Source: Ignavibacteriota bacterium
Lineage (GTDB): Bacteria; Bacteroidota; Ignavibacteria; UBA10030; SZUA-254
Direction: 5' to 3'
Length of the DNA stretch: 64,000 nucleotides
Assembly (NCBI GenBank): GCA_025358305.1
Contig: JANYJZ010000027.1
Location: 1-64,000 of the forward strand
Shown: positions 1-64,000 of the stretch, one piece after another
Layout of the letters: every line of letters starts with the position of its first letter
Numbering within the stretch: the stretch's first letter is position 1
Made by a program: the position numbers and the translations under genes
The notes under the pieces: generated by a model
What the model was told of the DNA's origin: nothing
Databases searched by the model: none
Seen by the model: only the letters and a program-made list of their open reading frames with translations

Positions 1-545
1 GGTGAGTGCCAAGTTAAGCTGATCCTGTTCTCGTTGGGTGCGGAGTGAAGGTGCTCCACTTCAAGTCCCAACCGTGACGATCCCTGACGTCACGATAGCG
101 AGGAGTCGGTCTGAGGTTGGTAACGACTTCAGACTAAGCGACTCGACAACGTCACCTTTGAAGGGTGCAACGCAAACAACCAGGTCGTAACGCAAGTGAA
201 CGCAATGGTAGCCTCGTAAAAAGCATAGAGAGATGGGCGAGCCCCTATCGTATGGGCGAAGCCAATACTCGCGCAGAGAACAAGAGAGGGAGAACAGTCT
301 GCACGAGCATCTCCGGGGTGTGAGCGACGACATGGATGGAAAGAGCAGGAACGGAACTTGGGAAGCCTCCATGGGCCGAGAGTCGAAAGACTCAGGAGAA
401 GAGCCCTCTTCATAATGGAACAAAAGAGAGGGAAGTCAGGTGGAGGTGACGGATGAGGCCGTACTACCGATGAAGTCGTGGAAACACGACAGAGGGAAGG
501 GCCTCTGCTAAAGGTCAAGCTTTCAGAGAAAAGAAGGAGCGTGTA

Positions 546-1835
546 TTGCGCGAGCTAAGAAGCACGGAATGGCTTCGGGACTTTCAAAGAAAGCTGCATG
601 AGAAGGCGAAAGCCGAGCCGGGGTTCCGGTTCTACGTACTGTACGACAAGATGAGTCGTATGGAAGTGTTGGAGGAAGCCTACGCACAAGCCAAATCCAA
701 CGGTGGAACGAGCGGGGTAGATGGAGAGACCTTTGAAGATGTTGAAGCAAAGGGAGTCGCCAACTACCTTGGGGAACTTCAGCTTGAGATGAAAGAACGG
801 CGCTACAAGCCGAAACCAGTACGGCGGGTCTACATCCCGAAACCGAATGGGACGGAACGCCCCTTGGGGATACCGACCATCCGGGACCGGGTCGTGCAAA
901 GCGCGTTCTTACTAATACTGGAACCGATCTTCGAGGCGGACTTTGCCGACTCAAGCTACGGGTTCAGGCCGAAGAAGAGCGCGCACGATGCGGTACGGGA
1001 GTTGTATAAGTACCTGAACTGGGGATGTCACGAAATCTACGACGTTGATCTGGAGAAGTACTTCGACACGGTCAACCACGCCAAACTCATGAAGCTCGTC
1101 GCGAGAAGGATCTCGGACAGTCAGGTGCTTCATGTGATAGGGGAGTGGCTCGACTGCGGCTACATCGAGGACGGACAACATCGGGAAAGTAAGCAAGGGA
1201 CACCACAGGGCGGGGTGATCAGTCCTCTACTGGCAAACATCTACCTGAATCCTGTCGATCAGGCGTTCGAGAGGAAAGGGCTCGGAGCAATCCGCAACGG
1301 GTCGATTCACGTGGTTCGATACGCAGACGACATGATCATCCTCGCACAAAAGAACCTGGATGAAGGCATAGCCCTGCTGGATCATTATCTTGACCGGTTG
1401 GGCTTACGCCTGAACAAAGAAAAGACGCGCAGACTCAGGCTCAACATCGGAAAAAGCGTGGACTTCCTTGGGTTCCGGTTCCAGAATGTGAGAAGCAGGA
1501 AGACAGGCACTCGGTTGATACTGGTTCGTCCAAGTCCGAAGAGTCAGGAGCGGTTCCGGGTGGAGGTGCGGCATCGCATACATCACTCGACACCACTCAG
1601 TGCGAAAGAGCAGGTGGTGAATCTGAATCGATACCTGCGTGGGTGGATGGGATACTTCCGGGTTGGGAACGGATCGGCGACGTTTGGTAAGCTGGCCCAC
1701 TTTGTAAACAAGCGGGTACGGCGGCTCATCTGGCGGCGACGGGGGAAGGGTGGGTACGGCTGGAACAAGTTGACGTCGAAATATATCTATGGTCAACTCG
1801 GCCTCTACTACAACTACCACGTCACTGCGCTGTAG
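546..1835 (+). CDS. ltrA: Group II intron reverse transcriptase/maturase
   Basis: Multifunctional intron-encoded protein that helps the intron RNA splice and copies it into DNA at a new site. The RT palm is well preserved: IPKPNGTERPLGIPTIRDR near residue 97, the first catalytic Asp in DVDLEKYFD near 166, QGTPQGGVISPLLANIYL at 217-234 and the YADD box at 259-262. The maturase (X) region follows, with NRYLRGWMGYFRVG and a basic C-terminal group II maturase-specific segment. There is no HNH endonuclease domain after it, so mobility would rely on target-primed or replication-coupled insertion without second-strand cleavage. The 429 residues fit an endonuclease-less lineage. Translation starts at TTG, chosen because AAGGAG lies about eight bases upstream. 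All motif residues look intact, so the enzyme is probably active. Confidence 0.95.
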   Translation: MRELRSTEWLRDFQRKLHEKAKAEPGFRFYVLYDKMSRMEVLEEAYAQAKSNGGTSGVDGETFEDVEAKGVANYLGELQLEMKERRYKPKPVRRVYIPKPNGTERPLGIPTIRDRVVQSAFLLILEPIFEADFADSSYGFRPKKSAHDAVRELYKYLNWGCHEIYDVDLEKYFDTVNHAKLMKLVARRISDSQVLHVIGEWLDCGYIEDGQHRESKQGTPQGGVISPLLANIYLNPVDQAFERKGLGAIRNGSIHVVRYADDMIILAQKNLDEGIALLDHYLDRLGLRLNKEKTRRLRLNIGKSVDFLGFRFQNVRSRKTGTRLILVRPSPKSQERFRVEVRHRIHHSTPLSAKEQVVNLNRYLRGWMGYFRVGNGSATFGKLAHFVNKRVRRLIWRRRGKGGYGWNKLTSKYIYGQLGLYYNYHVTAL

Positions 1836-1860
1836 TCTGATGATGTTCTGACCTTCAGGA

Positions 1861-1893
1861 AAGCCGTATGAGGGAAAACCTCACGTACGGTTT
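1861..1893 (+). ncRNA. Group II intron domain V
   Basis: This is the catalytic hairpin of the intron. The strand starts AAGCCGTATGAGG, turns at a GAAAA loop and returns as CCTCA-CG-TACGGTTT. That gives the expected lower stem, the two-base CG bulge and the upper stem. The AGC catalytic triad is at 1862-1864. Fold and sequence match the family closely. Confidence 0.9.
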
Positions 1894-2024
1894 AACGAGG
1901 GCTTAATAGGTTAACAAGATGATGGCTTGCTTGAGCGGGACACTCGACCCGAAAGGGGAGAAATGGCCGGGGCTCACAGAGCCTGCACATTATTGCACTA
2001 TTATTCTACTCTACAGGAGAACAG

Positions 2025-2252
2025 ATGGCGACAAAGATAACGGTAAAGACCGACGGTTCCATCCGCATTGAAGGGGAATTTGAGATGTTCGACAAAGAGG
2101 GGGGAAAATTCGACCTCTCCGGGCGCACGGTCGTCTCGCTCTGCCGTTGCGGTCACAGTGCGACCATGCCCTTGTGCGACCACACGCATAAGACCCTTCC
2201 ATTTCACTCCGAGGTGAAGGCCCGTGTGCTCCCGCCGCCCGTGCCCAAATAG
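2025..2252 (+). CDS. CDGSH-type iron-sulfur protein
   Basis: Small 75-residue protein carrying one CDGSH (mitoNEET-like) 2Fe-2S binding motif. The ligands are visible as Cys40, Cys42, Cys51 and His55 in CRCGHSATMPLCDHTH, which fits C-x-C-x8-C-x3-H. The family normally has Gly after the Asp of the motif (CDGSH/CDGTH); here the residue is His (CDHTH). The single domain and short length match bacterial stand-alone members, which are thought to be soluble redox or Fe-S storage proteins of largely unknown role. The start is ATG with AGGAGA seven bases upstream. The gene sits directly downstream of the group II intron, so it may have lost or changed its original promoter through the insertion. Confidence 0.88.
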   Translation: MATKITVKTDGSIRIEGEFEMFDKEGGKFDLSGRTVVSLCRCGHSATMPLCDHTHKTLPFHSEVKARVLPPPVPK

Positions 2253-2273
2253 TTCGTTTTTCCGATCGGGGTA

Positions 2274-2302
2274 TTGCAATAGGGAGGGGAGTTTCGTAAT
2301 TT
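2274..2302 (+). promoter_or_regulatory. Predicted sigma-70 type promoter
   Basis: TTGCAA at 2274-2279, a 17-base spacer and TAATTT at 2297-2302 precede the DUF4412 gene. A small hairpin (AGGCCC/GGGCCT, 2312-2332) falls in the predicted leader. Pattern match only. Confidence 0.35.
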
Positions 2303-2363
2303 AGAAAAATCAGGCCCTGAGAGTCTGGGCCTCCACTTCCACGCTGACCTTTTTTTGCTTAAT

Positions 2364-3131
2364 ATGAGAACGATCAAAACGCTCATCTTCCTTCTCCTGT
2401 TCCACGCACCGGTTCTCCGGGCGCAGTTCGAGGGGCTCATCTCCATGCAGGCGAGATCCTATTCTGAGACCGAGACGACCACGGTCGCCTACACCATGTC
2501 GGTGAAGAACGACATGCTCTCGATCATCACCACCGGCGGAGCGAAGGACGCGCAGGGAGGAAGCTTCATCATCCGGGGCGACAAACGCCTCATGTGGATC
2601 ATCAACGACGAGGGGAAGAGCTACGTCGAGTTCCCGCTCATCGACGACACCTCCACCTCGACGAAGGCCCCGCCCAAGGAACTGAAGCCCGCTGGATCCA
2701 GACTGACGAAGACGGGCAAGACGAAGAAGATCCTCGGTTATGCCTGCGACGAGTATGTCGGCTCGACCGACGAGGAGACCTCGACCATCTGGGCCTCGTC
2801 AAAGCTCGGCAAGGTCTATGACGGACTCTTTAAATCCTTGAATCAATTGAACCGCGCCGATGAAGCCGGGAGCGCCGGCGGCGACTGGCAGGCGGATCTC
2901 GTGAAATTGAAGGTGTTCCCCTTGAGCATCACGACGCGGCGCAACGACGTGGTCGCCGAGACCCAAGATGTCCTCAGTATTGCGACGAAATCCATGCCGC
3001 ACTCGGTGTTCGAGCCGCCCGCGGGATACACGAAGCAGTCGATGCAGAATCAGTTCGAGGAGATGATGAAGCAGATGCAGGAAAAGATGAAATCCGAGGG
3101 AGGGGAGAAGAAGGATTCAAGCGGCGGGTGA
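2364..3131 (+). CDS. DUF4412-type exported protein
   Basis: Exported protein of 255 residues of unknown function. Residues 1-20 form a signal peptide (MRTIKTLIFLLLFHAPVLRA, then QFEG). The rest resembles the DUF4412 family: a beta-rich domain that begins with an 'FEGxISM' strand, continues through 'IRGDKRLMWIINDEGKSY' and ends with a GYACDEYVG-type strand and a SKLG segment. The C-terminal 30 residues are charged and Gln/Met-rich (QNQFEEMMKQMQEKMK), with low-complexity helix character. I chose ATG at 2364 rather than a TTG three codons upstream because it begins a normal signal peptide. Members are common in Bacteroidota and allies, but no biochemical role is established. The following cargo gene starts 46 bases downstream with a strong ribosome binding site, so the two may be cotranscribed. 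Confidence 0.75.
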   Translation: MRTIKTLIFLLLFHAPVLRAQFEGLISMQARSYSETETTTVAYTMSVKNDMLSIITTGGAKDAQGGSFIIRGDKRLMWIINDEGKSYVEFPLIDDTSTSTKAPPKELKPAGSRLTKTGKTKKILGYACDEYVGSTDEETSTIWASSKLGKVYDGLFKSLNQLNRADEAGSAGGDWQADLVKLKVFPLSITTRRNDVVAETQDVLSIATKSMPHSVFEPPAGYTKQSMQNQFEEMMKQMQEKMKSEGGEKKDSSGG

Positions 3132-3177
3132 GTGAACCGGCGCCGAAGGTGGCCGGAACGATGCCTCAGGAGGTCCT

Positions 3178-5418
3178 ATGAGAATACCATTATTGATCGC
3201 TCTGTTCTGCTGCTGTCTTGCGACGGCGGCTGTTGGCCAGAAGATTCGTCCACGCTCCTCGGATCAAACTGCCGTTCCATATGCAAAGCAGGTCCAACAG
3301 GGGTTCAGCATGCGCATCTGGCTGAGCAACCAAATGGCGATGGGAGAACAGGCGTGGGACACCGACCAATTCCAGTTTTTTCCGTACGTCGGGCTCGAAT
3401 ATCCCGCCGGCTCTAACATCGAGCATCTCTACGCCGCGGGACCCTGGGTTGGCGGGATCGTCAACGGCGTCCGAAGAGTGAGCGAGGGGTACAATGGCGA
3501 TGACGCAAGCAAGTACTTTCTGCCTGATCGCCTTCATCCTTTGCGAGACCGGATCTGGTTCACTTCTACGAATAATCTTAATGAGCCGAATAGGCGCGGC
3601 ATCGACGATGACGGTGATGGGAAGATCGACGAGGACGAGCTCGACGGCCTGGATAACGACGGCGACTGGGTCCTCGCGCTTGATGACGTCGGCTCGGACG
3701 GCATACCCGATTCTCTGGAAAGCGGATGCAAGGGCGGCTACAACGCCCTGGCGAACCCCGACCCGGCATATGATGATTATGATCCCGCCGCACTCGATCT
3801 CTGTCACTCGACCGCTCCGGGGATCTTCCGCCACAAGAATGACAAGGACCTCTACACGGAGAAGAACGGGATACCGGATCACGGCGAGCCGCACGTGGAC
3901 GAAGACTACGGGGCAGTGTCTGAGTCCGACGTGTACATCTCTGCGACCGATACGACCAATTTCACGAGACATGTTCCGATGGGGCTACGGATGACCCAGA
4001 AGTCATATGCCTGGTCGGCTCCGGCGGGAGAGGCGATCCTCCCCATGGAGTATACCCTCGTCAACATCGGCCACGATGTCATTCACAGCGTCTATATCGC
4101 ATTTTATGTCGACAGCGATGTCGGCCCCAAAGACATCAACGCGTACCCGACCCATAACTATTCTTGCTATTTGGACACGCTTCATACCGCCTTCGCCCAG
4201 AACCCGGTCGACCGCGGCTCGACCCCGTTGGGGCTGACGCTGCTCAGTGCGCCGAGGCCATTGAGTCAGCTCAATTATTTCTTCCATTGGTTTGACGCCG
4301 CCACTCCTACCCCGGGAACCGTCGATTCGATCTTATACGAGTGGATGGACGGCGGGTTTTTCCCAAATCAATTCGTCCAACCGTGCCAGAGCCAGACGGG
4401 TCTGTCCGATTCCCGATACTTCTTTTCGTTCGGTCCGTTCGACGATCTTCGGCCGGGGGATTCGCTGAAGTACTCGGTGGCATTTGTCTCTGGTTTCGGC
4501 GTCGACGCAGGGGAGGGAAACATGACGGAGAATATCAGACGGGTGATCGTCCTCCATCAACGCTCGTTCCATCTCCCGGCTCCGCCGCCATCCCCGGCGC
4601 TCCGGGTGATAAGCGGCCCACACAGCATCACGATTGATTGGAGCGGGGACGCGCGTCCCGAGTCCTTTGTCGACCCGTACGATCCCACCGTCAGTGCCCT
4701 CCCCGACACGGATTGGCGCAGGGCACATGTTGCGGGACCGGGCGGACACACGTTCGAAGGGTTCAGGGTCTGGCGAAGCAGCTCTCCCGAATTCGACAGC
4801 ACGAGTTTCGTCGAGCTCGCGCGGTACGACGTAAACGATGGCCTTGGTTTGGGCGCCCAGACCGGTTTGAAGTATTCGTTCGTTGATTCGAGCGTCTCCC
4901 CCGGCGTACCGTACTGGTATGCGGTGACGTCGTACGGCATCCCGGGAAGGTACCTCCAGCCGGAGTGGGATCCCGATTCGGTGCGCAATGACACGATCCA
5001 AACGGCCGGCCTGGAATCGAACGTCAGGGAGAATGCGACGCGCGCGCTGTTCGGATTCAGCGCGGCGTCAACCGGGGACCAGGTCCTCGTCGTTCCGAAT
5101 CCCTACCGCGGCGACAATAGGTATCCGGGCGGGGGAGGGCTGTCGATGTTCGCGGGTGCCTTCAACGGGGACAACGGCCTCATTTGGTTCATCCACCTGC
5201 CGAAGAAGGCCACGATCCGGATCTTCACGCTCGCCGGTGATATCATTACGACGCTCCAGCATGACGATGTTCGCCGGGCCGCCTCGGGGCTCTTCACTGG
5301 CCAGGAGGAGTGGAGGATCCTGACCGAGAGCGGGGCAGCGCTCGCGAGCGGCATTTATCTCTATTCGGTCGAGTCGGACCTCGGCACACAAATCGGTAAA
5401 TTTGTTATATTACGTTAA
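3178..5418 (+). CDS. Large secreted protein with calcium-binding repeats and sorting-type C-terminus (orphan cargo)
   Basis: Secreted 746-residue protein. It has a signal peptide (MRIPLLIALFCCCLATAAVG), then a family-specific N-terminal region (GFSMRIWLSNQMAMG, AAGPWVGGIVNGVRRVSEG). Next comes an Asp-rich calcium-binding stretch of thrombospondin-3/dockerin character (DDDGDGKIDEDELDG, LDNDGDWVLALDDVG) near residues 140-180, and a fibronectin-III-like region near 460-590. The C-terminal about 110 residues begin VVPNPYR and end ALASGIYLYSVES...GKFVILR, the form of a type IX-like sorting domain. It is a close paralogue of the protein at 25169-27484, with long stretches of near identity, and a more distant relative of the one at 48614-51901. 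Unlike those two it has no TonB receptor or PorV gene beside it. Start ATG with AGGAGGT upstream. The function is unknown; surface display is inferred from the tail. Confidence 0.75.
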   Translation: MRIPLLIALFCCCLATAAVGQKIRPRSSDQTAVPYAKQVQQGFSMRIWLSNQMAMGEQAWDTDQFQFFPYVGLEYPAGSNIEHLYAAGPWVGGIVNGVRRVSEGYNGDDASKYFLPDRLHPLRDRIWFTSTNNLNEPNRRGIDDDGDGKIDEDELDGLDNDGDWVLALDDVGSDGIPDSLESGCKGGYNALANPDPAYDDYDPAALDLCHSTAPGIFRHKNDKDLYTEKNGIPDHGEPHVDEDYGAVSESDVYISATDTTNFTRHVPMGLRMTQKSYAWSAPAGEAILPMEYTLVNIGHDVIHSVYIAFYVDSDVGPKDINAYPTHNYSCYLDTLHTAFAQNPVDRGSTPLGLTLLSAPRPLSQLNYFFHWFDAATPTPGTVDSILYEWMDGGFFPNQFVQPCQSQTGLSDSRYFFSFGPFDDLRPGDSLKYSVAFVSGFGVDAGEGNMTENIRRVIVLHQRSFHLPAPPPSPALRVISGPHSITIDWSGDARPESFVDPYDPTVSALPDTDWRRAHVAGPGGHTFEGFRVWRSSSPEFDSTSFVELARYDVNDGLGLGAQTGLKYSFVDSSVSPGVPYWYAVTSYGIPGRYLQPEWDPDSVRNDTIQTAGLESNVRENATRALFGFSAASTGDQVLVVPNPYRGDNRYPGGGGLSMFAGAFNGDNGLIWFIHLPKKATIRIFTLAGDIITTLQHDDVRRAASGLFTGQEEWRILTESGAALASGIYLYSVESDLGTQIGKFVILR

Positions 5419-5445
5419 CACACTTACAAGGAAAAACAGAGAGAC

Positions 5446-7734
5446 ATGGAAAACAACAATCGCCGGAAATTCTTGAGGGAGTTGGGTCTGACGGTCGGTG
5501 CGCTCGCCGTCGGCAAGGAGATGATGTTCGGATTTCCTCCGTTCCAGAAGCAGATCAAACCGTTCACCCGCGAAAGGCCCACGCCGAAAGCCCCGCCGGT
5601 CGACTACCGGTATGCGCCGGAATCGTGGCAGTCGACCTTCTGTTTTCCCAATGACCCGTTCAAGAGTCTCGTCTCCAAGCACGGCGAACTCCTCTACGGC
5701 TACGCGACGAGCCCCGACGCTCCCGCCGGGTTCGCCCAGGTGGTCTCGTTCGGATTGCGGGACCGCGAACCGGGTACGTATGTCCTTCAGAAGAAGGATG
5801 ACGCCGGCGTGCCGGTGGTGACGACCGTCCTTGGGTGGAAGGACGTGAAGGCAGAGCTCACGCTGTTCGCGACACAGTCGGCGAGCGAAGGCCGCGTCGA
5901 CAATCTCCTGGTCAAGATCACGCCGCTCACCCCGGACAAGACGGCCTTCGTGCCGGAACTCCGCATCAAGTCGCACGCCGACTTTTCGGGCGACTCGAAG
6001 GACGACTCCTCGGTCCCGGGCAAGGAGATCGGCATCGGCACCCTGAAGGGGAAGACACCGCGTGTCTACTTCGTCGCCGATGCGCCGGTCGATCATAGCG
6101 AACATGACGGGGTCCACCATTTCCGATTGAAGAAAGAGGAGCTCGCCCAAGGTGCGAGTGCGTCGTACTTCTTCCGTTTCCCCCAAGAGGCGCAGTCGGC
6201 CGAAAAGATCACGCCCGGACTCGTCCTCTCGGCGAGTCTCCTGGCCGAGGCGCGCTCGTTCTGGCAGTCGTGGAAGCCCACGGGTGCTCTGCAAGGGTGG
6301 ACGCTCGCCGGGACGAACCGCGATTTCCTGATCGGTTCCTCTCTGATCATGGGCCAATGCAGGGAGAGCCGCGCCGGTAAAGGGTCGTACCTTTCCGGCC
6401 CGTCCGTCTCGCGTTCACTCGGAGCGGTGGAGGGGCATTTCATGACGGAGGCGGCGCTCTACCTCGGGAACACGGCGGAGGCCCACGAGACGCTCGTCGC
6501 GCTCTGGGACCGGCAGGACGACAAGGGGGCCATCGTCGGACAGGGGCCCGACCAGCATTCGAAGGAGACCGCCGCGGCGATCTACTCCCTGGTCCGCAGC
6601 ACTGAACTTTCACAGAACTGGGACTACTTCAACGAGCTCTATCCCGACGCCTACAAGGCTGCCATGCACCTCAAGAGCCTCCGGGACTTGGCCGCAGGCG
6701 ACGGCACGCCGAACGGCAACTACGGTCTCATCCAAAAGGGGGTCGGCGAAAGCGGACTTCCCGGCGTTCGGTCGGAGCTCACGAACACGCTCTGGACACT
6801 CACCGCACTCAAGCTCCTCCTGGAAGTGAGTGACAGGCTCACCCTCGACAAGCGCTCCGACGTCCGCGAGTTCTACGGGCAGCTCCGGGCCGCGTTCATC
6901 GCCGCTTCGAAACAGGAGGTCCGGAAGCACCCGAACGGGTTCTCGTATCTTCCGATGCTCCTCAAGGGGGACGACCTCTGGTCGACGAAGGACGCGAAGC
7001 TCATGCCACAGCCTCAAGCGTCGCAGATCTTCTTCTCTCAGGCGATCTACCCCGGCCTCCTGTTCACGAAGGAGGACAACCTCGTGAAGAGCCACATCGA
7101 CCTCATGAAGGCCTCCATCAAGGAGGAGGTCCCGGCGGAATCCGGTGTCCTCTCCCACGGCGGTGTCTGGAACGCGGACGCAGCGGCCGCGGCGCAGGTG
7201 TTCCTCTGGGCGGGGATGCGCGAAGAAGCGCGTGCGATGTTCGATGGATTTTTGAACCACGCCTCGCCGCTTCACGCCTGGCGCCAGGAGCAGCCGCTCC
7301 TCGCGTCGGGGCTCACCGAGTACTTCGGCGACATGCCGCAGGCGTGGGCGAGCGCCGAGTGCATCCGCTTCCTCAGGCACACACTCGTGCTCGAGGACGA
7401 CAAGGACCTGCGGCTTCTCGACGGCCTCGCCGACGCCGACATGACGGCCGCGAAACCGCTCGCGCTCGCTTCGACGCCGACACGGTGGGGACGTGTCTCC
7501 GTCTCCCTGGAGCCGGTCGAGGCCAAGATCTGGAAGGCGAAATTCACGCGTGAGCCCGCGGACGAACTGAACATGCCCAAGCTCGCGAGTGTCGTCCTCC
7601 CGTTGCGTCTCCCCGGGAATTACCAGTTCGATACGTTTACCGGCCCGAAGGTGATCAAGAACGCACCTTCTGCGATCATCGATCCGTCGCTCCTTTCGTT
7701 TGAAGTGACCTACAAGAACTTCCGGCGGACGTAG
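5446..7734 (+). CDS. Tat-exported (alpha/alpha)6-barrel glycoside-hydrolase-like protein
   Basis: Protein of 762 residues, first of the carbohydrate region. The N-terminus MENNNRRKFLRELGLTVGAL is a twin-arginine signal (RRKFL plus hydrophobic stretch), so it is probably folded before export. An N-terminal beta-rich part (about residues 50-270) is followed by a helical barrel-like region (about 290-640) with repeated Trp/Tyr/Glu-rich helices such as WDRQDDKGAIVGQGPDQHSKE and SGLPGVRSELTNTLWTL. This layout, a beta-sandwich then six-hairpin barrel then beta tail, is that of GH63/GH15/GH133-like families. I cannot assign a family, and the catalytic acids are not certain. Its substrate is presumably the sugar handled by the transporter downstream. 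Start ATG, 27 bases after the preceding stop, with a modest AAGGAAAAA site. Confidence 0.6.
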   Translation: MENNNRRKFLRELGLTVGALAVGKEMMFGFPPFQKQIKPFTRERPTPKAPPVDYRYAPESWQSTFCFPNDPFKSLVSKHGELLYGYATSPDAPAGFAQVVSFGLRDREPGTYVLQKKDDAGVPVVTTVLGWKDVKAELTLFATQSASEGRVDNLLVKITPLTPDKTAFVPELRIKSHADFSGDSKDDSSVPGKEIGIGTLKGKTPRVYFVADAPVDHSEHDGVHHFRLKKEELAQGASASYFFRFPQEAQSAEKITPGLVLSASLLAEARSFWQSWKPTGALQGWTLAGTNRDFLIGSSLIMGQCRESRAGKGSYLSGPSVSRSLGAVEGHFMTEAALYLGNTAEAHETLVALWDRQDDKGAIVGQGPDQHSKETAAAIYSLVRSTELSQNWDYFNELYPDAYKAAMHLKSLRDLAAGDGTPNGNYGLIQKGVGESGLPGVRSELTNTLWTLTALKLLLEVSDRLTLDKRSDVREFYGQLRAAFIAASKQEVRKHPNGFSYLPMLLKGDDLWSTKDAKLMPQPQASQIFFSQAIYPGLLFTKEDNLVKSHIDLMKASIKEEVPAESGVLSHGGVWNADAAAAAQVFLWAGMREEARAMFDGFLNHASPLHAWRQEQPLLASGLTEYFGDMPQAWASAECIRFLRHTLVLEDDKDLRLLDGLADADMTAAKPLALASTPTRWGRVSVSLEPVEAKIWKAKFTREPADELNMPKLASVVLPLRLPGNYQFDTFTGPKVIKNAPSAIIDPSLLSFEVTYKNFRRT

Positions 7735-7779
7735 CGCTCGCTGCCGTCCTCGGCCGATCATCATCGCAGGTCCTGAACG

Positions 7780-7914
7780 ATGGAATTCTATCACGATGCT
7801 CTCGCTCGGTACCGGAAGCTCTGCGGCGGATACGTCCTGCCGGTCGCGATCGACCGCGCGATGCTGATTCCTTCCTGCTCGATGACGCCGGAAACACTTG
7901 CGTTGCGCCTATGA
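7780..7914 (+). CDS. Possible 44-residue leader ORF overlapping the transporter start
   Basis: Short reading frame beginning MEFYHDALARYRKLCGGYV and ending in TLALRL. Its stop TGA overlaps the ATG of the solute-binding/permease gene in an ATGA junction, the classic arrangement for translational coupling. An AGGT element lies about nine bases before its ATG. No known domain is apparent and the peptide is neither a signal peptide nor clearly a fragment of a neighbour. It could be a coupling leader, a gene remnant or chance. Confidence 0.3.
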   Translation: MEFYHDALARYRKLCGGYVLPVAIDRAMLIPSCSMTPETLALRL

Positions 7915-10172
7915 CCCGGTTCGCCGCGTTCCTTCTTTGCTTCGCCGCGCTCTCGTTGGTCCGGGGCCAGGAGCGCGTGACGCTCCGGCTCGTCGACTGG
8001 GCGAGCCTCGAAGAGATGCCGATCGACGAGAGGACCGTCGCCGCGTTCGAAGCGAAGTACCCCTGGATCAACGTCCTCTACGAGCCGAACCCGGGGAGGC
8101 AGTATGAAGAGAAGATCCTCACCGGACTTGCCGCCGGCGAGCCCCCCGACGTCTTCCTTCTCGACTCCAAGCTCATTCCGACCTTTACGAACAAGCGCGT
8201 CCTCCTCGACCTTGCGCCGTTCATCGGCCCCTTGGGCATCGACACCGCGCAATGGTACCCCAACGTGCTCGGCATCGCGAGAAAGGGAAGCGCGCTCTTT
8301 GCCTTCCCGAAGGGTTTCACGCCTCTGATGGTGTACTACAACCGGAGTCTCTTCCGGAGTGCGGGAGTGCCGGAACCGCGGCCGGATTGGACCTGGGACG
8401 ACCTTCTCGCGACGGCGAAGGCCCTCACCCGCGACGACGACGGGGATGGCACGCCGGAGCAGTACGGGACCGCGTTCACGAACTACTACTTCTACTGGAT
8501 CCCCTGGGTCTGGTCGGCCGGCTCCGACGTGGTGAGCCCCGACGGTACGCGAGCAACGGGGTTCCTCAACTCGCCGGCGACAGAAGCCGCGCTCGCGTTC
8601 CCGATCGCCCTGCGCCGTACCGAGCACGTCGCCCCCGACGTCGGAAGCTGGATCCAGGCGGAGAAGACCGGCACGAACTACGCGCTCTTCGCCAACGGCA
8701 AGATTGCGATGATCGTCGACGGCCACTGGCGCCTCCCGAAGTTCATTCGGTTCATCCAGGAGGGGACGCTCGACGTCGGCGTTGCGCCGTTCCCGCGCTC
8801 TCCCGGGGGCTCGAAGGTGAACGTCATGTACGAATCGGGTTGGTGCGTCCCGGTGAACGCCCCCCATCCGAAGGAAGCCGCGCTCCTTGCGGCCTTCATG
8901 TCGGGAGAGGAGGCGTGTCGGATCCGCTCCTCGGGCCGCCTCGAGATCCCGTCGGTCCGGTCGGTGGCCGAAGAAAGCGTCGGGAGCGACCCGACCGGAC
9001 TCGAGCGCGTCTTCCTCGACGAAGTGCCGTTCTGCCGCCAGCCATGGGGATCGGTCATCGAGCGCTTCAGCGAGATCGAGTGGACGCTCCAGGACGCCGT
9101 CGACGAGGTCATGGTGAACAACGCTCCGATGCACGAGACGATGACTCGGTACGCCCGGCGCGTCGACAACGAACTCGCCGAGATCCGCAAGGCCGGCTCG
9201 ACGGAGTTCACCCCGCTCAAAGAGCGTTCGGAGATCCTCACGTTCCTCTGGATCGCGCTCGGGGCGGTGACGACCGTTTCGGCCGTGATCTACGCCCGGT
9301 CGAAGCGTGGGGGCCAGGGGGGACTCGCCCTCGGGTTCCTCGCCCCGTCGATGCTCCATCTCGTGGTCTTCACCGCGACGCCGATCCTGTTTGCGGCGTA
9401 TCTCAGCACGCACCGTTGGGACATGGTCGTACCGGACCAGCCGTTCGTGGGCTTGCAGAACTTCCGCGAGATGTTCACCGACCCGTCGTTCTGGAACGCA
9501 CTCGGCAACACATTCATCTTCTCGCTCCACGTGCCGGTCGGCATGCTCGTCGCCTTGGGCGTCGCGCTCGTCCTCCACACGCGATTGCGCGGACTCGGGT
9601 TCTTGCGGGCCCTCTACTTTCTCCCGAGCGTCTCCTCCTTCGTCGCCATCGCGCTCGTCTGGATGTGGATCTACCATCCCTCGTTCGGGGCGGCGAACCT
9701 CTTCCTGAGCATTGTCGGGCTGCCGAAACTCGAGTGGCTCAATTCCTCCCAAACAGCGATGCTCTCGCTCATGCTCTTCAGCGTCTGGCTCGGTCTGGGG
9801 TATCAGATGGTCATCTTCCTCGCGGGGCTCCAGGGCATCCCCGGCGAGCTCTACGACGCCGCTCGGATCGACGGGGCGGGGAAGTTCGCCCGGTTCCGGA
9901 GCGTGACCTTTCCGCTGTTGAAGCCGACGACGTTCTTCATCCTCGTCACCTCGCTCATCAGCTCATTCCAGGTCTTCACGACCGTCTACGTCATGACGGC
10001 CGGGGGACCGGTGGGAAGCACCGACGTCATCGTATACCACATCTACAAGGCGGCGTGGGAGCAGCTCCGGATGGGCTACGCGTCCGCGGTCTCCTGGGTG
10101 CTCTTCCTCATCATCATGCTCGCGACGTGGCTGCAATTTAAAACGGTGGGGAGCGATGTCGACTACCAGTAA
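7911..10172 (+). CDS. Sugar ABC transporter: solute-binding protein fused to MalF-type permease
   Basis: A 753-residue fusion. Residues 1-20 are a signal peptide, and about 21-430 form a family 1 extracellular sugar-binding protein (FEAKYPWINVLYEP, GLAAGEPPDVFLLDS, ANGKIAMIVDGHWRLPKF). A transmembrane helix near 440-462 leads to a complete MalF-type permease at about 468-753 with six membrane segments. The permease contains the EAA coupling loop IPGELYDAARIDGAGKF near residue 644, which contacts the ATPase. The binding domain would be tethered outside the cytoplasmic membrane. The gene overlaps the MalG-type permease by 17 bases, so the two are made together. No MalK-type ATPase is encoded in the window; a shared ATPase encoded elsewhere is likely. 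The usual arrangement has the binding protein as a separate gene, so the fusion is notable. Start ATG in an ATGA overlap with a short upstream frame. Confidence 0.92.
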   Translation: MTRFAAFLLCFAALSLVRGQERVTLRLVDWASLEEMPIDERTVAAFEAKYPWINVLYEPNPGRQYEEKILTGLAAGEPPDVFLLDSKLIPTFTNKRVLLDLAPFIGPLGIDTAQWYPNVLGIARKGSALFAFPKGFTPLMVYYNRSLFRSAGVPEPRPDWTWDDLLATAKALTRDDDGDGTPEQYGTAFTNYYFYWIPWVWSAGSDVVSPDGTRATGFLNSPATEAALAFPIALRRTEHVAPDVGSWIQAEKTGTNYALFANGKIAMIVDGHWRLPKFIRFIQEGTLDVGVAPFPRSPGGSKVNVMYESGWCVPVNAPHPKEAALLAAFMSGEEACRIRSSGRLEIPSVRSVAEESVGSDPTGLERVFLDEVPFCRQPWGSVIERFSEIEWTLQDAVDEVMVNNAPMHETMTRYARRVDNELAEIRKAGSTEFTPLKERSEILTFLWIALGAVTTVSAVIYARSKRGGQGGLALGFLAPSMLHLVVFTATPILFAAYLSTHRWDMVVPDQPFVGLQNFREMFTDPSFWNALGNTFIFSLHVPVGMLVALGVALVLHTRLRGLGFLRALYFLPSVSSFVAIALVWMWIYHPSFGAANLFLSIVGLPKLEWLNSSQTAMLSLMLFSVWLGLGYQMVIFLAGLQGIPGELYDAARIDGAGKFARFRSVTFPLLKPTTFFILVTSLISSFQVFTTVYVMTAGGPVGSTDVIVYHIYKAAWEQLRMGYASAVSWVLFLIIMLATWLQFKTVGSDVDYQ

Positions 10173-10995
10173 ATCCGGCAACGAAAAGCGCTCCGTCGCG
10201 GCATCGCTCGGCGTACTTCTCCTGGCGCTCACGATGATCCTCCCGTTCCTCTGGATGCTCAGCACGTCCCTCATGGGGGAACTGGAGGTCTACCAGTTCC
10301 CGCCGCGGTTCCTTCCGTCGACATTCCGGTGGTCGAACTTCACGGAGGCGCTCACGCTCCAGCCCTTCGGGAGGTTCTTCCTCAACACGGCGATCGTCGC
10401 CGCGGCCTCGGTCGCGGGCCAGCTCCTGTTCTGTTCGATGGCGGCGTACGCGTTCGCCCGGCTGCGCTTCCGGGGACGGGACGCGCTCTTCCGGGCCTAC
10501 CTGGCGACGATGATGATCCCCGCCATGGTGACGCTCATTCCTGCGTTCCTCTTGATCGTCCGGTTCGGATGGATGAACACCTATTGGGCCCTGTTCACTC
10601 CAATGATTTCAAGCGTCTGGGGCATCTTCCTCCTGAGGCAGTTCTTCCAGACCATCCCGAAGGACCTCGAGGACGCAGCAAGGATCGACGGCGCCTCGGA
10701 AGTGGCCATCTTCTGGCGCATCATCCTGCCGCTTTCGCGGCCGGCGTTGGCGACCTTGGGGATCTTCGCGTTCATGGGGAGCTGGAAGGACTTTCTCTGG
10801 CCTCTCATCGTTACGAATCGAACCGATATGCGGACCGTGGAGGTGGGGATCGCCAACTTCAGCTCGATGTACCAGACGGACTGGCCCCACCAGATGGCGG
10901 CCGCGGTCGTCGTCATGCTGCCGATTGTGCTTGTGTTTTTCTTCGCGCAGAGGTATTTTGTCCGTGGCATCACCACGACCGGGATGAAGGGCTGA
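10156..10995 (+). CDS. Sugar ABC transporter permease, MalG type
   Basis: Inner-membrane subunit of 279 residues that pairs with the fused MalF-type permease to form the sugar channel. Six hydrophobic segments are visible, starting at LGVLLLALTMILPFLWML. The EAA loop IPKDLEDAARIDGASEVAIFW near residue 167 is the ATPase-docking site. The C-terminal ...FVRGITTTGMKG is the typical MalG-family ending (FxxGxTxGAVKG). The start ATG at 10156 lies inside the upstream gene with GGTGGGG just before it. Length and topology are normal. Substrate is not predictable from the permease; the neighbouring hydrolases suggest an oligosaccharide or disaccharide. Confidence 0.93.
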   Translation: MSTTSKSGNEKRSVAASLGVLLLALTMILPFLWMLSTSLMGELEVYQFPPRFLPSTFRWSNFTEALTLQPFGRFFLNTAIVAAASVAGQLLFCSMAAYAFARLRFRGRDALFRAYLATMMIPAMVTLIPAFLLIVRFGWMNTYWALFTPMISSVWGIFLLRQFFQTIPKDLEDAARIDGASEVAIFWRIILPLSRPALATLGIFAFMGSWKDFLWPLIVTNRTDMRTVEVGIANFSSMYQTDWPHQMAAAVVVMLPIVLVFFFAQRYFVRGITTTGMKG

Positions 10996-11011
10996 CAAGA
11001 AAGGGAAGCGG

Positions 11012-11488
11012 ATGACACCAGTGACAGAGCTCCTCGTGACGAGCATCGAGGAGGGTTACCGCGCGAAAGCGTGGCACGGGACGAACCTCAAGGGTTCCTT
11101 GCGCGGCCTGACGGCGAAACAGGCCGCCTGGCGGCCCGGTCCGGGGCGACACAACATCTGGGAGATCGCGCTCCACTGCGCGTACTGGAAGTACATCGTC
11201 CGGAGGCGGCTCCTGGGCGAGGCCCGCGGATCGTTCCCGGAACCTGGAAGCAACTGGTTCAAGCGGCCCGGCCCGGGGAGTGCGGGGGCGTGGAAGCGCG
11301 ACCTGAGGCTCCTCGAACAGATGCACCGATCGCTCGTCCAAGCACTCGCGAGCGCACCCCTGCGCACGATCCGGCGGACCCCGGCCGGCAGGAAGATGAG
11401 CAACCGCTCGATGGTCGCCGGGATCGCCATGCACGACGTCTACCACGCAGGGCAGATACAACTCTTGAAGCGGCTCATGAAGCCGTGA
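11012..11488 (+). CDS. DinB/DfsB-like four-helix protein
   Basis: Protein of 158 residues of the DinB-like superfamily, four-helix bundles that usually bind a metal through three histidines. Visible candidate ligands are the His in HNIWEIALHCAYWKY and the two in MHDVYHAGQIQLLKRL, at the positions seen in the family. Some family members are thiol-dependent transferases (bacillithiol or mycothiol S-transferases); most are uncharacterised. It begins 16 bases after the MalG-type permease with a GGGAAG ribosome binding site, so it is probably in the sugar operon by position only. A second, unrelated DinB-type protein is at 60611-61126. Confidence 0.85.
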   Translation: MTPVTELLVTSIEEGYRAKAWHGTNLKGSLRGLTAKQAAWRPGPGRHNIWEIALHCAYWKYIVRRRLLGEARGSFPEPGSNWFKRPGPGSAGAWKRDLRLLEQMHRSLVQALASAPLRTIRRTPAGRKMSNRSMVAGIAMHDVYHAGQIQLLKRLMKP

Positions 11489-11552
11489 CACGATGTGGGC
11501 ACTTTTCACGACGCCCGGTACATGATCACTCACCACGGAAGACAGAGATCGT

Positions 11553-12113
11553 ATGAACAGACTTCGCCCCATCAACACCCCCGCGGATATTCCAGAGGCC
11601 TATAGAAAGACGCCGATCGGTCTTCTCCTGGAATACCATAATCTCAATCGTCCGTACGAATCCTATGCGGAAGCGCGCCTCCTTGTCGGGATGTGCATGG
11701 ACAACCGGAAGCACCTTCACATGCCCGACAATTTTGCGTTCATCATCCGGACCGGCGGCGCCAATTTGCGCTATAGCGAGTTCAAGGTCTCCTATGCCAT
11801 CGGCGTGGGAGGGGCGCGCGCCATCGCGCTCATCGGGCATACGCAGTGCGGCATGGTGAACCTCGTCGCCCGAAAGGAGCAGTTCGTGCGTGGCCTGGCG
11901 GAGCACGCCGGCTGGTCGCTCGAGGAGGCGGAAGAGCACTTCCACCACTTCGCGCCGATGTTCGAGATCGGGAACGAAACCGATTTCATCCTGAGCGAGG
12001 TGAAGCGGCTCCGGCTTCGCTACCCGAAGATACCGGTCGCGCCCATGCTCTACCGAGTGGAGGACAACCAGCTCTACATCATCGATGAGACATCCGGGGC
12101 GAACCGAGCCTGA
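11553..12113 (+). CDS. Beta-class carbonic anhydrase
   Basis: Zinc enzyme of 186 residues that interconverts CO2 and bicarbonate in the cytoplasm. The beta-class ligands are clear: Cys48, Asp50 and Arg52 in CMDNRK, then His96 and Cys99 in HTQCGM. The Asp-Arg dyad is intact. The N-terminal arm and core strands (FAFIIRTGGANLRYSEFKVSYAIGV) fit the family, and the length is typical of compact beta or beta-like enzymes. There is no signal peptide. It lies between the DinB gene and the outer-membrane barrel gene with gaps of about 50-65 bases, so cotranscription is possible but not shown. A functional tie to sugar uptake is not evident. Confidence 0.88.
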   Translation: MNRLRPINTPADIPEAYRKTPIGLLLEYHNLNRPYESYAEARLLVGMCMDNRKHLHMPDNFAFIIRTGGANLRYSEFKVSYAIGVGGARAIALIGHTQCGMVNLVARKEQFVRGLAEHAGWSLEEAEEHFHHFAPMFEIGNETDFILSEVKRLRLRYPKIPVAPMLYRVEDNQLYIIDETSGANRA

Positions 12114-12165
12114 GGTTCCGGCGAGACGCCGCGACAATCAACGAACACACACTTCTGCGGACAGA

Positions 12166-13017
12166 ATGAACAAGCGATCGATCCTTTTATTTATTGTGCT
12201 CTTCGCGGCTGCCGCGGCGAAGGGACAAGAGACCACCGAACTCTGGGAGAAGCCCTATCCCATGAGCATACAGGACAACTCGTTCTTCATCGAAGAGGCG
12301 TTCAACCAGGACCCGCGCGTGGTGCAGCATATCTCGTCTATCACCTATTTCCGGAATCCTGTGCGCGAGCTCGGATATACATTCACCCAAGAATGGCCCG
12401 TCGGGGGGATCAGGCACCAGCTGAGTTACGTGATCCCGTATGCGAGCGCCGGGAGGGAATCGGGGATCGGCGACCTGATGCTGAATTACCGCTACCAACT
12501 TCTTGACAAGACGGACGGCGTCGCAGTAGCCCCGCGCTTCTCAGTGATCTTCCCCACGGGAGACGGTCAGAAAGGGCTGGGGATGGGAGCGATGGGGTTC
12601 GAAGTAAGCCTCCCGGCGAGCAAGCGGCTCTCGGAACTCATTGCCGCGCACGTCAATGTCGGCGTCACGCTCTACCCGTCAGTTGAGGTGGAGGTGGACG
12701 AGTTTGACCCTATCGACCCCAGTTTCCACAGCGCCCGCCGCGCGATACCCAGGTATTTTCTTGGGGGGAGCGTGATCTATCTGGCGCATCCCAACGTGAA
12801 TCTCATGCTCGAATATCTCTTCTCCTCCGCAGGCGAGATCGACCCGGCGGGGGAGCTGCACTTCTCCTCGAGCCACATCATAAGCCCGGGACTGCGCGCT
12901 GCGATCAACCTGGGGGACCTGCAGATCGTGCCCGGCGTCGCGGTGCCGTTCCGGATCGAGCAGGGGAGCACGGAGAGGGGCATCTTCGGATACCTCTCCT
13001 TTGAACATGGATATTGA
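12166..13017 (+). CDS. Outer-membrane beta-barrel protein (phenol MetA pathway-like)
   Basis: Predicted outer-membrane barrel of 283 residues. It has a signal peptide (MNKRSILLFIVLFAAAAAKG) followed by alternating beta strands of amphipathic character: EWPVGGIRHQLSYVIPYA, GIGDLMLNYRYQLL, APRFSVIFPTGDGQKGLG. The 'GxGDxxLNYRYQ' and 'FPTGD' motifs match the family often labelled MetA-pathway phenol degradation, a set of barrels of mostly unknown substrate. ATG at 12166 was preferred because it opens the signal peptide; a longer frame runs back into the carbonic anhydrase gene. It might pass a carbohydrate or small molecule for the adjacent hydrolases, but that is only inferred from position. Confidence 0.7.
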   Translation: MNKRSILLFIVLFAAAAAKGQETTELWEKPYPMSIQDNSFFIEEAFNQDPRVVQHISSITYFRNPVRELGYTFTQEWPVGGIRHQLSYVIPYASAGRESGIGDLMLNYRYQLLDKTDGVAVAPRFSVIFPTGDGQKGLGMGAMGFEVSLPASKRLSELIAAHVNVGVTLYPSVEVEVDEFDPIDPSFHSARRAIPRYFLGGSVIYLAHPNVNLMLEYLFSSAGEIDPAGELHFSSSHIISPGLRAAINLGDLQIVPGVAVPFRIEQGSTERGIFGYLSFEHGY

Positions 13018-13063
13018 CCGGCCTTCGGTCGCATGCAGAAGACTATTGGAAGGAACAAACCCG

Positions 13064-15715
13064 ATGAAACGACTACTTCTCCTTCTTTTCCTTCTTTCCT
13101 GCGCCGCGATTGCCGGCTCGCCCGCGCCGGCGAAGTTCATCCCGGCATTCCGGTTCGAACCGAACGACCTCGAACTCTCGCGCCTCGCCCAGCCGTACCA
13201 GTATTTTGACAAGATTGGACGCCGGGCCGCCCTGATGGGGAACGAGAGCGGGAACTGCGAGCTTTGGGTCTGGCCCTGGAAGCCGTTGCGGAGCTTCGAG
13301 TTCTCGTTCCTCCTGGGGACCTCAACGCAGCCGATCCTCGCGCGTGACATCCTTAAGACGATCTCCGTGACGCCGGAGGCGACGACGATCACTTTCGCCC
13401 ACGAGTCCTTTACCGTCCTGGAGCATATCATCGTCCCGCGCAAGGAGCCCGGCGCGATCATCCTCCTGGAGGTCCACACGACGAGCCCCCTGACGATCGT
13501 CGGCGGGTTCATCCCGGTCATGCAGCCGATGTGGCCCGCCGGCATCGGCGGCCAGTTCAGCTACTGGGACGACGATGCCCACGCGTACGTCATCTCGGAA
13601 GGTCAGTGGCGCGCGATGTTCCTCTGCGGGTCACCGGGCGCGAAACAGCTCGCCGCCCCGCCCGCCCATATGTTCGCCGACAACCCGATCCAGTTCTCCG
13701 TGGACGTCGCTCCGGGCGAGTGCGACGGCTCGTTCATCCCGGTCGTCTTCGCCGGCGCCGTCCCCGACACCGCGACGCACAAGATGAGCCTCGACTCTGC
13801 GAAGGCGGTCTACGCCCGGCTCTGGAAGAACGCCGAAGGGTACTACCGTGAGAACCGCGCGTATTACGCGGACCTCCGTGCATCGACCGTCCGTCTCGTC
13901 ACGCCGGATCGGGACATGAACCTCGCCGTCGAGTGGGGGAAGGTCGCGCTCGACAACCTCCTCATCGACAACCCGCGACTCGGCTACGGCATGGTGGCCG
14001 GGTTCGGCCTTTCCGGCGGGGGAGGCCGACCCGGGTTCGCGTGGTTCTTCGGCGGCGATGCGTTCGTCAACATCCTGACGATGAACAGCGTCGGGATGTT
14101 CCGGCAGTCGCACGACGCCCTGGCCTTCACGCAGAAGTGGCAGCGGCAGGAGAACTTTCCCGTGCGCAGGAAGAGCCCGACCGATGCGGCGAAGGACGTC
14201 GGGAAGATGGCGCACGAACTCTCCCAGAGCGACGGCGACCTCTGCGACTGGTGGAACGACTACCATTACGGCTACAACCACGCCGACACGACACCCTGGT
14301 ACCTCGTCGCGATGGGCGATTACGTCCGTACAAGCGGCGACGTGGCGTTCCTGAAATCGAGCTGGGGCTCGGTGAAGCAGGCGTACGCGTGGTGTTTGTC
14401 GAAGGACAGCGACGGGGACGGGCTCATGGACCTCAAAGGAGCGGGCCTCGGCGCCCTCGAGTTCGGCACGCTCGTCGGGATCTACGCCGACGTCTATACG
14501 TGCGGGGTCTGGGTCCAGGCGGTGAAAGAGATGCACGCGATGGCGGAACTCGTCGGGGACCGCGCCACGGCCGATGCGGCGGCGCTCCAACTCGCCAAGG
14601 CGCAGCCGCAGCTCGAGAAGAAGTTCTGGATGGAGAAGGAGGGATACTACAGCTACGGCGCGACGGAGAAGGGGGAACAGGTCCACGAGAAGACACCCTG
14701 GTCGGGGACGGCGATGATGTTCGGGCTTCTCAATGAGGAGCGAACCATGGAGAGCCTTGACCACTTCAACGGCGCGGACATGTGCACCGATTGGGGCGTG
14801 CGTTCGCTCTCGAGGAGTTCGCCGCTGTTCGAGCCGACGAACTACAACTACGGCGCCGTCTGGCCGTTCATCTCCTCGTTCTACACGCTGGCGCAGTTCC
14901 GACATCACTCGGGTGCGGCCGGTTACCAGCTCCTTCGGGCGAACATCGCCCATGTGTTCGACAACGGCCTCGGCGTCGTGCCGGAGGTCTTCTCCGGCGA
15001 GGTGAACACGAAGCTTGCCGAAGGGTACCATCACCAGGGCTTTTCCACGACGGGATATCTCCTTCCCCTGATCCGAGGATTGATCGGGCTGGAGCTTGAC
15101 GCCGTCGCCGGGACGGTCTCGTTTCGGCCTGAGACGCCGATTCTTTGGCGGGGGAGTTCTCTCGTCATCGAGAACATCCCTTTGGGAGAGGGGCGCCTGC
15201 GTCTGGAGTCGGGAGAGAATGACTCGGGCCGCACGCTCGCGTTGTCGCTCTCGGGTCGCGAGAGCGTCGCCGTCGCCTATGCGCCGGCCATTGAGCCCGG
15301 GGAGCGCGTCCTCGGGGTCAGCGTGAACAACACGCCGGTTCCGGATCGGAAGATCGACCGGGAACATTCCGTCGAGGACGACCACGTTGTCGCCCGTCTC
15401 ACGGTCGGGCGCGGGGAGACCGATGTTGCAGTGCATCTTCAAGGGAGCCCCGTCGGATTTGTTCCCGATCAGCGAGAGGACCTCGGAGCGCAGAACCAGA
15501 ACATCCGCATCATTTCACGCCGGCTCAAGGGACGCGAGTTGACGATGGTCGTCGAAGGGCGCCCGGGCCGGACCTACCGGCTAACGGGACGCGGCCAAGG
15601 GATCGCGAGCGTTGCTGGCGCACGGCTCGACGGAAATGCGCTCTACGTCTGGTTCCCCGATGCCAAGAGCCGGGAGTTCGTCCGGGCATCGGTCGTCGTC
15701 ACGCTGAAGCCATGA
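13064..15715 (+). CDS. Secreted six-hairpin glycoside hydrolase (debranching-enzyme-like)
   Basis: Exported enzyme of 883 residues. A signal peptide (MKRLLLLLFLLSCAAIAGSP) precedes an N-terminal beta-sandwich of about 270 residues and an (alpha/alpha)6 barrel at about 290-690. The barrel contains GRPGFAWFFGGDAFVNI, a form of the glycogen-debranching or GH15/GH133-like 'FxxRDxxI' region, and KDSDGDGLMDLKG, an Asp-rich loop. The C-terminal about 180 residues are beta-rich with a second sandwich-like domain. Substrate is not assignable; amylo-alpha-1,6-glucosidase-like or rhamnosidase-like activity are the nearest guesses. The start ATG at 13064 follows a GGAAGGAAC site and opens the signal peptide. 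The enzyme lies directly upstream of the GH63-like gene, 16 bases apart, so the two form a pair working on one substrate, one outside the cytoplasm and the other inside. Confidence 0.75.
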   Translation: MKRLLLLLFLLSCAAIAGSPAPAKFIPAFRFEPNDLELSRLAQPYQYFDKIGRRAALMGNESGNCELWVWPWKPLRSFEFSFLLGTSTQPILARDILKTISVTPEATTITFAHESFTVLEHIIVPRKEPGAIILLEVHTTSPLTIVGGFIPVMQPMWPAGIGGQFSYWDDDAHAYVISEGQWRAMFLCGSPGAKQLAAPPAHMFADNPIQFSVDVAPGECDGSFIPVVFAGAVPDTATHKMSLDSAKAVYARLWKNAEGYYRENRAYYADLRASTVRLVTPDRDMNLAVEWGKVALDNLLIDNPRLGYGMVAGFGLSGGGGRPGFAWFFGGDAFVNILTMNSVGMFRQSHDALAFTQKWQRQENFPVRRKSPTDAAKDVGKMAHELSQSDGDLCDWWNDYHYGYNHADTTPWYLVAMGDYVRTSGDVAFLKSSWGSVKQAYAWCLSKDSDGDGLMDLKGAGLGALEFGTLVGIYADVYTCGVWVQAVKEMHAMAELVGDRATADAAALQLAKAQPQLEKKFWMEKEGYYSYGATEKGEQVHEKTPWSGTAMMFGLLNEERTMESLDHFNGADMCTDWGVRSLSRSSPLFEPTNYNYGAVWPFISSFYTLAQFRHHSGAAGYQLLRANIAHVFDNGLGVVPEVFSGEVNTKLAEGYHHQGFSTTGYLLPLIRGLIGLELDAVAGTVSFRPETPILWRGSSLVIENIPLGEGRLRLESGENDSGRTLALSLSGRESVAVAYAPAIEPGERVLGVSVNNTPVPDRKIDREHSVEDDHVVARLTVGRGETDVAVHLQGSPVGFVPDQREDLGAQNQNIRIISRRLKGRELTMVVEGRPGRTYRLTGRGQGIASVAGARLDGNALYVWFPDAKSREFVRASVVVTLKP

Positions 15716-15731
15716 ACGAAGGGCTCTCACC

Positions 15732-18017
15732 ATGACCCGGCGCTCGATTCTCTCGCTCCTGGCCAGAACCGACAAGTGGTACCTCGGAGGCGGGAACCGC
15801 CTCCTCTGGGCGCCGTTATTCCCGCTCTGGCTCGAGCGGCCGGGATTCTGGGATAGCGCGCATTACTACAACCTCGAACACGGTCCGGTCTTCACCTGGA
15901 CGCTTCTGGATGAGGAGGGGCGCGAGCTACCCCTCAGGCAGGTCCGCCGATCCTGGGACCCGGCGAAGCTCACCGCGGAGTTCCGTGTCGACGGAGGATC
16001 GCCGTCCGAGAAGCGTCGGAACGCAGGCTTGCGCATCGTCGAGGAGAAGTGCCTTCTCCCCGAGGACGTCCTGGCCAGCTCCATCCGGATCGAGAACCGC
16101 TCAACCGTGCGCCCGAGAAAGCTCCGCCTCGTCGCGTGGACAATGCGCCCGAACGCGGCGTCGGAGAAGCGCACCTGGATGACGGATGTCGGCTTCCGGC
16201 ACGACGCGGTCACGTTCGCAGCTCACCTGGCGTCAGAGACGCGGCCGGAGTTCTCATACCAATGCGTCTTCGGACTCGGCTCGCCGGTCCTGTCGCATGC
16301 CATCCAGCTTTCCGAAGGCTCTGCGATCCAGCCCCACTGGTCCCTGACGCCGTTCGTCGCGAAGCTCTCGGGCGGATCGCTCGGGGACGCGACGCATCTC
16401 GGCGGCGTCAACGCGGACGGACTCGTCTACATGGCGCTCGAAACGCCGATCCATGTCGGTCGAGGGAAGACCGGACGCGCCTCGGTCTTCTTCGCCGCCG
16501 CGCCGAAGAGGGCAGAGGCTCTCTCGCAGCTTCGCCGGGCGCAGTCGCACGCCGACCCGGTGGCGGTAAGCGAACATGCCTGGAACGAGTATTTTTCCTC
16601 CGTTCCCTACTTTGACTGCTCGGACCCTCACTTCAATCGCTATTATTGGTACCGATGGTACGGCCTCCGGCTCCTGACGACCGACGGCGGCGAGAAGAAC
16701 TATCGTCATCCAACGGTGAGCGAGGGGATCGGATACTTCCGCGCCCCGATCTCGTACAGCGCCGTCTGCCACATGCTGGAGAACCGCTGGAGGCACGACC
16801 CGGCGCTCGCACAAGGGTCGCTCTTGACGTTCATCGACAATCAGAGAGACGACGGGGCGTTCCGGGGGTACATCGACCCGGATTACTACCGGCGCGATGC
16901 GCTCGGTGAGCCGTTCTACCATGCGAACTGGGGAAAGGCCCTCATGGCGCTCCAGGCGCTTCATCCGGACGGTGCGTTCCTCCGGCGGGTCTACGCTCCG
17001 CTCGCGGCGTACGCACGCTACTTCGACCGCGAACGCGACGCGGAAGCGAGCGGACTCTACGATATCGACAATCATTACGAGACGGGCCAGGAGTATATGC
17101 AGCGCTATCTCGCCGTCGATCCCGACGCCGACAGAGACAACTGGGGGGAGGTCTTCCGATTGAAGGGGGTCGACGTCTCGGTCTACCTCTACGACCTGAA
17201 GCGCGCCTTGGGCGCCGCCGCCCGGCTTCTCGGCCTCAGCGCGGCGGAATCCGACGCGTGGGACCAAGGCGCGGATCGGACCCGGAGCGCGATCCTCGGC
17301 TCCATGTGGGACCCTGAGGCGGAGATGTTCTTCGACGTCGACCCGCGCACCGGGGTTCGCACCGGCGTCAAGGCCGCCACCTGCTTTTACCCCTACATGA
17401 CGGATATCGCCGACGACCGCCATCTCCCGGGACTGCGCAAGCACCTCCTCAACCCGAAGGAGTTCTGGACGCCCGTCCCCGTCCCGTCCTCCTCCCTTGA
17501 CGATCCCATGTTCTCGGCGGAAGCGCAGTGGAAGGGGAAGCGTATGAACTGCCCGTGGAACGGGCGCGTCTGGCCGATGACGAACAGCCATATCGCAGAG
17601 GCGCTCGCGCGTTCCGCTCGGACCTCGGGCGACGCCGAGCTTACGCGGGCGGCTGCGACGTTCCTGCGGAAGTTCGTCCGGATGCTCTTTGACGGCGGCG
17701 ACCCGGAGCGTCCGAACGCATTCGAGCACTACCACCCCTCGACGGGGGAGCCGTCGCGCTACCGAGGCGTGGACGACTACCAGCACTCCTGGGTCAATGA
17801 CCTGATCATCCGCTACGCGGCGGGTCTCGAAGTCGTTCCAGGCCGCATCGAACTTGCGCCCTTGCCGTTGGGATTGACATCGCTCACCCTAGACCAGGCG
17901 TTCGTCGGCGGCCGGATGGTACGCCTCCGGATGCACAGCGGCATATGGACGCTCTGGATCGACAAGAAGAAGTGTTTCGAAGGAAAGGTAAGAGGGAGGG
18001 TCGTTATTCCGCTTTGA
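15732..18017 (+). CDS. GH63/mannosylglycerate-hydrolase-like glycosidase
   Basis: Enzyme of 761 residues with an N-terminal beta-sandwich (about 1-280) and an (alpha/alpha)6 catalytic barrel (about 290-740). The barrel matches the MGH1-like/GH63 group: GLYDIDNHYETGQEYMQRY holds candidate catalytic Asp/Glu residues, NCPWNGRVWPMTNSHIAEAL is the family's 'W.GpvWPM.N' helix, and FEHYHPSTGEPSRYRG carries the second candidate acid. There is no convincing signal peptide, so it is probably cytoplasmic and acts on sugar imported by the ABC transporter. Related enzymes cleave alpha-glucosides, alpha-mannosides or mannosyl/glucosylglycerate. Last gene of the carbohydrate region; a strong hairpin follows its stop within ten bases. 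The annotated ATG has no strong ribosome binding site but no better start lies nearby. Confidence 0.8.
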   Translation: MTRRSILSLLARTDKWYLGGGNRLLWAPLFPLWLERPGFWDSAHYYNLEHGPVFTWTLLDEEGRELPLRQVRRSWDPAKLTAEFRVDGGSPSEKRRNAGLRIVEEKCLLPEDVLASSIRIENRSTVRPRKLRLVAWTMRPNAASEKRTWMTDVGFRHDAVTFAAHLASETRPEFSYQCVFGLGSPVLSHAIQLSEGSAIQPHWSLTPFVAKLSGGSLGDATHLGGVNADGLVYMALETPIHVGRGKTGRASVFFAAAPKRAEALSQLRRAQSHADPVAVSEHAWNEYFSSVPYFDCSDPHFNRYYWYRWYGLRLLTTDGGEKNYRHPTVSEGIGYFRAPISYSAVCHMLENRWRHDPALAQGSLLTFIDNQRDDGAFRGYIDPDYYRRDALGEPFYHANWGKALMALQALHPDGAFLRRVYAPLAAYARYFDRERDAEASGLYDIDNHYETGQEYMQRYLAVDPDADRDNWGEVFRLKGVDVSVYLYDLKRALGAAARLLGLSAAESDAWDQGADRTRSAILGSMWDPEAEMFFDVDPRTGVRTGVKAATCFYPYMTDIADDRHLPGLRKHLLNPKEFWTPVPVPSSSLDDPMFSAEAQWKGKRMNCPWNGRVWPMTNSHIAEALARSARTSGDAELTRAAATFLRKFVRMLFDGGDPERPNAFEHYHPSTGEPSRYRGVDDYQHSWVNDLIIRYAAGLEVVPGRIELAPLPLGLTSLTLDQAFVGGRMVRLRMHSGIWTLWIDKKKCFEGKVRGRVVIPL

Positions 18018-18022
18018 ACGTA

Positions 18023-18058
18023 CAGAAGACATGCCCCCTGGTGGGAGCATGTCTTCTG
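18023..18058. terminator. Hairpin between convergent genes
   Basis: A perfect 12-bp stem (CAGAAGACATGC at 18023-18034 pairing with GCATGTCTTCTG at 18047-18058) lies between the stops of two convergent genes. It has no long T-run on either side, so it may act as a bidirectional terminator or as a 3' stabilising hairpin. Confidence 0.6.
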
Positions 18059-18105
18059 GAGGAGGATCTCAAGATTCCGAGAGTTCGGAAGAAGGCGTTT
18101 CTGCC

Positions 18106-19239
18106 TTAGAAGCGCGTCCCGGTGGGGTTGAAAACGGCGATGCCGGTCGTCGTGCCGATCCAAAGGTTGCCCTTGCGGTCGATGAGGAGTGACGTGATCA
18201 CATCACCCGGGAGTCCGGGTGTATTCGCCGTCGTAAACGTCGTCCAGGTCGTATCCTTCAATCGCGCCAGCCCTGCATTCGTACCAAACCAATGCGTGTC
18301 GGCCAAATCGCCGGTCACCGCCGTCACACCGCCGTCAGGAAGCTGTCCCCCGGTGGTGAGGTTCGTATAGGATGTAAAATCCGTCGTTACTCTGTCGTAT
18401 CGCGAAACGCCCAGGGACGTTCCCGCGCTCTTGGCGAGCCAGACATATCGCTCCTTGTCGAACCAGATGGAGACGATCGTCCCTTTCTGGTCCGCCGGGA
18501 GCTGGATCTTCGACCAGCCGGAGATCGAACTGTAGGCATTGACGCCGAGGTAGGATCCGAACCAGACGGTGTTATCAAAATCATTGTATGCAGCGCTCAC
18601 GATCCTGTCGGTCAGGAGTTCGGGGACGTTGGAGGTGGAATACTGGGTCCAGGATCCTTGATCCTCGGTCGTGATCGAGGGCGTGTACCGGCTGATCCCG
18701 TTGACCGGTGTTGCCACCCAGATATCCCCGTACTTGTAGAGGTCGGAACAGAGAGCGGAGACCGTCCCGAAGGCGATGTCAGGTTCTGTGTAACTCTGCC
18801 ACACGTAGAAGGAGGCGCCTTGATGGTAGCGCTTTACTCCGCCGCCGGAGAGACCAAACCAGACGCTCCCGTCCCTTCCAGGAGCAACGGCATTCACCTT
18901 ATATGACGCGACCGTCCCCCCGGAGGAGAAGATCGGATAGGCCAGCGTATCTCGGATGTAGCCCCAGTTTCCGATGGAAAAATCACTTGCGCCGCTGTCC
19001 GTCGCGACCCATATGTTCCCGCCGGCTCCGAGTGAGATGCCGTTGATATTGTCGTCGAGAAGGCCGGGCGTCGTGGCATGCCGGAACGTCAGCCAGGCTG
19101 GGCCGGCCGGCGGAGGCGCCAGGACGTTATCCTTGTTCTTGCACGAGGAAAGGATGAGCATGAGAGGCACGAGAAGGAAGATCGAACCAAGGCTGAGGCG
19201 ATGAGTCACGGTGGCAGCGCTCCTAGGATGTATGTCCAT
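18106..19239 (-). CDS. Lipoprotein with two-component-regulator-type propeller repeats
   Basis: Exported lipoprotein of 377 residues. The signal peptide ends in a lipobox LILSSC, so the mature protein starts at Cys and is anchored to a membrane. The body is a series of about 40-50-residue repeats with the pattern 'GxxIWVAT', 'GSVWFGLSGGGVKRY', 'NTVWFGSYLGVNAY', 'GNLWIGTTTGIAVFN'. These are the Reg_prop repeats that build the N-terminal sensor propellers of hybrid two-component systems. Here the propeller stands alone, without histidine kinase or transmembrane partner, so a binding or scaffold role is more likely than signalling. The start ATG at 19239 is preferred; a longer in-frame extension lacks signal-peptide character. 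Convergent with the GH63-like gene and divergent from the operon that begins at 19796. Confidence 0.82.
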   Translation of the reverse strand: MDIHPRSAATVTHRLSLGSIFLLVPLMLILSSCKNKDNVLAPPPAGPAWLTFRHATTPGLLDDNINGISLGAGGNIWVATDSGASDFSIGNWGYIRDTLAYPIFSSGGTVASYKVNAVAPGRDGSVWFGLSGGGVKRYHQGASFYVWQSYTEPDIAFGTVSALCSDLYKYGDIWVATPVNGISRYTPSITTEDQGSWTQYSTSNVPELLTDRIVSAAYNDFDNTVWFGSYLGVNAYSSISGWSKIQLPADQKGTIVSIWFDKERYVWLAKSAGTSLGVSRYDRVTTDFTSYTNLTTGGQLPDGGVTAVTGDLADTHWFGTNAGLARLKDTTWTTFTTANTPGLPGDVITSLLIDRKGNLWIGTTTGIAVFNPTGTRF

Positions 19240-19309
19240 TTCTGCTGTAGTACGGTCGTTCCGGGTGGAAGTTTCGCGTGCGCGGGGAGGCCGCTCACGA
19301 CGGTCATGA

Positions 19310-19338
19310 AAGATACAAAAAAAAGGAGAATGAACCAA
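19310..19338 (-). promoter_or_regulatory. Possible promoter of the propeller lipoprotein gene
   Basis: On the minus strand TTGGTT, a 17-base spacer and TATCTT precede the lipoprotein start by about 70 bases. Pattern match only. Confidence 0.3.
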
Positions 19339-19339
19339 C

Positions 19340-19711
19340 CGGATTATGGCCGCAGGCTCAGTCGTGCCCGTCCGGAAAGCGCAAAGCGTTCCTCAACGGG
19401 GGAGACCCGTGACCGGCTCTCATCCGCGTCCTCCTTCGGCCCACTCAACGGCCGAGGAGGGTGGGACCTTGATGGAACAGTTGGATCACGTTTGAGAGTT
19501 CTTACCCTGGCTCGCTAGGGGGGGAGGGCAAGGCGCGACGATGGAGCGGCCGAGTCGTTTGATTTGCCACATTCTCCGCGAATTCTCGCGAGAAGGTCCC
19601 CACCCGTTCGCATGGAGCAGGGCTTGGAACGCTCGCGCGGGACGAGACGACGACCCGGATCCGGACACGCTCGAAATGACGGGAAAAAGCGACGAAATTC
19701 CCTTGAAATAC
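19340..19711. other. Intergenic region without a supported gene
   Basis: About 370 bases between divergent genes. I find no protein with a credible start and ribosome binding site, no RNA gene and no repeat. An inverted element GCGAATTCTCGC lies near 19578. The AT-rich right end carries the operon promoter annotated separately. Confidence 0.5.
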
Positions 19712-19740
19712 TTGACAGTGAATTAATTTTTAACTATACT
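19712..19740 (+). promoter_or_regulatory. Strong sigma-70 type promoter of the 19796-30289 operon
   Basis: TTGACA at 19712-19717, an exact 17-base spacer and TATACT at 19735-19740, in a locally AT-rich stretch just upstream of the first lipoprotein gene. It is the closest match to the canonical consensus in the window. Confidence 0.75.
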
Positions 19741-19795
19741 ACCGAATAATATCCTTTCCGCTGTATTCTTATACCAACTACTTTGTGGACGTCAT

Positions 19796-20380
19796 ATGAA
19801 GGCCCGATGGAAGTGCCTCCCCCTGGAGATTACCTTGCAATGTCTTCTTCTCGCCGTTCTTGTTCTTACCAGTGGCTGTCAGTACGATTACCAGACTCCG
19901 CTCCCCGGCATCATTGAGGTTCGTCTCAAGACCGTCTCCAAGAACATCCCGTTCGCTCCGAACAACAATTTCGTCCTGAAGGTTTCCCGCATCGTCGCTG
20001 TGCGTGAGGATCAATCCCAGCTTCTCGTCTACGAGGATCTCAAGTCCATCCAGCGAACGACGAGCGTCTACAACACCCTCGATGACCGCGCCCGGGACTC
20101 GGCGCTCGTCATAGGCATGTCGTACGCCCCTCCGGGGCGCTACGTCGGGATCATTATGTCGGTGGTGCCCGCGGACGCCGTCATCCGCGACGGCTATCGC
20201 ATCATCACCGTCGAGAAGCTGCCGGACTTTGATTCGGAGCTGAAGTTCCACCAGCCCTTCGAGGTCTTTGAATCCCGGTCGACAGCCATCAAGTTGGCGA
20301 TCAATCTCGACTCCACGCTCGTGCAGCGTGCCAACAGTTACCTCTTCGTCCCGTATTATTATATCTCCGCTATAGAATAA
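19796..20380 (+). CDS. Lipoprotein of unknown function, first gene of TonB/PorV operon
   Basis: Lipoprotein of 194 residues. The signal peptide ends in the lipobox LTSGC, giving a mature N-terminus CQYDYQTP. The mature part is a single beta-rich domain (LPGIIEVRLKTVS, FVLKVSRIVAVRED, LKFHQPFEVFES, SYLFVPYYYISAIE), of the kind seen in DUF4382-like or other carbohydrate- or matrix-associated lipoproteins, but I cannot assign a family. It is the promoter-proximal gene of an operon with a second lipoprotein, a TonB receptor, a cargo protein and a PorV barrel, so it is likely to sit at the outer membrane with them. The next gene begins 21 bases downstream after a GAGGAAA site. Confidence 0.65.
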   Translation: MKARWKCLPLEITLQCLLLAVLVLTSGCQYDYQTPLPGIIEVRLKTVSKNIPFAPNNNFVLKVSRIVAVREDQSQLLVYEDLKSIQRTTSVYNTLDDRARDSALVIGMSYAPPGRYVGIIMSVVPADAVIRDGYRIITVEKLPDFDSELKFHQPFEVFESRSTAIKLAINLDSTLVQRANSYLFVPYYYISAIE

Positions 20381-20401
20381 TCCCACAGAGGAAATTGACC
20401 G

Positions 20402-22204
20402 ATGAAGTCTCTTAGTCGCGCGTCTCTTTACATTTCGTTCCTCCTCATCCTGATCGTCTGCGCCGTAACGTTCTGGGCGTGCGAGGGCGCCGGGGCATTG
20501 TATCCGAAGTTGCCACCCGACACACGGCTTTCCAACATCCCGCCGGACAGCATCCTCGCCGCAAGTCCGAGGCTCGCGCTCTCATGGATCGGGGACGATG
20601 CCGACGGGTACGTCGTCGCCTACAAGTATCGTTGGAGCTTCCGGCTCACCGCGGCCGACACATTCCAGGAACGTCGCTGGACGACCCTCCTGAACTTCCC
20701 GGTCACCGGTCTCGCTCTCATCATTCTCGGCGACGAAACGGTCGCACCGAAGGTGTACAAGTACTTCTCGACCCTGCCGAGAGAGGGCCTTGACCCGGCG
20801 AAACTGGCGGCGTTCTTTGCCGGCGATACGCTTCTGATCGAGGGGGTCCCCGTCTATGCCTCGAACCCCGACGGGCAGCGTTATCCCGTCCATTCGAACC
20901 CGAGTTCCGGGACGTTCATCTTTGATTCGCCCGACTTCATCAACCCACACATCTTCGAGATAGCGGCGATCGACAATGACGGTCTCGTCGATCCGACGCC
21001 GGCGACGCTCTTTTTCAGCACGCCTCAGGCATCGCCGCCCTCCACCGAGATCGTGAGCTCGCCGGTGGATTCCGTCTTCGCACTCGATTACACGACCGAC
21101 ACGTTCCGGGGGATCCCGTTCGAGTTCCGCGGGATCGATAAGAACAGTCGTACGCTCGAGTATCAGTGGGTGATCGACAAGGAGATCTGGCTTGCGACGA
21201 CCGGCCGGATCCCCTGGACTGAGTTCAGCTCCTCTACACATGCGCTCGTGACAGCGGCGGACTTTCCGGACCGCTTCGCGATCCACCACACCTTCTACGT
21301 ACGAGCGAAGAACGAGTTTGGCGCCATCGACACTCTCGGCTGGTTCCTGCGCACAGGACAGACTGACACCGTCTTTGCCAGGGTTGGATTCAACTCCATC
21401 TACCCGCTCTTCAAGCGCAGTGGGTACGCCCCGCGGACGCTCCTGATCAACAATTCGTACGACTTCGACACCCTTGCGGTCGATCCCCAGCGGCCGAATT
21501 ATGCCATGCTCGAACAGTACTATCGCGACATCTACGGAGCTCTCGGCAAGACCGAAGGGGTCGATTACGATATCTGGCGCGTGAAAGAAAAGAAGTTCCC
21601 GGGGCCTGGAACGCTCAGCCGGTACAGCAAGGTCCATTTCTTTGGCGATGTCGTGAACTATGATAATTTCAAGTGGAGCAAGACCGCCGGCACGGAGCTT
21701 TCGCTGAGCGTCGGCAGTGAGGGGATCGTCACGGCATATTGCAACATTGGCGGAAAATTGATCATGAACGGGTGGGACATGACCCGGGCGGATCAGATCC
21801 CCCAAGTTCCTGATTTCTGGCACAACATCCTCCACATTTCTCTCCAGTTCTCCGTCGGAGGCGGCCCGGACGTGACGGAATACATCGGCGCGACCGCCGA
21901 GGCGGGAACGGGATATCCGGACATGATGATCGATCAATCAAGGCTCGATACAGTGTTCCACGGCGGCCTGAACTATTCCTGGACCTATCAGTTGAGCGGA
22001 TTTGGAGAGATCCTCTACCGGTATAATGCAAAGACGCTCCCGTCACCATTCTTTCCGCCGCCCAACGGGTTGCCGGTCGGCGTTCGGTACCTCGGCATTA
22101 CGTACGATGTGTTCTTCCTTTCGTTCCCGCTCTATTACTCGGATAAGACCGCGGCAACGGAGCTTCTCCGGAAGATCAACCTAGACTTCGACACCCCTAG
22201 ATAA
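20402..22204 (+). CDS. Large lipoprotein of unknown function
   Basis: Lipoprotein of 600 residues. The N-terminal hydrophobic segment ends AVTFWAC, which I take as a lipobox with Cys at about residue 27. The mature protein looks like two fibronectin-like beta regions (PRLALSWIGDDADGYVVAYKYRWSF; the tract EYQWVIDKEIW) followed by a globular domain. That domain has an alpha/beta character near residues 350-560: SGYAPRTLLINNSYDFDTL, YYRDIYGALGKTEGVDYDIW, GGKLIMNGWDMTR. The second half resembles the ThuA or glutamine-amidotransferase-like folds used in some Bacteroidota surface proteins, but this is a weak resemblance. It sits between the first lipoprotein and the TonB receptor, 14 bases before the latter. 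Function unknown; surface location inferred. Confidence 0.6.
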   Translation: MKSLSRASLYISFLLILIVCAVTFWACEGAGALYPKLPPDTRLSNIPPDSILAASPRLALSWIGDDADGYVVAYKYRWSFRLTAADTFQERRWTTLLNFPVTGLALIILGDETVAPKVYKYFSTLPREGLDPAKLAAFFAGDTLLIEGVPVYASNPDGQRYPVHSNPSSGTFIFDSPDFINPHIFEIAAIDNDGLVDPTPATLFFSTPQASPPSTEIVSSPVDSVFALDYTTDTFRGIPFEFRGIDKNSRTLEYQWVIDKEIWLATTGRIPWTEFSSSTHALVTAADFPDRFAIHHTFYVRAKNEFGAIDTLGWFLRTGQTDTVFARVGFNSIYPLFKRSGYAPRTLLINNSYDFDTLAVDPQRPNYAMLEQYYRDIYGALGKTEGVDYDIWRVKEKKFPGPGTLSRYSKVHFFGDVVNYDNFKWSKTAGTELSLSVGSEGIVTAYCNIGGKLIMNGWDMTRADQIPQVPDFWHNILHISLQFSVGGGPDVTEYIGATAEAGTGYPDMMIDQSRLDTVFHGGLNYSWTYQLSGFGEILYRYNAKTLPSPFFPPPNGLPVGVRYLGITYDVFFLSFPLYYSDKTAATELLRKINLDFDTPR

Positions 22205-22218
22205 CAGGAGAACAAGAC

Positions 22219-25137
22219 GTGAACTCATTGCGAACATGGATTGCGGCGTCCCTGATGGCCTTGCTGGCCCTCAGCGGAACACTCTACGCCGGGAACACCG
22301 GTAAGATCGTCGGCAAGGTGACCGACAAGAACACTGGAGAAGTGCTCTTCGGCGTGAACATCCTCGTCGTCGGAACGACGCGCGGAGCGACCACGGACCT
22401 CGACGGTAAATATTCTATCATCGGCGTTCCCATCGGAGCGTATACGCTCCGGGCGAGCCTGGTGGCCTACGGCCAGGTCGAGGCGAGCAATGTCAAGGTG
22501 GGCGCCGACGAGACGACGCAGCAGAACTTTCAGTTGCTCTCGAGCGAGGTAGAGGTGAAGGGCGTGACGATCACGGCCGACGCGCAGCTTGTCAACAGCC
22601 AGGTCACATCGGGCACACAGACGGTGAGTCAGGAGGCCATCGCGGCCATTCCGAACGTCAAGAGCGTCGACGACGTCATCAAGCTCCAAGCGGGCGTCGT
22701 GAAACAGGGAAAGAACCTCTACGTTCGCGGCGGACGCCCGAACGAGGTGCAATACCTCATCGACGGCATCTCCTCCAACGGCATCCTTGGGACCAGTTCA
22801 ACCTCCGGTGATGCGAACGCCGGGCTGGCGAGCGTGTACTCCGGTTCGGGCTCCGTCGGCGGGTCGACCCTCGGCGTTTCCTCGAACGCGATCCAGTCCG
22901 TGAGCGTCCAGACGAGCGGCTTCGATGCGGACTATGGCGACGCGCAGTCGGGTATCGTGAACATCGTGACGAAGTCGGGCTCCGACAAGTACGGCGGCTC
23001 GGTCCAATTTCGGTCGGACCAGCTCGCGTCGAACAACTTCAACGAGTCGTACGGCGCCTTCTCGTTCGGCGGTCCGGACCCGGTGACGAAGTACCTGTTG
23101 CCCCAGATGGGCGTGACGGTGCCGGGAAATCTTACGTTCTTCTTCAGCGGCGACATGGACCGAGGCGACTCGTACGTTCAGTTCGACCACAATGAATTCT
23201 ACAATCCGATCGAGCGCAAGGTCCAGCTCAGCGGATTCCTGGGGGGCTTGCTTGACGGCCTCGGATTTCGGTACCGGGACAATCAGGACAACTCCTTCAA
23301 GTTCAATTCAAAGGTGAAGTACGAGCTTGCCGGCACCGACCAGGTCACGTTCGGATACAGGGCGGACATCAGCTCCACGCATCCGTATTCCGTGCGTTAC
23401 CGTGACCGGGCAGACTCCTCATCGCTCGGCGCCAAGCTGTCGATCCAGAACAATCTCGGATGGACGCACTTCTTTAGCGGCGGCAAGAGCTTCATCAAGG
23501 TCTTCCTCGCGAAGTTGTCCGTCCATGACGGCAACAACGTCGCCGGCATCAATCCGCCGGACTACTCGTCGGCGTATCAGAGCACAGATATCAACGGCGA
23601 TGGGACGATCGATCTGAGCACGTCCCAGACTTGGACGAACGCCCGGAGCGCGGTCTGGACACTGCGTTTCGATTACAACGGCCAGGTGCACGAGCTCCAC
23701 ATGCTCAAGACCGGTTTTGAGTTCAATGCCGAGGAGGTGAACCGCACGACGATCACCAACCCCACCGCGCCGACGCAGATCAACGGCGTGCTTGTGGCCC
23801 CGCCCTTCCCCTTAGGCCTTCGCGGCCAGGACCGCGGGGAATACCCGGGGTACGGCCTGACGAGGTCGAACATCAACAACTACCCGAACCGCGGCGCTTT
23901 TTACGTGCAGGACAATATCGAGTTCTCCGGCCTCAACCTTCACGTCGGTTTGCGCTATGATTATTTCGACATCGGCAAGCAGGTCTTCTACGATGACTGG
24001 ATCAGCGCGTGGAAGGCGGTCACGAACCCGAAGAACCTTTCGGACCCTGCGTTGAAGGCCGATTGGGCGGAGCGCGACGCAGGCGACAGCACTGGCGCCC
24101 TCGGCGCGTTCAAACGGCTCAAGAACGGAAGCAGTTTCCTCTACTACCTCACGCACGGCAATTTCAGCCCGCGCCTCTCCATCGGGTACCCCGTCACCGA
24201 CCGCATCGTGTTCTATTTCAACTACGGCCAGTTCCTCCAGCTCCCACAGCGCGAGGCCTATTTCAACGATCCCTACGCAGCGGCGCTCACGGGCAACGGC
24301 GACATCGGGAATCCGGACCTCAAGCCCCAGCGGACGGTCATGTATGAGGCGGGCTTCGAGGACCAGTTCACCGACGACATGTCGTTCAAACTCGCAGCAT
24401 TTTACAAGGACATCTTCGACTATACCGCTTCTGTGCCGGTGACAGCGACCGTGAACATGGTGCGGAACCTCGACTACGCCTCGGCCCGCGGCTTTGAGGT
24501 GATCTTCAACCAGGCGCTGAGCAACAACTTCTCGCTCACCGCCAATTATTCCTATCTCCTGGCAAAGGGACGTTCGTCGGACGTGAACGCGAGCATCCTT
24601 CAGACGTCATACCAGTTGCCCAGGGAAGTGCGGCTCGACTGGGACAAGAACCACACCCTCAACGTCTTTAGCCGCTACGCGGTCGGTCCGAACGACAAGG
24701 GGACATTCTTCGGCCTCCCGTTCATGAACAACTACGGCATGTCCGTCTCCTGGCTGCTCTCGAGCGGTTCACCCTACACACCGTTCACGGTCGGGGTCCA
24801 GGGTGACATCCTGAACCAGTACAGGCAGAACAGCGAAACGAAGCCCTATACCTCCACGATCAACCTTTCGTTCTACAAGGGCTTCAGCATCACCGAGGGC
24901 ATCAATCTCCTTGCTACGTTCGACATCAACAATCTCCTTGACCGGAAGAATGTCAACAGCGTCCGTCCGAATACCGGCCAAGCGGGTAAGTACGGTGATA
25001 TCGATCCTTTGACGGGACAGATCATCCCCTGGACCAAGGCGGAGGCCGTATCCTATGAAGGGTCGTCCATCCTGGACCCGTTTCGGCTGGACACTCCTCG
25101 CCAGATCCTCATCGGCCTAAAAATGAATTGGAATTGA
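22219..25137 (+). CDS. TonB-dependent outer-membrane receptor, module 1
   Basis: Receptor of 972 residues. After the signal peptide a carboxypeptidase-regulatory-like domain (about 28-115: GKIVGKVTDKNTGEVLFGVN, TRGATTDLDGKYSIIGVP) precedes the plug (about 125-255, NLYVRGGRPNEVQYLIDG) and a 22-strand barrel that includes NFSPRLSIGYPVTDRIVFYF and ends FRLDTPRQILIGLKMNWN. The plug region with 'VRGGRPNEV' is that of the Ignavibacteria/Chlorobiota type rather than the SusC type, and no SusD gene is next to it. Its substrate is unknown. It starts at GTG with CAGGAG nine bases upstream. The gene is followed 31 bases later by the cargo protein, implying that receptor, cargo and PorV barrel work together. 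Confidence 0.92.
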   Translation: MNSLRTWIAASLMALLALSGTLYAGNTGKIVGKVTDKNTGEVLFGVNILVVGTTRGATTDLDGKYSIIGVPIGAYTLRASLVAYGQVEASNVKVGADETTQQNFQLLSSEVEVKGVTITADAQLVNSQVTSGTQTVSQEAIAAIPNVKSVDDVIKLQAGVVKQGKNLYVRGGRPNEVQYLIDGISSNGILGTSSTSGDANAGLASVYSGSGSVGGSTLGVSSNAIQSVSVQTSGFDADYGDAQSGIVNIVTKSGSDKYGGSVQFRSDQLASNNFNESYGAFSFGGPDPVTKYLLPQMGVTVPGNLTFFFSGDMDRGDSYVQFDHNEFYNPIERKVQLSGFLGGLLDGLGFRYRDNQDNSFKFNSKVKYELAGTDQVTFGYRADISSTHPYSVRYRDRADSSSLGAKLSIQNNLGWTHFFSGGKSFIKVFLAKLSVHDGNNVAGINPPDYSSAYQSTDINGDGTIDLSTSQTWTNARSAVWTLRFDYNGQVHELHMLKTGFEFNAEEVNRTTITNPTAPTQINGVLVAPPFPLGLRGQDRGEYPGYGLTRSNINNYPNRGAFYVQDNIEFSGLNLHVGLRYDYFDIGKQVFYDDWISAWKAVTNPKNLSDPALKADWAERDAGDSTGALGAFKRLKNGSSFLYYLTHGNFSPRLSIGYPVTDRIVFYFNYGQFLQLPQREAYFNDPYAAALTGNGDIGNPDLKPQRTVMYEAGFEDQFTDDMSFKLAAFYKDIFDYTASVPVTATVNMVRNLDYASARGFEVIFNQALSNNFSLTANYSYLLAKGRSSDVNASILQTSYQLPREVRLDWDKNHTLNVFSRYAVGPNDKGTFFGLPFMNNYGMSVSWLLSSGSPYTPFTVGVQGDILNQYRQNSETKPYTSTINLSFYKGFSITEGINLLATFDINNLLDRKNVNSVRPNTGQAGKYGDIDPLTGQIIPWTKAEAVSYEGSSILDPFRLDTPRQILIGLKMNWN

Positions 25138-25168
25138 TAAACGGTATTAATTGAAGGGACGATTGGTA

Positions 25169-27484
25169 ATGAAAAGATCGGTAGTCATGGTCGGACTTTT
25201 ACTGGCCCTCCTTTGCTCCACCCAGGCGGGTACCAACCCGCGCATGGGATTAAAGGACGGCTCGCGCCAAACCTCAAAGACGACAGTGGCCTGGGCCAAG
25301 CAGGCGCTGCAAGGGTTCAGCATGCGCGTGTGGCTTAGCAACCAGATGACAATGGGAATTCAGGCCTGGGACGTCGGCGCTGGCGCCAATATCCCGTTCC
25401 CCCCGCATTACGGCCTCGAGTACCCGGCCGGCACGGGGATCGAGCATCTTTTCGGTGCGGGGCCGTGGTTCGGCGGTATCGAGAACGGCGTCCGCAAGGT
25501 CTCCGAAGGGTATAACGGTGATAATGCGGAAAAATCGTTCCGTCCCGATCCGAAGCATCCTTTGCGTGAGATCTTCTGGACCACGTCGGTGAAGAACGAA
25601 TTGGAGCCCAACAAGAGGGGTTACGACGACGACGGCGACGGCAAGATCGACGAGGATGACCTCGACGGCCTCGACAACGACGGCGACTGGGTCCTCGCCC
25701 TTGACGACGTCGGAGCTGACGGCATACCCGATTCTATGGAAAGTGGATGCAAGGGGGGCTACAATGCCCTCTCGAATCCCGATCCGGCGAACGATGATTA
25801 TTTGCCGGCCGTGATCGACGCCTGCCATCCGGACGGATTGGGGAACTTCCGGCGGAAGAATGACAAAGATGTCTATACCGAAAACAACGGCATCCCCGAC
25901 CACGGGGAACCGCACGTCGACGAGGATTACGCCGCGATCTCGGACCACGACCTCTATTGCTCCGCGACCGATACGATCCCGTTCTCCGGTCATTTCCCTC
26001 TTGGGGTCAAGGTGATCCAGAAATCGTATGCATGGTCGGGCGAGTTCGCCGAAGGCGTCCTGCCATTCGACTACACCTTCATCAACATCGGCCACAGCGT
26101 TATCTCGGGAAGCTACGTAGGGTTCTTCGCCGACATGGACGTCGGCCCGACGAATATCGGCAACTACTTCCAGCATGACTACGCATGCTATTTCGAATCA
26201 CTGCGCTGCGCCTTCATCCATAACCCCGTCGACCGGGGTTCAACGCCGCTCGGCATCGTCGTCCTCCAGACGCCGAAACCGCTCGATCAGCTCAAGTACA
26301 TCTTCAAGTGGTTCGATTTTGCGAACCCGACGCCCGGAACGCTCGACTCGACGCTCTATGCATGGATGAGCGGCGCGGCGTTCCCCACGCAGCTCATCGC
26401 TCCGTGCCAGTCGCCGACGAGCCCGACGGACACGCGTTTCTTCTTCTCGTTCGGACCGTTCGACGATTTTAAACCGGGAGACTCGCTGAGGATCTCGATC
26501 GCGCTCGTCGGCGGTGACGGCGTCGATGAAGGCCCGAACAATCTGAAGTCCAATGCCGAGAAGGCGATCAAGCTGCACGCGCGCGGATACCGCGCTCCCG
26601 TCATTCCGCCTGCTCCGAAGCTCGCGGTGACCGAGGGCTTCCGGAAGATCACGCTGAAATGGGGGAAGTCCGTCGGCCTCCCCGATCCCGTCGAAGGCTC
26701 ATGGGACGATTCGAGCAAGCTCGCGGGAGGGTATCCCGATACGAGCTGGCGCCGGATCAATCCGCCGTGCAATCCGCCCCATGTCTGCGTAGGAGGGGCC
26801 CTTCCCGGCGGCAGGATCTTCGAAGGCTACAGGCTCTACCGCAGCCAAGATCCCGGGGATACGCCCGCGCCGAACTCCTGGACGCTCCTGAAGCAGTATG
26901 ACATCCCGGATGATTCGTACGGCTACAATGTCGGACTCAAGGAGGAATTTGTCGACTCCAATCTCGCCACCGGACAGCGCTACTGGTACTCGGTGACGTC
27001 ATTCGGCATCCCGGACCTCTCGCTCATCGAGCGCCCGCTGCAGGACGGCACGGTCATCTTCGACAGTCTCTTCTCGGACCCGCTTGAATCGGCGAAGGAA
27101 GATGCCAAAGTGAAGGTGGACCTTGAGTTTGCCGCCTCCAACGATCTTGGCCATGTGCTCGTGGTGCCGAACCCGTACAGACTCAATCAGGACTACACGT
27201 TCGAGAACGGCGGCTGGGAAGGCCCCGCGTCGGACTGGCAGGAGAAGTTCCGGCTGATCCGTTTCATCCATCTTCCGCGCAAGTGCACCATCAGGGTGTT
27301 CACGCTTGTCGGCGACCAGGTCGTCACCTTGCACTTTGAGGCGGACGCCGGCAAGCCCGATGCCGGCCAGCTCGACTGGAACCTACTCAGTGAAAGCGGG
27401 AGAACCCTTGCGAGCGGCCTCTACATCTTCTCTGTGGAATCTGATCTCGGTACGCAGATTGGCAAATTTGCTCTTATACGTTGA
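25169..27484 (+). CDS. Secreted calcium-binding cargo protein with sorting-type tail, module 1
   Basis: Secreted protein of 771 residues, close paralogue of the product at 3178-5418. Order: signal peptide; conserved N-terminal segment (GFSMRVWLSNQMTMG, GAGPWFGGIENGVRK); Asp-rich calcium-binding stretch (DDDGDGKIDEDDLDG, LDNDGDWVLALDDVG); a Cys-containing loop (SMESGCKGGYNALSNPDP) shared with the paralogue; a fibronectin-III-like region; and a C-terminal domain from VVPNPYRLNQDYTF to LASGLYIFSVES...GKFALIR, a probable sorting domain. ATG at 25169 is preferred over a TTG six codons earlier because it opens the signal peptide and has AAGGGA upstream. It is directly between a TonB receptor and a PorV-type barrel, the best context clue to surface assembly. 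No enzymatic motif is visible, so it is more likely a structural or binding protein. Confidence 0.75.
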   Translation: MKRSVVMVGLLLALLCSTQAGTNPRMGLKDGSRQTSKTTVAWAKQALQGFSMRVWLSNQMTMGIQAWDVGAGANIPFPPHYGLEYPAGTGIEHLFGAGPWFGGIENGVRKVSEGYNGDNAEKSFRPDPKHPLREIFWTTSVKNELEPNKRGYDDDGDGKIDEDDLDGLDNDGDWVLALDDVGADGIPDSMESGCKGGYNALSNPDPANDDYLPAVIDACHPDGLGNFRRKNDKDVYTENNGIPDHGEPHVDEDYAAISDHDLYCSATDTIPFSGHFPLGVKVIQKSYAWSGEFAEGVLPFDYTFINIGHSVISGSYVGFFADMDVGPTNIGNYFQHDYACYFESLRCAFIHNPVDRGSTPLGIVVLQTPKPLDQLKYIFKWFDFANPTPGTLDSTLYAWMSGAAFPTQLIAPCQSPTSPTDTRFFFSFGPFDDFKPGDSLRISIALVGGDGVDEGPNNLKSNAEKAIKLHARGYRAPVIPPAPKLAVTEGFRKITLKWGKSVGLPDPVEGSWDDSSKLAGGYPDTSWRRINPPCNPPHVCVGGALPGGRIFEGYRLYRSQDPGDTPAPNSWTLLKQYDIPDDSYGYNVGLKEEFVDSNLATGQRYWYSVTSFGIPDLSLIERPLQDGTVIFDSLFSDPLESAKEDAKVKVDLEFAASNDLGHVLVVPNPYRLNQDYTFENGGWEGPASDWQEKFRLIRFIHLPRKCTIRVFTLVGDQVVTLHFEADAGKPDAGQLDWNLLSESGRTLASGLYIFSVESDLGTQIGKFALIR

Positions 27485-27508
27485 GCTCAAAAGAAGGAGA
27501 ATCTGAGC

Positions 27509-28453
27509 ATGAAGAAGGTTAATGTTGTCGCAGTGTTCGGGGTCGCCCTTATCCTCGCGCTTGTCGCGTGCGGCTCGGCGGTGGCGGGGAACCGTTCAGG
27601 CGCGGTGTCCTTGCAATTCCTGAAGATCCCGGTGAGCAGCCGGTCGATCGGCATGGGTGGGGCGTCGGTGGCACTGGCCGAGGGAGCGAATTCCCTCGCA
27701 TTCAACCCGGCCGGGATCCTCAACATCGAGGACATCGGCGTCGGGATGACGCACACCTCCTGGCTCGCCGATATCCAGCATTCGTTCATTGGAGTCGTGC
27801 GCCACTTCCCCGGATTCGGGAGCGTCGGCATCGGACTCATCTCCCTGACGACCGATGAGATGAAAGAGACCACGCCGCAGTTCCCGGACGGGACCGGTCG
27901 GACGTTCCGGGCGTCGGAATACGCGCTGAGCCTCTCGTATGCCCGGCAGGTGACCGACCAGTTCCGGTTCGGTCTCTCAGGGAAGATCATCAAGTCGTAC
28001 CTCTTCAACACGGAGTACGGTGCGTCGACGTTCGCCTTTGACATCGGCACGCTCTACGACATCCCGGCCTTGCGCTCGCGACTCGGCGTCTCGGTGACGA
28101 ATATCGGCAAGGACATCATGTACATCGAGGAGATATACTCCCTCCCCACGTCCCTGAAGTTCGGCGTGGCGGTCGATGTCCTCAAGGACGAGCAGAACTC
28201 GATCGTTACGACGATGATGATCACCCGGTACAACGACGCTGACGAGCAGTACAACGTCGGTGCCGAGTACGAGTTCAATCATATGTTCGACCTCAGAGCC
28301 GGGTACAAGTTCTTCTACGATCAGGAGGACGTGACGGCGGGGTTCGGTATCAAGACCAAGGCCCTTGGATTCAACGGGACGTTGGACTACGGCTACAACA
28401 ACTTCAAATACTTACCAGGCACGCATTCGTTCACCATCGAACTGCAATTCTAG
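27509..28453 (+). CDS. PorV/PorQ-like outer-membrane barrel, module 1
   Basis: Outer-membrane protein of 314 residues of the PorV/UPF0164 type. The signal peptide is followed by the family signature at the start of the barrel: FLKIPVSSRSIGMGGASVAL, then EGANSLAFNPAGI, the 'NPAG' motif. Amphipathic strands follow and the chain ends in Phe (SFTIELQF), the usual barrel C-terminus. In type IX secretion PorV captures cargo by its C-terminal sorting domain and passes it to the PorU transpeptidase. The gene follows directly after a cargo protein with such a tail, 24 bases apart, with an AAGGAG site. A dedicated role for this cargo is inferred. A paralogue is at 51974-53008. Confidence 0.85.
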   Translation: MKKVNVVAVFGVALILALVACGSAVAGNRSGAVSLQFLKIPVSSRSIGMGGASVALAEGANSLAFNPAGILNIEDIGVGMTHTSWLADIQHSFIGVVRHFPGFGSVGIGLISLTTDEMKETTPQFPDGTGRTFRASEYALSLSYARQVTDQFRFGLSGKIIKSYLFNTEYGASTFAFDIGTLYDIPALRSRLGVSVTNIGKDIMYIEEIYSLPTSLKFGVAVDVLKDEQNSIVTTMMITRYNDADEQYNVGAEYEFNHMFDLRAGYKFFYDQEDVTAGFGIKTKALGFNGTLDYGYNNFKYLPGTHSFTIELQF

Positions 28454-28486
28454 CACGTACGATCGAGATATATCTTGGAGAATCTG

Positions 28487-30289
28487 ATGAAAATGCTTTT
28501 CTTGAAATTCATGTTGTTGCTCTTGGTCTGTTTGCTCTTCTTGGCAGGTTGCGAACTTCAGACGGATACGCCGAGAAAGATCCCACCGAGCGTCATCGGT
28601 AAGGATCTTATCATCGACGAGGTCTTTGTGCTCCCCCCGTCGAAGTACTACGCGTATTCATGGATCGAGATCTTCAACCCGAGCACGAGATCCATCCCCT
28701 GGTTCAATGAGTCGTTTCCCATCACGGCGCACGTCGCCGGAAACAACGGCGCGCTTCTGCGTACCGACAACGACGGAGACCTCTGGACGGATGTCTACAG
28801 CGGCTCCGAGTCGTTCCGCGGCATCTTCTTCTCGTACCCGGACACGGGATTCGCCGTCGGATCCGACGGTGCGATCAAGATCATCCATCATCACAAGGAC
28901 GGCACGTTCGACTACCTCGACCCGGCGACGGTCCCGGCCATCCCTGCGGGATCCTTTCTGCGGAGCATCTCTGGTCCGTTGATCTCCCCGACGGTCTTTA
29001 CCGTCGGCGACAACGGTCTCATCCTCCGGTCGACGAATCGGGGAGGGATCTGGGCGACTCCGTTGAACGGAAGCGGCACGACGAAGCGCCTCAACTCGGT
29101 CTACTTTGAGTCGTTCGTGGCGACCTACGTCGCGGGCGATTCCGGACTCATCATGAAGTCTCCCCGGACGAACCAGTGGGACCAGAACGTCCTTCAGGAC
29201 CCGTACTCGCACCGGAATTTCTACGGCATCGCGTCCCAAGGCACGACGGAGATCGCGGTCGGCGATTCCGGGTCGATCCTCGTCAGCCGCAATGGCGGAG
29301 GCCCTCCGACCGGAACGTGGCTCCCTGACACCAGCAACGTCACTTCCGCGCTCCGGGCGGTCTATTACAACCGGGGTATCAACCGGGCCTGGGTCGTCGG
29401 CGACGACGGCGTCATCCTGAGTTCCGTCGATTCGCTCAAGACCTGGGTCCCGCAGATCAGCGGGACATCGAGCTCCCTGCGCGCGGTCGCGTTCGCCGAC
29501 AGCTCCAACGGGTGGGCGGTCGGCACTGGCGGCGTCATCGTACACACGACCAATGGTGGCGGTAAGTGGACGCTCCAGGAGAGCGGCACGACCGAGGACC
29601 TCTATTCGATCTTTCTCAATCCCCCGTCGATCCGTGTTCGCGACAGGCTCGTCGTGGAGATGCACGCGAAACGCAAGGTGTTCTTCATCGACCAGACCGC
29701 CCCGTTCGTAGCGGGCGTGAATCCGAACTTTGATTTTATCGTTTCGACCGACACGGGATCCGTCTTCTACGATCCGGGGCTTCTGCGCGACCTGACTCAA
29801 GGCTTCTTCAAAGCGCCCGACCCGGTCCCTCCCCAAGGCTGGGTCATCATCAACAGCGACAGCATCAAGTTTCAGGACCACTCGAACGTCGGACCGGGCC
29901 ATCCGCAGCAGGTCAATTTCGCCATCAGTTTCACGGACACGGCGCTCTTCCGCGCGCGCGGCGTTCTCTGGGACCTTCTCGAGTCGGGTGAGGTTCGCCT
30001 CATCAGGATCTTCAGGAAGGAGATCAAGGGGACCGGCGAGGTGGTCGGACCCCAGAGTACGGACGTCGTCGATGTTGTTCGCTGGGGCGGCTATCGCCCT
30101 GACCCTGCGGTGACGCCGCCGGAGCTCCAATTCCCGAACAATGTGCCGGCCGGCTTCATCCCTGAATGGTACTCGCTCTCACGGTATGTCAACGACCTTG
30201 GGGGGGATGTGAACACGATCAGCACCTCAGCGTCATTCTACATGTCGAATCAACCCATCCCGGGCTGGTACAGCCAGAGAGCAAAGTAA
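28487..30289 (+). CDS. Lipoprotein with YCF48-like propeller inside a lamin-tail-like domain
   Basis: Lipoprotein of 600 residues with the lipobox LFLAGC. The mature N-terminus has the first strands of a lamin-tail-like fold (IIDEVFVLPPSKYYAYSWIEIFNPSTRS), typical of 'xIExxNP' lamin-tail domains. The middle (about 75-380) is a beta-propeller of YCF48-like repeats: AGNNGALLRTDNDGDLWT, TVGDNGLILRSTNRGGIW, AVGTGGVIVHTTNGGGKWT. The C-terminal 200 residues again look like lamin-tail strands (EVRLIRIFRKEI, VVDVVRWGGYRPDP), so the propeller appears to be inserted in the lamin-tail domain. ATG at 28487 is chosen over a TTG at 28475 because of TTGGAG upstream. Last gene of the operon, followed by a strong terminator. 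Probably a surface-bound binding protein of module 1. Confidence 0.7.
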   Translation: MKMLFLKFMLLLLVCLLFLAGCELQTDTPRKIPPSVIGKDLIIDEVFVLPPSKYYAYSWIEIFNPSTRSIPWFNESFPITAHVAGNNGALLRTDNDGDLWTDVYSGSESFRGIFFSYPDTGFAVGSDGAIKIIHHHKDGTFDYLDPATVPAIPAGSFLRSISGPLISPTVFTVGDNGLILRSTNRGGIWATPLNGSGTTKRLNSVYFESFVATYVAGDSGLIMKSPRTNQWDQNVLQDPYSHRNFYGIASQGTTEIAVGDSGSILVSRNGGGPPTGTWLPDTSNVTSALRAVYYNRGINRAWVVGDDGVILSSVDSLKTWVPQISGTSSSLRAVAFADSSNGWAVGTGGVIVHTTNGGGKWTLQESGTTEDLYSIFLNPPSIRVRDRLVVEMHAKRKVFFIDQTAPFVAGVNPNFDFIVSTDTGSVFYDPGLLRDLTQGFFKAPDPVPPQGWVIINSDSIKFQDHSNVGPGHPQQVNFAISFTDTALFRARGVLWDLLESGEVRLIRIFRKEIKGTGEVVGPQSTDVVDVVRWGGYRPDPAVTPPELQFPNNVPAGFIPEWYSLSRYVNDLGGDVNTISTSASFYMSNQPIPGWYSQRAK

Positions 30290-30310
30290 CCTTCCCACAT
30301 CGTCACGAAA

Positions 30311-30342
30311 AAGCCGAGGGCATCCGCCCTCGGCTTTTTTTT
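30311..30342 (+). terminator. Rho-independent terminator of module 1 operon
   Basis: A 10-bp stem (AAGCCGAGGG/CCCTCGGCTT) with a six-base loop is followed by eight T residues. It lies 20 bases after the stop of the last gene. Confidence 0.93.
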
Positions 30343-30412
30343 GCCCCGATTGTTCTCACGCGTCATTTCCTCTCCGGCGGGGGGGAGGTGAGAACATGCG
30401 CCCGCCTTCGAT

Positions 30413-33400
30413 TCAGTCGCTCAGATGAACGTGCATCAACCGGTTCGGCTCGAAAAGGTCGATGTAGCGTTTCGAACCCTCGTCGCCGAATGGGCACTGC
30501 ACGCCGAAGAGGATCCCGAGCGCGTCGCCGGAGCGGAGCGTGAGACCAAGGAACTCGTTCCTCGGCACGATTACCGTCATCCGGTAGCGCCCCTGCGCGT
30601 GCGTGAGGGATGACTTGAGGCGGATCGTGTCCGAGAGGCTCTTGTCCATGAAGGGCCAGGAGGAGGGATCGGTGGCGTTGAAGATCTGCACCGACGCTGT
30701 GAGCGTGTTCCCCGCGCCGGGCGTCAGGAGGATGAGATAGTTCCCGCGCCCCTGAAACCAGCCGTCCGCCCCGGCGTCGAGCATGATCTTGACGGGGCGG
30801 GCCTTGTCAAGTTCACACGCGATCGTGAGCGTCGAATCATCCCACCAGGAAGAAAGCGACGCGCGGACCGACGTGTCGGCGAGCGTCCCGATGAGGTTCG
30901 CGTTCCTTGCGAATGAAAGCCGGTGGATGAACGGCTGCTCCGGATAGCAGGGATACGGGTCGCGGTCGTCCGTAAGCCCGTCGCCGTCGGTATCGGCCTT
31001 CGTGAGGTCCGGGAAGATCTTCTTGGCGCCGTACGTCTCGCCCCACCCTTCGGTGATCCAGTTTGACGTCAGGAGTTCCTGAAGGTCCGAAACGCCGTCG
31101 CCGTCCGAATCGGCGCGCGTCGAGTCGCTTCCCAAGCGCACCTCGTCCAAGGGGAGCCCTGGGGCGTTGTCGGGGATGCCGTCCATGTCGGCGTCGCGGG
31201 CTTCGGCGAGCGTGGTGTATTTGAGATCGGTCCACTCCTCGTCCGGAACCATCCGGATGATGTCCGCGTTCGCGTCGAAGTGCTCGCCCGAGGCGCTCGC
31301 GGTCCCGATGGTGGGGGAGATGTGGTTGAACCAGTATTCGGGATAGCCGCTCACCATGAAGATGTCGTCAAGCTGGTGGTTGAACTCGTGGACCATGAGC
31401 CAGTTGTTCCCGGCGTTGTGGTCCTTGCGCGTCACGTCCCACCAGGAGATGCCGTACCCTTTCCCCGTGCCGACGCCGTTGGTGAACCCGCCCCCTCTCC
31501 CGTAGAGCATGTAGCGGTGGAGCGTCGTGTCGTACGTCTGGACGCAGGGGAGATAGAGGAAACTGCTGTAGGAACTTACCGAGCGCCCGTTCTTGGCGAG
31601 CGTGCTCGCAAGAAGCGACTCCTTCGGCGGGTACCACCAATCGCTCCCATAGACTTCGCTCCGCTTGAGAGGGTCAGTGACGACCACGAAGTCGACGTCG
31701 AGGAAGAGCCGCATGCCGCTCTGGATCCAGTAGAAGCGCACGCCATCGCGGATCTGCGCCTTGATCCGTTCCACCTCGGAAGCGGAGAGAGCAGAGGAGA
31801 GAGTTCCGGAAGGTCCCGGTGTTCTGTCGTCGGCAACGTTCGTGAAGATGACCGCGGCCATTGGGAGGCGGGAGTACTGTTTCGCCTTCGGGGTGCCGGT
31901 GGTTGTGAAGGAAAAGTTTCCCCCGAATTTCGAATACGGCACGGTCAAGGCTCCCGGTTTGATCTGAAAATGGTACGTCGTCGACGGCCGGAGGTTTTTG
32001 ACCACGAACTGCGGAGTCACACCGCGGACCGACAACGAGTGAGCAGTCGGTTTGAGAGCTCCGGAGAGTGTGTCGGAGAACCGAACTGCCGGATACGAGC
32101 CCGCCATGTTCGTCCAGCGGATCTCGGCGGCGAGTGGGTCGCCGGATGTGAACAGGACAACGGGCAACGGGTCGGTGAGCGCCGGATCGGTGATGATGAC
32201 CCTCGAACCAATGTAGTCGCCGATGTAGACTCTTCCTTTGTGATCAAATCCGATCCCTTCGGGAAAAATATATCCGATGCTCCTCCCGAGAAGTGTGTGG
32301 AGAAGGGTCCCGTCGAGACTATAGGCCCGTACTTGATTGACGACCGAGAGATAGATCGTATCATTGCGGACCGCGATGCAGCGCCCCTCGCCGCCGCCGT
32401 ACGAAATGGAGCGGATCCAATGGGTCTTCGCTCCGTCCCAACGGTAGCATTCAATTTGGCTGAGGCCCGCGTTGAGGACAAAGATGCTGTCTCCCTGGAG
32501 CGCAATGTCCGACGGAGATTTCAATCTGTCGCTCCCGAACTCCGAGAGCGACCGGAGGCTGTCATCAAAGACCTGAACGCGGTTATTCTTCCGTTCCACG
32601 ACAAAGATGCGCCGGTTCGCGTTTGCCGCGACCGCGCAAGGCTCGTCGAGGGTCCCGAGGGACTTGCCCTTCCAGCCGGCGGATGCCTTCCACGCGTATG
32701 TGCGGCTGTCGAACAGGTGGACCTGGCTCGCTCCGCGGTCGGTGACGACAATCGTCACGCTGTCGACAAAAGCGACAGCTGTCGGGTCGACGAGGACTCC
32801 TTTCGGAGAGAGCGGAACAACTGTCCGGTCCCTGAAGGTGACCTGACCCATTCCACGAACAAGACCGAGCCGTGCATCGGGTATCAGGAGCTCTCCATTC
32901 GGTTCTGCGGGCGGCGGCGGACCGGGTATCACGGCGAAATGGCCGATCCAGTCGTGCCCCTCCCAGCCAACTGCGAACGGATCGTTCGAATGGAGTTTGC
33001 GCACGGCCACCGAATTGAACCGGACGCTTCCGGCGGAACTCTGTAGTCCGATATAACCGCCGCCGTAATGCATCGGGATCTCTCCGTCGAAGATCGGGGT
33101 CCCGTCAAGCCGGATCGTCCAGGATTGGGTCTCCCGGTTCACCCGCAGGAGAAGCGTGTGGCTCTTTCCGGGGACCAGAAGCGCCGCCTTCGTGGAGACC
33201 GTGCCGGTGAACTCCCCGCCTTGAAAATACCCGGCAAGGAACGTCGTTCCGCCGTCGAAGCGCGCCATCTGCGCGTACGCCGTCTCGTCAACCCGCCGCG
33301 AGGCGAAGATGAACCCAACCCCCGGATCTCCCGAGACCTGCTCAAAGGCCGCCTCGAACTCGAATGAACTGTCCATGTACATGTCGAGCATCGATGCGCA

Positions 33401-33592
33401 GTCGTATTCCGCGGAGGTCTGTTCGTACTGGCCGCCGCGCATGTGCCAATTACCCTTCACGATGTGCCAATTCGGTCTCCCGTCGGATCCGTCCGGAGCG
33501 CTCTTGAATGAGTCGCTGAATGTGGTGCGCGACGGCTGACCGATCAGGCCGGAGACCGCAGCAAGCATGAGGAAGAGGAGCATGGATCTCAT
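30413..33592 (-). CDS. Modular secreted HExxH metalloprotease with NHL, calcium repeats and CBM9-like domain
   Basis: Secreted protein of 1059 residues. From the N-terminus: signal peptide; a concanavalin/laminin-G-like domain (about 25-190, HIVKGNWHMRGGQYEQTSAEY); NHL propeller repeats (about 240-420, PCAVAANANRRIFVVERKNN); a fibronectin-III domain (about 440-550); a peptidase region with HEFNH near residue 733, the zinc motif of HExxH proteases; three thrombospondin-3-like calcium repeats (DADMDGIPDN, DSDGDGVSDLQE, DTDGDGLTDDRD, about 800-880); and a C-terminal CBM9-like domain (about 905-1059). The reading frame extends upstream through the tRNA gene, but translation should start at ATG 33592, which opens the signal peptide. 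No sorting-type tail is present. Minus-strand single gene between the tRNA and the module 1 terminator. Peptide substrate unknown. Confidence 0.78.
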   Translation of the reverse strand: MRSMLLFLMLAAVSGLIGQPSRTTFSDSFKSAPDGSDGRPNWHIVKGNWHMRGGQYEQTSAEYDCASMLDMYMDSSFEFEAAFEQVSGDPGVGFIFASRRVDETAYAQMARFDGGTTFLAGYFQGGEFTGTVSTKAALLVPGKSHTLLLRVNRETQSWTIRLDGTPIFDGEIPMHYGGGYIGLQSSAGSVRFNSVAVRKLHSNDPFAVGWEGHDWIGHFAVIPGPPPPAEPNGELLIPDARLGLVRGMGQVTFRDRTVVPLSPKGVLVDPTAVAFVDSVTIVVTDRGASQVHLFDSRTYAWKASAGWKGKSLGTLDEPCAVAANANRRIFVVERKNNRVQVFDDSLRSLSEFGSDRLKSPSDIALQGDSIFVLNAGLSQIECYRWDGAKTHWIRSISYGGGEGRCIAVRNDTIYLSVVNQVRAYSLDGTLLHTLLGRSIGYIFPEGIGFDHKGRVYIGDYIGSRVIITDPALTDPLPVVLFTSGDPLAAEIRWTNMAGSYPAVRFSDTLSGALKPTAHSLSVRGVTPQFVVKNLRPSTTYHFQIKPGALTVPYSKFGGNFSFTTTGTPKAKQYSRLPMAAVIFTNVADDRTPGPSGTLSSALSASEVERIKAQIRDGVRFYWIQSGMRLFLDVDFVVVTDPLKRSEVYGSDWWYPPKESLLASTLAKNGRSVSSYSSFLYLPCVQTYDTTLHRYMLYGRGGGFTNGVGTGKGYGISWWDVTRKDHNAGNNWLMVHEFNHQLDDIFMVSGYPEYWFNHISPTIGTASASGEHFDANADIIRMVPDEEWTDLKYTTLAEARDADMDGIPDNAPGLPLDEVRLGSDSTRADSDGDGVSDLQELLTSNWITEGWGETYGAKKIFPDLTKADTDGDGLTDDRDPYPCYPEQPFIHRLSFARNANLIGTLADTSVRASLSSWWDDSTLTIACELDKARPVKIMLDAGADGWFQGRGNYLILLTPGAGNTLTASVQIFNATDPSSWPFMDKSLSDTIRLKSSLTHAQGRYRMTVIVPRNEFLGLTLRSGDALGILFGVQCPFGDEGSKRYIDLFEPNRLMHVHLSD

Positions 33593-33636
33593 GGGGTGTC
33601 GGGGGGGAAGAGTGGGGGAAAGGGAGGAGGAACAAG

Positions 33637-33722
33637 TGCTGAAGGTGGGAGTTGAACCCACACCCGGGGTAAGCCGGACTGGATTTTGAGTCCAGCGCGT
33701 CTGCCAGTTTCGCCACTTCAGC
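33637..33722 (-). tRNA. tRNA-Leu (anticodon CAA)
   Basis: Reads on the minus strand from GCTGAAG to CTTCAGC plus discriminator A. The acceptor stem is 7 bp. The anticodon arm CTGGA-CTCAAAA-TCCAG gives anticodon CAA (plus-strand 33686-33688), which decodes UUG. A long variable arm and the T-arm sequence GGTTCAACTCC are present. The 86-base length is right for tRNA-Leu. CCA is not encoded. Confidence 0.95.
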
Positions 33723-33827
33723 ATGAAAAGAACATGCATTCGTTTCTCGCGCGGTGAGCAAAGCGCTCGTGAAGAATACGTGGGGAGAAATATACACAAA
33801 TACCCCCTCAATTTCAACGCGTGCGCG

Positions 33828-33856
33828 TTGAATCCTTCTGTTTTTTTCTGTATCTT
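33828..33856 (+). promoter_or_regulatory. Predicted promoter of the TPR gene
   Basis: TTGAAT, a 17-base spacer and TATCTT (33851-33856). The ATG of the TPR gene lies only 12 bases after the -10 box and no ribosome binding site is seen, which would imply a nearly leaderless message. Confidence 0.5.
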
Positions 33857-33867
33857 GCCAGCATCCT

Positions 33868-34758
33868 ATGAACATGAATGAGATACAGATCGCCCGGCTC
33901 CTCGATCAGGCGCGTTCCTACGTTCAGGAGGAGAAATATCTTCACGCCATCCAGATCTACCGCCGGCTGACGCTTTCCGAGCCCGAGTTCGTGCTCGCCT
34001 ACCGGGAACTCGCATCGGTGTACGCCGAGATGGGCCAGCCCCAGGCGGCGATCGGGCTTCTCCAGCGTGCGGAAGCGGTCCTCCCGGGAAACAGCGAAGT
34101 GATATTCCTTCTCGGGATGCGGCATTTGCAGCTCGAGCAGTTTGACCGCGCGCTCTCCTACTTCAAGCGGCTCGCGGCGCAGAAGCTGCCGCAGGTCCAC
34201 TTCCAGATGGCGACGGCCTATTTTTACAAGGGAAACCTCACGGCGGCCGAAGAGCAGTTCCGGCTGACGCTCCAGCTTGACCCGCTCTTTCCGCGGATCA
34301 ATGAATCCCTGGGCGAGGTCCTCCTCCAGCGCAACGCCTTCACCGACGCGGTTCATTACTTGCGCAAAGGGATCGATGTCGATCCGTACAGTGCGGTGAA
34401 CCACGTACTCTTGGGCACCGCCTACGCGAGACTCCACGACTGGAAGAAGGCCTACCAGGAGTTCATCATCACCGTCGACATGGACCCGAACGAATACCAG
34501 CACTGGCAGCTCTGCGGCGAGTCGCTCATCCACCTCAAGCGGTATGACGAGGCGGAGCCGTACCTGCGGAAATCGCTCGAACTTCTCCCGACGTCGGTCG
34601 ACGCGATGCTTGCCCTCTGCAAGGTCCTCACCGTCAAGGGAGACCTTGAAGGCGCGCAAGAGATCCGCACGACGGCCTTCTCCCTCGATCCTGTCAACGC
34701 GCGCGCCGGCGAGACGCGCTGGAAGTTGCGTCACCAGGCACAACAACTAACACACTGA
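33868..34758 (+). CDS. TPR repeat protein
   Basis: Protein of 296 residues built almost entirely of tetratricopeptide repeats. At least six 34-residue helical hairpins are visible, with the usual small residues, for example YLHAIQIYRRLTLSEP, RALSYFKRLAAQKLP, NLTAAEEQFRLTLQLDP, YDEAEPYLRKSLELLP. No signal peptide or membrane segment is seen, so it is likely a cytoplasmic scaffold. It lies seven bases before the LpoA-like gene, so the two are probably cotranscribed and may act together. The start ATG at 33868 sits close to the predicted -10 box; a second ATG two codons later is also possible. Specific partner unknown. Confidence 0.85.
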   Translation: MNMNEIQIARLLDQARSYVQEEKYLHAIQIYRRLTLSEPEFVLAYRELASVYAEMGQPQAAIGLLQRAEAVLPGNSEVIFLLGMRHLQLEQFDRALSYFKRLAAQKLPQVHFQMATAYFYKGNLTAAEEQFRLTLQLDPLFPRINESLGEVLLQRNAFTDAVHYLRKGIDVDPYSAVNHVLLGTAYARLHDWKKAYQEFIITVDMDPNEYQHWQLCGESLIHLKRYDEAEPYLRKSLELLPTSVDAMLALCKVLTVKGDLEGAQEIRTTAFSLDPVNARAGETRWKLRHQAQQLTH

Positions 34759-34764
34759 CTTCCC

Positions 34765-36756
34765 ATGCCCGTCCGCTGCACCGTCCTCCTCCTCCGTTCT
34801 GTCCTCGTCGCGCTCTGCCTGAGCTGCGCGCTCCCGGCGCTCGCGCAGAAGCGCTACCAGGTGAACCCGGGTGCGGACGCGCGTTTCGCGCAGGGGGTGG
34901 AACTCTTCGACACGGGCCGGTTCGACGACGCTCTCGCGGTCTTCACAGAGCTGCGCAAAGGGGAGCCGATACACCAGCGTACGACGGCCGCCTACCTTAT
35001 GTCGGCCAAGGCGGAGATCGCGTTGAAGCGCTACGAAGCGGTCTCTCCGCTCCTCTTCGAGTTTTTCCAGCGCTTTCCACAGAGCGGCTACCAGTCGGAC
35101 GCGTACTACACGCTCGGCACGACATCGTTCGTCATGCACAACTACCTCGACGCGGGACGGCAGCTCGTCCATTGTCTCGAACTCGCGCGCGATTCACTCC
35201 TCGTCACGAAGGCGTCCGGGCTTCTCGAGTACGTCGCGGAGAAGAACCTCACCGCGGAGAACCTGCGCGATCTCTACGCCTCCGCCCGGACCCCGGTCGC
35301 GAAGGACCTCCTTCGCCTCAAGCTTGCCGAGAAGGTCTACTCCTCGGGAGAGCCGTCGCGGGCGAGGATCATCCTGGAAGACACCGTGGGCCGCGGGTAC
35401 GTCAGCCCCTACTCCGCCCGCATTACGGCCTTGCGGCAGAAGATCGCCGAATATGTGACCGTCAAGATCGGCGCGCTCCTGCCCTTGATGCGCGATGCCG
35501 AATCGAATGCCGTGCAGGTCCTCTCCGTCGAACTCCTTGAGGGCATGACCTTCGCGCTCGACGAGTACAAGAAGACCGAGGGCTCCTCCTCGGCGCGCAT
35601 CTCCCTCGACGTACGCGACATCGGGAGGGATTCTATGACGGCGATCCGTGTGCTCGAGGACCTCGTGAAATCCCCCGAGACGATCGCGGTCGTCGGTCCG
35701 CTCTTCAGCAATATTGCGTTCGCCTGCGCACCGATCGCCGAAGCCGCTGCCGTCCCGCTCGTCTCTCCGACGGCGACGTCGAACGGCCTCGCCGCCACGG
35801 GACAGTTCATCTTCCAGGCAAACCCCGACTTTGCGACACGCGGGAAGGCCATGGCGCAGTTCGCCTCCGCGCAGCTCGGCCTGCGCCGCGTCGCGGTCCT
35901 TGCCCCGACCGACGGCGTGGGAAAGTTCGTGGCGGAGAGCTTCCTGGCGGAAGCCCGCCGCCTCGGGCTCGAGGTCATCGGGATCGAATCGTATTCTTCC
36001 GACGTGGGGGACCTTCGGGAACAGTGCATGAGCCTCCGGCGTTCGGCCGCGAGGTACATGCGCCAGATCTCCTTCGCCGGAAAAATCTCCGAGACCGATG
36101 TCAAGAAGATGGCGGAGGCCGGCGCGCCGGCGGCCCTCCTTGATTCCTTGCGCGCGAAAGGGGGGACGGTCGAGGCCCGGCGGCTCTTCGGCGAGCGCGG
36201 GGGCGCCATCGCCGAATCGCTTCACCTCACGATGATCGTACCGGAGATCGACCCGGAGAACGTGGACACGCCGATGACGCATATTCAGGGGCTCTTCGTT
36301 CCCGTATCGAACGCGGAGGAGATCGGTGCTATCGCACCGCAGCTCGCGTTCTTCAATTTCAAGACCCAGCTTCTCGGGAGCAACGAGTGGTACGACGCGG
36401 GCCAGCTCGCCGAGCACAAACGATACGTCAACGGGGTCATGTTCGTCTCCGATACCTACGTCTCGGCGGAGGACCCCCAGTACGCGGCGTTCGACTCTGC
36501 GTACGTCGCATCGACGACGAAGCATCCGACGAAGTATTCGCTCTACGGGTACGACACGATGAAGCTTCTCCTGGCGCGCATCCAATCCGGGGCGACGGGG
36601 AGGAAGGAGCTCGCGAAGCAGCTCGGCATCGTCGCGCGCTATCCTGGCGTGCACTCGAAGATCACCCTAGCGACGAAACGGGTGAACTCCGAGGTCCATA
36701 TCCTGCAGTTCTACAACGGCCGCGTGTCGGAGATCGGGGAAGTTTCGGTACCGTAG
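34765..36756 (+). CDS. TPR plus periplasmic-binding-protein fold protein (LpoA-like)
   Basis: Exported protein of 663 residues. A signal peptide (MPVRCTVLLLRSVLVALCLS, ending ALA-Q) is followed by TPR-like helices (about 35-225: FAQGVELFDTGRFDDALAVF) and a two-lobe type I periplasmic-binding fold (about 235-660). The latter starts VTVKIGALLPLM and holds VVGPLFSNIAFACAPIAE and VPLVSPTATSNG, the features of the leucine-binding/Peripla_BP_6 group. This TPR plus binding-fold architecture is that of LpoA, which activates a penicillin-binding protein in gammaproteobacteria, and of many uncharacterised proteins in Bacteroidota relatives. No transporter genes are adjacent, which fits a regulator rather than an ABC component. 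The identity of a partner is inferred from architecture only. The start ATG lacks a strong ribosome binding site. Confidence 0.72.
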   Translation: MPVRCTVLLLRSVLVALCLSCALPALAQKRYQVNPGADARFAQGVELFDTGRFDDALAVFTELRKGEPIHQRTTAAYLMSAKAEIALKRYEAVSPLLFEFFQRFPQSGYQSDAYYTLGTTSFVMHNYLDAGRQLVHCLELARDSLLVTKASGLLEYVAEKNLTAENLRDLYASARTPVAKDLLRLKLAEKVYSSGEPSRARIILEDTVGRGYVSPYSARITALRQKIAEYVTVKIGALLPLMRDAESNAVQVLSVELLEGMTFALDEYKKTEGSSSARISLDVRDIGRDSMTAIRVLEDLVKSPETIAVVGPLFSNIAFACAPIAEAAAVPLVSPTATSNGLAATGQFIFQANPDFATRGKAMAQFASAQLGLRRVAVLAPTDGVGKFVAESFLAEARRLGLEVIGIESYSSDVGDLREQCMSLRRSAARYMRQISFAGKISETDVKKMAEAGAPAALLDSLRAKGGTVEARRLFGERGGAIAESLHLTMIVPEIDPENVDTPMTHIQGLFVPVSNAEEIGAIAPQLAFFNFKTQLLGSNEWYDAGQLAEHKRYVNGVMFVSDTYVSAEDPQYAAFDSAYVASTTKHPTKYSLYGYDTMKLLLARIQSGATGRKELAKQLGIVARYPGVHSKITLATKRVNSEVHILQFYNGRVSEIGEVSVP

Positions 36757-36783
36757 CACCATCCACATTTATGGGAGGCTGTC

Positions 36784-37503
36784 ATGAAGCGACGCACCGC
36801 GGCGGTCGGCGAACCGTCATTCTATCACTCCGCCATTCCAGACTGGCCGAAGGGGGACCGGCCCCGTGAGAAGCTCCTCCGCGCCGGCGAGTCGGCGCTC
36901 ACCGACGCAGAACTTCTTGCCATCCTCATCCGCACGGGCTCCAGACGGGTCACGGCCGTGGATCTTGCCACGACGCTTCTCCGGGAGTTCGGATCGCTCC
37001 ACCACCTGGCCACCCGCACCGCCCGGGACCTCCGGCGCTACCGCGGCCTGGGCGAGGCGAAGTCGCTTGCGCTTGTGGCCGCATTCGAGCTGGGACGCCG
37101 TGCGGCCGCACGGGAACGGACCGAGAAGGTCCAAGTCTCGTCGCCCGAGGTCGTCGCAACGCTCTTCCAGCCTCTTCTCAGGGACCTGCGCCAAGAGGTC
37201 TTCATGGTGCTCCTCCTGGACAGCGCGAACCATCTTCTGCGGGACGTCACGATCACGACCGGCATCCTCAACAGTTCGCTCGTCCATCCCCGGGAGGTCT
37301 TCCGGCCGGCCATCCTGGAGCCGGCTGCGAGCGTCATCCTCCTCCACAACCACCCGAGCGGGAACGCGGAACCGAGCTCGGAGGATATCGCGATCACCCG
37401 GCAGCTCGTCGAAGCGGGGAGGATATTCGGGATCCCCGTGCACGACCATGTCATCCTGACGGCGCACTCCTATACGAGCCTCGCCGAGCGCGGAATGATG
37501 TGA
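36784..37503 (+). CDS. radC: RadC family JAMM/MPN protein
   Basis: Protein of 239 residues. An N-terminal helix-hairpin-helix region (about 30-105, ALTDAELLAILIRTGS, RYRGLGEAKSLAL) leads to an MPN/JAMM domain with the zinc motif HNHPSG at 188-193 (His188, His190) and Asp201. RadC was named for DNA repair but the repair role is disputed; the JAMM domain suggests a metallopeptidase or nuclease-like role. All motif residues are intact. The start ATG follows GGGAGGCTGTC. It is the last of three genes in the same direction with small gaps, which may be chance. The 110 bases downstream hold the next promoter. Confidence 0.95.
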   Translation: MKRRTAAVGEPSFYHSAIPDWPKGDRPREKLLRAGESALTDAELLAILIRTGSRRVTAVDLATTLLREFGSLHHLATRTARDLRRYRGLGEAKSLALVAAFELGRRAAARERTEKVQVSSPEVVATLFQPLLRDLRQEVFMVLLLDSANHLLRDVTITTGILNSSLVHPREVFRPAILEPAASVILLHNHPSGNAEPSSEDIAITRQLVEAGRIFGIPVHDHVILTAHSYTSLAERGMM

Positions 37504-37538
37504 AATCGGGCGTCTAGCGCCGTAACCTCATATTTTCC

Positions 37539-37567
37539 TTGACAAAGAAGGTTTTATTCACTACTTT
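37539..37567 (+). promoter_or_regulatory. Predicted promoter of the lipoprotein/LysM operon
   Basis: TTGACA at 37539-37544, a 17-base spacer and TACTTT at 37562-37567, about 57 bases before the lipoprotein start. The local sequence is AT-rich compared with its surroundings. Confidence 0.65.
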
Positions 37568-37623
37568 TCCGCTGTATGATTGGAATATGAAATTATTGCT
37601 GAACTTTATCAGGGGTACCAAGC

Positions 37624-37887
37624 ATGATCAAATCACTGAAATATATCATCTTCGCCGTCTGCCTCGTCTCGGCGCTCTTCCTCGCGGGCTGCTCCAGCTC
37701 GCCGTCGGACGCGGAGCTGAAGCAGCTGAACGACCTTAAGGCCCAGGCCTCCTCGCTCGAAAAGCAGGTCCAGAACAAACAGAGTGAAAAGACTGCGCTC
37801 GAGAAGCAGATCGCCGAAAAGAATGGAAAGCTCCAGCAGTGCCAATCTGACCAGGAAGCCGTCAAGAAAGCGTTAGGTGCCAAATGA
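37624..37887 (+). CDS. Small coiled-coil lipoprotein
   Basis: Lipoprotein of 87 residues with lipobox LFLAGC. The mature peptide is CSSSPSDAELKQLNDL, then a continuous coiled coil with heptad pattern (SLEKQVQNKQSEKTALEKQI) to the C-terminus. This is the form of a Lpp/OsmE-like small outer-membrane or periplasmic lipoprotein. Its stop codon overlaps the ATG of the LysM gene (ATGA), so the two are translationally coupled. Likely role is an envelope spacer or partner of the LysM protein; no family name is evident. Confidence 0.8.
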   Translation: MIKSLKYIIFAVCLVSALFLAGCSSSPSDAELKQLNDLKAQASSLEKQVQNKQSEKTALEKQIAEKNGKLQQCQSDQEAVKKALGAK

Positions 37888-38645
37888 AGACGCTCATGAC
37901 GACGACTTCCCGAATCCTCCTCGTCCTTCTCGTTCTCTGTTCCCTCGGCGCGACCCAAGTCTTCGCCCAGCAGGAGATGTCGAAGGATGAGTGGTCGAAG
38001 CAGATGGCCGAATACAAGGCAAAGGTCGCAGACCTCACGGCGACTTTGAACACCTTGACGACCGAGGTGACCGTCCTCCAGGGGCAGTCCGCCAAGGCGG
38101 ACGCGGACCTCGCAGTATGCGAAGATGCGCTCTACGCGATGCTCGGCGTCACGCGCGCCGACGTGGCCGCCTTCGACAAGGAACTCACCGATATGGAGTC
38201 CCGCGTTGCAGAACTGCAGCGGATGTCTGATGCGGAGCTTCTGAACCACCGCGACGAGATCGAGCGGATGAATGCGCGCTTGGGCGAGATGGCGAAGAGC
38301 AAGATCGCGCTCATTCCCCGCTACGGCAATCGCGTCGCATCGCTCCAGGAGAAAGTCACGGCCCTCATGAAGAGCCTCCAGCACGAGAAGACCTACACGG
38401 TCGGCACCTGGTCCAAGGACCGCGACTGTCTCTGGAACATCGCGAAAAAGAAGGACATCTACGCGAACGCTTGGATGTGGCCGAAGATCTGGCAGGGTAA
38501 CCGCGACATGATCAAGGATCCGGACGTCATCAAGTCGAAGATGGTCCTCAAGATCCCGGAAGGCACGACGATGTCGAAGGAAGAAAAGTCCGCGGCGAAC
38601 CGGTATTACCGGAAGCATGCGGCCGCACCGGATGCGGGCAAGTAA
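37884..38645 (+). CDS. LysM-like peptidoglycan-binding protein with coiled coil
   Basis: Exported protein of 253 residues. Signal peptide (MKTLMTTTSRILLVLLVLCS, ending VFA-QQ), then a long coiled coil (about 30-165, EYKAKVADLTATLNTLTTEV), and a C-terminal LysM-like domain (about 170-235: YTVGTWSKDRDCLWNIAKKK, WMWPKIWQGNRDMIKDPDVI, LKIPEG), which should bind peptidoglycan. Such a coiled coil plus LysM layout recurs in FCB-group envelope proteins of unknown role. It is coupled by ATGA to the small lipoprotein. Both proteins have coiled coils, so a complex linking the outer membrane to the wall is plausible. A terminator follows 71 bases after the stop. Confidence 0.8.
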   Translation: MKTLMTTTSRILLVLLVLCSLGATQVFAQQEMSKDEWSKQMAEYKAKVADLTATLNTLTTEVTVLQGQSAKADADLAVCEDALYAMLGVTRADVAAFDKELTDMESRVAELQRMSDAELLNHRDEIERMNARLGEMAKSKIALIPRYGNRVASLQEKVTALMKSLQHEKTYTVGTWSKDRDCLWNIAKKKDIYANAWMWPKIWQGNRDMIKDPDVIKSKMVLKIPEGTTMSKEEKSAANRYYRKHAAAPDAGK

Positions 38646-38716
38646 CGGCCGTATCGTACGGGACACGAGGCCATTTTTACCTCCTACGGACACGACGAAC
38701 CAAGGATCGCGAAAGA

Positions 38717-38755
38717 AGCCCTTCTCCGCCTGACGGCGGAGGGGGCTTTTTTCTT
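38717..38755 (+). terminator. Rho-independent terminator
   Basis: Stem AGCC-CTT-CTCCGCC with GGCGGAG-GG-GGCT, TGAC loop, followed by TTTTTTCTTTT. It closes the lipoprotein/LysM operon. Confidence 0.85.
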
Positions 38756-38798
38756 TTCAGGCGCCTAAGGGGCGCTCAGAAGGGAGAGACGGACTTCA

Positions 38799-39800
38799 TT
38801 GGCTGAAAAAAAACTTACGGTGGAAGGGGTCGACATGCTCAGGCTCGTGGGCCTGAACGATGCGAACCTCCAGGTGCTCGAGAACAAGTACAGCGCGAAC
38901 ATCACGGTGCGGGGAGAGATCATCGCGCTCCGGGGCGAGCAGGTGGAGGTCGACCAGCTGGAGAAGATCTTCAAGGAACTCGTCTACATCCTCAACAAGA
39001 ACGGGACGATCTCCATCAATGACGTCGACACGGTCGTCGACCTCATCCAGATGAACGGCGAGCCCGCTCTTCCAAAATCGATGCTTGCCCAGGTCGCGCA
39101 GGAGGACCTTGACACCGTCGTCCTGTTCACGCGCAACGGCATCATCAAGGCGAAGACCGCGGGCCAGCGGGAGTATATCCGACAGATCCGCACCAACGAT
39201 ATTCTCTTCGGCATCGGGCCTGCGGGCACGGGCAAGACGTACCTTGCGGTCGCGATGGCCGTGGCGGCTTTGAAGAACCGCGAGATCATGAAGATCATCC
39301 TCGCACGGCCCGCCGTCGAGGCGGGGGAGAGCTTGGGATTCCTGCCGGGCGACCTCAAGGACAAGGTCGACCCGTACCTCCGGCCGCTCTATGACGCCCT
39401 CGACGACATGATTCCGCCGGAAAAGCTCAAGACCTACGTGGAACGCCGCGTCATCGAGGTGGTTCCGCTCGCCTACATGCGCGGCAGGACGCTCAACAAC
39501 GCGTACGTCATCCTCGACGAGGCCCAAAACGCCTCCGCAATGCAGATGAAGATGTTCTTGACCCGGCTCGGAGCGAACTCGAAGGCGATCATTACGGGGG
39601 ACGTGACGCAGATCGATCTGCCCGTAAAGACGGTCTCAGGGCTCGTGCAGATCCAGGACGTCCTGGGGAAGATCGAAGGGATCCATTTTTGCTACTTCGA
39701 CCGGAACGACGTCGTCCGGCACAAGCTCGTGAAGGACATCATCGACGCCTACGACCGCTTTCACAACAACGAACAGCCGCCGGGGCCCGCCCGACGCTAG
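38799..39800 (+). CDS. phoH: PhoH-like ATPase
   Basis: Cytoplasmic ATPase of 333 residues of the PhoH family, usually linked to RNA metabolism and to ribosome maturation with YbeY. An N-terminal KH-like region (about 8-85) is followed by the P-loop GPAGTGKT at 140-147 and Walker B VILDEAQN at about 238-245. Further family motifs are present: ARPAVEAGESLGFLPGD and TGDVTQIDLP. The start is TTG at 38799, with AGGGAG about ten bases upstream and no better in-frame ATG. The stop is separated by just three bases from the stop of convergent mazG, so transcripts must overlap. No ybeY gene is adjacent. Length and motifs are normal, so function is safe at family level. Confidence 0.95.
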   Translation: MAEKKLTVEGVDMLRLVGLNDANLQVLENKYSANITVRGEIIALRGEQVEVDQLEKIFKELVYILNKNGTISINDVDTVVDLIQMNGEPALPKSMLAQVAQEDLDTVVLFTRNGIIKAKTAGQREYIRQIRTNDILFGIGPAGTGKTYLAVAMAVAALKNREIMKIILARPAVEAGESLGFLPGDLKDKVDPYLRPLYDALDDMIPPEKLKTYVERRVIEVVPLAYMRGRTLNNAYVILDEAQNASAMQMKMFLTRLGANSKAIITGDVTQIDLPVKTVSGLVQIQDVLGKIEGIHFCYFDRNDVVRHKLVKDIIDAYDRFHNNEQPPGPARR

Positions 39801-39803
39801 CAC

Positions 39804-40571
39804 TCAGGGCGGAAGGACCTTTTTCGCCTGGTTCCAAAGCGCATCCATCTCCTCCAGGGTGCTCGCGTGGATGTCCTTGCCCGATTCTTTGAGGGTGCGT
39901 TCCACGTACTGGAACCGCCGGGTGAACTTCTCGATGGTCCGCCGGAGGGCGTGCTCGGGGTTGATCTCCAGGAACCGGGAGTAGTTGACGATCGCAAAGA
40001 GGAGGTCGCCGAGTTCGGCCTCCGCCTCCGGTGCGTTGCCGCGCGCGAGCGCCTCGTGCAGTTCTCCGGTTTCCTCCTCGACCTTCTTCCATGCATCGTC
40101 CCGGTGCTTCCAGTCGAATCCGACCTTTGAGGCCTTCTCCTGAAGCCGGTGCGCCCGGAGGAGCGCGGGCATCTCTTTCGGGACGCCGTCAAGGACGGAT
40201 ATCCGCCCTTCTTTCATCTTTAACTTCTCCCAGTTCACCTTCACTTCTTCCGCGCCGGTCACCTCCGTCGCGCCGAAGACGTGCGGGTGCCGGAAGATCA
40301 TCTTTTCCGTGATCCCCCGGATGACGTCGTCCAGGGTGAATTCGCCGCGCTCTTCGGCGATATTGGCGTGGAAGACGACATGGAGGAGGAGGTCCCCCAG
40401 TTCCTTTCTGAGCTCGTCCCAGTGTTCCTCCTCGATCGCCTCGACGACCTCGTACGCCTCCTCGATGAGGTTGTACCGGATCGATCCGTGGGTCTGCTCC
40501 TTATCCCAGGGGCATTCCCGGCGGAGACGTTGTGTGATCGCGACGAATTCTGAGAATGGCGTGTCACTCAT
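39804..40571 (-). CDS. mazG: Nucleoside triphosphate pyrophosphohydrolase MazG
   Basis: Enzyme of 255 residues that hydrolyses NTPs and dNTPs to monophosphates and pyrophosphate, a housecleaning role. Two tandem MazG domains are visible. The first holds EEAYEVVEAIEEEHWDELRK and ELGDLLLHVVFHANI, the metal-binding ExxE...ExxD residues; the second holds EEETGELHEALARGN and ELGDLLFAIVNYSRFL. Start at the N-terminal MSDTPFSEFVAITQRLRREC, followed by the conserved CPWDKEQTHGS. The gene is convergent with phoH. Length is close to E. coli MazG. Confidence 0.96.
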   Translation of the reverse strand: MSDTPFSEFVAITQRLRRECPWDKEQTHGSIRYNLIEEAYEVVEAIEEEHWDELRKELGDLLLHVVFHANIAEERGEFTLDDVIRGITEKMIFRHPHVFGATEVTGAEEVKVNWEKLKMKEGRISVLDGVPKEMPALLRAHRLQEKASKVGFDWKHRDDAWKKVEEETGELHEALARGNAPEAEAELGDLLFAIVNYSRFLEINPEHALRRTIEKFTRRFQYVERTLKESGKDIHASTLEEMDALWNQAKKVLPP

Positions 40572-40646
40572 GAAGCGCGTCCTTGGATGTGAGATAAAAA
40601 CGTAGAGAAAATCGGCGAGAGATGCAACCGCTCGAACTCGAGACCA

Positions 40647-40675
40647 TTGGATATCTTTTGGGAATTCGGTATATT
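40647..40675 (+). promoter_or_regulatory. Predicted promoter of the amidohydrolase gene
   Basis: TTGGAT, a 17-base spacer and TATATT (40670-40675). The -10 box is followed by GGC, as in the promoter at 45303-45331. Confidence 0.55.
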
Positions 40676-40725
40676 GGCAGCCGAACCGAGACAGGCTCGA
40701 TGATACTCACTAAGGGAAGATGTAC

Positions 40726-42420
40726 ATGAAGCAGGCGGTCTGGGCATTGTGCGTGCTGTTCGTCGCGGGGCTCACGTTCTGGAATATCGAGAGCGCCACG
40801 CCGCGCCGCGCGACGCTCCTCCTGGTGAACGGGAAGGTCTACACGCTCGATCCCACGAACACGGTAGCGGAAGCGGTGGCCCTGCGTGGCGGCCGGATCG
40901 CCGGCGTCGGTTCGACCGACGAGATCCGCCGTATGTTCAGGGCAGATTCGGTCATCGATCTTGAGGGCAAGACCGTTGTTCCCGGGCTTGCCGACGGCCA
41001 CTGCCATGTCCACGGCATGGGAACGGTCATTGCCACGATCTCCCTGTTCGATCTCACTTCCACCGACGAGATCCTGCGCCTGGTCGAGCGAAAGGCAGCA
41101 GAGACGCCTCAAGGAGGATTCATCCTCGGCAGGGGCTGGGACCAGAATCTGTGGCCGGTGAAGGAGTTTCCGACCGCCTCCATCTTGGACGAGGTGTCCC
41201 CACTCCACCCGGTAATCCTCATTAGGGTCGACGGCCACGGCGTCTGGGTGAACAGCGCTGCCATGAAGGTCGCCGGCATCACGCGCGAGACCCCGGACCC
41301 TTCAGGGGGGAAGATCGTACGCGGAGCGACGGGAGAACCGACGGGGGTCTTTCTCGACAATGCGAGGGAGCTTGTGGAGAAATTCGTTCCCCCGCAGACC
41401 CGCCAGGAGATACGTGACCAGATCCTCGCGAGCTTGCGGACGTGCGCCGGCATGGGGCTCACCGAGGTGCAGGATATGGGCGTGAACCAAGACGAGATCG
41501 GCATCTACCGCGAACTTGCCGACAAGGGCGAGCTGCCGATCAGGGTGTACGCCGCCGTGAGCGCTCCCGGCGACGCATGGAACGAGTGGCGCACGAAGGA
41601 ACCGCTCGTCGGAGCGGGGGGCGGCATGCTCACGATCCGGAGTGTCAAGCTCTATGTCGACGGCGCTTTGGGCTCGCGCGGTGCGGCGCTCTTCGAAGAG
41701 TATAGCGACGATCCCGGCAACAGGGGGATCACGATCACGAACGAGACGGAACTCGTGTCGACCATTCGGGAGGCATGCGCCCGCGGATTTCAGACCGCCA
41801 TCCACGCCATCGGTGACAGGGCGAACCATATCGCACTCGATGCGATCGAGGCGGCCCAGAAGGACATTCCCGAAGGGGACTACCGTCCCCGCATCGAGCA
41901 TGCCCAAGTGCTTGCGCCGGAGGATATCGGCCGGTTCCATGCGCTCCGGGCCCTGCCGAGCATGGAGCCAGTCCACGCGACATCCGATATGTACTGGGCG
42001 GAGGCGCGGCTCGGGCCCGTCCGTGTCAAGGGATCGTACGCCTGGAGGTCCCTCCTGAAGACCGGAACCATCATCGTGGGCGGGTCGGATTTTCCGAACG
42101 ACCAGCCGAACCCGCTCTGGGGCTTCTACGCCGCGTGCACCCGGAGCGACCGGGACGGCTACCCGCTCGACGGCTGGCGAGCCGAGGAGAAGATGACGCG
42201 CGACGAGGCCCTGCGATGTTACACGCTCTGGCCCGCCGTCGGTTCCTTTGAAGAAGCTTCGCGCGGGACGATCGAGCAGGGAAAGTGGGCCGACCTGACC
42301 GTCCTTTCGGCCGACATCATGACGATCGCGCCCAAAGAGATCCTGACGACGCAGGCGGAGCTGACGATCGTTGCAGGAAAGGTGGTCTACCGCAGGACCA
42401 ACGCGGCGCCGGCACAGTAG
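40726..42420 (+). CDS. YtcJ-like amidohydrolase
   Basis: Metal-dependent hydrolase of 564 residues of the amidohydrolase superfamily, Amidohydro_3 type. An N-terminal hydrophobic stretch (MKQAVWALCVLFVAGLTFW) is a signal peptide or anchor. A composite beta-sandwich then leads to the TIM barrel with GLADGHCHVHGMG near residue 90, the HxH metal motif, and a later HAIGDRANHIALDAI segment with the conserved His-Ala-x-Gly-Asp motif. The C-terminal GKWADLTVLSADIM and VYRRT match the family. Substrates are usually N-substituted amino acids or cyclic amides but are not predictable here. ATG at 40726 is preferred over 40720 because AAGGGAAG is at a proper distance. The gene stands between mazG and the class V aminotransferase. 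Confidence 0.88.
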   Translation: MKQAVWALCVLFVAGLTFWNIESATPRRATLLLVNGKVYTLDPTNTVAEAVALRGGRIAGVGSTDEIRRMFRADSVIDLEGKTVVPGLADGHCHVHGMGTVIATISLFDLTSTDEILRLVERKAAETPQGGFILGRGWDQNLWPVKEFPTASILDEVSPLHPVILIRVDGHGVWVNSAAMKVAGITRETPDPSGGKIVRGATGEPTGVFLDNARELVEKFVPPQTRQEIRDQILASLRTCAGMGLTEVQDMGVNQDEIGIYRELADKGELPIRVYAAVSAPGDAWNEWRTKEPLVGAGGGMLTIRSVKLYVDGALGSRGAALFEEYSDDPGNRGITITNETELVSTIREACARGFQTAIHAIGDRANHIALDAIEAAQKDIPEGDYRPRIEHAQVLAPEDIGRFHALRALPSMEPVHATSDMYWAEARLGPVRVKGSYAWRSLLKTGTIIVGGSDFPNDQPNPLWGFYAACTRSDRDGYPLDGWRAEEKMTRDEALRCYTLWPAVGSFEEASRGTIEQGKWADLTVLSADIMTIAPKEILTTQAELTIVAGKVVYRRTNAAPAQ

Positions 42421-42491
42421 AACCCCCAGCGCAGCCCTGCGCCCGAGAGGGCGCGGTGAGTATCTTTCATCAAGAATGAAAAGCTAAACCT

Positions 42492-43637
42492 ATGTTCAAA
42501 CGACGTCTCTTCACGCCGGGCCCGACGCCCGTTCCCGAATCCGTCATGCTGAGGATGGCGGAGCCGATGATCCATCACCGCAATCCGGAATTTACCGAGA
42601 TCCTCACGCGGGTGAACCGGAATCTCCAGTACCTCTTCCAGACCGCGGGCCCCGTCCTGACGCTCACCTGCTCCGGCACCGGCGGGGTCGAATCGACGTT
42701 CGTAAGCCTCTTTTCGCCCGGCGACACCGTCATCGCGGTCAACGGCGGCAAGTTCGGCGAGCGCTGGGTCGCCATGCCGCGCGTCTTCGGTTTGAACGCC
42801 GTCGAAGTGAAGGTGGCATGGGGAAGCGCCCCGCAGCCCGCGGAGATCCTCGCGGCCTTGCGCGCACACCCCGAGGCGAAGGCAGTCTATCTCACCCACA
42901 GCGAGACCTCGACGGGAGCGGCGACCGACGTCCGGGCGCTCGCGGCCCTCATCCGGGAGCATTCTCAGGCCCTGGTCTGCGTCGACGGCATTACCGCCAT
43001 CGGCGCGCATGAATTTCGGTTCGACGAGTGGGGCATCGACGTCTGCGTGACCGGTTCTCAGAAGGGCCTCATGATCCCCCCGGGCCTTGCGTTCGTCGCC
43101 CTGAGCGCACGGGCGGTCGAGCGGGTCCGCACTTCCACGATGCCGCGGTTCTACCTTGATCTTCGCAGAGCCCTCGCCGCGTATGAAAAGAACGACACCC
43201 CGTGGACGCCCGCGGCGTCCCTTATCATCGGCGTCGACGCGGCGCTCGAGATGATCCGGACAGAAGGGATCGAACAGGTCTGGCGGCGTCACAAGCGAAT
43301 GGCAACAGCGGTCCGGGCAGGCGTCGAGGCGCTCGGACTGAAGCTCTTTTCCCGGGACGCCTCGTACGCCGTGACGCCGGTGTGGCTGCCGGCCGGCGTG
43401 GAGTGGAAACCCTTTAACGCGCTCCTGAAGAACACGTACGGCATCACCGTCGCCGGAGGCCAGGATGAGTATACCGGCAAGATCTTCCGGATCTCCCATC
43501 TCGGCTACTACGACGAGCTCGACATGGTGACCGTCATTGCGGCCGTCGAGCGGAGTCTTCACGATTGCGGGTGGAAGTGCGAACCGGGAGCCGGCGTGCG
43601 CGCCGTCCAGCGTTCGTTCATGGAAAGCGCCTCATGA
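42492..43637 (+). CDS. Class V aminotransferase (serine-glyoxylate/alanine-glyoxylate type)
   Basis: PLP enzyme of 381 residues. The family N-terminus is LFTPGPTPVPESV; Asp165 in VCVDGITAIG and Lys191 in TGSQKGLMIPPGLAF are the cofactor-binding residues. Members transaminate alanine or serine with glyoxylate or pyruvate, and some act on phosphoserine. The stop codon overlaps the ATG of serA (ATGA), so the two are translationally coupled. This argues that the enzyme serves serine biosynthesis, acting in the place of SerC, as reported for the broad-specificity aminotransferase of methanogens. No canonical serC is in the window. The 381-residue length is normal. Confidence 0.9.
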   Translation: MFKRRLFTPGPTPVPESVMLRMAEPMIHHRNPEFTEILTRVNRNLQYLFQTAGPVLTLTCSGTGGVESTFVSLFSPGDTVIAVNGGKFGERWVAMPRVFGLNAVEVKVAWGSAPQPAEILAALRAHPEAKAVYLTHSETSTGAATDVRALAALIREHSQALVCVDGITAIGAHEFRFDEWGIDVCVTGSQKGLMIPPGLAFVALSARAVERVRTSTMPRFYLDLRRALAAYEKNDTPWTPAASLIIGVDAALEMIRTEGIEQVWRRHKRMATAVRAGVEALGLKLFSRDASYAVTPVWLPAGVEWKPFNALLKNTYGITVAGGQDEYTGKIFRISHLGYYDELDMVTVIAAVERSLHDCGWKCEPGAGVRAVQRSFMESAS

Positions 43638-45235
43638 CCGCCCGGGCCGAAGAGCGTTTCACCGTCCTTATCGCCGACCCGGTCGATCCGCAATGCCAGG
43701 AGATCTTCCGCGCCGCGGGCCTGGACGTCGAATACCGCACGGGGCTCGTACCTGCGGAACTGAAGAAGATCATCGGCACCTTTGACGCTCTCATCGTCCG
43801 GAGCCAGACGAAGGTCACCGCCGACGTCCTGGAGGCGGCGAAGCGGCTGAAGGTCGTCGGCCGCGCCGGGGCAGGCGTCGATAACATCGACGTCGAGACG
43901 GCGACCAGGCAGGGAGTCCTCGTCATGAACACGCCCGGGGGCAACACGATCTCGACGGCGGAGCATACGATGAGCCTCATGCTCGCGCTCGCCCGGAACA
44001 TCCCGCAGGCGAATCGGAGTTTGGTGGAAGGAAAGTGGGACAGAAAGAGTTTTGTCGGAACGGAGCTCTATCAGAAGACCCTCGGCGTGGCAGGCCTGGG
44101 CAAGGTCGGGGCGGAGGTGGCGAAGCGCTCCCTCGCGTTCGGGATGAGTGTCATCGGATACGACCCGATGCTCTCGGCCGAAGCGGCCGCGAAGATGGGG
44201 GTCGAGCTTGTCGATCTTGACGAGCTGTTCCGCCGTTCGGACATCATCACGATCCACACCCCGCTCATCCCGGAAACGAAGAACCTCATTCGCGACGAGA
44301 CGCTCGCAAGGTGCAGGGATGGGGTGCGCATCATCAACTGCGCCCGGGGCGGGATCGTCGATGAGGGGGCTCTCTTGAGGGCCTTGGAAAGCGGCAAGGT
44401 CGCCGGTGCCGCGCTCGACGTCTTTACGCAGGAACCCCCCGGAGCGTCGGCGCTCATCGCGCATCCTCACGTCGTCGCCACGCCGCACTTGGGCGCATCG
44501 ACCGAAGAGGCCCAGGAGAAGGTCGCGATCCAGGTCGCCCACCAGGTCGTCGAGTTCCTCAAAGGCCGAGGCGTCAGCGGATCGGTGAACGCGGGCGTCA
44601 TCGCGCTCGCGATGCGGAAGGAAGTGCGTCCATACCTCGAGCTTGCCAGGAAGATGGGCATCCTTCTCTCCCAGGTGAAGGATGGGACGCTCAAGAGCGT
44701 CCAGGTGAGTGCAAGCGGTCCCGTGATCGGTGAATCGCTTCCCGTCCTCGGTTCGGCGGTCATGCAGGGCTTCTTCGAGCGTAGTCTCAGTGAACCTGTG
44801 AACCTCCTCAATGCGTCGATCATCGCAAAGGACCGCGGCATCCGCCTACAGATGCATCTCGACGAGCGCGACCACCGGTACGGGAACATCCTTTCGGTGG
44901 CCTATACGACCGACCGGGAGGAACGCCGCTGCGCTGGGACCGTCTTCGGTGAGGACGACCCGCGCATCGTGGAGATCGACGGATTTCACTTTGAGGTACG
45001 TCCGGAGGGCAATCTCCTCCTGTATTACAATATCGACCGCCCTGGCATGTTGGCCGCCGTAAGCGCCCTCCTTGCCCGGGCGGGGGTCAACATCGCAGGT
45101 CTCTCCCTTGGCCGGTTCGGCGTCGGGGGGAGGGCTTTGACCATTATTGCTACGGATACTGGCGTTTCTGAGGCACTTTTGAAAGAGATGACCGCCGTCG
45201 AGGGGGTTTCGACGGTGCGGTTCCTCGAACTCTAG
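43634..45235 (+). CDS. serA: D-3-phosphoglycerate dehydrogenase
   Basis: First enzyme of the phosphorylated serine pathway, 533 residues. It has a substrate-binding N-domain, a NAD-binding core with VAGLGKVGAEVAKRSLAFG and the GRAGAGVDNID segment, an intervening ASB domain (about 320-450), and a C-terminal ACT domain (about 455-533: NLLLYYNIDRPGMLAAVSAL), the serine-sensing site in long-form SerA. The catalytic Arg/Glu/His set lies in INCARGGIVDEGAL, the region ending FTQEPPG, and HPHVVATPHLGAS. The start ATG at 43634 overlaps the aminotransferase stop; an upstream in-frame extension inside that gene is not needed. A downstream promoter for the next module begins 70 bases after the stop. Confidence 0.96.
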   Translation: MTARAEERFTVLIADPVDPQCQEIFRAAGLDVEYRTGLVPAELKKIIGTFDALIVRSQTKVTADVLEAAKRLKVVGRAGAGVDNIDVETATRQGVLVMNTPGGNTISTAEHTMSLMLALARNIPQANRSLVEGKWDRKSFVGTELYQKTLGVAGLGKVGAEVAKRSLAFGMSVIGYDPMLSAEAAAKMGVELVDLDELFRRSDIITIHTPLIPETKNLIRDETLARCRDGVRIINCARGGIVDEGALLRALESGKVAGAALDVFTQEPPGASALIAHPHVVATPHLGASTEEAQEKVAIQVAHQVVEFLKGRGVSGSVNAGVIALAMRKEVRPYLELARKMGILLSQVKDGTLKSVQVSASGPVIGESLPVLGSAVMQGFFERSLSEPVNLLNASIIAKDRGIRLQMHLDERDHRYGNILSVAYTTDREERRCAGTVFGEDDPRIVEIDGFHFEVRPEGNLLLYYNIDRPGMLAAVSALLARAGVNIAGLSLGRFGVGGRALTIIATDTGVSEALLKEMTAVEGVSTVRFLEL

Positions 45236-45558
45236 GCTCGCTTCGAGGGAGTCAGGGGAAGGCGCGGGCGGTGGATTTTCCGAACGTCCACTATGCGAAA
45301 ACTTGACAAGATTACATTGTTTCATTATATTGGCCGGTAAGAATGCGACTCATTCCCCAATTAGGTGCGAGGTTCGGATAAACCTTTTCTACAACCTACT
45401 TACATGAAAATACTGGGGCGCACACACGACATTCTACCACTTCTATCGTCTTTTCATCCTCGCGGGATTTCTCCGCACTCTTCCGTTTCTTTGTTGTTAC
45501 CTCTCTTCCGTTGTTCATCCGAGTTTCAAAATCAATCCATACCTGAAAGGATGTAATT
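45236..45558. other. Intergenic region with promoter and long leader
   Basis: About 320 bases between serA and the second TonB receptor. It carries a promoter at 45303-45331 and then about 220 bases of leader that is richer in T and A than coding DNA. A weak hairpin (GTGGA/TCCAC) lies near 45273-45294. I see no convincing gene or riboswitch motif. Confidence 0.5.
45303..45331 (+). promoter_or_regulatory. Predicted promoter of the module 2 operon
   Basis: TTGACA at 45303-45308, a 17-base spacer and TATATT at 45326-45331. It is a near-consensus sigma-70 site, about 220 bases upstream of the TonB receptor start. Confidence 0.7.
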
Positions 45559-48500
45559 ATGCGAAGCCGTGTACTATTTCTACTCGCCTTACTTCTGGTG
45601 CCGGGGCTGCTGTTCGCGCAGGGTACCACGGGTAAGATTAAGGGTGTCGTTACCGACAAGGAGTCCAAAGAGCCACTGATCGGTGCGACCGTGAGCATTC
45701 AGGGCACATCCTACGGTGCGGCGACTGATATCGAAGGTAGCTACGTCATCCTCAACGTGCCGCCGGGTACGTACGTCCTCACCGCGAGTTACGTCGGCTA
45801 TCAGAGCGTCTCGGTGAGCAACATGATCGTGAACACCGGACTGACAACGGAGCGGAATTTCGGGCTTGCCAGTTCGAACGTCGAACTCCAGCCGATCGAG
45901 ATCGTCGCTGAGCGGCCGCTCGTGAATAAGAGCGCGACCAATGCCGTTCGGATCACCACGCGCGAGGATATCGACGCCCTGGCGGTCCGCGGCGTGAACA
46001 ACATCATCGCCCTTTCCCCGGGCGTCGTCCTCCAGGACAACACGGTCTTCATCCGCGGCGGCCGCCAAGACGAAGTCGGCTACTACCTTGAAGGCGTTCC
46101 GATCACCAACGCGATGGTCGGCGGCAGAGCCGTGACCCTCGTCCAGGACGCCATTGAAGAGATCCAGGTCCAGGCCGGCGGGTATAACGCCGAATTCGGC
46201 GGCGCAAACTCCGGCATCGTGCAGTCGCAGCTGAAGTCTGGGACCTCCGTCATGAAGGCGAGCATCCAGTACGCCACGGACAACCTCGGTTTCAAGGGGA
46301 AGAGCAGCGTCTTTGACGGGAAGAAGACTCTCGGATCGTATCAATACGGATCCAACGAGCTCACCGCCACATTGAGCGGCCCGGTCGTCAACGACAAGAT
46401 AAAGTTCTTCGGGCTCTTCAACTACAATTTTAACCGTGATCAGAATCCGCAGCCCTTTCCGGGCATAAGCCTTGGGACGATCCAGGATCCCGTTTCGGGC
46501 GACACGATCCGGATGGAATATCCCGCGGGCCCCGTCTACGGCAATTCTTCGCAGCAGTTCACCTATACCGGGACGCTCACCACGGACCTCAAGCCCATCA
46601 CCTTGCGGTTCAGCGGAACGTATACGGCCGGGACATCCTTCAACGCGTTCAGTGGAGCGAGGGTGGCCGGCAATATCGCCAACATACTGAACACGGGCAG
46701 GATCGAAAAGGTGACTGCCACCAACGGCTCCTTCAGCGCAAAGATCACGCATCTGCTCAATCCCACGACGTACTACGACCTCTCTCTCGGGTACTTCCGC
46801 CAGACGAGCAATACGTTCGATCCTCTCCTTGAAGACGACTTCATGCACTACGGCGATAGTCTGACCAACGCGCAGGCCGGCGTGACGAATTTCGCATCCC
46901 GGTATCTCCGCCCGGTCGGCGCGAAGATCTTCACGTTCGAGTTCAACGCGCCGGGCAACCCCGTGGCCGATTACGTGAAGTTCCGTCGGGAGAACATCTC
47001 GCTCTCCGGCGGCCTGTCGACGCAGATCGGCAGCCAGCACAGCGTGAAGATCGGCGGCGAATACGAGCGCTACACGATGCGGAATTACAGCCTCGGCAAC
47101 GAGGGCGCCTTCGCCATCGCAGGCCTCGTCGCTCAGAACGACCTTCTCGCTGACGGCGATCCGCAGAAGCTCTCGCTGAAACAGATCATGATCAATCGCG
47201 GCGTCAACAACTTCGGCTATGATGTCTTCGGCAACGAGACGGATGCCGAGGGCATCGACGCGCCGAAGCATCCGATCTTCTCGGCCGCCTATATCCAGGA
47301 TAAGGTCGAGTTCAAGGATCTCGTGCTGAACCTCGGCCTGCGCTTTGATTATATCAACAGCGACAGCAAGACGTTCGCTCAGCCGGATTTCCCGGACGCT
47401 ACCATCAACAAGGAAACCGGCGAGATCTATACCGATTATGTCGGTCCGGTCGATTCGGGTCTTGTGAGCGTCTCGTCGTTCAAGTCGGTGAGCCCGAGGA
47501 TCGGCATGTCGTTCCCGGTGACCGACAGAACGGTCTTTCACACGCAGTACGGCAAGTTCGTACAGCAGTCGCGGCTGCGCGACATCTACCAGGGCTACTA
47601 TGCGACAGGTTCGAACATCCGCGGCGGATTCTTCATCCCCGCCCCGGTAGGGTTCGATATCCGTCCGACCCGGACGACGCAGTACGAGATCGGGTTCTCG
47701 CAGCAGATCAGCGATTTCGCGTCGTTCGACATCACCGGCTATTACAAGGACATCCAGGATCAGATCATCTACGAGCAACAGAATACGCGAACCGGATCGA
47801 AGTACGGAGCGTATAACGTCCTGGTCAACGGTGACTTTGCTACGACGAAGGGGGTCGAATTTACCTACAATATGCGCCGGACGAAACGCGTGCAGATGAC
47901 CGGGTCGCTTTCCTTCAACGACGCGCAGGGCACCGGGTCATTCCCGAACTCGAATCGCGGTATCGTGGCATCGCCGATCGACGGTGTGACGATCTTCAAG
48001 CCGAAGTACGTCTCCCCGCTGGAGTTCAACAATACCATCCGCGGATCCGTCAATCTTGATTATCATTTTGGCGTGAACGACGGGCCGACCGCCCTCCAGC
48101 AGTTTGGAGGATCGATGCTCTTCACGTTCAACAGCGGACACCCGTTCACAACCGGGAAGGGCGGCGCCGATCTTGAAGGCGACGCACGCGACCGCCAGCC
48201 CTTGGAACCGCTCAACAGTTCCTCGACCCCGTGGCAGTTCCAGGTCGACCTAAAACTTGACAAATCGTTCTCCCTCATGGATAAGATGAACGCGAATGTG
48301 TACTTGCTCGTAGTGAACCTCTTCGACATGCGCAACATCGAGAACGTCTTCCTGCGCACTGGGACGACGACCGACGACGGGTATCTGAGCGATCCTGCGC
48401 TTGGAGGCCAGCTCCTTCAAAGCTACGGTCAGGATTACGCAAATATGTATAAGGCGGTCAACATCGATTACTACGAGCAGTATCAGAATGCCCCCGGCTT

Positions 48501-48567
48501 GAACACTGTGCCGCTCTTCTTCGGGCCGCCGCGCCAGGTTCGGTTTGGCATCCGGCTGGAGTATTGA
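45559..48567 (+). CDS. TonB-dependent outer-membrane receptor, module 2
   Basis: Receptor of 1002 residues. Signal peptide, then a carboxypeptidase-regulatory-like domain (about 25-110: IKGVVTDKESKEPLIGATVS, GAATDIEGSYVILNVPPGTY), a plug (about 120-230: GVNNIIALSPGVVLQDNTVF, IRGGRQDEVGYYLEGVPI) and a barrel ending GPPRQVRFGIRLEY. Its family is the same as the module 1 receptor but the sequences are well diverged. It has no SusD partner; the cargo protein follows 46 bases downstream. The start ATG follows GAAAGGATG. No substrate can be predicted. The presence of two receptors of this type, each beside a sorting-tail protein, suggests that it is part of a surface-assembly module rather than a simple nutrient porter. 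Confidence 0.92.
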   Translation: MRSRVLFLLALLLVPGLLFAQGTTGKIKGVVTDKESKEPLIGATVSIQGTSYGAATDIEGSYVILNVPPGTYVLTASYVGYQSVSVSNMIVNTGLTTERNFGLASSNVELQPIEIVAERPLVNKSATNAVRITTREDIDALAVRGVNNIIALSPGVVLQDNTVFIRGGRQDEVGYYLEGVPITNAMVGGRAVTLVQDAIEEIQVQAGGYNAEFGGANSGIVQSQLKSGTSVMKASIQYATDNLGFKGKSSVFDGKKTLGSYQYGSNELTATLSGPVVNDKIKFFGLFNYNFNRDQNPQPFPGISLGTIQDPVSGDTIRMEYPAGPVYGNSSQQFTYTGTLTTDLKPITLRFSGTYTAGTSFNAFSGARVAGNIANILNTGRIEKVTATNGSFSAKITHLLNPTTYYDLSLGYFRQTSNTFDPLLEDDFMHYGDSLTNAQAGVTNFASRYLRPVGAKIFTFEFNAPGNPVADYVKFRRENISLSGGLSTQIGSQHSVKIGGEYERYTMRNYSLGNEGAFAIAGLVAQNDLLADGDPQKLSLKQIMINRGVNNFGYDVFGNETDAEGIDAPKHPIFSAAYIQDKVEFKDLVLNLGLRFDYINSDSKTFAQPDFPDATINKETGEIYTDYVGPVDSGLVSVSSFKSVSPRIGMSFPVTDRTVFHTQYGKFVQQSRLRDIYQGYYATGSNIRGGFFIPAPVGFDIRPTRTTQYEIGFSQQISDFASFDITGYYKDIQDQIIYEQQNTRTGSKYGAYNVLVNGDFATTKGVEFTYNMRRTKRVQMTGSLSFNDAQGTGSFPNSNRGIVASPIDGVTIFKPKYVSPLEFNNTIRGSVNLDYHFGVNDGPTALQQFGGSMLFTFNSGHPFTTGKGGADLEGDARDRQPLEPLNSSSTPWQFQVDLKLDKSFSLMDKMNANVYLLVVNLFDMRNIENVFLRTGTTTDDGYLSDPALGGQLLQSYGQDYANMYKAVNIDYYEQYQNAPGLNTVPLFFGPPRQVRFGIRLEY

Positions 48568-48613
48568 TATGCACAGTGACCGAGTCCTCTACTACAACAA
48601 GGAGAGTCTTACC

Positions 48614-51600
48614 ATGAAAATGAGAATCATATCCTTTCTCTGCCTGCTCATGACAGGCCTGTTCGCCCTCCAGGCGGCAGCTGCGGATAATCCGAAGGAT
48701 CGCCGGGGCATCATGAAGGTCACCGGAACACCCGTCAGGACGTATCTCAACATCAATAACATCTCGACGGTCTTCAAGAATGACGGCGTCTCCGACATCG
48801 ACGCTCAGGAGTCAAACTCCGGGTTCGTCTTTCCGAAGGGAAGCCACAAGACCGCCGTGTTCCAGTCTGGGTTCCTCTTCGGCGGCATCGTGGGCGGAGA
48901 GAAGAGGGTCGGCGGTTCCGCGTACCGGACGGGCATGCAGGGGGGAAGGATCCTTCCTGACGGCACGCCGGCTAATCCGGACGCCCCAGACAGCAGGATC
49001 TTCCGCGTCCGTGCGGACGTGAGCCCGTACGAAGACCTGAAGGACAAGATCTCCGATAGTTTCGCGGCGGAGATCGCCGACGAAGGCGGCTCTGCGGACG
49101 GCATACGCGCGCAATACGAGAAGGACTGGAACGAATGGCCTGCCGCACAGGGCGCGCCGTACAAGGACGTTAACCACAACGGCGTTTACGATCCGACGGT
49201 CGACATCCCGGGATTTCCTGGCGCCGACCAAACGATCTGGTATGTCTGCAACGATCTGAACTCGGGCCTGACGACGAACCTCGCAGGCGCGAACCCGATG
49301 GGCATTGAACTCCAGGTCACCGTGTGGGCGTACAACCAGACCGGTGCATTGGGGAACATGCTCTTTCGCAAGTATACGATGATCAACAAAGGAACGAACA
49401 CGATCGACAGCATGTACGTCTCGCAGTTCTCCGACATCGACGACGGAAACTCGACCGACGACTTCGCCGGCTGCGACACGACCACGAGCCTCGGCTTCTG
49501 CTACAACGGGTTCTCTTCGGATGCGACGTACGCACCGCTGCCTCCTCCCGCGGTCGGATTCGACTTTTTCCAGGGACCGGTGGTCGCGTCTGCCGGCGAT
49601 TCCGCTATTTTCAACGGCCAGCGCGTCTACAACAAGAAGAACCTCCCGATGACCGCCTTTGCGTACTTCGCACGCGGCGACGCTACGGTGACGGACCCGA
49701 CGCAGGGCTCGTATGAGGGCACTCTGCAGTGGTATAACTTCATGCGCGGCAGAGTCGGCAAGACGGGAGATATCTTCACCGATCCCGACAACAATCAGAC
49801 GACGTTCGCCCTCGCGGGTGATCCCGTCAAAGGGACCGGATGGCTCGACGGTCAGATCTTGCCGGCGGGTGACCGGCGCATTGTCCTCTCCTCCGGACCG
49901 TTCACGTTTGCGCCGGCAGATACGCAGGAGATCGTGGTTTCAGAGATGGCTGCCGGAGCAATCACGGGCGTCGACCGCCTCACCGCGATCACGCTGCTGA
50001 AGTACTACGACAAGCAGGCACAGCTTGCCTATGATCAGTTCTTCAACATTACGCCTCCTCCCCCGCCGCCGATCATCAGCGCGACCGAGGAAGCGAATTC
50101 CGTCACGCTCAGTTGGGCAGATGACAGGAACAACGTGGCCAACACGGAAAAATACGACCGGAACGGCTACAAGTTCGAGGGATATAACGTCTACCAGCTC
50201 CCGTCGGCCACTGCCACGAAGGACCTGGCGCGGCGGATCGCAACGTTCGATCTCAATAACGGGATCACGACCATCACCGACACCGACTTCGACGCGCTGG
50301 CGGGCGGGTTCGTGACAAGACCGGTCCAGTTCGGCACGGACGGTGGGATCGTACGGTATCTGAAGGTGACGAACGACATCTTCAAGGGTCGCCCGCTCAT
50401 CAATGGCATCAAGTACTACTTTGCCGTGACCGCCTACGGGTTCAATCCCGCGGACGGCCTGTTCGAGCAGGGCCTCGCCAGGGTGAAGGAAAACGCCCTC
50501 CGCGTCATTACCGTGGTTCCACACAGCGTCAACCCGGGCATCGTCTATCCGGATGGCCAGTCGGGCTCGACCGTGGCGAGTACGCACGTCACCGGCTCGT
50601 CCGACGGAAGCGTCACGCCGCTCATCCTCAATGCGGATAAGCTCACCGGTCTGACGTACAAGGTCTGGTTCGACACGGTCGGTGGCCAGATGGCGTGGAA
50701 CCTCTCGCGCGCGAACGCAAACGGCACGATCGACACGCTCTTGCGTCGTCAGCAGGACCAGTCGGGCGCGGATACGAACGCGGTCGTTGACGGCATGCTC
50801 ATCAAGGTCAACGGGCCTGCACTCACGTTTAAGAACTTCGAGGTCGTGGCGAACGCCTCAGGCCCGCTCGTTCCGTCCGAGGGCGGTGCGGCGGACTTTG
50901 CCGGGTTCCCGTCTGCCACGCCGACCTCCCGGCAGCAGACGACGGGACAACGCTGGCTCTTCCATACTGGCGATAATGGGACGAGGGGCGATTACGCCTC
51001 GTTCCTCGCCCGCACGACGAGAGACGGTAGTCACTGGCCCGACATCATTCCGTTTGATTTCGAAATGCGCTTCACGGCCGCGGGATCCATGGGCGTCGAC
51101 TTCAATCTCGGCACCAAATTTCCGCTTCCATTCGAGTTATGGAACATCGGGAGCAACACCCCGAACGATCCGGCCGACGACTACCAGCTGATCGGATATG
51201 ACCTCGATAATGGTGCCGACGGGACGTACAATCTTGAGAGTTATGGTGCGAATGACCATACCGTCTCAAGCGGTGACAACGATCCGTACACCGACTGGAT
51301 CTACTGGTTCCGTCCGCAGGATCAATCACCTGGCCGCGCGGGTTATCTCGCGTCCGAAGCGGAGCTGAACGCAGGGACGTACGACGGTTCCCGCGAAACG
51401 GAGATCATGGCCCGGACGGTCCTTGTCGCATGGAACGGCGGCTCGGCGCCACCGTTCGCTAATCCGCTCCCTGAGGTGGGAACGATCTTCCGGATCACGA
51501 GTACAAAGCCGAATACGCTCGCTGACACGTTCTCGTTCGTCGCGCCGAAGCCGACGTTCGACGCCTCGAAGGCGAAGGACGACATCAAGCTTATCAACGT

Positions 51601-51901
51601 CTTCCCGAACCCCTACTACGGCGTCAACACGGAAGAGCTGAACAAGTACCAGCGCTTCGTGACATTCTCCCATCTGCCGGAAAAGGCGACGATTCGCATC
51701 TTCAACCTTGCAGGCGTGCTTGTTCGGACGGTGGAGAAAACGACTGCCGGACAATATCAGCGCTGGGATCTCTCGAACGAATCGGGTCTTCCGGTTGCCA
51801 GTGGGCTGTATATCGCATACATCGAAATGCCAGACGTTGGCGAAACCAAGATCATCAAGCTCTCGATCATCCAAGAGCGCCAAATCCTTGATCGATTTTA
51901 A
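48614..51901 (+). CDS. Large secreted protein with sorting-type C-terminus, module 2
   Basis: Secreted protein of 1095 residues. Signal peptide (MKMRIISFLCLLMTGLFALQ, ending AAA-ADN), then a family-specific region (TYLNINNISTVFKNDGVSD, GFLFGGIVGGEKRVGGSAYR) that parallels the 'GPW.GGI.NGVRKVSEG' region of the two other cargo proteins. A fibronectin-III-like domain (about 500-620: NSVTLSWADDRNNVANTEKY), a second beta-rich stretch and a C-terminal sorting-type domain (VFPNPYYGVNTEELNKYQRF ... LPVASGLYIAYIEM) follow. The tail ends with an extra KLSIIQERQILDRF. ATG at 48614 is chosen because it opens the signal peptide with AAGGAG upstream. No enzyme motif is visible. It sits between a TonB receptor and a PorV barrel, as does the module 1 cargo. 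Confidence 0.72.
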   Translation: MKMRIISFLCLLMTGLFALQAAAADNPKDRRGIMKVTGTPVRTYLNINNISTVFKNDGVSDIDAQESNSGFVFPKGSHKTAVFQSGFLFGGIVGGEKRVGGSAYRTGMQGGRILPDGTPANPDAPDSRIFRVRADVSPYEDLKDKISDSFAAEIADEGGSADGIRAQYEKDWNEWPAAQGAPYKDVNHNGVYDPTVDIPGFPGADQTIWYVCNDLNSGLTTNLAGANPMGIELQVTVWAYNQTGALGNMLFRKYTMINKGTNTIDSMYVSQFSDIDDGNSTDDFAGCDTTTSLGFCYNGFSSDATYAPLPPPAVGFDFFQGPVVASAGDSAIFNGQRVYNKKNLPMTAFAYFARGDATVTDPTQGSYEGTLQWYNFMRGRVGKTGDIFTDPDNNQTTFALAGDPVKGTGWLDGQILPAGDRRIVLSSGPFTFAPADTQEIVVSEMAAGAITGVDRLTAITLLKYYDKQAQLAYDQFFNITPPPPPPIISATEEANSVTLSWADDRNNVANTEKYDRNGYKFEGYNVYQLPSATATKDLARRIATFDLNNGITTITDTDFDALAGGFVTRPVQFGTDGGIVRYLKVTNDIFKGRPLINGIKYYFAVTAYGFNPADGLFEQGLARVKENALRVITVVPHSVNPGIVYPDGQSGSTVASTHVTGSSDGSVTPLILNADKLTGLTYKVWFDTVGGQMAWNLSRANANGTIDTLLRRQQDQSGADTNAVVDGMLIKVNGPALTFKNFEVVANASGPLVPSEGGAADFAGFPSATPTSRQQTTGQRWLFHTGDNGTRGDYASFLARTTRDGSHWPDIIPFDFEMRFTAAGSMGVDFNLGTKFPLPFELWNIGSNTPNDPADDYQLIGYDLDNGADGTYNLESYGANDHTVSSGDNDPYTDWIYWFRPQDQSPGRAGYLASEAELNAGTYDGSRETEIMARTVLVAWNGGSAPPFANPLPEVGTIFRITSTKPNTLADTFSFVAPKPTFDASKAKDDIKLINVFPNPYYGVNTEELNKYQRFVTFSHLPEKATIRIFNLAGVLVRTVEKTTAGQYQRWDLSNESGLPVASGLYIAYIEMPDVGETKIIKLSIIQERQILDRF

Positions 51902-51973
51902 GGCGAGGACCATATGACCAACCACGCCAAACGAACATTTTCGATGTTGACCCTTAATGACAAGGAGCACATT

Positions 51974-53008
51974 ATGAATCGGATCATGCTTACCATCTTT
52001 GCTGTCCTGCTACTGGTGGCGGCCACAGGACAACTGATCGCCGGCTCCGGAAACCGGACAGGAACCGGGGGAGCGTCGCAGTTGCTCATTCCGGTCGGTG
52101 CCCGCGATATGGCGCTCGGAGGATCGACCGTGGCGACAACGACGGGTATCGAGGCTCTTTTCTGGAACCCCGCGGGCGTGGCGAAATCGTCCCGCTCGGC
52201 GAACCTCATCTTCTCGCATATGTCCTACATCGCGGACATTGGCGTGGAGTACGGGGCGGTCTCAGCGACCTTCGAAGGGCTCGGGACATTCGCCGTAAGC
52301 GTAAAAACACTCTCGATCGGAGATATTCCGGTGACGACGACGACGAACCCCGACGGGACCGGACAGACGTACAGCCCCCAGTTCTTCACGACTGGCCTTA
52401 CCTACTCCAAGATGCTCAGCGACCGGATCTCCGTAGGTCTCACGGCGAACCTGGTCTCGGAACGGTTGAGCGAAGTGAGTGCCTCGGGAGCGGCGTTCAG
52501 CGTCGGTCTGATCTATGACAACCTTGCCGATTTTTCGGGCCTCAGCCTTGGCGTGGTCGTCAGGAATATCGGACCGCAGATGCACTATGACGGACCTGGC
52601 CTCTACCAGCTCGCAGGGGTGCAAGACCAGAACCGTCCGCCGCAGTTCTACAAGATCGACTCCGCGCCGTTCGAATTGCCGTCGACGATCGAGTTCGGCC
52701 TCGGCTACAAGGCGAACATGGGCGGCCAGAGCCAACTTCTACTCGCGAGCGCGTATCAGAACAACAACTTCTCTGATGACGAACTCAAGCTTGGAGCGGA
52801 ATACTCCTACAATAACACGTTCTTCATCCGCGGCGGCTGGTCGCTCGCTCCGTCCAAACCGGACAACGCGGATTACATCTATGGCGCTTCCGTGGGTGCA
52901 GGCATCCAGACGAACCTCGGAGATGCGGACCTCGCGATCGATTACGCGTTCAGGGACACGGAGTTCTTCTCCGGCAACCACACGATCGCAATCAGACTGG
53001 GGTTCTAA
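51974..53008 (+). CDS. PorV/PorQ-like outer-membrane barrel, module 2
   Basis: Outer-membrane protein of 344 residues. Signal peptide (MNRIMLTIFAVLLLVAATGQ) and the PorV-family signature QLLIPVGARDMALGGSTVA, then TTGIEALFWNPAGVA with the NPAG motif. The barrel ends in Phe (HTIAIRLGF). It is a paralogue of the protein at 27509-28453 and lies in the same relative place after a sorting-tail cargo gene. This parallel supports a cargo-binding role like that of PorV in type IX secretion, though it could also be a general UPF0164 porin. ATG at 51974 is preferred because it opens the signal peptide and has AAGGAG in front. Confidence 0.85.
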   Translation: MNRIMLTIFAVLLLVAATGQLIAGSGNRTGTGGASQLLIPVGARDMALGGSTVATTTGIEALFWNPAGVAKSSRSANLIFSHMSYIADIGVEYGAVSATFEGLGTFAVSVKTLSIGDIPVTTTTNPDGTGQTYSPQFFTTGLTYSKMLSDRISVGLTANLVSERLSEVSASGAAFSVGLIYDNLADFSGLSLGVVVRNIGPQMHYDGPGLYQLAGVQDQNRPPQFYKIDSAPFELPSTIEFGLGYKANMGGQSQLLLASAYQNNNFSDDELKLGAEYSYNNTFFIRGGWSLAPSKPDNADYIYGASVGAGIQTNLGDADLAIDYAFRDTEFFSGNHTIAIRLGF

Positions 53009-53050
53009 GTTACGATCATCGTTCGAGCATTACTCATCGCCGCCCTCTTC

Positions 53051-53893
53051 TTGGGCGGCGATGTTTCTTTTAGCAGGGGAGTCCGGGATGACTCGACCGC
53101 GGTCCGATTCACGCGGGCGACGGCGCTTGCGGTCGACCTCTTCGGCAATGTCTTCGTCCTCGACGGAGGCGCGAGCGAACTCGTAAAGCTCGACGCGGCA
53201 GGCGCGCGGCTCCGTGCGACGGGGGGGTTCGGCTGGAAGGAAGGAGCCATGGACCAGCCTCGGGATCTCTCCGCATCGAACGGCCTCGATATCTACGTCG
53301 CGGATTACGGGAACCACCGGATCCTTCACTTTGACCGCGATCTCAATCTCCAGACGGCGACCGCAACTTCCTCCGATGCCGATGCTTCGCCGCTTTGGTT
53401 CGGCTACCCGCGGAGCGTCGCAACGACGCGCTTCGGAGAGCTCTTCGTTGCCGACGCAGAGAACAACCGCATTCTCTCGTTTGCGCCTGAGTCCCGGGAA
53501 GGGAAGCCGTTCGGCGATCTTCACGGAGGAAAGGGATCTCTCTCGTCGCCGCAGCGTATCCGCATCTCTGAGTCGGACGAAGTGTTCGTCCAAGATTCTG
53601 GGCGCGTGGTCCAGTACGACATCTTCGGGAATTATGTTCGGACGTATGACAAGGATCTGTTCCCCGGGATGCGTACATTTGCGCTTGATGACAAAAATCT
53701 TTATGTTCTTGACAGTTGCAGGATCATCGCGGTGGGTGAGGGAGGAGCCATCCGGTCCCAATGGGCTCTTGAGCAGTTCAAGGAAGGTCCGGCGTGCGAC
53801 TCGGTCGTCGATTTTCAGATCCACAAAGGAACGCTCTATCTGCTGACGCGGCGGGCGTTATGGATACGCCCCCTTCCGCGCACTGGAGAGTAA
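53051..53893 (+). CDS. NHL-repeat propeller protein
   Basis: Protein of about 280 residues made of NHL-type beta-propeller repeats: ALAVDLFGNVFVLDGGASEL, PRDLSASNGLDIYVADYGNH, PRSVATTRFGELFVADAENN. Such propellers bind proteins or ligands. The first usable start codon is TTG at 53051. The same frame, however, is open back to 53009, directly after the PorV stop, and encodes a hydrophobic stretch (VRALLIAALFLGG) that looks like a signal peptide but has no ATG, GTG or TTG before it. The protein may thus be exported from a rare start codon. It ends module 2, as a propeller lipoprotein ends module 1. Role inferred only. Confidence 0.7.
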   Translation: MGGDVSFSRGVRDDSTAVRFTRATALAVDLFGNVFVLDGGASELVKLDAAGARLRATGGFGWKEGAMDQPRDLSASNGLDIYVADYGNHRILHFDRDLNLQTATATSSDADASPLWFGYPRSVATTRFGELFVADAENNRILSFAPESREGKPFGDLHGGKGSLSSPQRIRISESDEVFVQDSGRVVQYDIFGNYVRTYDKDLFPGMRTFALDDKNLYVLDSCRIIAVGEGGAIRSQWALEQFKEGPACDSVVDFQIHKGTLYLLTRRALWIRPLPRTGE

Positions 53894-53968
53894 CACCCCT
53901 GCAGCCCGGACAGGCATTTTCGGGTATTCCAATAAGCAATTTAAGCAATTCAATCAGGAGAAGGCAGC

Positions 53969-54406
53969 ATGGCGGGTAAAAGTTTGAACAAGGTTCAGCT
54001 CATCGGTAATCTCGGAAAAGACCCTGAACTGAGCTACACGCCCTCGGGCGTTGCTGTGGCAAAGTTCTCCGTCGCCACGGGTGAACGCTGGAAGGACCAG
54101 GAAGGCAACGTACAGGAACGGACCGACTGGCACAACATCGTCGCCTGGAGGAAGCTGGCGGAGATCTGCGGCCAGTATCTGAAGAAAGGCAGCAAGGTGT
54201 ATATCGAAGGAAAGCTGCAGACGCGCTCCTGGGACGATAAGACGACCGGGATGAAGCGCTATGCGACGGACGTCGTCGCTGATGATCTCATCATGCTCGA
54301 TTCGAAGGGCGGCGGCGGCGGCGGCGGTATGTCGTCCGGCGGTGACAGCGGCGGCGCTCCCATGGAAGAAGCCCCTGCGCCAGAGAAGGACGATCTGCCC
54401 TTCTAG
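53969..54406 (+). CDS. ssb: Single-stranded DNA-binding protein
   Basis: Essential replication protein of 145 residues that coats single-stranded DNA. The OB-fold (about 5-108) starts [20 protein letters not shown] and includes [20 protein letters not shown] and [16 protein letters not shown] Gly/Ser-rich linker encoded by GGC repeats near 54309-54327 leads to the acidic tail ending DDLPF, which recruits repair and replication proteins. The start ATG follows CAGGAGAAGG. The length is a little short for the family but all key parts are present. No priA, dnaB or other replication gene is adjacent. Confidence 0.97.
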
Positions 54407-54475
54407 TCATGGTCGTCAAGACCAGGTTGTACCGTACACGTAACACGTTTGATCATAGTTGACAAAGATGAAGGC

Positions 54476-54670
54476 GAGAGCCTTCGAGGGAATTCCGTGA
54501 TTCGCTTCGGCGGAAAACCGGAAGCTGCCCCGCAACTGTAAATCCGTCCCGCATTTTTTGAGTTCTTCAAGCGGGGTCATTCTGCAATGATACGTCACTG
54601 TTCCTGTAGCAAGGGATGGGAAGACGGCAGGATGTTGGATGAGCCAGGAGACCGATCTGCGTCATGACCT
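54476..54670 (+). promoter_or_regulatory. Cobalamin (B12) riboswitch
   Basis: About 190 bases with the AdoCbl riboswitch elements in order: GAGGGAATTCCGTGA, GGAAGCTGCCCCGCAACTGT, the long variable arm, GTCACTGTT, GGGAAGACGGCAGGATG and the B12 box AGCCAGGAGACCGATCTGC at 54642-54660. It precedes a BtuB-type TonB receptor gene, the usual target. Cobalamin binding should repress expression through the hairpin at 54728-54760. Confidence 0.95.
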
Positions 54671-54727
54671 TTATAAAACCTTCGCGGGAAGGGTGAGGTG
54701 TGTCGCACGATTTGTGTGTCATATACC

Positions 54728-54760
54728 CCCCATCCTCGCTTCTGAAGATGGGGATTTTTT
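54728..54760 (+). terminator. Riboswitch-controlled hairpin abutting the btuB start
   Basis: Stem CCCCATC (54728-54734) with GATGGGG (54747-54753), followed by ATTTTTT that runs directly into the ATG at 54761. The GGGG of the hairpin is also the only ribosome-binding-like element, so the structure may act on transcription, translation or both. Confidence 0.7.
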
Positions 54761-56776
54761 ATGCTCCAACGGATCTTTCAGGCCTCGATCGTGCTGCTTG
54801 CGCTGCAGGGAATGCTCCCTGCCTGCGCACTCGCACAGTCCGCCGCGGGAGACAGCCTGCGCCCGTTTCCCCTCGAAGAGATCGTCATAACCTCGACACG
54901 GCTGAACACTCCCGCAGGCCGCGTGCCGATGAGAACATCCGTCATCACGCGCGTAGCGATCGGAGAAGGGAACGGGACGACGCTCGGGGATGCGCTGAGA
55001 CCCATTCCGGGGCTCGTCGTTCGGGAGTACGGGGGTGGAGGCGGCATTCAAACACTTTCGTTCCGGGGCGGAAGCTCCGAGCAGTCGCTCATCCTTGTCG
55101 ACGGTGTACCGGTCGCCGCCCTCGAGACCGGTGTCATCGACCTGCGGATGTTGCCGCTGGAGGAGGTAGAATCGATCGAGGTCGTCCGAGGCGGGATGTC
55201 CTCGCTCTACGGCTCGAACGCCATGGGAGGGATGGTCAACCTGAAGACCGTACCGATGTCGTCCGCGTCGGTCCTCCGGGTGCGCGGATCGGCCGGTTCG
55301 TTTGGGACGAGCGGGATCGCCGCGTCGTCCAGAGTCGCGATGGCCGGGTTCGTTCTTTCCGGAGGGTTCCAGAGAGATCGAAGCACCGGCGAATTTCCTG
55401 TCAATTCCCCGACAGGAGGCGCAGCCCTTTCCGGCGTCCGGGAAGACAACGATTTTCGCTCGGATCATCTGTTTCTGAGAGGCGATTGGGCGTCGGCGAA
55501 TGCCGACCGGACGTCGCTTGACGTCAGCGCGACACAGTGCGACAGGGGATCGCCCGGTCCGCTTGTGGGCATTGCGCAGCAGGGAGATGGCCGCCAGTCG
55601 GATGCAGCATACCGCGCAACAGGTTCCATCGAACGGCGCATCGCGTCTGCATTATCGCTGACCTGCACGGCCAGTATCCAGCGTGCCGACGAGCATTATG
55701 CCGATGCAACGGGCGTGTTTCGCGGGGACAACTATTACCGCAACGCGGTTGCGGCGATCTCGCCGCTTCTGCGTTATGAACCGGCTGCCCATTGGACGGC
55801 GGTGACGGGGTGGGACCTTGACGTGGCCGTTGCCGATGGAAACGCCCTTCCCGGGAGGGTCCAACGGTCCCATGGGGCTTGGTTCGCTGCGGCCGAGATC
55901 CGCACTGACACGCTCAACGCACGCCGGTCGGTGATAGCGCTCATGCCAGCACTCAGGTATGAGACATTCTCCTCCATGCACCCGATCTGGAATCCTCAAT
56001 TGGGCCTCCGCGCGATACTTGATCTTGGAGGATGCACGGCGACGGCCCACGCGTCGGCGGGGAGGAGTTTCCGCGTCCCGACGATGAACGAGCTCCACTA
56101 CTCGGGAGCAGGAGGATTCGGCAATCCGTCTCTCGTGCCCGAAGTGGCCGTAAGCGCCGATGCCGGCGTGACGATCGCCTCGGAACTCCTCGGGCATACG
56201 GAATGCGACGCGACATTCTACTCCATTCGGACGGACGACAGGATCTTCTGGCAGCCGGCGGGATCCGCGCTCATCTGGTCCCCTGTCAATATCGCGCGAA
56301 CGCTCTCTCGGGGGTTCGAGCTCGAAGCGACGTGGACTTCCCCGGGCGGCACAGCCGAAGTGCACGGTGCGTACGCGTTCGTGGACGCGCGGAACCGCTC
56401 CGGGACGGCCTCCGATAACCCGCTTTATGATCGTCAGTTGCCATACATCCCGCTGGAAACCGCCTCGATGTCCGCGCTGCTGCGGCTCCCGCTGAGCGGA
56501 ACGGGGGCCTTACGGATGCTCGCCGTACGCTTCGCTGATGCGTTCCTAGGCCAGCGGTACACCTCGGACGACAACAGCTCGTATCTGCAGGCGGGACACG
56601 TCCTCGGGGGCAATCTAACGCTCTCGTTCGCCCTGTTGGGGGGGACAGCCGGGATAAAGTATGAACTGAACAATCTGACCGGCGGAAACGTTGAGAGCAT
56701 CCCTGGGTACCCGATGCCCACGAGGAACCATCTCATTTCACTTACGATCGAACAACAATTGGGTAAGTCGTTATGA
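54761..56776 (+). CDS. btuB: BtuB-like TonB-dependent B12 receptor
   Basis: Outer-membrane receptor of 671 residues, small for a TonB receptor and the usual size of BtuB. Signal peptide, TonB box EEIVITSTR near residue 44, plug (about 55-170: LGDALRPIPGLVVREYGGGG, GSSEQSLILVDGVPVAALE, RGGMSSLYGSNAMGG) and barrel. It is preceded by a cobalamin riboswitch, which with the size and plug makes B12 or a corrinoid the likely substrate. Its stop overlaps the ATG of the BtuG-like gene (ATGA), so they are coupled. The start ATG sits directly after the terminator T-run. The chain ends in ISLTIEQQLGKSL. Confidence 0.9.
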   Translation: MLQRIFQASIVLLALQGMLPACALAQSAAGDSLRPFPLEEIVITSTRLNTPAGRVPMRTSVITRVAIGEGNGTTLGDALRPIPGLVVREYGGGGGIQTLSFRGGSSEQSLILVDGVPVAALETGVIDLRMLPLEEVESIEVVRGGMSSLYGSNAMGGMVNLKTVPMSSASVLRVRGSAGSFGTSGIAASSRVAMAGFVLSGGFQRDRSTGEFPVNSPTGGAALSGVREDNDFRSDHLFLRGDWASANADRTSLDVSATQCDRGSPGPLVGIAQQGDGRQSDAAYRATGSIERRIASALSLTCTASIQRADEHYADATGVFRGDNYYRNAVAAISPLLRYEPAAHWTAVTGWDLDVAVADGNALPGRVQRSHGAWFAAAEIRTDTLNARRSVIALMPALRYETFSSMHPIWNPQLGLRAILDLGGCTATAHASAGRSFRVPTMNELHYSGAGGFGNPSLVPEVAVSADAGVTIASELLGHTECDATFYSIRTDDRIFWQPAGSALIWSPVNIARTLSRGFELEATWTSPGGTAEVHGAYAFVDARNRSGTASDNPLYDRQLPYIPLETASMSALLRLPLSGTGALRMLAVRFADAFLGQRYTSDDNSSYLQAGHVLGGNLTLSFALLGGTAGIKYELNNLTGGNVESIPGYPMPTRNHLISLTIEQQLGKSL

Positions 56777-57786
56777 AACGTCTCAATGTCATCGTTTTCC
56801 TCGTTGCCAGTATTGCATTCGCAGGCTGCCGATTGACTCCGACCTCGCCGATCGTCCTTCCGCCGGGTTCGGCTCCGGGAGTGTACGTCTTGAACGAAGG
56901 AGGCTTTTCCGGAGGGGGTGGGGTCAGTTTTTACGATCTCCAGCGTGATTCGGTCTATCAGAACGCGGTCGCAGGATCCGACGGTTGGGTGTTCCCGAAT
57001 GACATGAAGATCATCGCCAACAAAGGATATGTCACCGTGAACGGAACGGACCGGATCTATGTCGTCGACATCGCGGGGCAGTCCATATTGAAGTCGATCA
57101 CGTTCCCCCATTTCTCCGGCCCCGAATTTATGGCCGCGTGGGGGGAGACGCTCTATGTCGCAAATTTCGACGGCTCGGTCTCCTTGGTAGATCTGCGTGC
57201 GGATACGCTTCTCGGGACCATCCCCGGGGTGGTGGGCTTTCCTGGGGGGATCGTTTGCGCAGCAGGGAAGGTCTTTGTGTCGGATATTGGGCTCTACCCA
57301 AAGATCGGGAATGTCGTCAAGGTCCTTCAACCTGGCTCGGTCTCCGTTCATGATTCTGTGACCGTCGAGAATGCTCCCGGTGCAATCGTCCAGCTCGGCA
57401 ACGGTGTTTTCGTGGTCTGTACGGGCACGTCCCGGATCTACCGTATCGACTCGGGGACGCTCGTTCTTTCAGACTCTCTGCAGCTCAGCGCTTACCCCAG
57501 CGACTGCGTGACGGACGGGGAATTCCTCTATGTCCTCGGATCGGATAGTGTGGCAAAGGTTGATGATAACCCGTTAACCCTTATAAATTCTGGTCTTATA
57601 CGCCGTGCTGTCGGAAGCTATTTCTATGCCCTGGGAATTGAGCGCCCGGCGAACGTCCTTTACGTTTCCAATATTCTTGCGGCCGGAGGGTCCGGAAGGG
57701 TGGAATCATACCGAACAGACGGGACCCTGCGCAGGGCCCCCTTTCCCGTGGGGGTATTCCCGGGAGCATTTGCATTTCGGCAGTGA
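56773..57786 (+). CDS. BtuG-like beta-propeller surface lipoprotein
   Basis: Lipoprotein of 337 residues with lipobox IAFAGC. The mature part begins with PGVYVLNEGGFSGGGGVSFY, the same form as the start of YncE/DUF5074-type propellers, and contains seven-bladed YVTN-like repeats (ILKSITFPHFSGPEFMAAWG, TLYVANFDGSVSLVDLRADT, VGFPGGIVCAAGKVFVSDIG). In Bacteroides the surface lipoprotein BtuG has this fold and captures B12 for BtuB with very high affinity. The position here, coupled to a riboswitch-controlled BtuB-like gene, makes it a BtuG analogue. Low sequence similarity should be expected. It ends with a TGA that is in frame with the next gene, nine bases before its GTG. Confidence 0.75.
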   Translation: MKRLNVIVFLVASIAFAGCRLTPTSPIVLPPGSAPGVYVLNEGGFSGGGGVSFYDLQRDSVYQNAVAGSDGWVFPNDMKIIANKGYVTVNGTDRIYVVDIAGQSILKSITFPHFSGPEFMAAWGETLYVANFDGSVSLVDLRADTLLGTIPGVVGFPGGIVCAAGKVFVSDIGLYPKIGNVVKVLQPGSVSVHDSVTVENAPGAIVQLGNGVFVVCTGTSRIYRIDSGTLVLSDSLQLSAYPSDCVTDGEFLYVLGSDSVAKVDDNPLTLINSGLIRRAVGSYFYALGIERPANVLYVSNILAAGGSGRVESYRTDGTLRRAPFPVGVFPGAFAFRQ

Positions 57787-57795
57787 GGGGGGCGC

Positions 57796-58704
57796 GTGCG
57801 CATCTGTTCCCTCCTGCCGAGTACGACGGAGATCTGCTTTGCCCTGGGTCTTTCGGACGAGATCGTCTGTGTGACGCACGAGTGCGATTACCCTTCGGAA
57901 GCCTTGAAAAAACCTCGCGTTACACGCAGCGCGATACCGTCCGACATTCCCGGCGCCGAGATCGACCGCCTCGTTCGGAGCCAGCTCTCCGGTGCGGGCA
58001 CGCTCTACCATCTTGATACGGAACTCTTGGCGCGCCTCGCACCTGACGTCATTTTGACGCAGGAGCTCTGCACCGTGTGCTCCATTTCGTACGAGACCGT
58101 GCTCCGAATCGCGCAGAACCTTCCATCTCTGCCTCAGGTCGTCAATATCGAGCCGAGGAGTTTGGAGGGGATATTGGAATCGATCCTCGCCGTCGGCCGC
58201 ATCGCCGGCGTTGTCGGCAAGGCGGAGAGCCTGGCAGCCTCTCTCAGAGACCGTATCGAGCGGGTCCGCGCACTGGCTGCGCCCCAGGAACCGAAGCGTG
58301 TCGTCTGCCTCGAGTGGGTTGACCCCCCGTTTTGCGGCGGCCATTGGATCCCGGAACTTGTGACGATCGCCGGCGGTATCGACGCGCTCGGCAGGCTCCA
58401 CGAGCCGTCGAAGCCAGTTGCTTGGAATCAAATAATTGAGTATAATCCTGATGTAATTGTCGTCATGTGTTGCGGTTTTACGGTGGAGCGGGGCATGGCG
58501 GAATGGCTCTCCCGAGGCCGGCCGTTCCTTCAACAATCGGGCGCGCGGATTCGACCAAGGGTCGCGGTCGTCGACGGTTCGTCGTTCTTCAGCCGACCCG
58601 GGCCGCGGATAGCAGAAAGCGTGGAACTACTCGCGTCCATCATTCACCCGGATCTCTTCCCCTATGAATATCCGGAGTCGGTTCTTCACGTTGCAGATCA
58701 ATGA
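57796..58704 (+). CDS. BtuF-like cobalamin-binding protein without signal peptide
   Basis: Protein of 302 residues of the helical-backbone metal/cobalamin-receptor family (COG0614-type). It starts MRICSLLPSTTEICFALGLS, the beginning of the binding domain itself, with no signal peptide. Two alpha/beta lobes joined by a long helix (PRSLEGILESILAVGRIAG) are present, together with VVCLEWVDPPFCGGHWIPEL. The start is GTG at 57796 with a GGGGGG ribosome binding site. The upstream stop TGA of the propeller gene is in the same frame, only four codons earlier, so there is no room for a signal sequence. It would therefore be cytoplasmic unless produced by readthrough as the tail of the lipoprotein. No btuC or btuD gene is in the window. 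Confidence 0.82.
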   Translation: MRICSLLPSTTEICFALGLSDEIVCVTHECDYPSEALKKPRVTRSAIPSDIPGAEIDRLVRSQLSGAGTLYHLDTELLARLAPDVILTQELCTVCSISYETVLRIAQNLPSLPQVVNIEPRSLEGILESILAVGRIAGVVGKAESLAASLRDRIERVRALAAPQEPKRVVCLEWVDPPFCGGHWIPELVTIAGGIDALGRLHEPSKPVAWNQIIEYNPDVIVVMCCGFTVERGMAEWLSRGRPFLQQSGARIRPRVAVVDGSSFFSRPGPRIAESVELLASIIHPDLFPYEYPESVLHVADQ

Positions 58705-58738
58705 ACATCGTCAAGCACGTTCACGAAAGGTCGTTACC

Positions 58739-59266
58739 ATGATCCGTTACTTCTTCACATTCACCCTTATTTTCCTAGCGGTGCTCTCACGCCTGGTTCC
58801 TCACCCGGTGAACGTCGCGCCGATAACGGCGCTTGCCCTCTTTGGGGGCGTCTATCTCGATAAAAAGCATACGTTCATCGTGCCGATCGCCGCGATGCTC
58901 ATCGCCGACTACTTCATCGGGTTCTACTCCGGCATCCTCTGGGTCTACGCTGCGTTCGCGCTCGTCGGAGTGCTGGGCCTTTGGCTTCGGGATCATTTAT
59001 CGGTCAGGAACACTATCGGGGCAAGTCTTGCCGGCTCCGTCACCTTTTTTATCGTTTCGAACTTTGGTACATGGATCTCCGGTCAAGTGGGCTACCCGTT
59101 GAACGTTGCGGGGCTCGTCGCATGTTACGCCGCAGCAGTTCCGTTCTTCAGAAATACGCTTGCTGGTGACATGGCATATGTGGCTGCGCTCTTCGGACTG
59201 TATGAACTTGCCGCCAGAGCGATCCCGTCGCTCGCCAGGCCCGAGCGGGTGGCGGACGCGGTCTGA
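58739..59266 (+). CDS. DUF6580 membrane protein, candidate corrinoid transporter component
   Basis: Membrane protein of 175 residues with five or six hydrophobic segments: YFFTFTLIFLAVLSRLV, NVAPITALALFGGVYLD, FIVPIAAMLIADYFIGFYSG, GILWVYAAFALVGVLGLWLR, SLAGSVTFFIVSNFGTWISG and AGLVACYAAAVPFFRNTLAG. It matches the DUF6580 family, whose size and layout resemble S components of ECF vitamin transporters. It is the last gene of the riboswitch-controlled set, so corrinoid transport across the inner membrane is a reasonable guess. No ECF ATPase or T component is nearby. ATG at 58739 follows AAAGGT; a longer frame begins inside the preceding gene and is unlikely. Confidence 0.75.
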   Translation: MIRYFFTFTLIFLAVLSRLVPHPVNVAPITALALFGGVYLDKKHTFIVPIAAMLIADYFIGFYSGILWVYAAFALVGVLGLWLRDHLSVRNTIGASLAGSVTFFIVSNFGTWISGQVGYPLNVAGLVACYAAAVPFFRNTLAGDMAYVAALFGLYELAARAIPSLARPERVADAV

Positions 59267-59273
59267 ATCGTTG

Positions 59274-59303
59274 AAAGCCGGCGCACATGCCGGCTTTCTC
59301 TTA
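59274..59303 (+). terminator. Terminator of the B12 operon
   Basis: Nine-base stem AAAGCCGGC/GCCGGCTTT with a six-base loop and a short T-rich run (TTTCTCTT). It starts eight bases after the DUF6580 stop and excludes an upstream start for carA. Confidence 0.8.
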
Positions 59304-59349
59304 TCCCAAGCATCTACCGAACAGCATTGTTGAGAAGATCAGTACGACC

Positions 59350-60501
59350 ATGTTCACACACGCCACGCTTGTACTAGAAGACGGATCTGTGTTCCGCGGC
59401 GAATCATTCGGCGCGCAAGGGGAGACGACGGGGGAGGCGGTCTTCAACACGAGCATGACCGGCTACCAGGAGATCCTCACCGATCCTTCGTATACGGGGC
59501 AACTTGTGACGATGACGTACCCTCTTATCGGCAACTATGGCGTCAACACCGAAGATATGGAAGCGGCGCGGCCGTGCGCCGCGGGCCTCATCGTGCGGGA
59601 ATATTCCGATTTTTATTCCAATTTCCGAGCGAATGAGAGCCTCGGTTCTTGGCTGAAGAAAGCAGGTGTCGTCGCGATCCAGGGGATCGACACGCGGATG
59701 CTCACCCGGATACTTCGGGAGTCGGGAGCGATGCGCGCGATCCTCACGACGTCCGATGAGGACGATCGCGCGCTCCTCGAAAAGGTCCGGCGCTCACCGG
59801 AGATGACCGGCCTTGATCTCGCGTCGAAGGTCACATGCGCGGAACCGTATACATGGACCGCAACCGATCAGACGCCGTTCGCCCTGTTGCCGGTTCGGTC
59901 GGACGATCAGAAACGCCCGTTCAAGGTCGTTGTCTACGATTACGGCGTGAAGAGAAACATCCTTCGTCGTCTGACGGCGCACGGATGCTCGTTGACGGTC
60001 GTCCCGGCGGGATATAGTGCCTCGCGAGTGCTCGCACTCGAGCCTGACGGCGTCTTTCTCTCGAACGGCCCTGGTGACCCGGAGGCGGTGCAATACGCGG
60101 TGGAGCAGATCCGCGAACTCCTAGACAAGAAACCCCTCTTTGGCATCTGTCTCGGCCATCAGCTCCTGGCACTCGCACTCGGCGGCCGGACGTTCAAGTT
60201 GAAGTTCGGGCATCGAGGTGCGAACCATCCGGTGAAGAACATACGGACGAACGAGATCGAGATCACCTCCCAGAACCACGGTTTCGCCGTCGACCCGGAG
60301 TCGCTCGACCCCAGAACCGTCGAGATCACACACGTCAACCTCAATGACGGGACAAATGAGGGATTCGCCCACCGTGAGCTTCCGGTCTTCTCCGTGCAGT
60401 ACCACCCGGAGGCGTCCCCGGGGCCTCATGACAGCGACTACCTCTTCCGACAGTTCATCGATGCGATGGCCGCGAATGTCCCTACCGTCGTCCGCGCGTA
60501 A
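59350..60501 (+). CDS. carA: Carbamoyl-phosphate synthase small subunit
   Basis: Glutamine amidotransferase subunit of 383 residues that supplies ammonia for carbamoyl phosphate, the precursor of arginine and pyrimidines. The N-terminal domain (about 1-150) is typical: [46 protein letters not shown]. The class I amidotransferase domain has the nucleophile Cys267 in GICLGHQ, and His352 and Glu354 in QYHPEAS. ATG at 59350 is chosen because the longer frame begins inside the B12 terminator. carB is not adjacent; the next gene is convergent, so carB must lie elsewhere. Confidence 0.96.
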
Positions 60502-60610
60502 CGAACGATCCGCACCCTGCGCGACTATTCCTTTCCTCAAGCGCCTTTCTGAACTGTTTGCTTCGAGTCCGTGCCGTGTGATCGATCGGCACGCTCCCTT
60601 CTACGGTTGG

Positions 60611-61126
60611 TTACTTTAGCGTGAGTGCGATCCGGTGGATCGCGGCGAGATGATGGTCGTCGTGTTCTGCCACGAATAACACCATGTCGATCACCCGCAT
60701 GGGGGTCTGAAGCCGAGGATGGATGGCGGAATTGAGGAGGGACGCGTCGTCGAGCTGTTCGATGCGCTGGACGAAACGCATCCGGGTCGTGCGAAATGAT
60801 GCGAGAATATCCTGGATCTGAGAGGCGTTGTGGTTCGCCTCGAACGTCCGTCTGTTCGACATGTCCGCCGCGCGGAGCGTCGGCATTCGCGTTTTGAAGT
60901 CATCGAGACGAGAGTTGTGGAGCTCCTCAAGGTCGAGGAGATGGCCGGCGTGCTCCTGAATGGACCAGAGCGCATTGATCTTCGCCGTGAGGATGCGTGG
61001 AGGATGGGCGCGCACCAGCTCCTCCAGACGTGCCGGGGTGCCGCGGACGCGTTCGAGGATGGAGGGAAAGAGTCCGGCCGGAAGGTCGAACCGGAACGTA
61101 TGCTCTGTCCAGGCGAGATAGGTCAT
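60611..61126 (-). CDS. DinB family protein
   Basis: Protein of 171 residues of the DinB superfamily. Helices carry the expected metal-ligand histidines: one in LWSIQEHAGHLLDLEELH, and two or three in FVAEHDDHHLAAIHRIA. A conserved NHNASQIQD segment supports the same family. Some members are DNA-damage inducible or thiol transferases; function here is unknown. The start ATG (MTYLAWTEHTF) is the best; a longer N-terminus overlaps the zinc-ribbon gene. Probably cotranscribed with that gene, 43 bases upstream. No close similarity to the DinB protein at 11012-11488 is evident beyond the fold. Confidence 0.88.
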   Translation of the reverse strand: MTYLAWTEHTFRFDLPAGLFPSILERVRGTPARLEELVRAHPPRILTAKINALWSIQEHAGHLLDLEELHNSRLDDFKTRMPTLRAADMSNRRTFEANHNASQIQDILASFRTTRMRFVQRIEQLDDASLLNSAIHPRLQTPMRVIDMVLFVAEHDDHHLAAIHRIALTLK

Positions 61127-61169
61127 GGGTAGTTCAACACATGATGGATTCGAAGACGTCTTGGGTGTG

Positions 61170-61433
61170 TCACAAGGCGTTCCAACGCTTGAGCTTCGGA
61201 ATCTTACGGGCAAAGAAGCCCGAGAGGAACCCTGGAAAGCCCATCTCGCTCATCTTCTGCCGCACACGGTCCTGCATTTCTTGGACCGTCATCGCGGGGT
61301 TGGTGAACGCGCCATGCGAATAGCAGTGAGAGCAGTAGGTCGTGCTCAGTGTGCCGTCGGCCTCGGTCCCGCCGCCGTTCGTATCTCGTTTCATCGGCAT
61401 TCCGCAACTCTGACACGATCCTGATCCGTTCAT
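61170..61433 (-). CDS. Small zinc-ribbon protein
   Basis: Protein of 87 residues with two Cys pairs: CQSCGMPM near residue 7 and YCSHCYSHG near residue 33, the CxxC...CxxC layout of the putative zinc-ribbon family (zinc_ribbon_2). The 'TNPAMTVQEMQ' segment and C-terminal amphipathic helix are also typical. Most members are annotated as transcriptional or unknown. The gene is the first of a minus-strand pair with a DinB gene, divergent from dut. Confidence 0.82.
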   Translation of the reverse strand: MNGSGSCQSCGMPMKRDTNGGGTEADGTLSTTYCSHCYSHGAFTNPAMTVQEMQDRVRQKMSEMGFPGFLSGFFARKIPKLKRWNAL

Positions 61434-61544
61434 GCATTCCGCCTTTCTCGTCGTGTGTCGATCCGGTTTCAGCGCCGTTCGGGTCCACGCGTCCGCTGAA
61501 ACTACAAAAATTCCCGCGAGATGTCAACCGCGTACGAACGCCTC

Positions 61545-61572
61545 TTGATTTCGAACGGAAAATCCGTATATT
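61545..61572 (+). promoter_or_regulatory. Predicted promoter of the dut gene
   Basis: TTGATT at 61545-61550, a 16-base spacer and TATATT at 61567-61572, followed by TG. The TATATTTG form also fits the Bacteroidota -7 consensus TAnnTTTG. It favours a dut start downstream of here over the longer open frame from 61521. Confidence 0.5.
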
Positions 61573-61616
61573 TGACTGCCTTTAAGCAGATCCTCCATCA
61601 CATCGTCGAAGAGCAC

Positions 61617-62081
61617 GTGCCGCAGTTTCCTGGTCCCGTTTCGGTGCGCATCGCCCGGGTTCACCCCGAGCTGCGCGATATCCCACTCCCTTCCTACGCG
61701 ACCTCCGGTGCGTCGGGAATGGACATTCACGCCGCAGTCGACTCGGAGCAGATTATCCGGGGAGGCGAAACGGCACTCGTGCCGAGCGGGTTCATGCTCG
61801 AGATACCGCCAGGATACGAGGCGCAGGTTCGGCCAAGGAGCGGACTCGCGATCAAGCACCAGATCGGCGTTTTGAACTCGCCCGGCACGATCGACTCCGA
61901 TTACCGCGGCGAAGTGAAGGTCATTCTCACGAATTTCGGCAGAACGGACTTTCATGTCCATCGCGGGGACCGCATCGCACAGCTCGTCCTCATGCCGGTC
62001 GTCCGCGCCGAATGGCGCGAGGTCGGCACGGTGGACGAGACTGAGCGCGGCGCAGGCGGATTCGGGCACACGGGGCGATGA
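61617..62081 (+). CDS. dut: Deoxyuridine 5'-triphosphate nucleotidohydrolase
   Basis: Trimeric enzyme that hydrolyses dUTP to dUMP and pyrophosphate, preventing uracil incorporation. The five dUTPase motifs are present: YATSGASGMDIHAAV (1), RPRSGLAIKHQ (2), VLNSPGTIDSDYRGEV (3), GDRIAQLVLMP (4) and RGAGGFGHTGR (5). The open frame extends back to ATG 61521, which would add about 32 residues and overlap the predicted promoter. I prefer GTG at 61617 (154 residues, close to the usual 145-150); GTG at 61644 is also possible. The exact start is uncertain, but the enzyme identity is not. Confidence 0.93.
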   Translation: MPQFPGPVSVRIARVHPELRDIPLPSYATSGASGMDIHAAVDSEQIIRGGETALVPSGFMLEIPPGYEAQVRPRSGLAIKHQIGVLNSPGTIDSDYRGEVKVILTNFGRTDFHVHRGDRIAQLVLMPVVRAEWREVGTVDETERGAGGFGHTGR

Positions 62082-62130
62082 GACGCCAACTCCGCCCCAA
62101 GCACACGTCTGAACGGCACGGGTCCCCACC

Positions 62131-62832
62131 ATGAGTGGGACGCTCTATCTCGTCGCGACGCCAATCGGGAACTACGACGATATCACGTTCCGGGCGATCA
62201 ACGTACTGAAACTTGCCGACGTCGTCGTGTACGAGGAGAGGAAGGAGGGCCAGCGCCTCCTCGCGCACTATGGCATTCCGGAGAAGCTCGTCGAGAGCCT
62301 GAACGAGCACAACGAGGCCGCGGCGTCATTCCATATCCTGGAGCATCTGAAGCAAGGAAAGAACGTCGCGCTCATCTCCGACGCCGGAACGCCGGTGTTC
62401 TCCGATCCGGGGCAGATCATCGTCAGGAAAGCGATCGATCTGCAGATCCCCGTCGTGCCTATCCCGGGTGCGTCGTCGCTCATGCCGGCGCTCACCGTCT
62501 GCGGATTTTCCATCGAGCAATTTTTGTTCTACGGTTTTCTTTCGCCGAAGACCCCCCGACGCATCTCCGAACTGCGGCAGCTTCGCACTGAGAAACGGAC
62601 GATGGTGTTCATGGAGGCACCGTATCGTCTCGTGCCGCTGCTCCGGGACCTTGCCGAAGTGTTCGCGAATGACCGGCGCGTCTGCATCGCGTTCAACTTG
62701 ACGATGCCCGACGAGCAGATCTTCCGCGGCACATCCCTTGAACTCTACCGCAGCTTCGAGAAGAAGGGGACGAAAGGGGAGTTTGTCGTTGTTGTCGAAG
62801 GTACCGTGACGGCGAAGCGCGAACGTCAGTAG
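62131..62832 (+). CDS. rsmI: 16S rRNA (cytidine-1402 2'-O)-methyltransferase
   Basis: SAM-dependent enzyme of 233 residues that methylates C1402 in the ribosomal decoding centre. The SAM methylase fold (tetrapyrrole methylase type) starts GTLYLVATPIGNYDDITFRA. The motifs VALISDAGTPVFSDPG, VVPIPGASSLMPAL and FMEAPYRLVPLL are all typical of RsmI. The protein lacks the C-terminal extension of about 50 residues seen in E. coli RsmI, as is common in FCB-group bacteria. The gene follows dut by 49 bases, in the same direction. Confidence 0.95.
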   Translation: MSGTLYLVATPIGNYDDITFRAINVLKLADVVVYEERKEGQRLLAHYGIPEKLVESLNEHNEAAASFHILEHLKQGKNVALISDAGTPVFSDPGQIIVRKAIDLQIPVVPIPGASSLMPALTVCGFSIEQFLFYGFLSPKTPRRISELRQLRTEKRTMVFMEAPYRLVPLLRDLAEVFANDRRVCIAFNLTMPDEQIFRGTSLELYRSFEKKGTKGEFVVVVEGTVTAKRERQ

Positions 62833-62958
62833 GCTCTCCCAGCTCTCTGTCGCTCCGCGTTCCTCGGCGTCCCGCCCCAGGCGTTTCTCCTCACCAAACA
62901 GAGTCATCCCGCGCGCGACGTGCGCGCCGCGACGACGTGCGCCCCGAGACCCCATCAG

Positions 62959-62987
62959 TTGCATCTCCTACCGCTTTTTTCTATATT
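62959..62987 (+). promoter_or_regulatory. Predicted promoter of the thioredoxin-like gene
   Basis: TTGCAT, a 17-base spacer and TATATT at 62982-62987, in an AT-rich island 34 bases before the ATG. Confidence 0.5.
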
Positions 62988-63020
62988 TTTAAAGAAGTCT
63001 TTCAAAAACGGGCCTATTCG

Positions 63021-64000
63021 ATGGAAATACTGCCACAACAGTTTCGTTCGCCGGAGTTGTACGGCGACTACTGGTTCAATTCGGATCCGCTCCCGATCAG
63101 CGCGCTGCGTGGCTACACGATCCTGATCGATTTCTGGGATTACGCCTGCCAGCCGTGCCTGCACACCCTCCCATACATCAAGGAATGGCATAAACGCTAT
63201 TCGGAAAAGGGTCTCGTGACCGTCGGCGTGCACACGCCGGAGTTTCCGTTCGGACGCGATCCGATGAACGTCCGCGCTGCCATTGAAAAGCTCGGGATAC
63301 GCTATCCCGTCCTGATGGACAACGACTTCCTTGTCTGGGGAGCCTTCCGGAATCAGGTGTGGCCCACGAAGTACCTCATTGACCGGCACGGATACATCCG
63401 GTATCTCCACAGCGGCGAAGGATCGTATCAGAACTTCGAACACGCGATCCAATCCCTCCTGAGCGAAGGGGGATACCGTGACGATTTTCCGCTTGTCATG
63501 GAGCCGGTCCACGATTTCGATCGTCCAGGTGCCATCTGCTTCCGCGCAACGCCACAGATCTTCGCGGGTTGGCAGCGCGGGACGGTGGGCAGCGTCGAAG
63601 GTTACTCGCCCGAATCGACGATCCATTATGTCGATCCCGGCATCCATCTTCAGGACCGCCTCTACCTCAACGGCAATTGGTTCAATGACCGGAATTTCCT
63701 GAAACTCGACGAGTCGGACGGAGCGGAGGGATATCTCATCGTCGCCTATCAGGCCAAGGACGTGAACGCAGTCATCAAGCCGGAAGGTGAGAAGAATTTC
63801 CAGGTGTTCGTCCACCAGGACGGTGCGTACCTGACGGCGATGAACAAGGGGGAGGACGTCACGATCGACGACCAGGGCCGGAGCTACATCCTCGTGAACG
63901 ATGCGAAACTCTTCAGCCTCATTCGGGACACCGAATTCGGCGAACATACATTGAAATTGAGCACCCGTTCGAACGGCTTCGCGCTCTACGCGCTGGCCTT
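63021..64000 (+). CDS. Thioredoxin-like protein with DipZ-type C-terminal domain (partial)
   Basis: The first about 326 residues of a protein that runs off the window. The N-terminal half is a TlpA/DipZ-like thioredoxin fold: LRGYTILIDFWDYACQPCLH, with the redox pair Cys43-x-x-Cys46, then TVGVHTPEFPFGRDPMNV and VWPTKYLIDRHGYIRYL, which includes the cis-Pro loop. The second half (about 160-326: SPESTIHYVDPGIHLQDRLY, LNGNWFNDRNFLKL, YQAKDVNAVIKPEGEKNFQV) matches the DipZ/CcdA-linked thioredoxin C-terminal beta domain. There is no signal peptide or membrane segment at the N-terminus, so it is probably cytoplasmic or lacks the DipZ membrane part. The start is ATG at 63021. The gene end is not in the window. 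Confidence 0.85.
   Translation, partial: MEILPQQFRSPELYGDYWFNSDPLPISALRGYTILIDFWDYACQPCLHTLPYIKEWHKRYSEKGLVTVGVHTPEFPFGRDPMNVRAAIEKLGIRYPVLMDNDFLVWGAFRNQVWPTKYLIDRHGYIRYLHSGEGSYQNFEHAIQSLLSEGGYRDDFPLVMEPVHDFDRPGAICFRATPQIFAGWQRGTVGSVEGYSPESTIHYVDPGIHLQDRLYLNGNWFNDRNFLKLDESDGAEGYLIVAYQAKDVNAVIKPEGEKNFQVFVHQDGAYLTAMNKGEDVTIDDQGRSYILVNDAKLFSLIRDTEFGEHTLKLSTRSNGFALYALA

Follow-up and report, generated by a model that had tools for sequence, protein, structure and literature searches.

A cobalamin riboswitch operon from Ignavibacteria with DUF6580 as a probable solitary, S-component-like vitamin B12 permease in place of BtuCD

The window, which is the whole stretch of 64,000 nucleotides analyzed here, carries a cobalamin riboswitch followed by four genes that encode BtuB-like, BtuG-like, BtuF-like and DUF6580 proteins. 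All four lie on the forward strand with little or no spacing between them. The riboswitch aptamer (RF00174, positions 54449-54674, + strand) is a full-length match that scores 61.6 bits against a gathering threshold of 31.5 (E = 7.8e-13). It is the only cobalamin riboswitch in the 3.2 Mb genome, and it begins 27 bases ahead of position 54476, where a preliminary description of this locus had started. A hairpin, CCCCATC...GATGGGG with ATTTTTT after it (54728-54760, + strand), lies between the aptamer and the first gene. It was read directly from the sequence, had gone unmentioned in that description, and ends at the btuB-like start codon. The 101 bases around it (54675-54775) have a fold z-score of -2.7. 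The hairpin is a probable terminator/attenuator or SD-sequestering expression platform.

The first gene (54761-56776, + strand) encodes a TonB-dependent receptor with a signal peptide and matches to PF00593 and PF07715. The second (56773-57786, + strand) overlaps it by 4 bases and encodes a seven-bladed propeller lipoprotein of 337 residues with the lipobox FAGC and its lipid cysteine at Cys19. The third (57796-58704, + strand) encodes the BtuF-like protein (PF01497, E = 2.9e-17), and the fourth (58739-59266, + strand) a membrane protein of 175 residues that matches DUF6580 (PF20221) with an E value of 1.5e-50 and 172 bits against a gathering threshold of 27. The likely start of this last gene is the ATG at 58739 rather than 58664. 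The order given in the preliminary description, from riboswitch through TonB receptor, propeller lipoprotein and BtuF-like protein to DUF6580, is confirmed by RF00174, Pfam and structure matches, with corrected ends. A reading in which the propeller and the BtuF-like protein are fused was rejected; they are two separate genes. The terminator said to close the operon corresponds to a GC-rich inverted repeat, AAAGCCGGC...GCCGGCTTT (59274-59303, + strand), with an exact core for which 0.01 occurrences are expected by chance, but the T-tail after it is weak, and the terminator scan gave no hit there. Judged from its sequence, it is a possible terminator between the operon and carA, the next gene after DUF6580. 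Elsewhere in the window, an NHL-repeat protein, another propeller, is encoded just 5' of ssb and the riboswitch (53051-53893, + strand), and the left end has group II intron matches to RF02005 and RF00029 (62-328 and 1859-1948, + strand).

The receptor has a TonB-box-like motif, LEEIVITSTR, and its top PDB sequence matches are BtuB proteins, with BtuB1 of Bacteroides thetaiotaomicron first. Its best NCBIfam model is TIGR01779 (E = 2.7e-44), yet the score is under the curated cut-off. A sequence search with the propeller retrieves BtuG entries and their relatives with E values of 2e-9 and weaker, and when its AF2 model (pLDDT 88) was used with Foldseek, the first 16 rows were all BtuG structures. 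Z scores are 33.8-37.8 against BtuG chains, 35.0 against an archaeal YVTN propeller and about 31 against generic propellers; because the propeller fold is widely shared, the BtuG assignment depends on rank, sequence and operon together. On its model, then, the propeller is BtuG-like, and the lack of BtuG-like structure that would have counted against the earlier interpretation is not seen. The residues after the lipid cysteine read CRLTPTS and include no acidic residue. An acidic lipoprotein export signal is known in Bacteroides (PMC6143338), and its absence here leaves surface exposure of the lipoprotein putative.

In B. thetaiotaomicron, too, a riboswitch-controlled TonB receptor adjoins a seven-bladed lipoprotein (PMC10404256, PMC6143338). 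The present propeller differs from BtuG of that organism in having only about 20% identity and in having CRLTPTS where BtuG2 has CMKWD, and the two systems differ in host lineage and at the inner membrane, where DUF6580 stands instead of BtuCD. The outer-membrane part of the operon is a further member of the BtuB-BtuG type and is not new in kind. The earlier proposal of a BtuG-type system outside Bacteroides holds at the genus level; genomes that are Ignavibacteria-like or unclassified Bacteroidota encode the nearest named relatives of the operon's DUF6580. At one related locus (L053, 7186-8505, - strand) a BtuG-like propeller without a lipobox forms one protein with a C-terminal sorting domain for Por (type IX) secretion, suggesting surface anchoring by a route other than lipidation.

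The AF2 model of DUF6580 (pLDDT 95.3, pTM 0.88) is that of a helical membrane protein. The PDB structures ranked first and second against it are BtuM with cobalamin (Z 14.4, 157 aligned residues, 2.8-2.9 A). ECF S-components follow at Z 10.0-12.9, and all other structures are at 5.6 or below. As modeled, DUF6580 has the six-helix S-component fold. The lead of BtuM over ordinary S-components is only about 1.5 Z, too little for the fold alone to give B12 specificity, and since a DUF6580 sequence profile has no match in the PDB even at E 10, kinship with BtuM is based on fold only.

BtuM of Thiobacillus denitrificans (PDB 8ovv, 8c7p; PMC6072759) transports B12 as a solitary protein and can sustain growth that depends on B12 in E. 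coli. DUF6580 has in common with it the six-helix S-component fold, a size of about 20 kDa, and occurrence with BtuB in a genome that lacks BtuC and an ECF module. The two differ in that BtuM is found mainly in Proteobacteria, DUF6580 in Bacteroidota, Patescibacteria and Planctomycetes, and in that DUF6580 sometimes has a signal-less BtuF-like partner. They also differ in loop L3, where BtuM has an invariant and essential cobalt-ligand cysteine. The L3 of the DUF6580 model comprises residues 61-65, and position 63 is never Cys in 127 DUF6580 proteins; it is mostly His or Tyr, and otherwise Thr, Ser, Asn or Asp. Cys129, conserved in 102/127 proteins, was rejected as the counterpart of BtuM Cys80 because it sits in the last long helix and not in L3. 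A ligand swap is not argued either, as a single clade, of 6-7 rows, has lost His22 and gained His103-Trp104 together, which is too few events. The ECF S-components FolT, RibU, BioY and ThiT have the fold in common with DUF6580 (Z 10-13), but DUF6580 is solitary in a genome without EcfT. From its model, the inner-membrane part of the operon is most likely a new, sequence-unrelated variant of the BtuM kind of transporter.

Pfam searches of the host genome (a 42-contig assembly with a completeness estimate of 100%) gave no match to the FecCD permease family, to which BtuC belongs; the same search found matches in 13/14 control genomes. CbiQ/EcfT (PF02361) and CobS likewise had no match in this genome. 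Present are a cobalamin adenosyltransferase and several B12-binding domains, one of them in a MetH-sized frame of 1175 residues located 2.3 kb beyond the window. With B12 enzymes present and FecCD, EcfT and CobS absent, the cell appears to need imported B12 without having the known importers that were searched for. The genome content therefore supports the suggestion that DUF6580 stands in place of BtuCD.

The distribution of the two families was surveyed in 148 genomes of the same phylum, drawn from 34 families. DUF6580 is above the cut-off in 59 of these and strong FecCD matches are present in 96; seven further genomes with only weak FecCD matches were scored as lacking FecCD. DUF6580 occurs alone in 51 genomes and FecCD alone in 88, and one genome has neither. 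The 8 genomes with both, out of the 59 with DUF6580, count against replacement. Fisher's test for DUF6580 versus strong FecCD gives p = 6e-30, a value inflated by shared ancestry. The exclusion nonetheless recurs across many families: 17 families carry DUF6580 and 17 only FecCD, and two (f14 and f24) hold both states. Such near mutual exclusion is the pattern left where one inner-membrane B12 importer takes over from another. Outside the phylum, strong FecCD is found in 4/33 DUF6580 genomes, a figure that is not counted as a test because it has no DUF6580-negative comparison.

DUF6580 could be an ordinary ECF S-component served by an ECF module encoded far away, as its fold and the CbiQ/EcfT matches in 3/59 DUF6580 genomes would suggest. 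The other 56 lack EcfT, as does the genome of the present operon, and we regard this explanation as the least probable of those considered. Replacement of BtuCD by a solitary DUF6580 is the reading that we prefer. The preliminary description had placed this substitution in the operon under study, which stands, but it is not special to that operon: it extends to about half of the sampled families and also to Planctomycetes, Patescibacteria and others.

Cobalamin riboswitches are found in 145/148 genomes of the phylum, and 19 of 63 DUF6580 genes have an RF00174 match no more than 5 kb upstream on the same strand, where 0.05 would be expected. Four genomes have two DUF6580 copies, of which one belongs to a riboswitch operon and the other lies elsewhere: G069 (L036/L056), G077 (L032/L055), G126 (L040/L072) and G132 (L053/L054). 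In related loci the second copy adjoins, for example, YceI. These additional copies may be unregulated, or may act on a different substrate.

In a scan of species genomes, DUF6580 was detected in Ignavibacteria, Bacteroidales, Balneolaceae, Planctomycetes, Neomarinimicrobiota, Rokuibacteriota, Omnitrophota, Acidobacteriota and many Patescibacteria; many of the surveyed loci are from MAGs. A search of viral contigs gave no relative. Riboswitches near DUF6580 were sought by a regular-expression scan as a first look and then by cmscan on 26 loci. They are located directly 5' of DUF6580 in a Planctomycetaceae genome (L136), in Geofilum, in Lentimicrobium and in others. Five loci (L039, L046, L089, L092 and L094) have two tandem B12-controlled units, with one cobalamin riboswitch for DUF6580 itself and another between DUF6580 and BtuB. 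A histidine phosphatase (PF00300, a CobC-like candidate) directly follows DUF6580 in the riboswitch operon at L040 (5339-5944, - strand). When 127 DUF6580 proteins were placed in a tree, those linked to riboswitches were scattered, with at least 9 changes forced by well-supported branches, so linkage to B12 is probably family-wide rather than a property of one clade.

In Patescibacteria, DUF6580 adjoins a ribonucleotide reductase, a membrane-anchored DUF4430 protein and a cobalamin adenosyltransferase in varying combinations. Loci of this type are L090, L096, L097, L104, L105, L106, L111, L114, L115, L126 and L129. The ribonucleotide reductase is the adenosylcobalamin-dependent NrdJ in all four cases tested (TIGR02504, above cut-off); that of L105 carries an intein. 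Transcobalamin-like B12 binders have DUF4430 as their C-terminal domain (PMC4350170). At L096, a locus that also has a cobalamin riboswitch, the DUF4430 protein has no PDB sequence match, so a B12 role for it is based on Pfam domain identity only. The NrdJ-DUF4430-DUF6580-adenosyltransferase operon is a candidate minimal module for B12 uptake and use. These operons, together with the proximity of riboswitches, link DUF6580 strongly with B12 genes elsewhere and speak against the possibility that no such link exists.

Cobalamin riboswitches can also control cobalt transport. About half of the surveyed DUF6580 genes are not beside recognized B12 genes, and S-component folds carry many vitamins. 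These points would be consistent with transport by DUF6580 of some other riboswitch-controlled compound (cobinamide, cobalt or a lower-ligand base), with B12 entering by another importer. The mutual exclusion with FecCD, the Patescibacteria operons and the operon shared with BtuB, BtuG and BtuF-like genes point instead to the corrinoid itself, and the host genome lacks both a CobS that could make use of a precursor or base and a CbiQ partner for cobalt. Another substrate is accordingly unlikely, if the least improbable of the alternatives, and cobalamin remains the preferred one.

The best PDB match of the BtuF-like protein is a vitamin B12-binding protein. It starts with GTG, its N-terminus is a mature-like sequence, MRICSLLPSTTEI, and an in-frame TGA at 57784, 12 bases 5' of the start, leaves no room for a signal peptide. 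No signal peptide is present in this protein or in 10 aligned relatives that adjoin DUF6580 genes, all 11 having a mature-like N-terminus. The operon's protein is therefore not exportable by the usual route and is probably cytosolic. The domain reported earlier as BtuF-like does match PF01497, but it forms a separate gene and, lacking a signal peptide, is not a periplasmic binding protein. Cys30, Cys92, Cys95 and Cys226 are common to all 11 aligned proteins, and none of them is found in E. coli BtuF. BtuCDF of E. coli acts at the same pathway step and has PF01497 in common with the present protein, but here the BtuC family is absent, and the BtuF-like protein is unexported and has the four conserved cysteines.

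In four B12 operons, diphthamide synthase-like (PF01902) and Sir2 (PF02146) genes are located directly 3' of the DUF6580 and BtuF-like genes (L032, 6335-7066; L033, 6606-8022; L034, 4555-5238; L136, 8019-8699).

The PF01497 protein in the operon, and the occurrence of S-component-like folds in receptors as well (PMC11109136), could be explained if DUF6580 were an accessory or a sensor and the BtuF-like protein served an unrelated ABC permease in the classical fashion. This is very unlikely given that none of the 11 BtuF-like proteins has a signal peptide, that the genome has no FecCD permease, and that most DUF6580 loci have no adjoining BtuF-like gene. We favor DUF6580 as the permease, with the BtuF-like protein, as its sequence suggests, probably a cytosolic cobalamin acceptor. 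Whether that protein has a B12 role in the cytosol is perhaps evenly balanced, and that it makes transport directional is rather less likely. It might trap, and perhaps reduce or dealkylate, cobalamin arriving via DUF6580.

From the genes, the riboswitch, the folds, the absent FecCD, EcfT and CobS matches, and the linkage and exclusion statistics computed here, we infer, and consider quite probable, that DUF6580 acts as a solitary B12 permease of the S-component-like kind and takes the place of BtuCD in a complete import operon, which would be B12-repressed through this riboswitch and include the BtuF-like protein as cytosolic acceptor. By homology, the BtuG-like surface lipoprotein would capture cobalamin and pass it to the BtuB-like receptor, which would move it into the periplasm with TonB energy. 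Cobalamin would then diffuse in the periplasm, and DUF6580, judging from its fold, the genome content and the exclusion of FecCD, would bring it through the inner membrane with no ATPase module involved. The BtuF-like protein, which has no signal peptide, may accept and trap cobalamin in the cytosol, perhaps via its invariant cysteines, and may hand it to the adenosyltransferase and the B12 enzymes. High cytosolic B12 would, by homology, cause the riboswitch to shut the operon. It is conceivable, though we rather doubt it, that DUF6580 and the four-cysteine acceptor constitute a new kind of vitamin import, in which an ATP-free S-component permease is given its direction by a cytosolic protein that binds or dealkylates cobalamin and pulls it off at the inner face, on the membrane side opposite to that of E. 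coli BtuF.

A search of the open-access literature (subscription papers and preprints being outside its scope) found no paper that names DUF6580 or its function, and no paper on BtuG in Ignavibacteria. The DUF6580 family most likely transports B12 and takes over from BtuCD in about half of the phylum's sampled families, and probably beyond. A testable function can now be assigned to DUF6580, one that would supply, in about 40% of the phylum's sampled genomes, the inner-membrane step that was missing from B12 uptake. It would also provide a B12 entry route for Patescibacteria, whose NrdJ-based deoxynucleotide synthesis would depend on the entry of B12. DUF6580 would join BtuM as another family of solitary S-component-like B12 proteins, unrelated to it in sequence, and with two such families ATPase-free transport by solitary S-component-like proteins would become directly testable.
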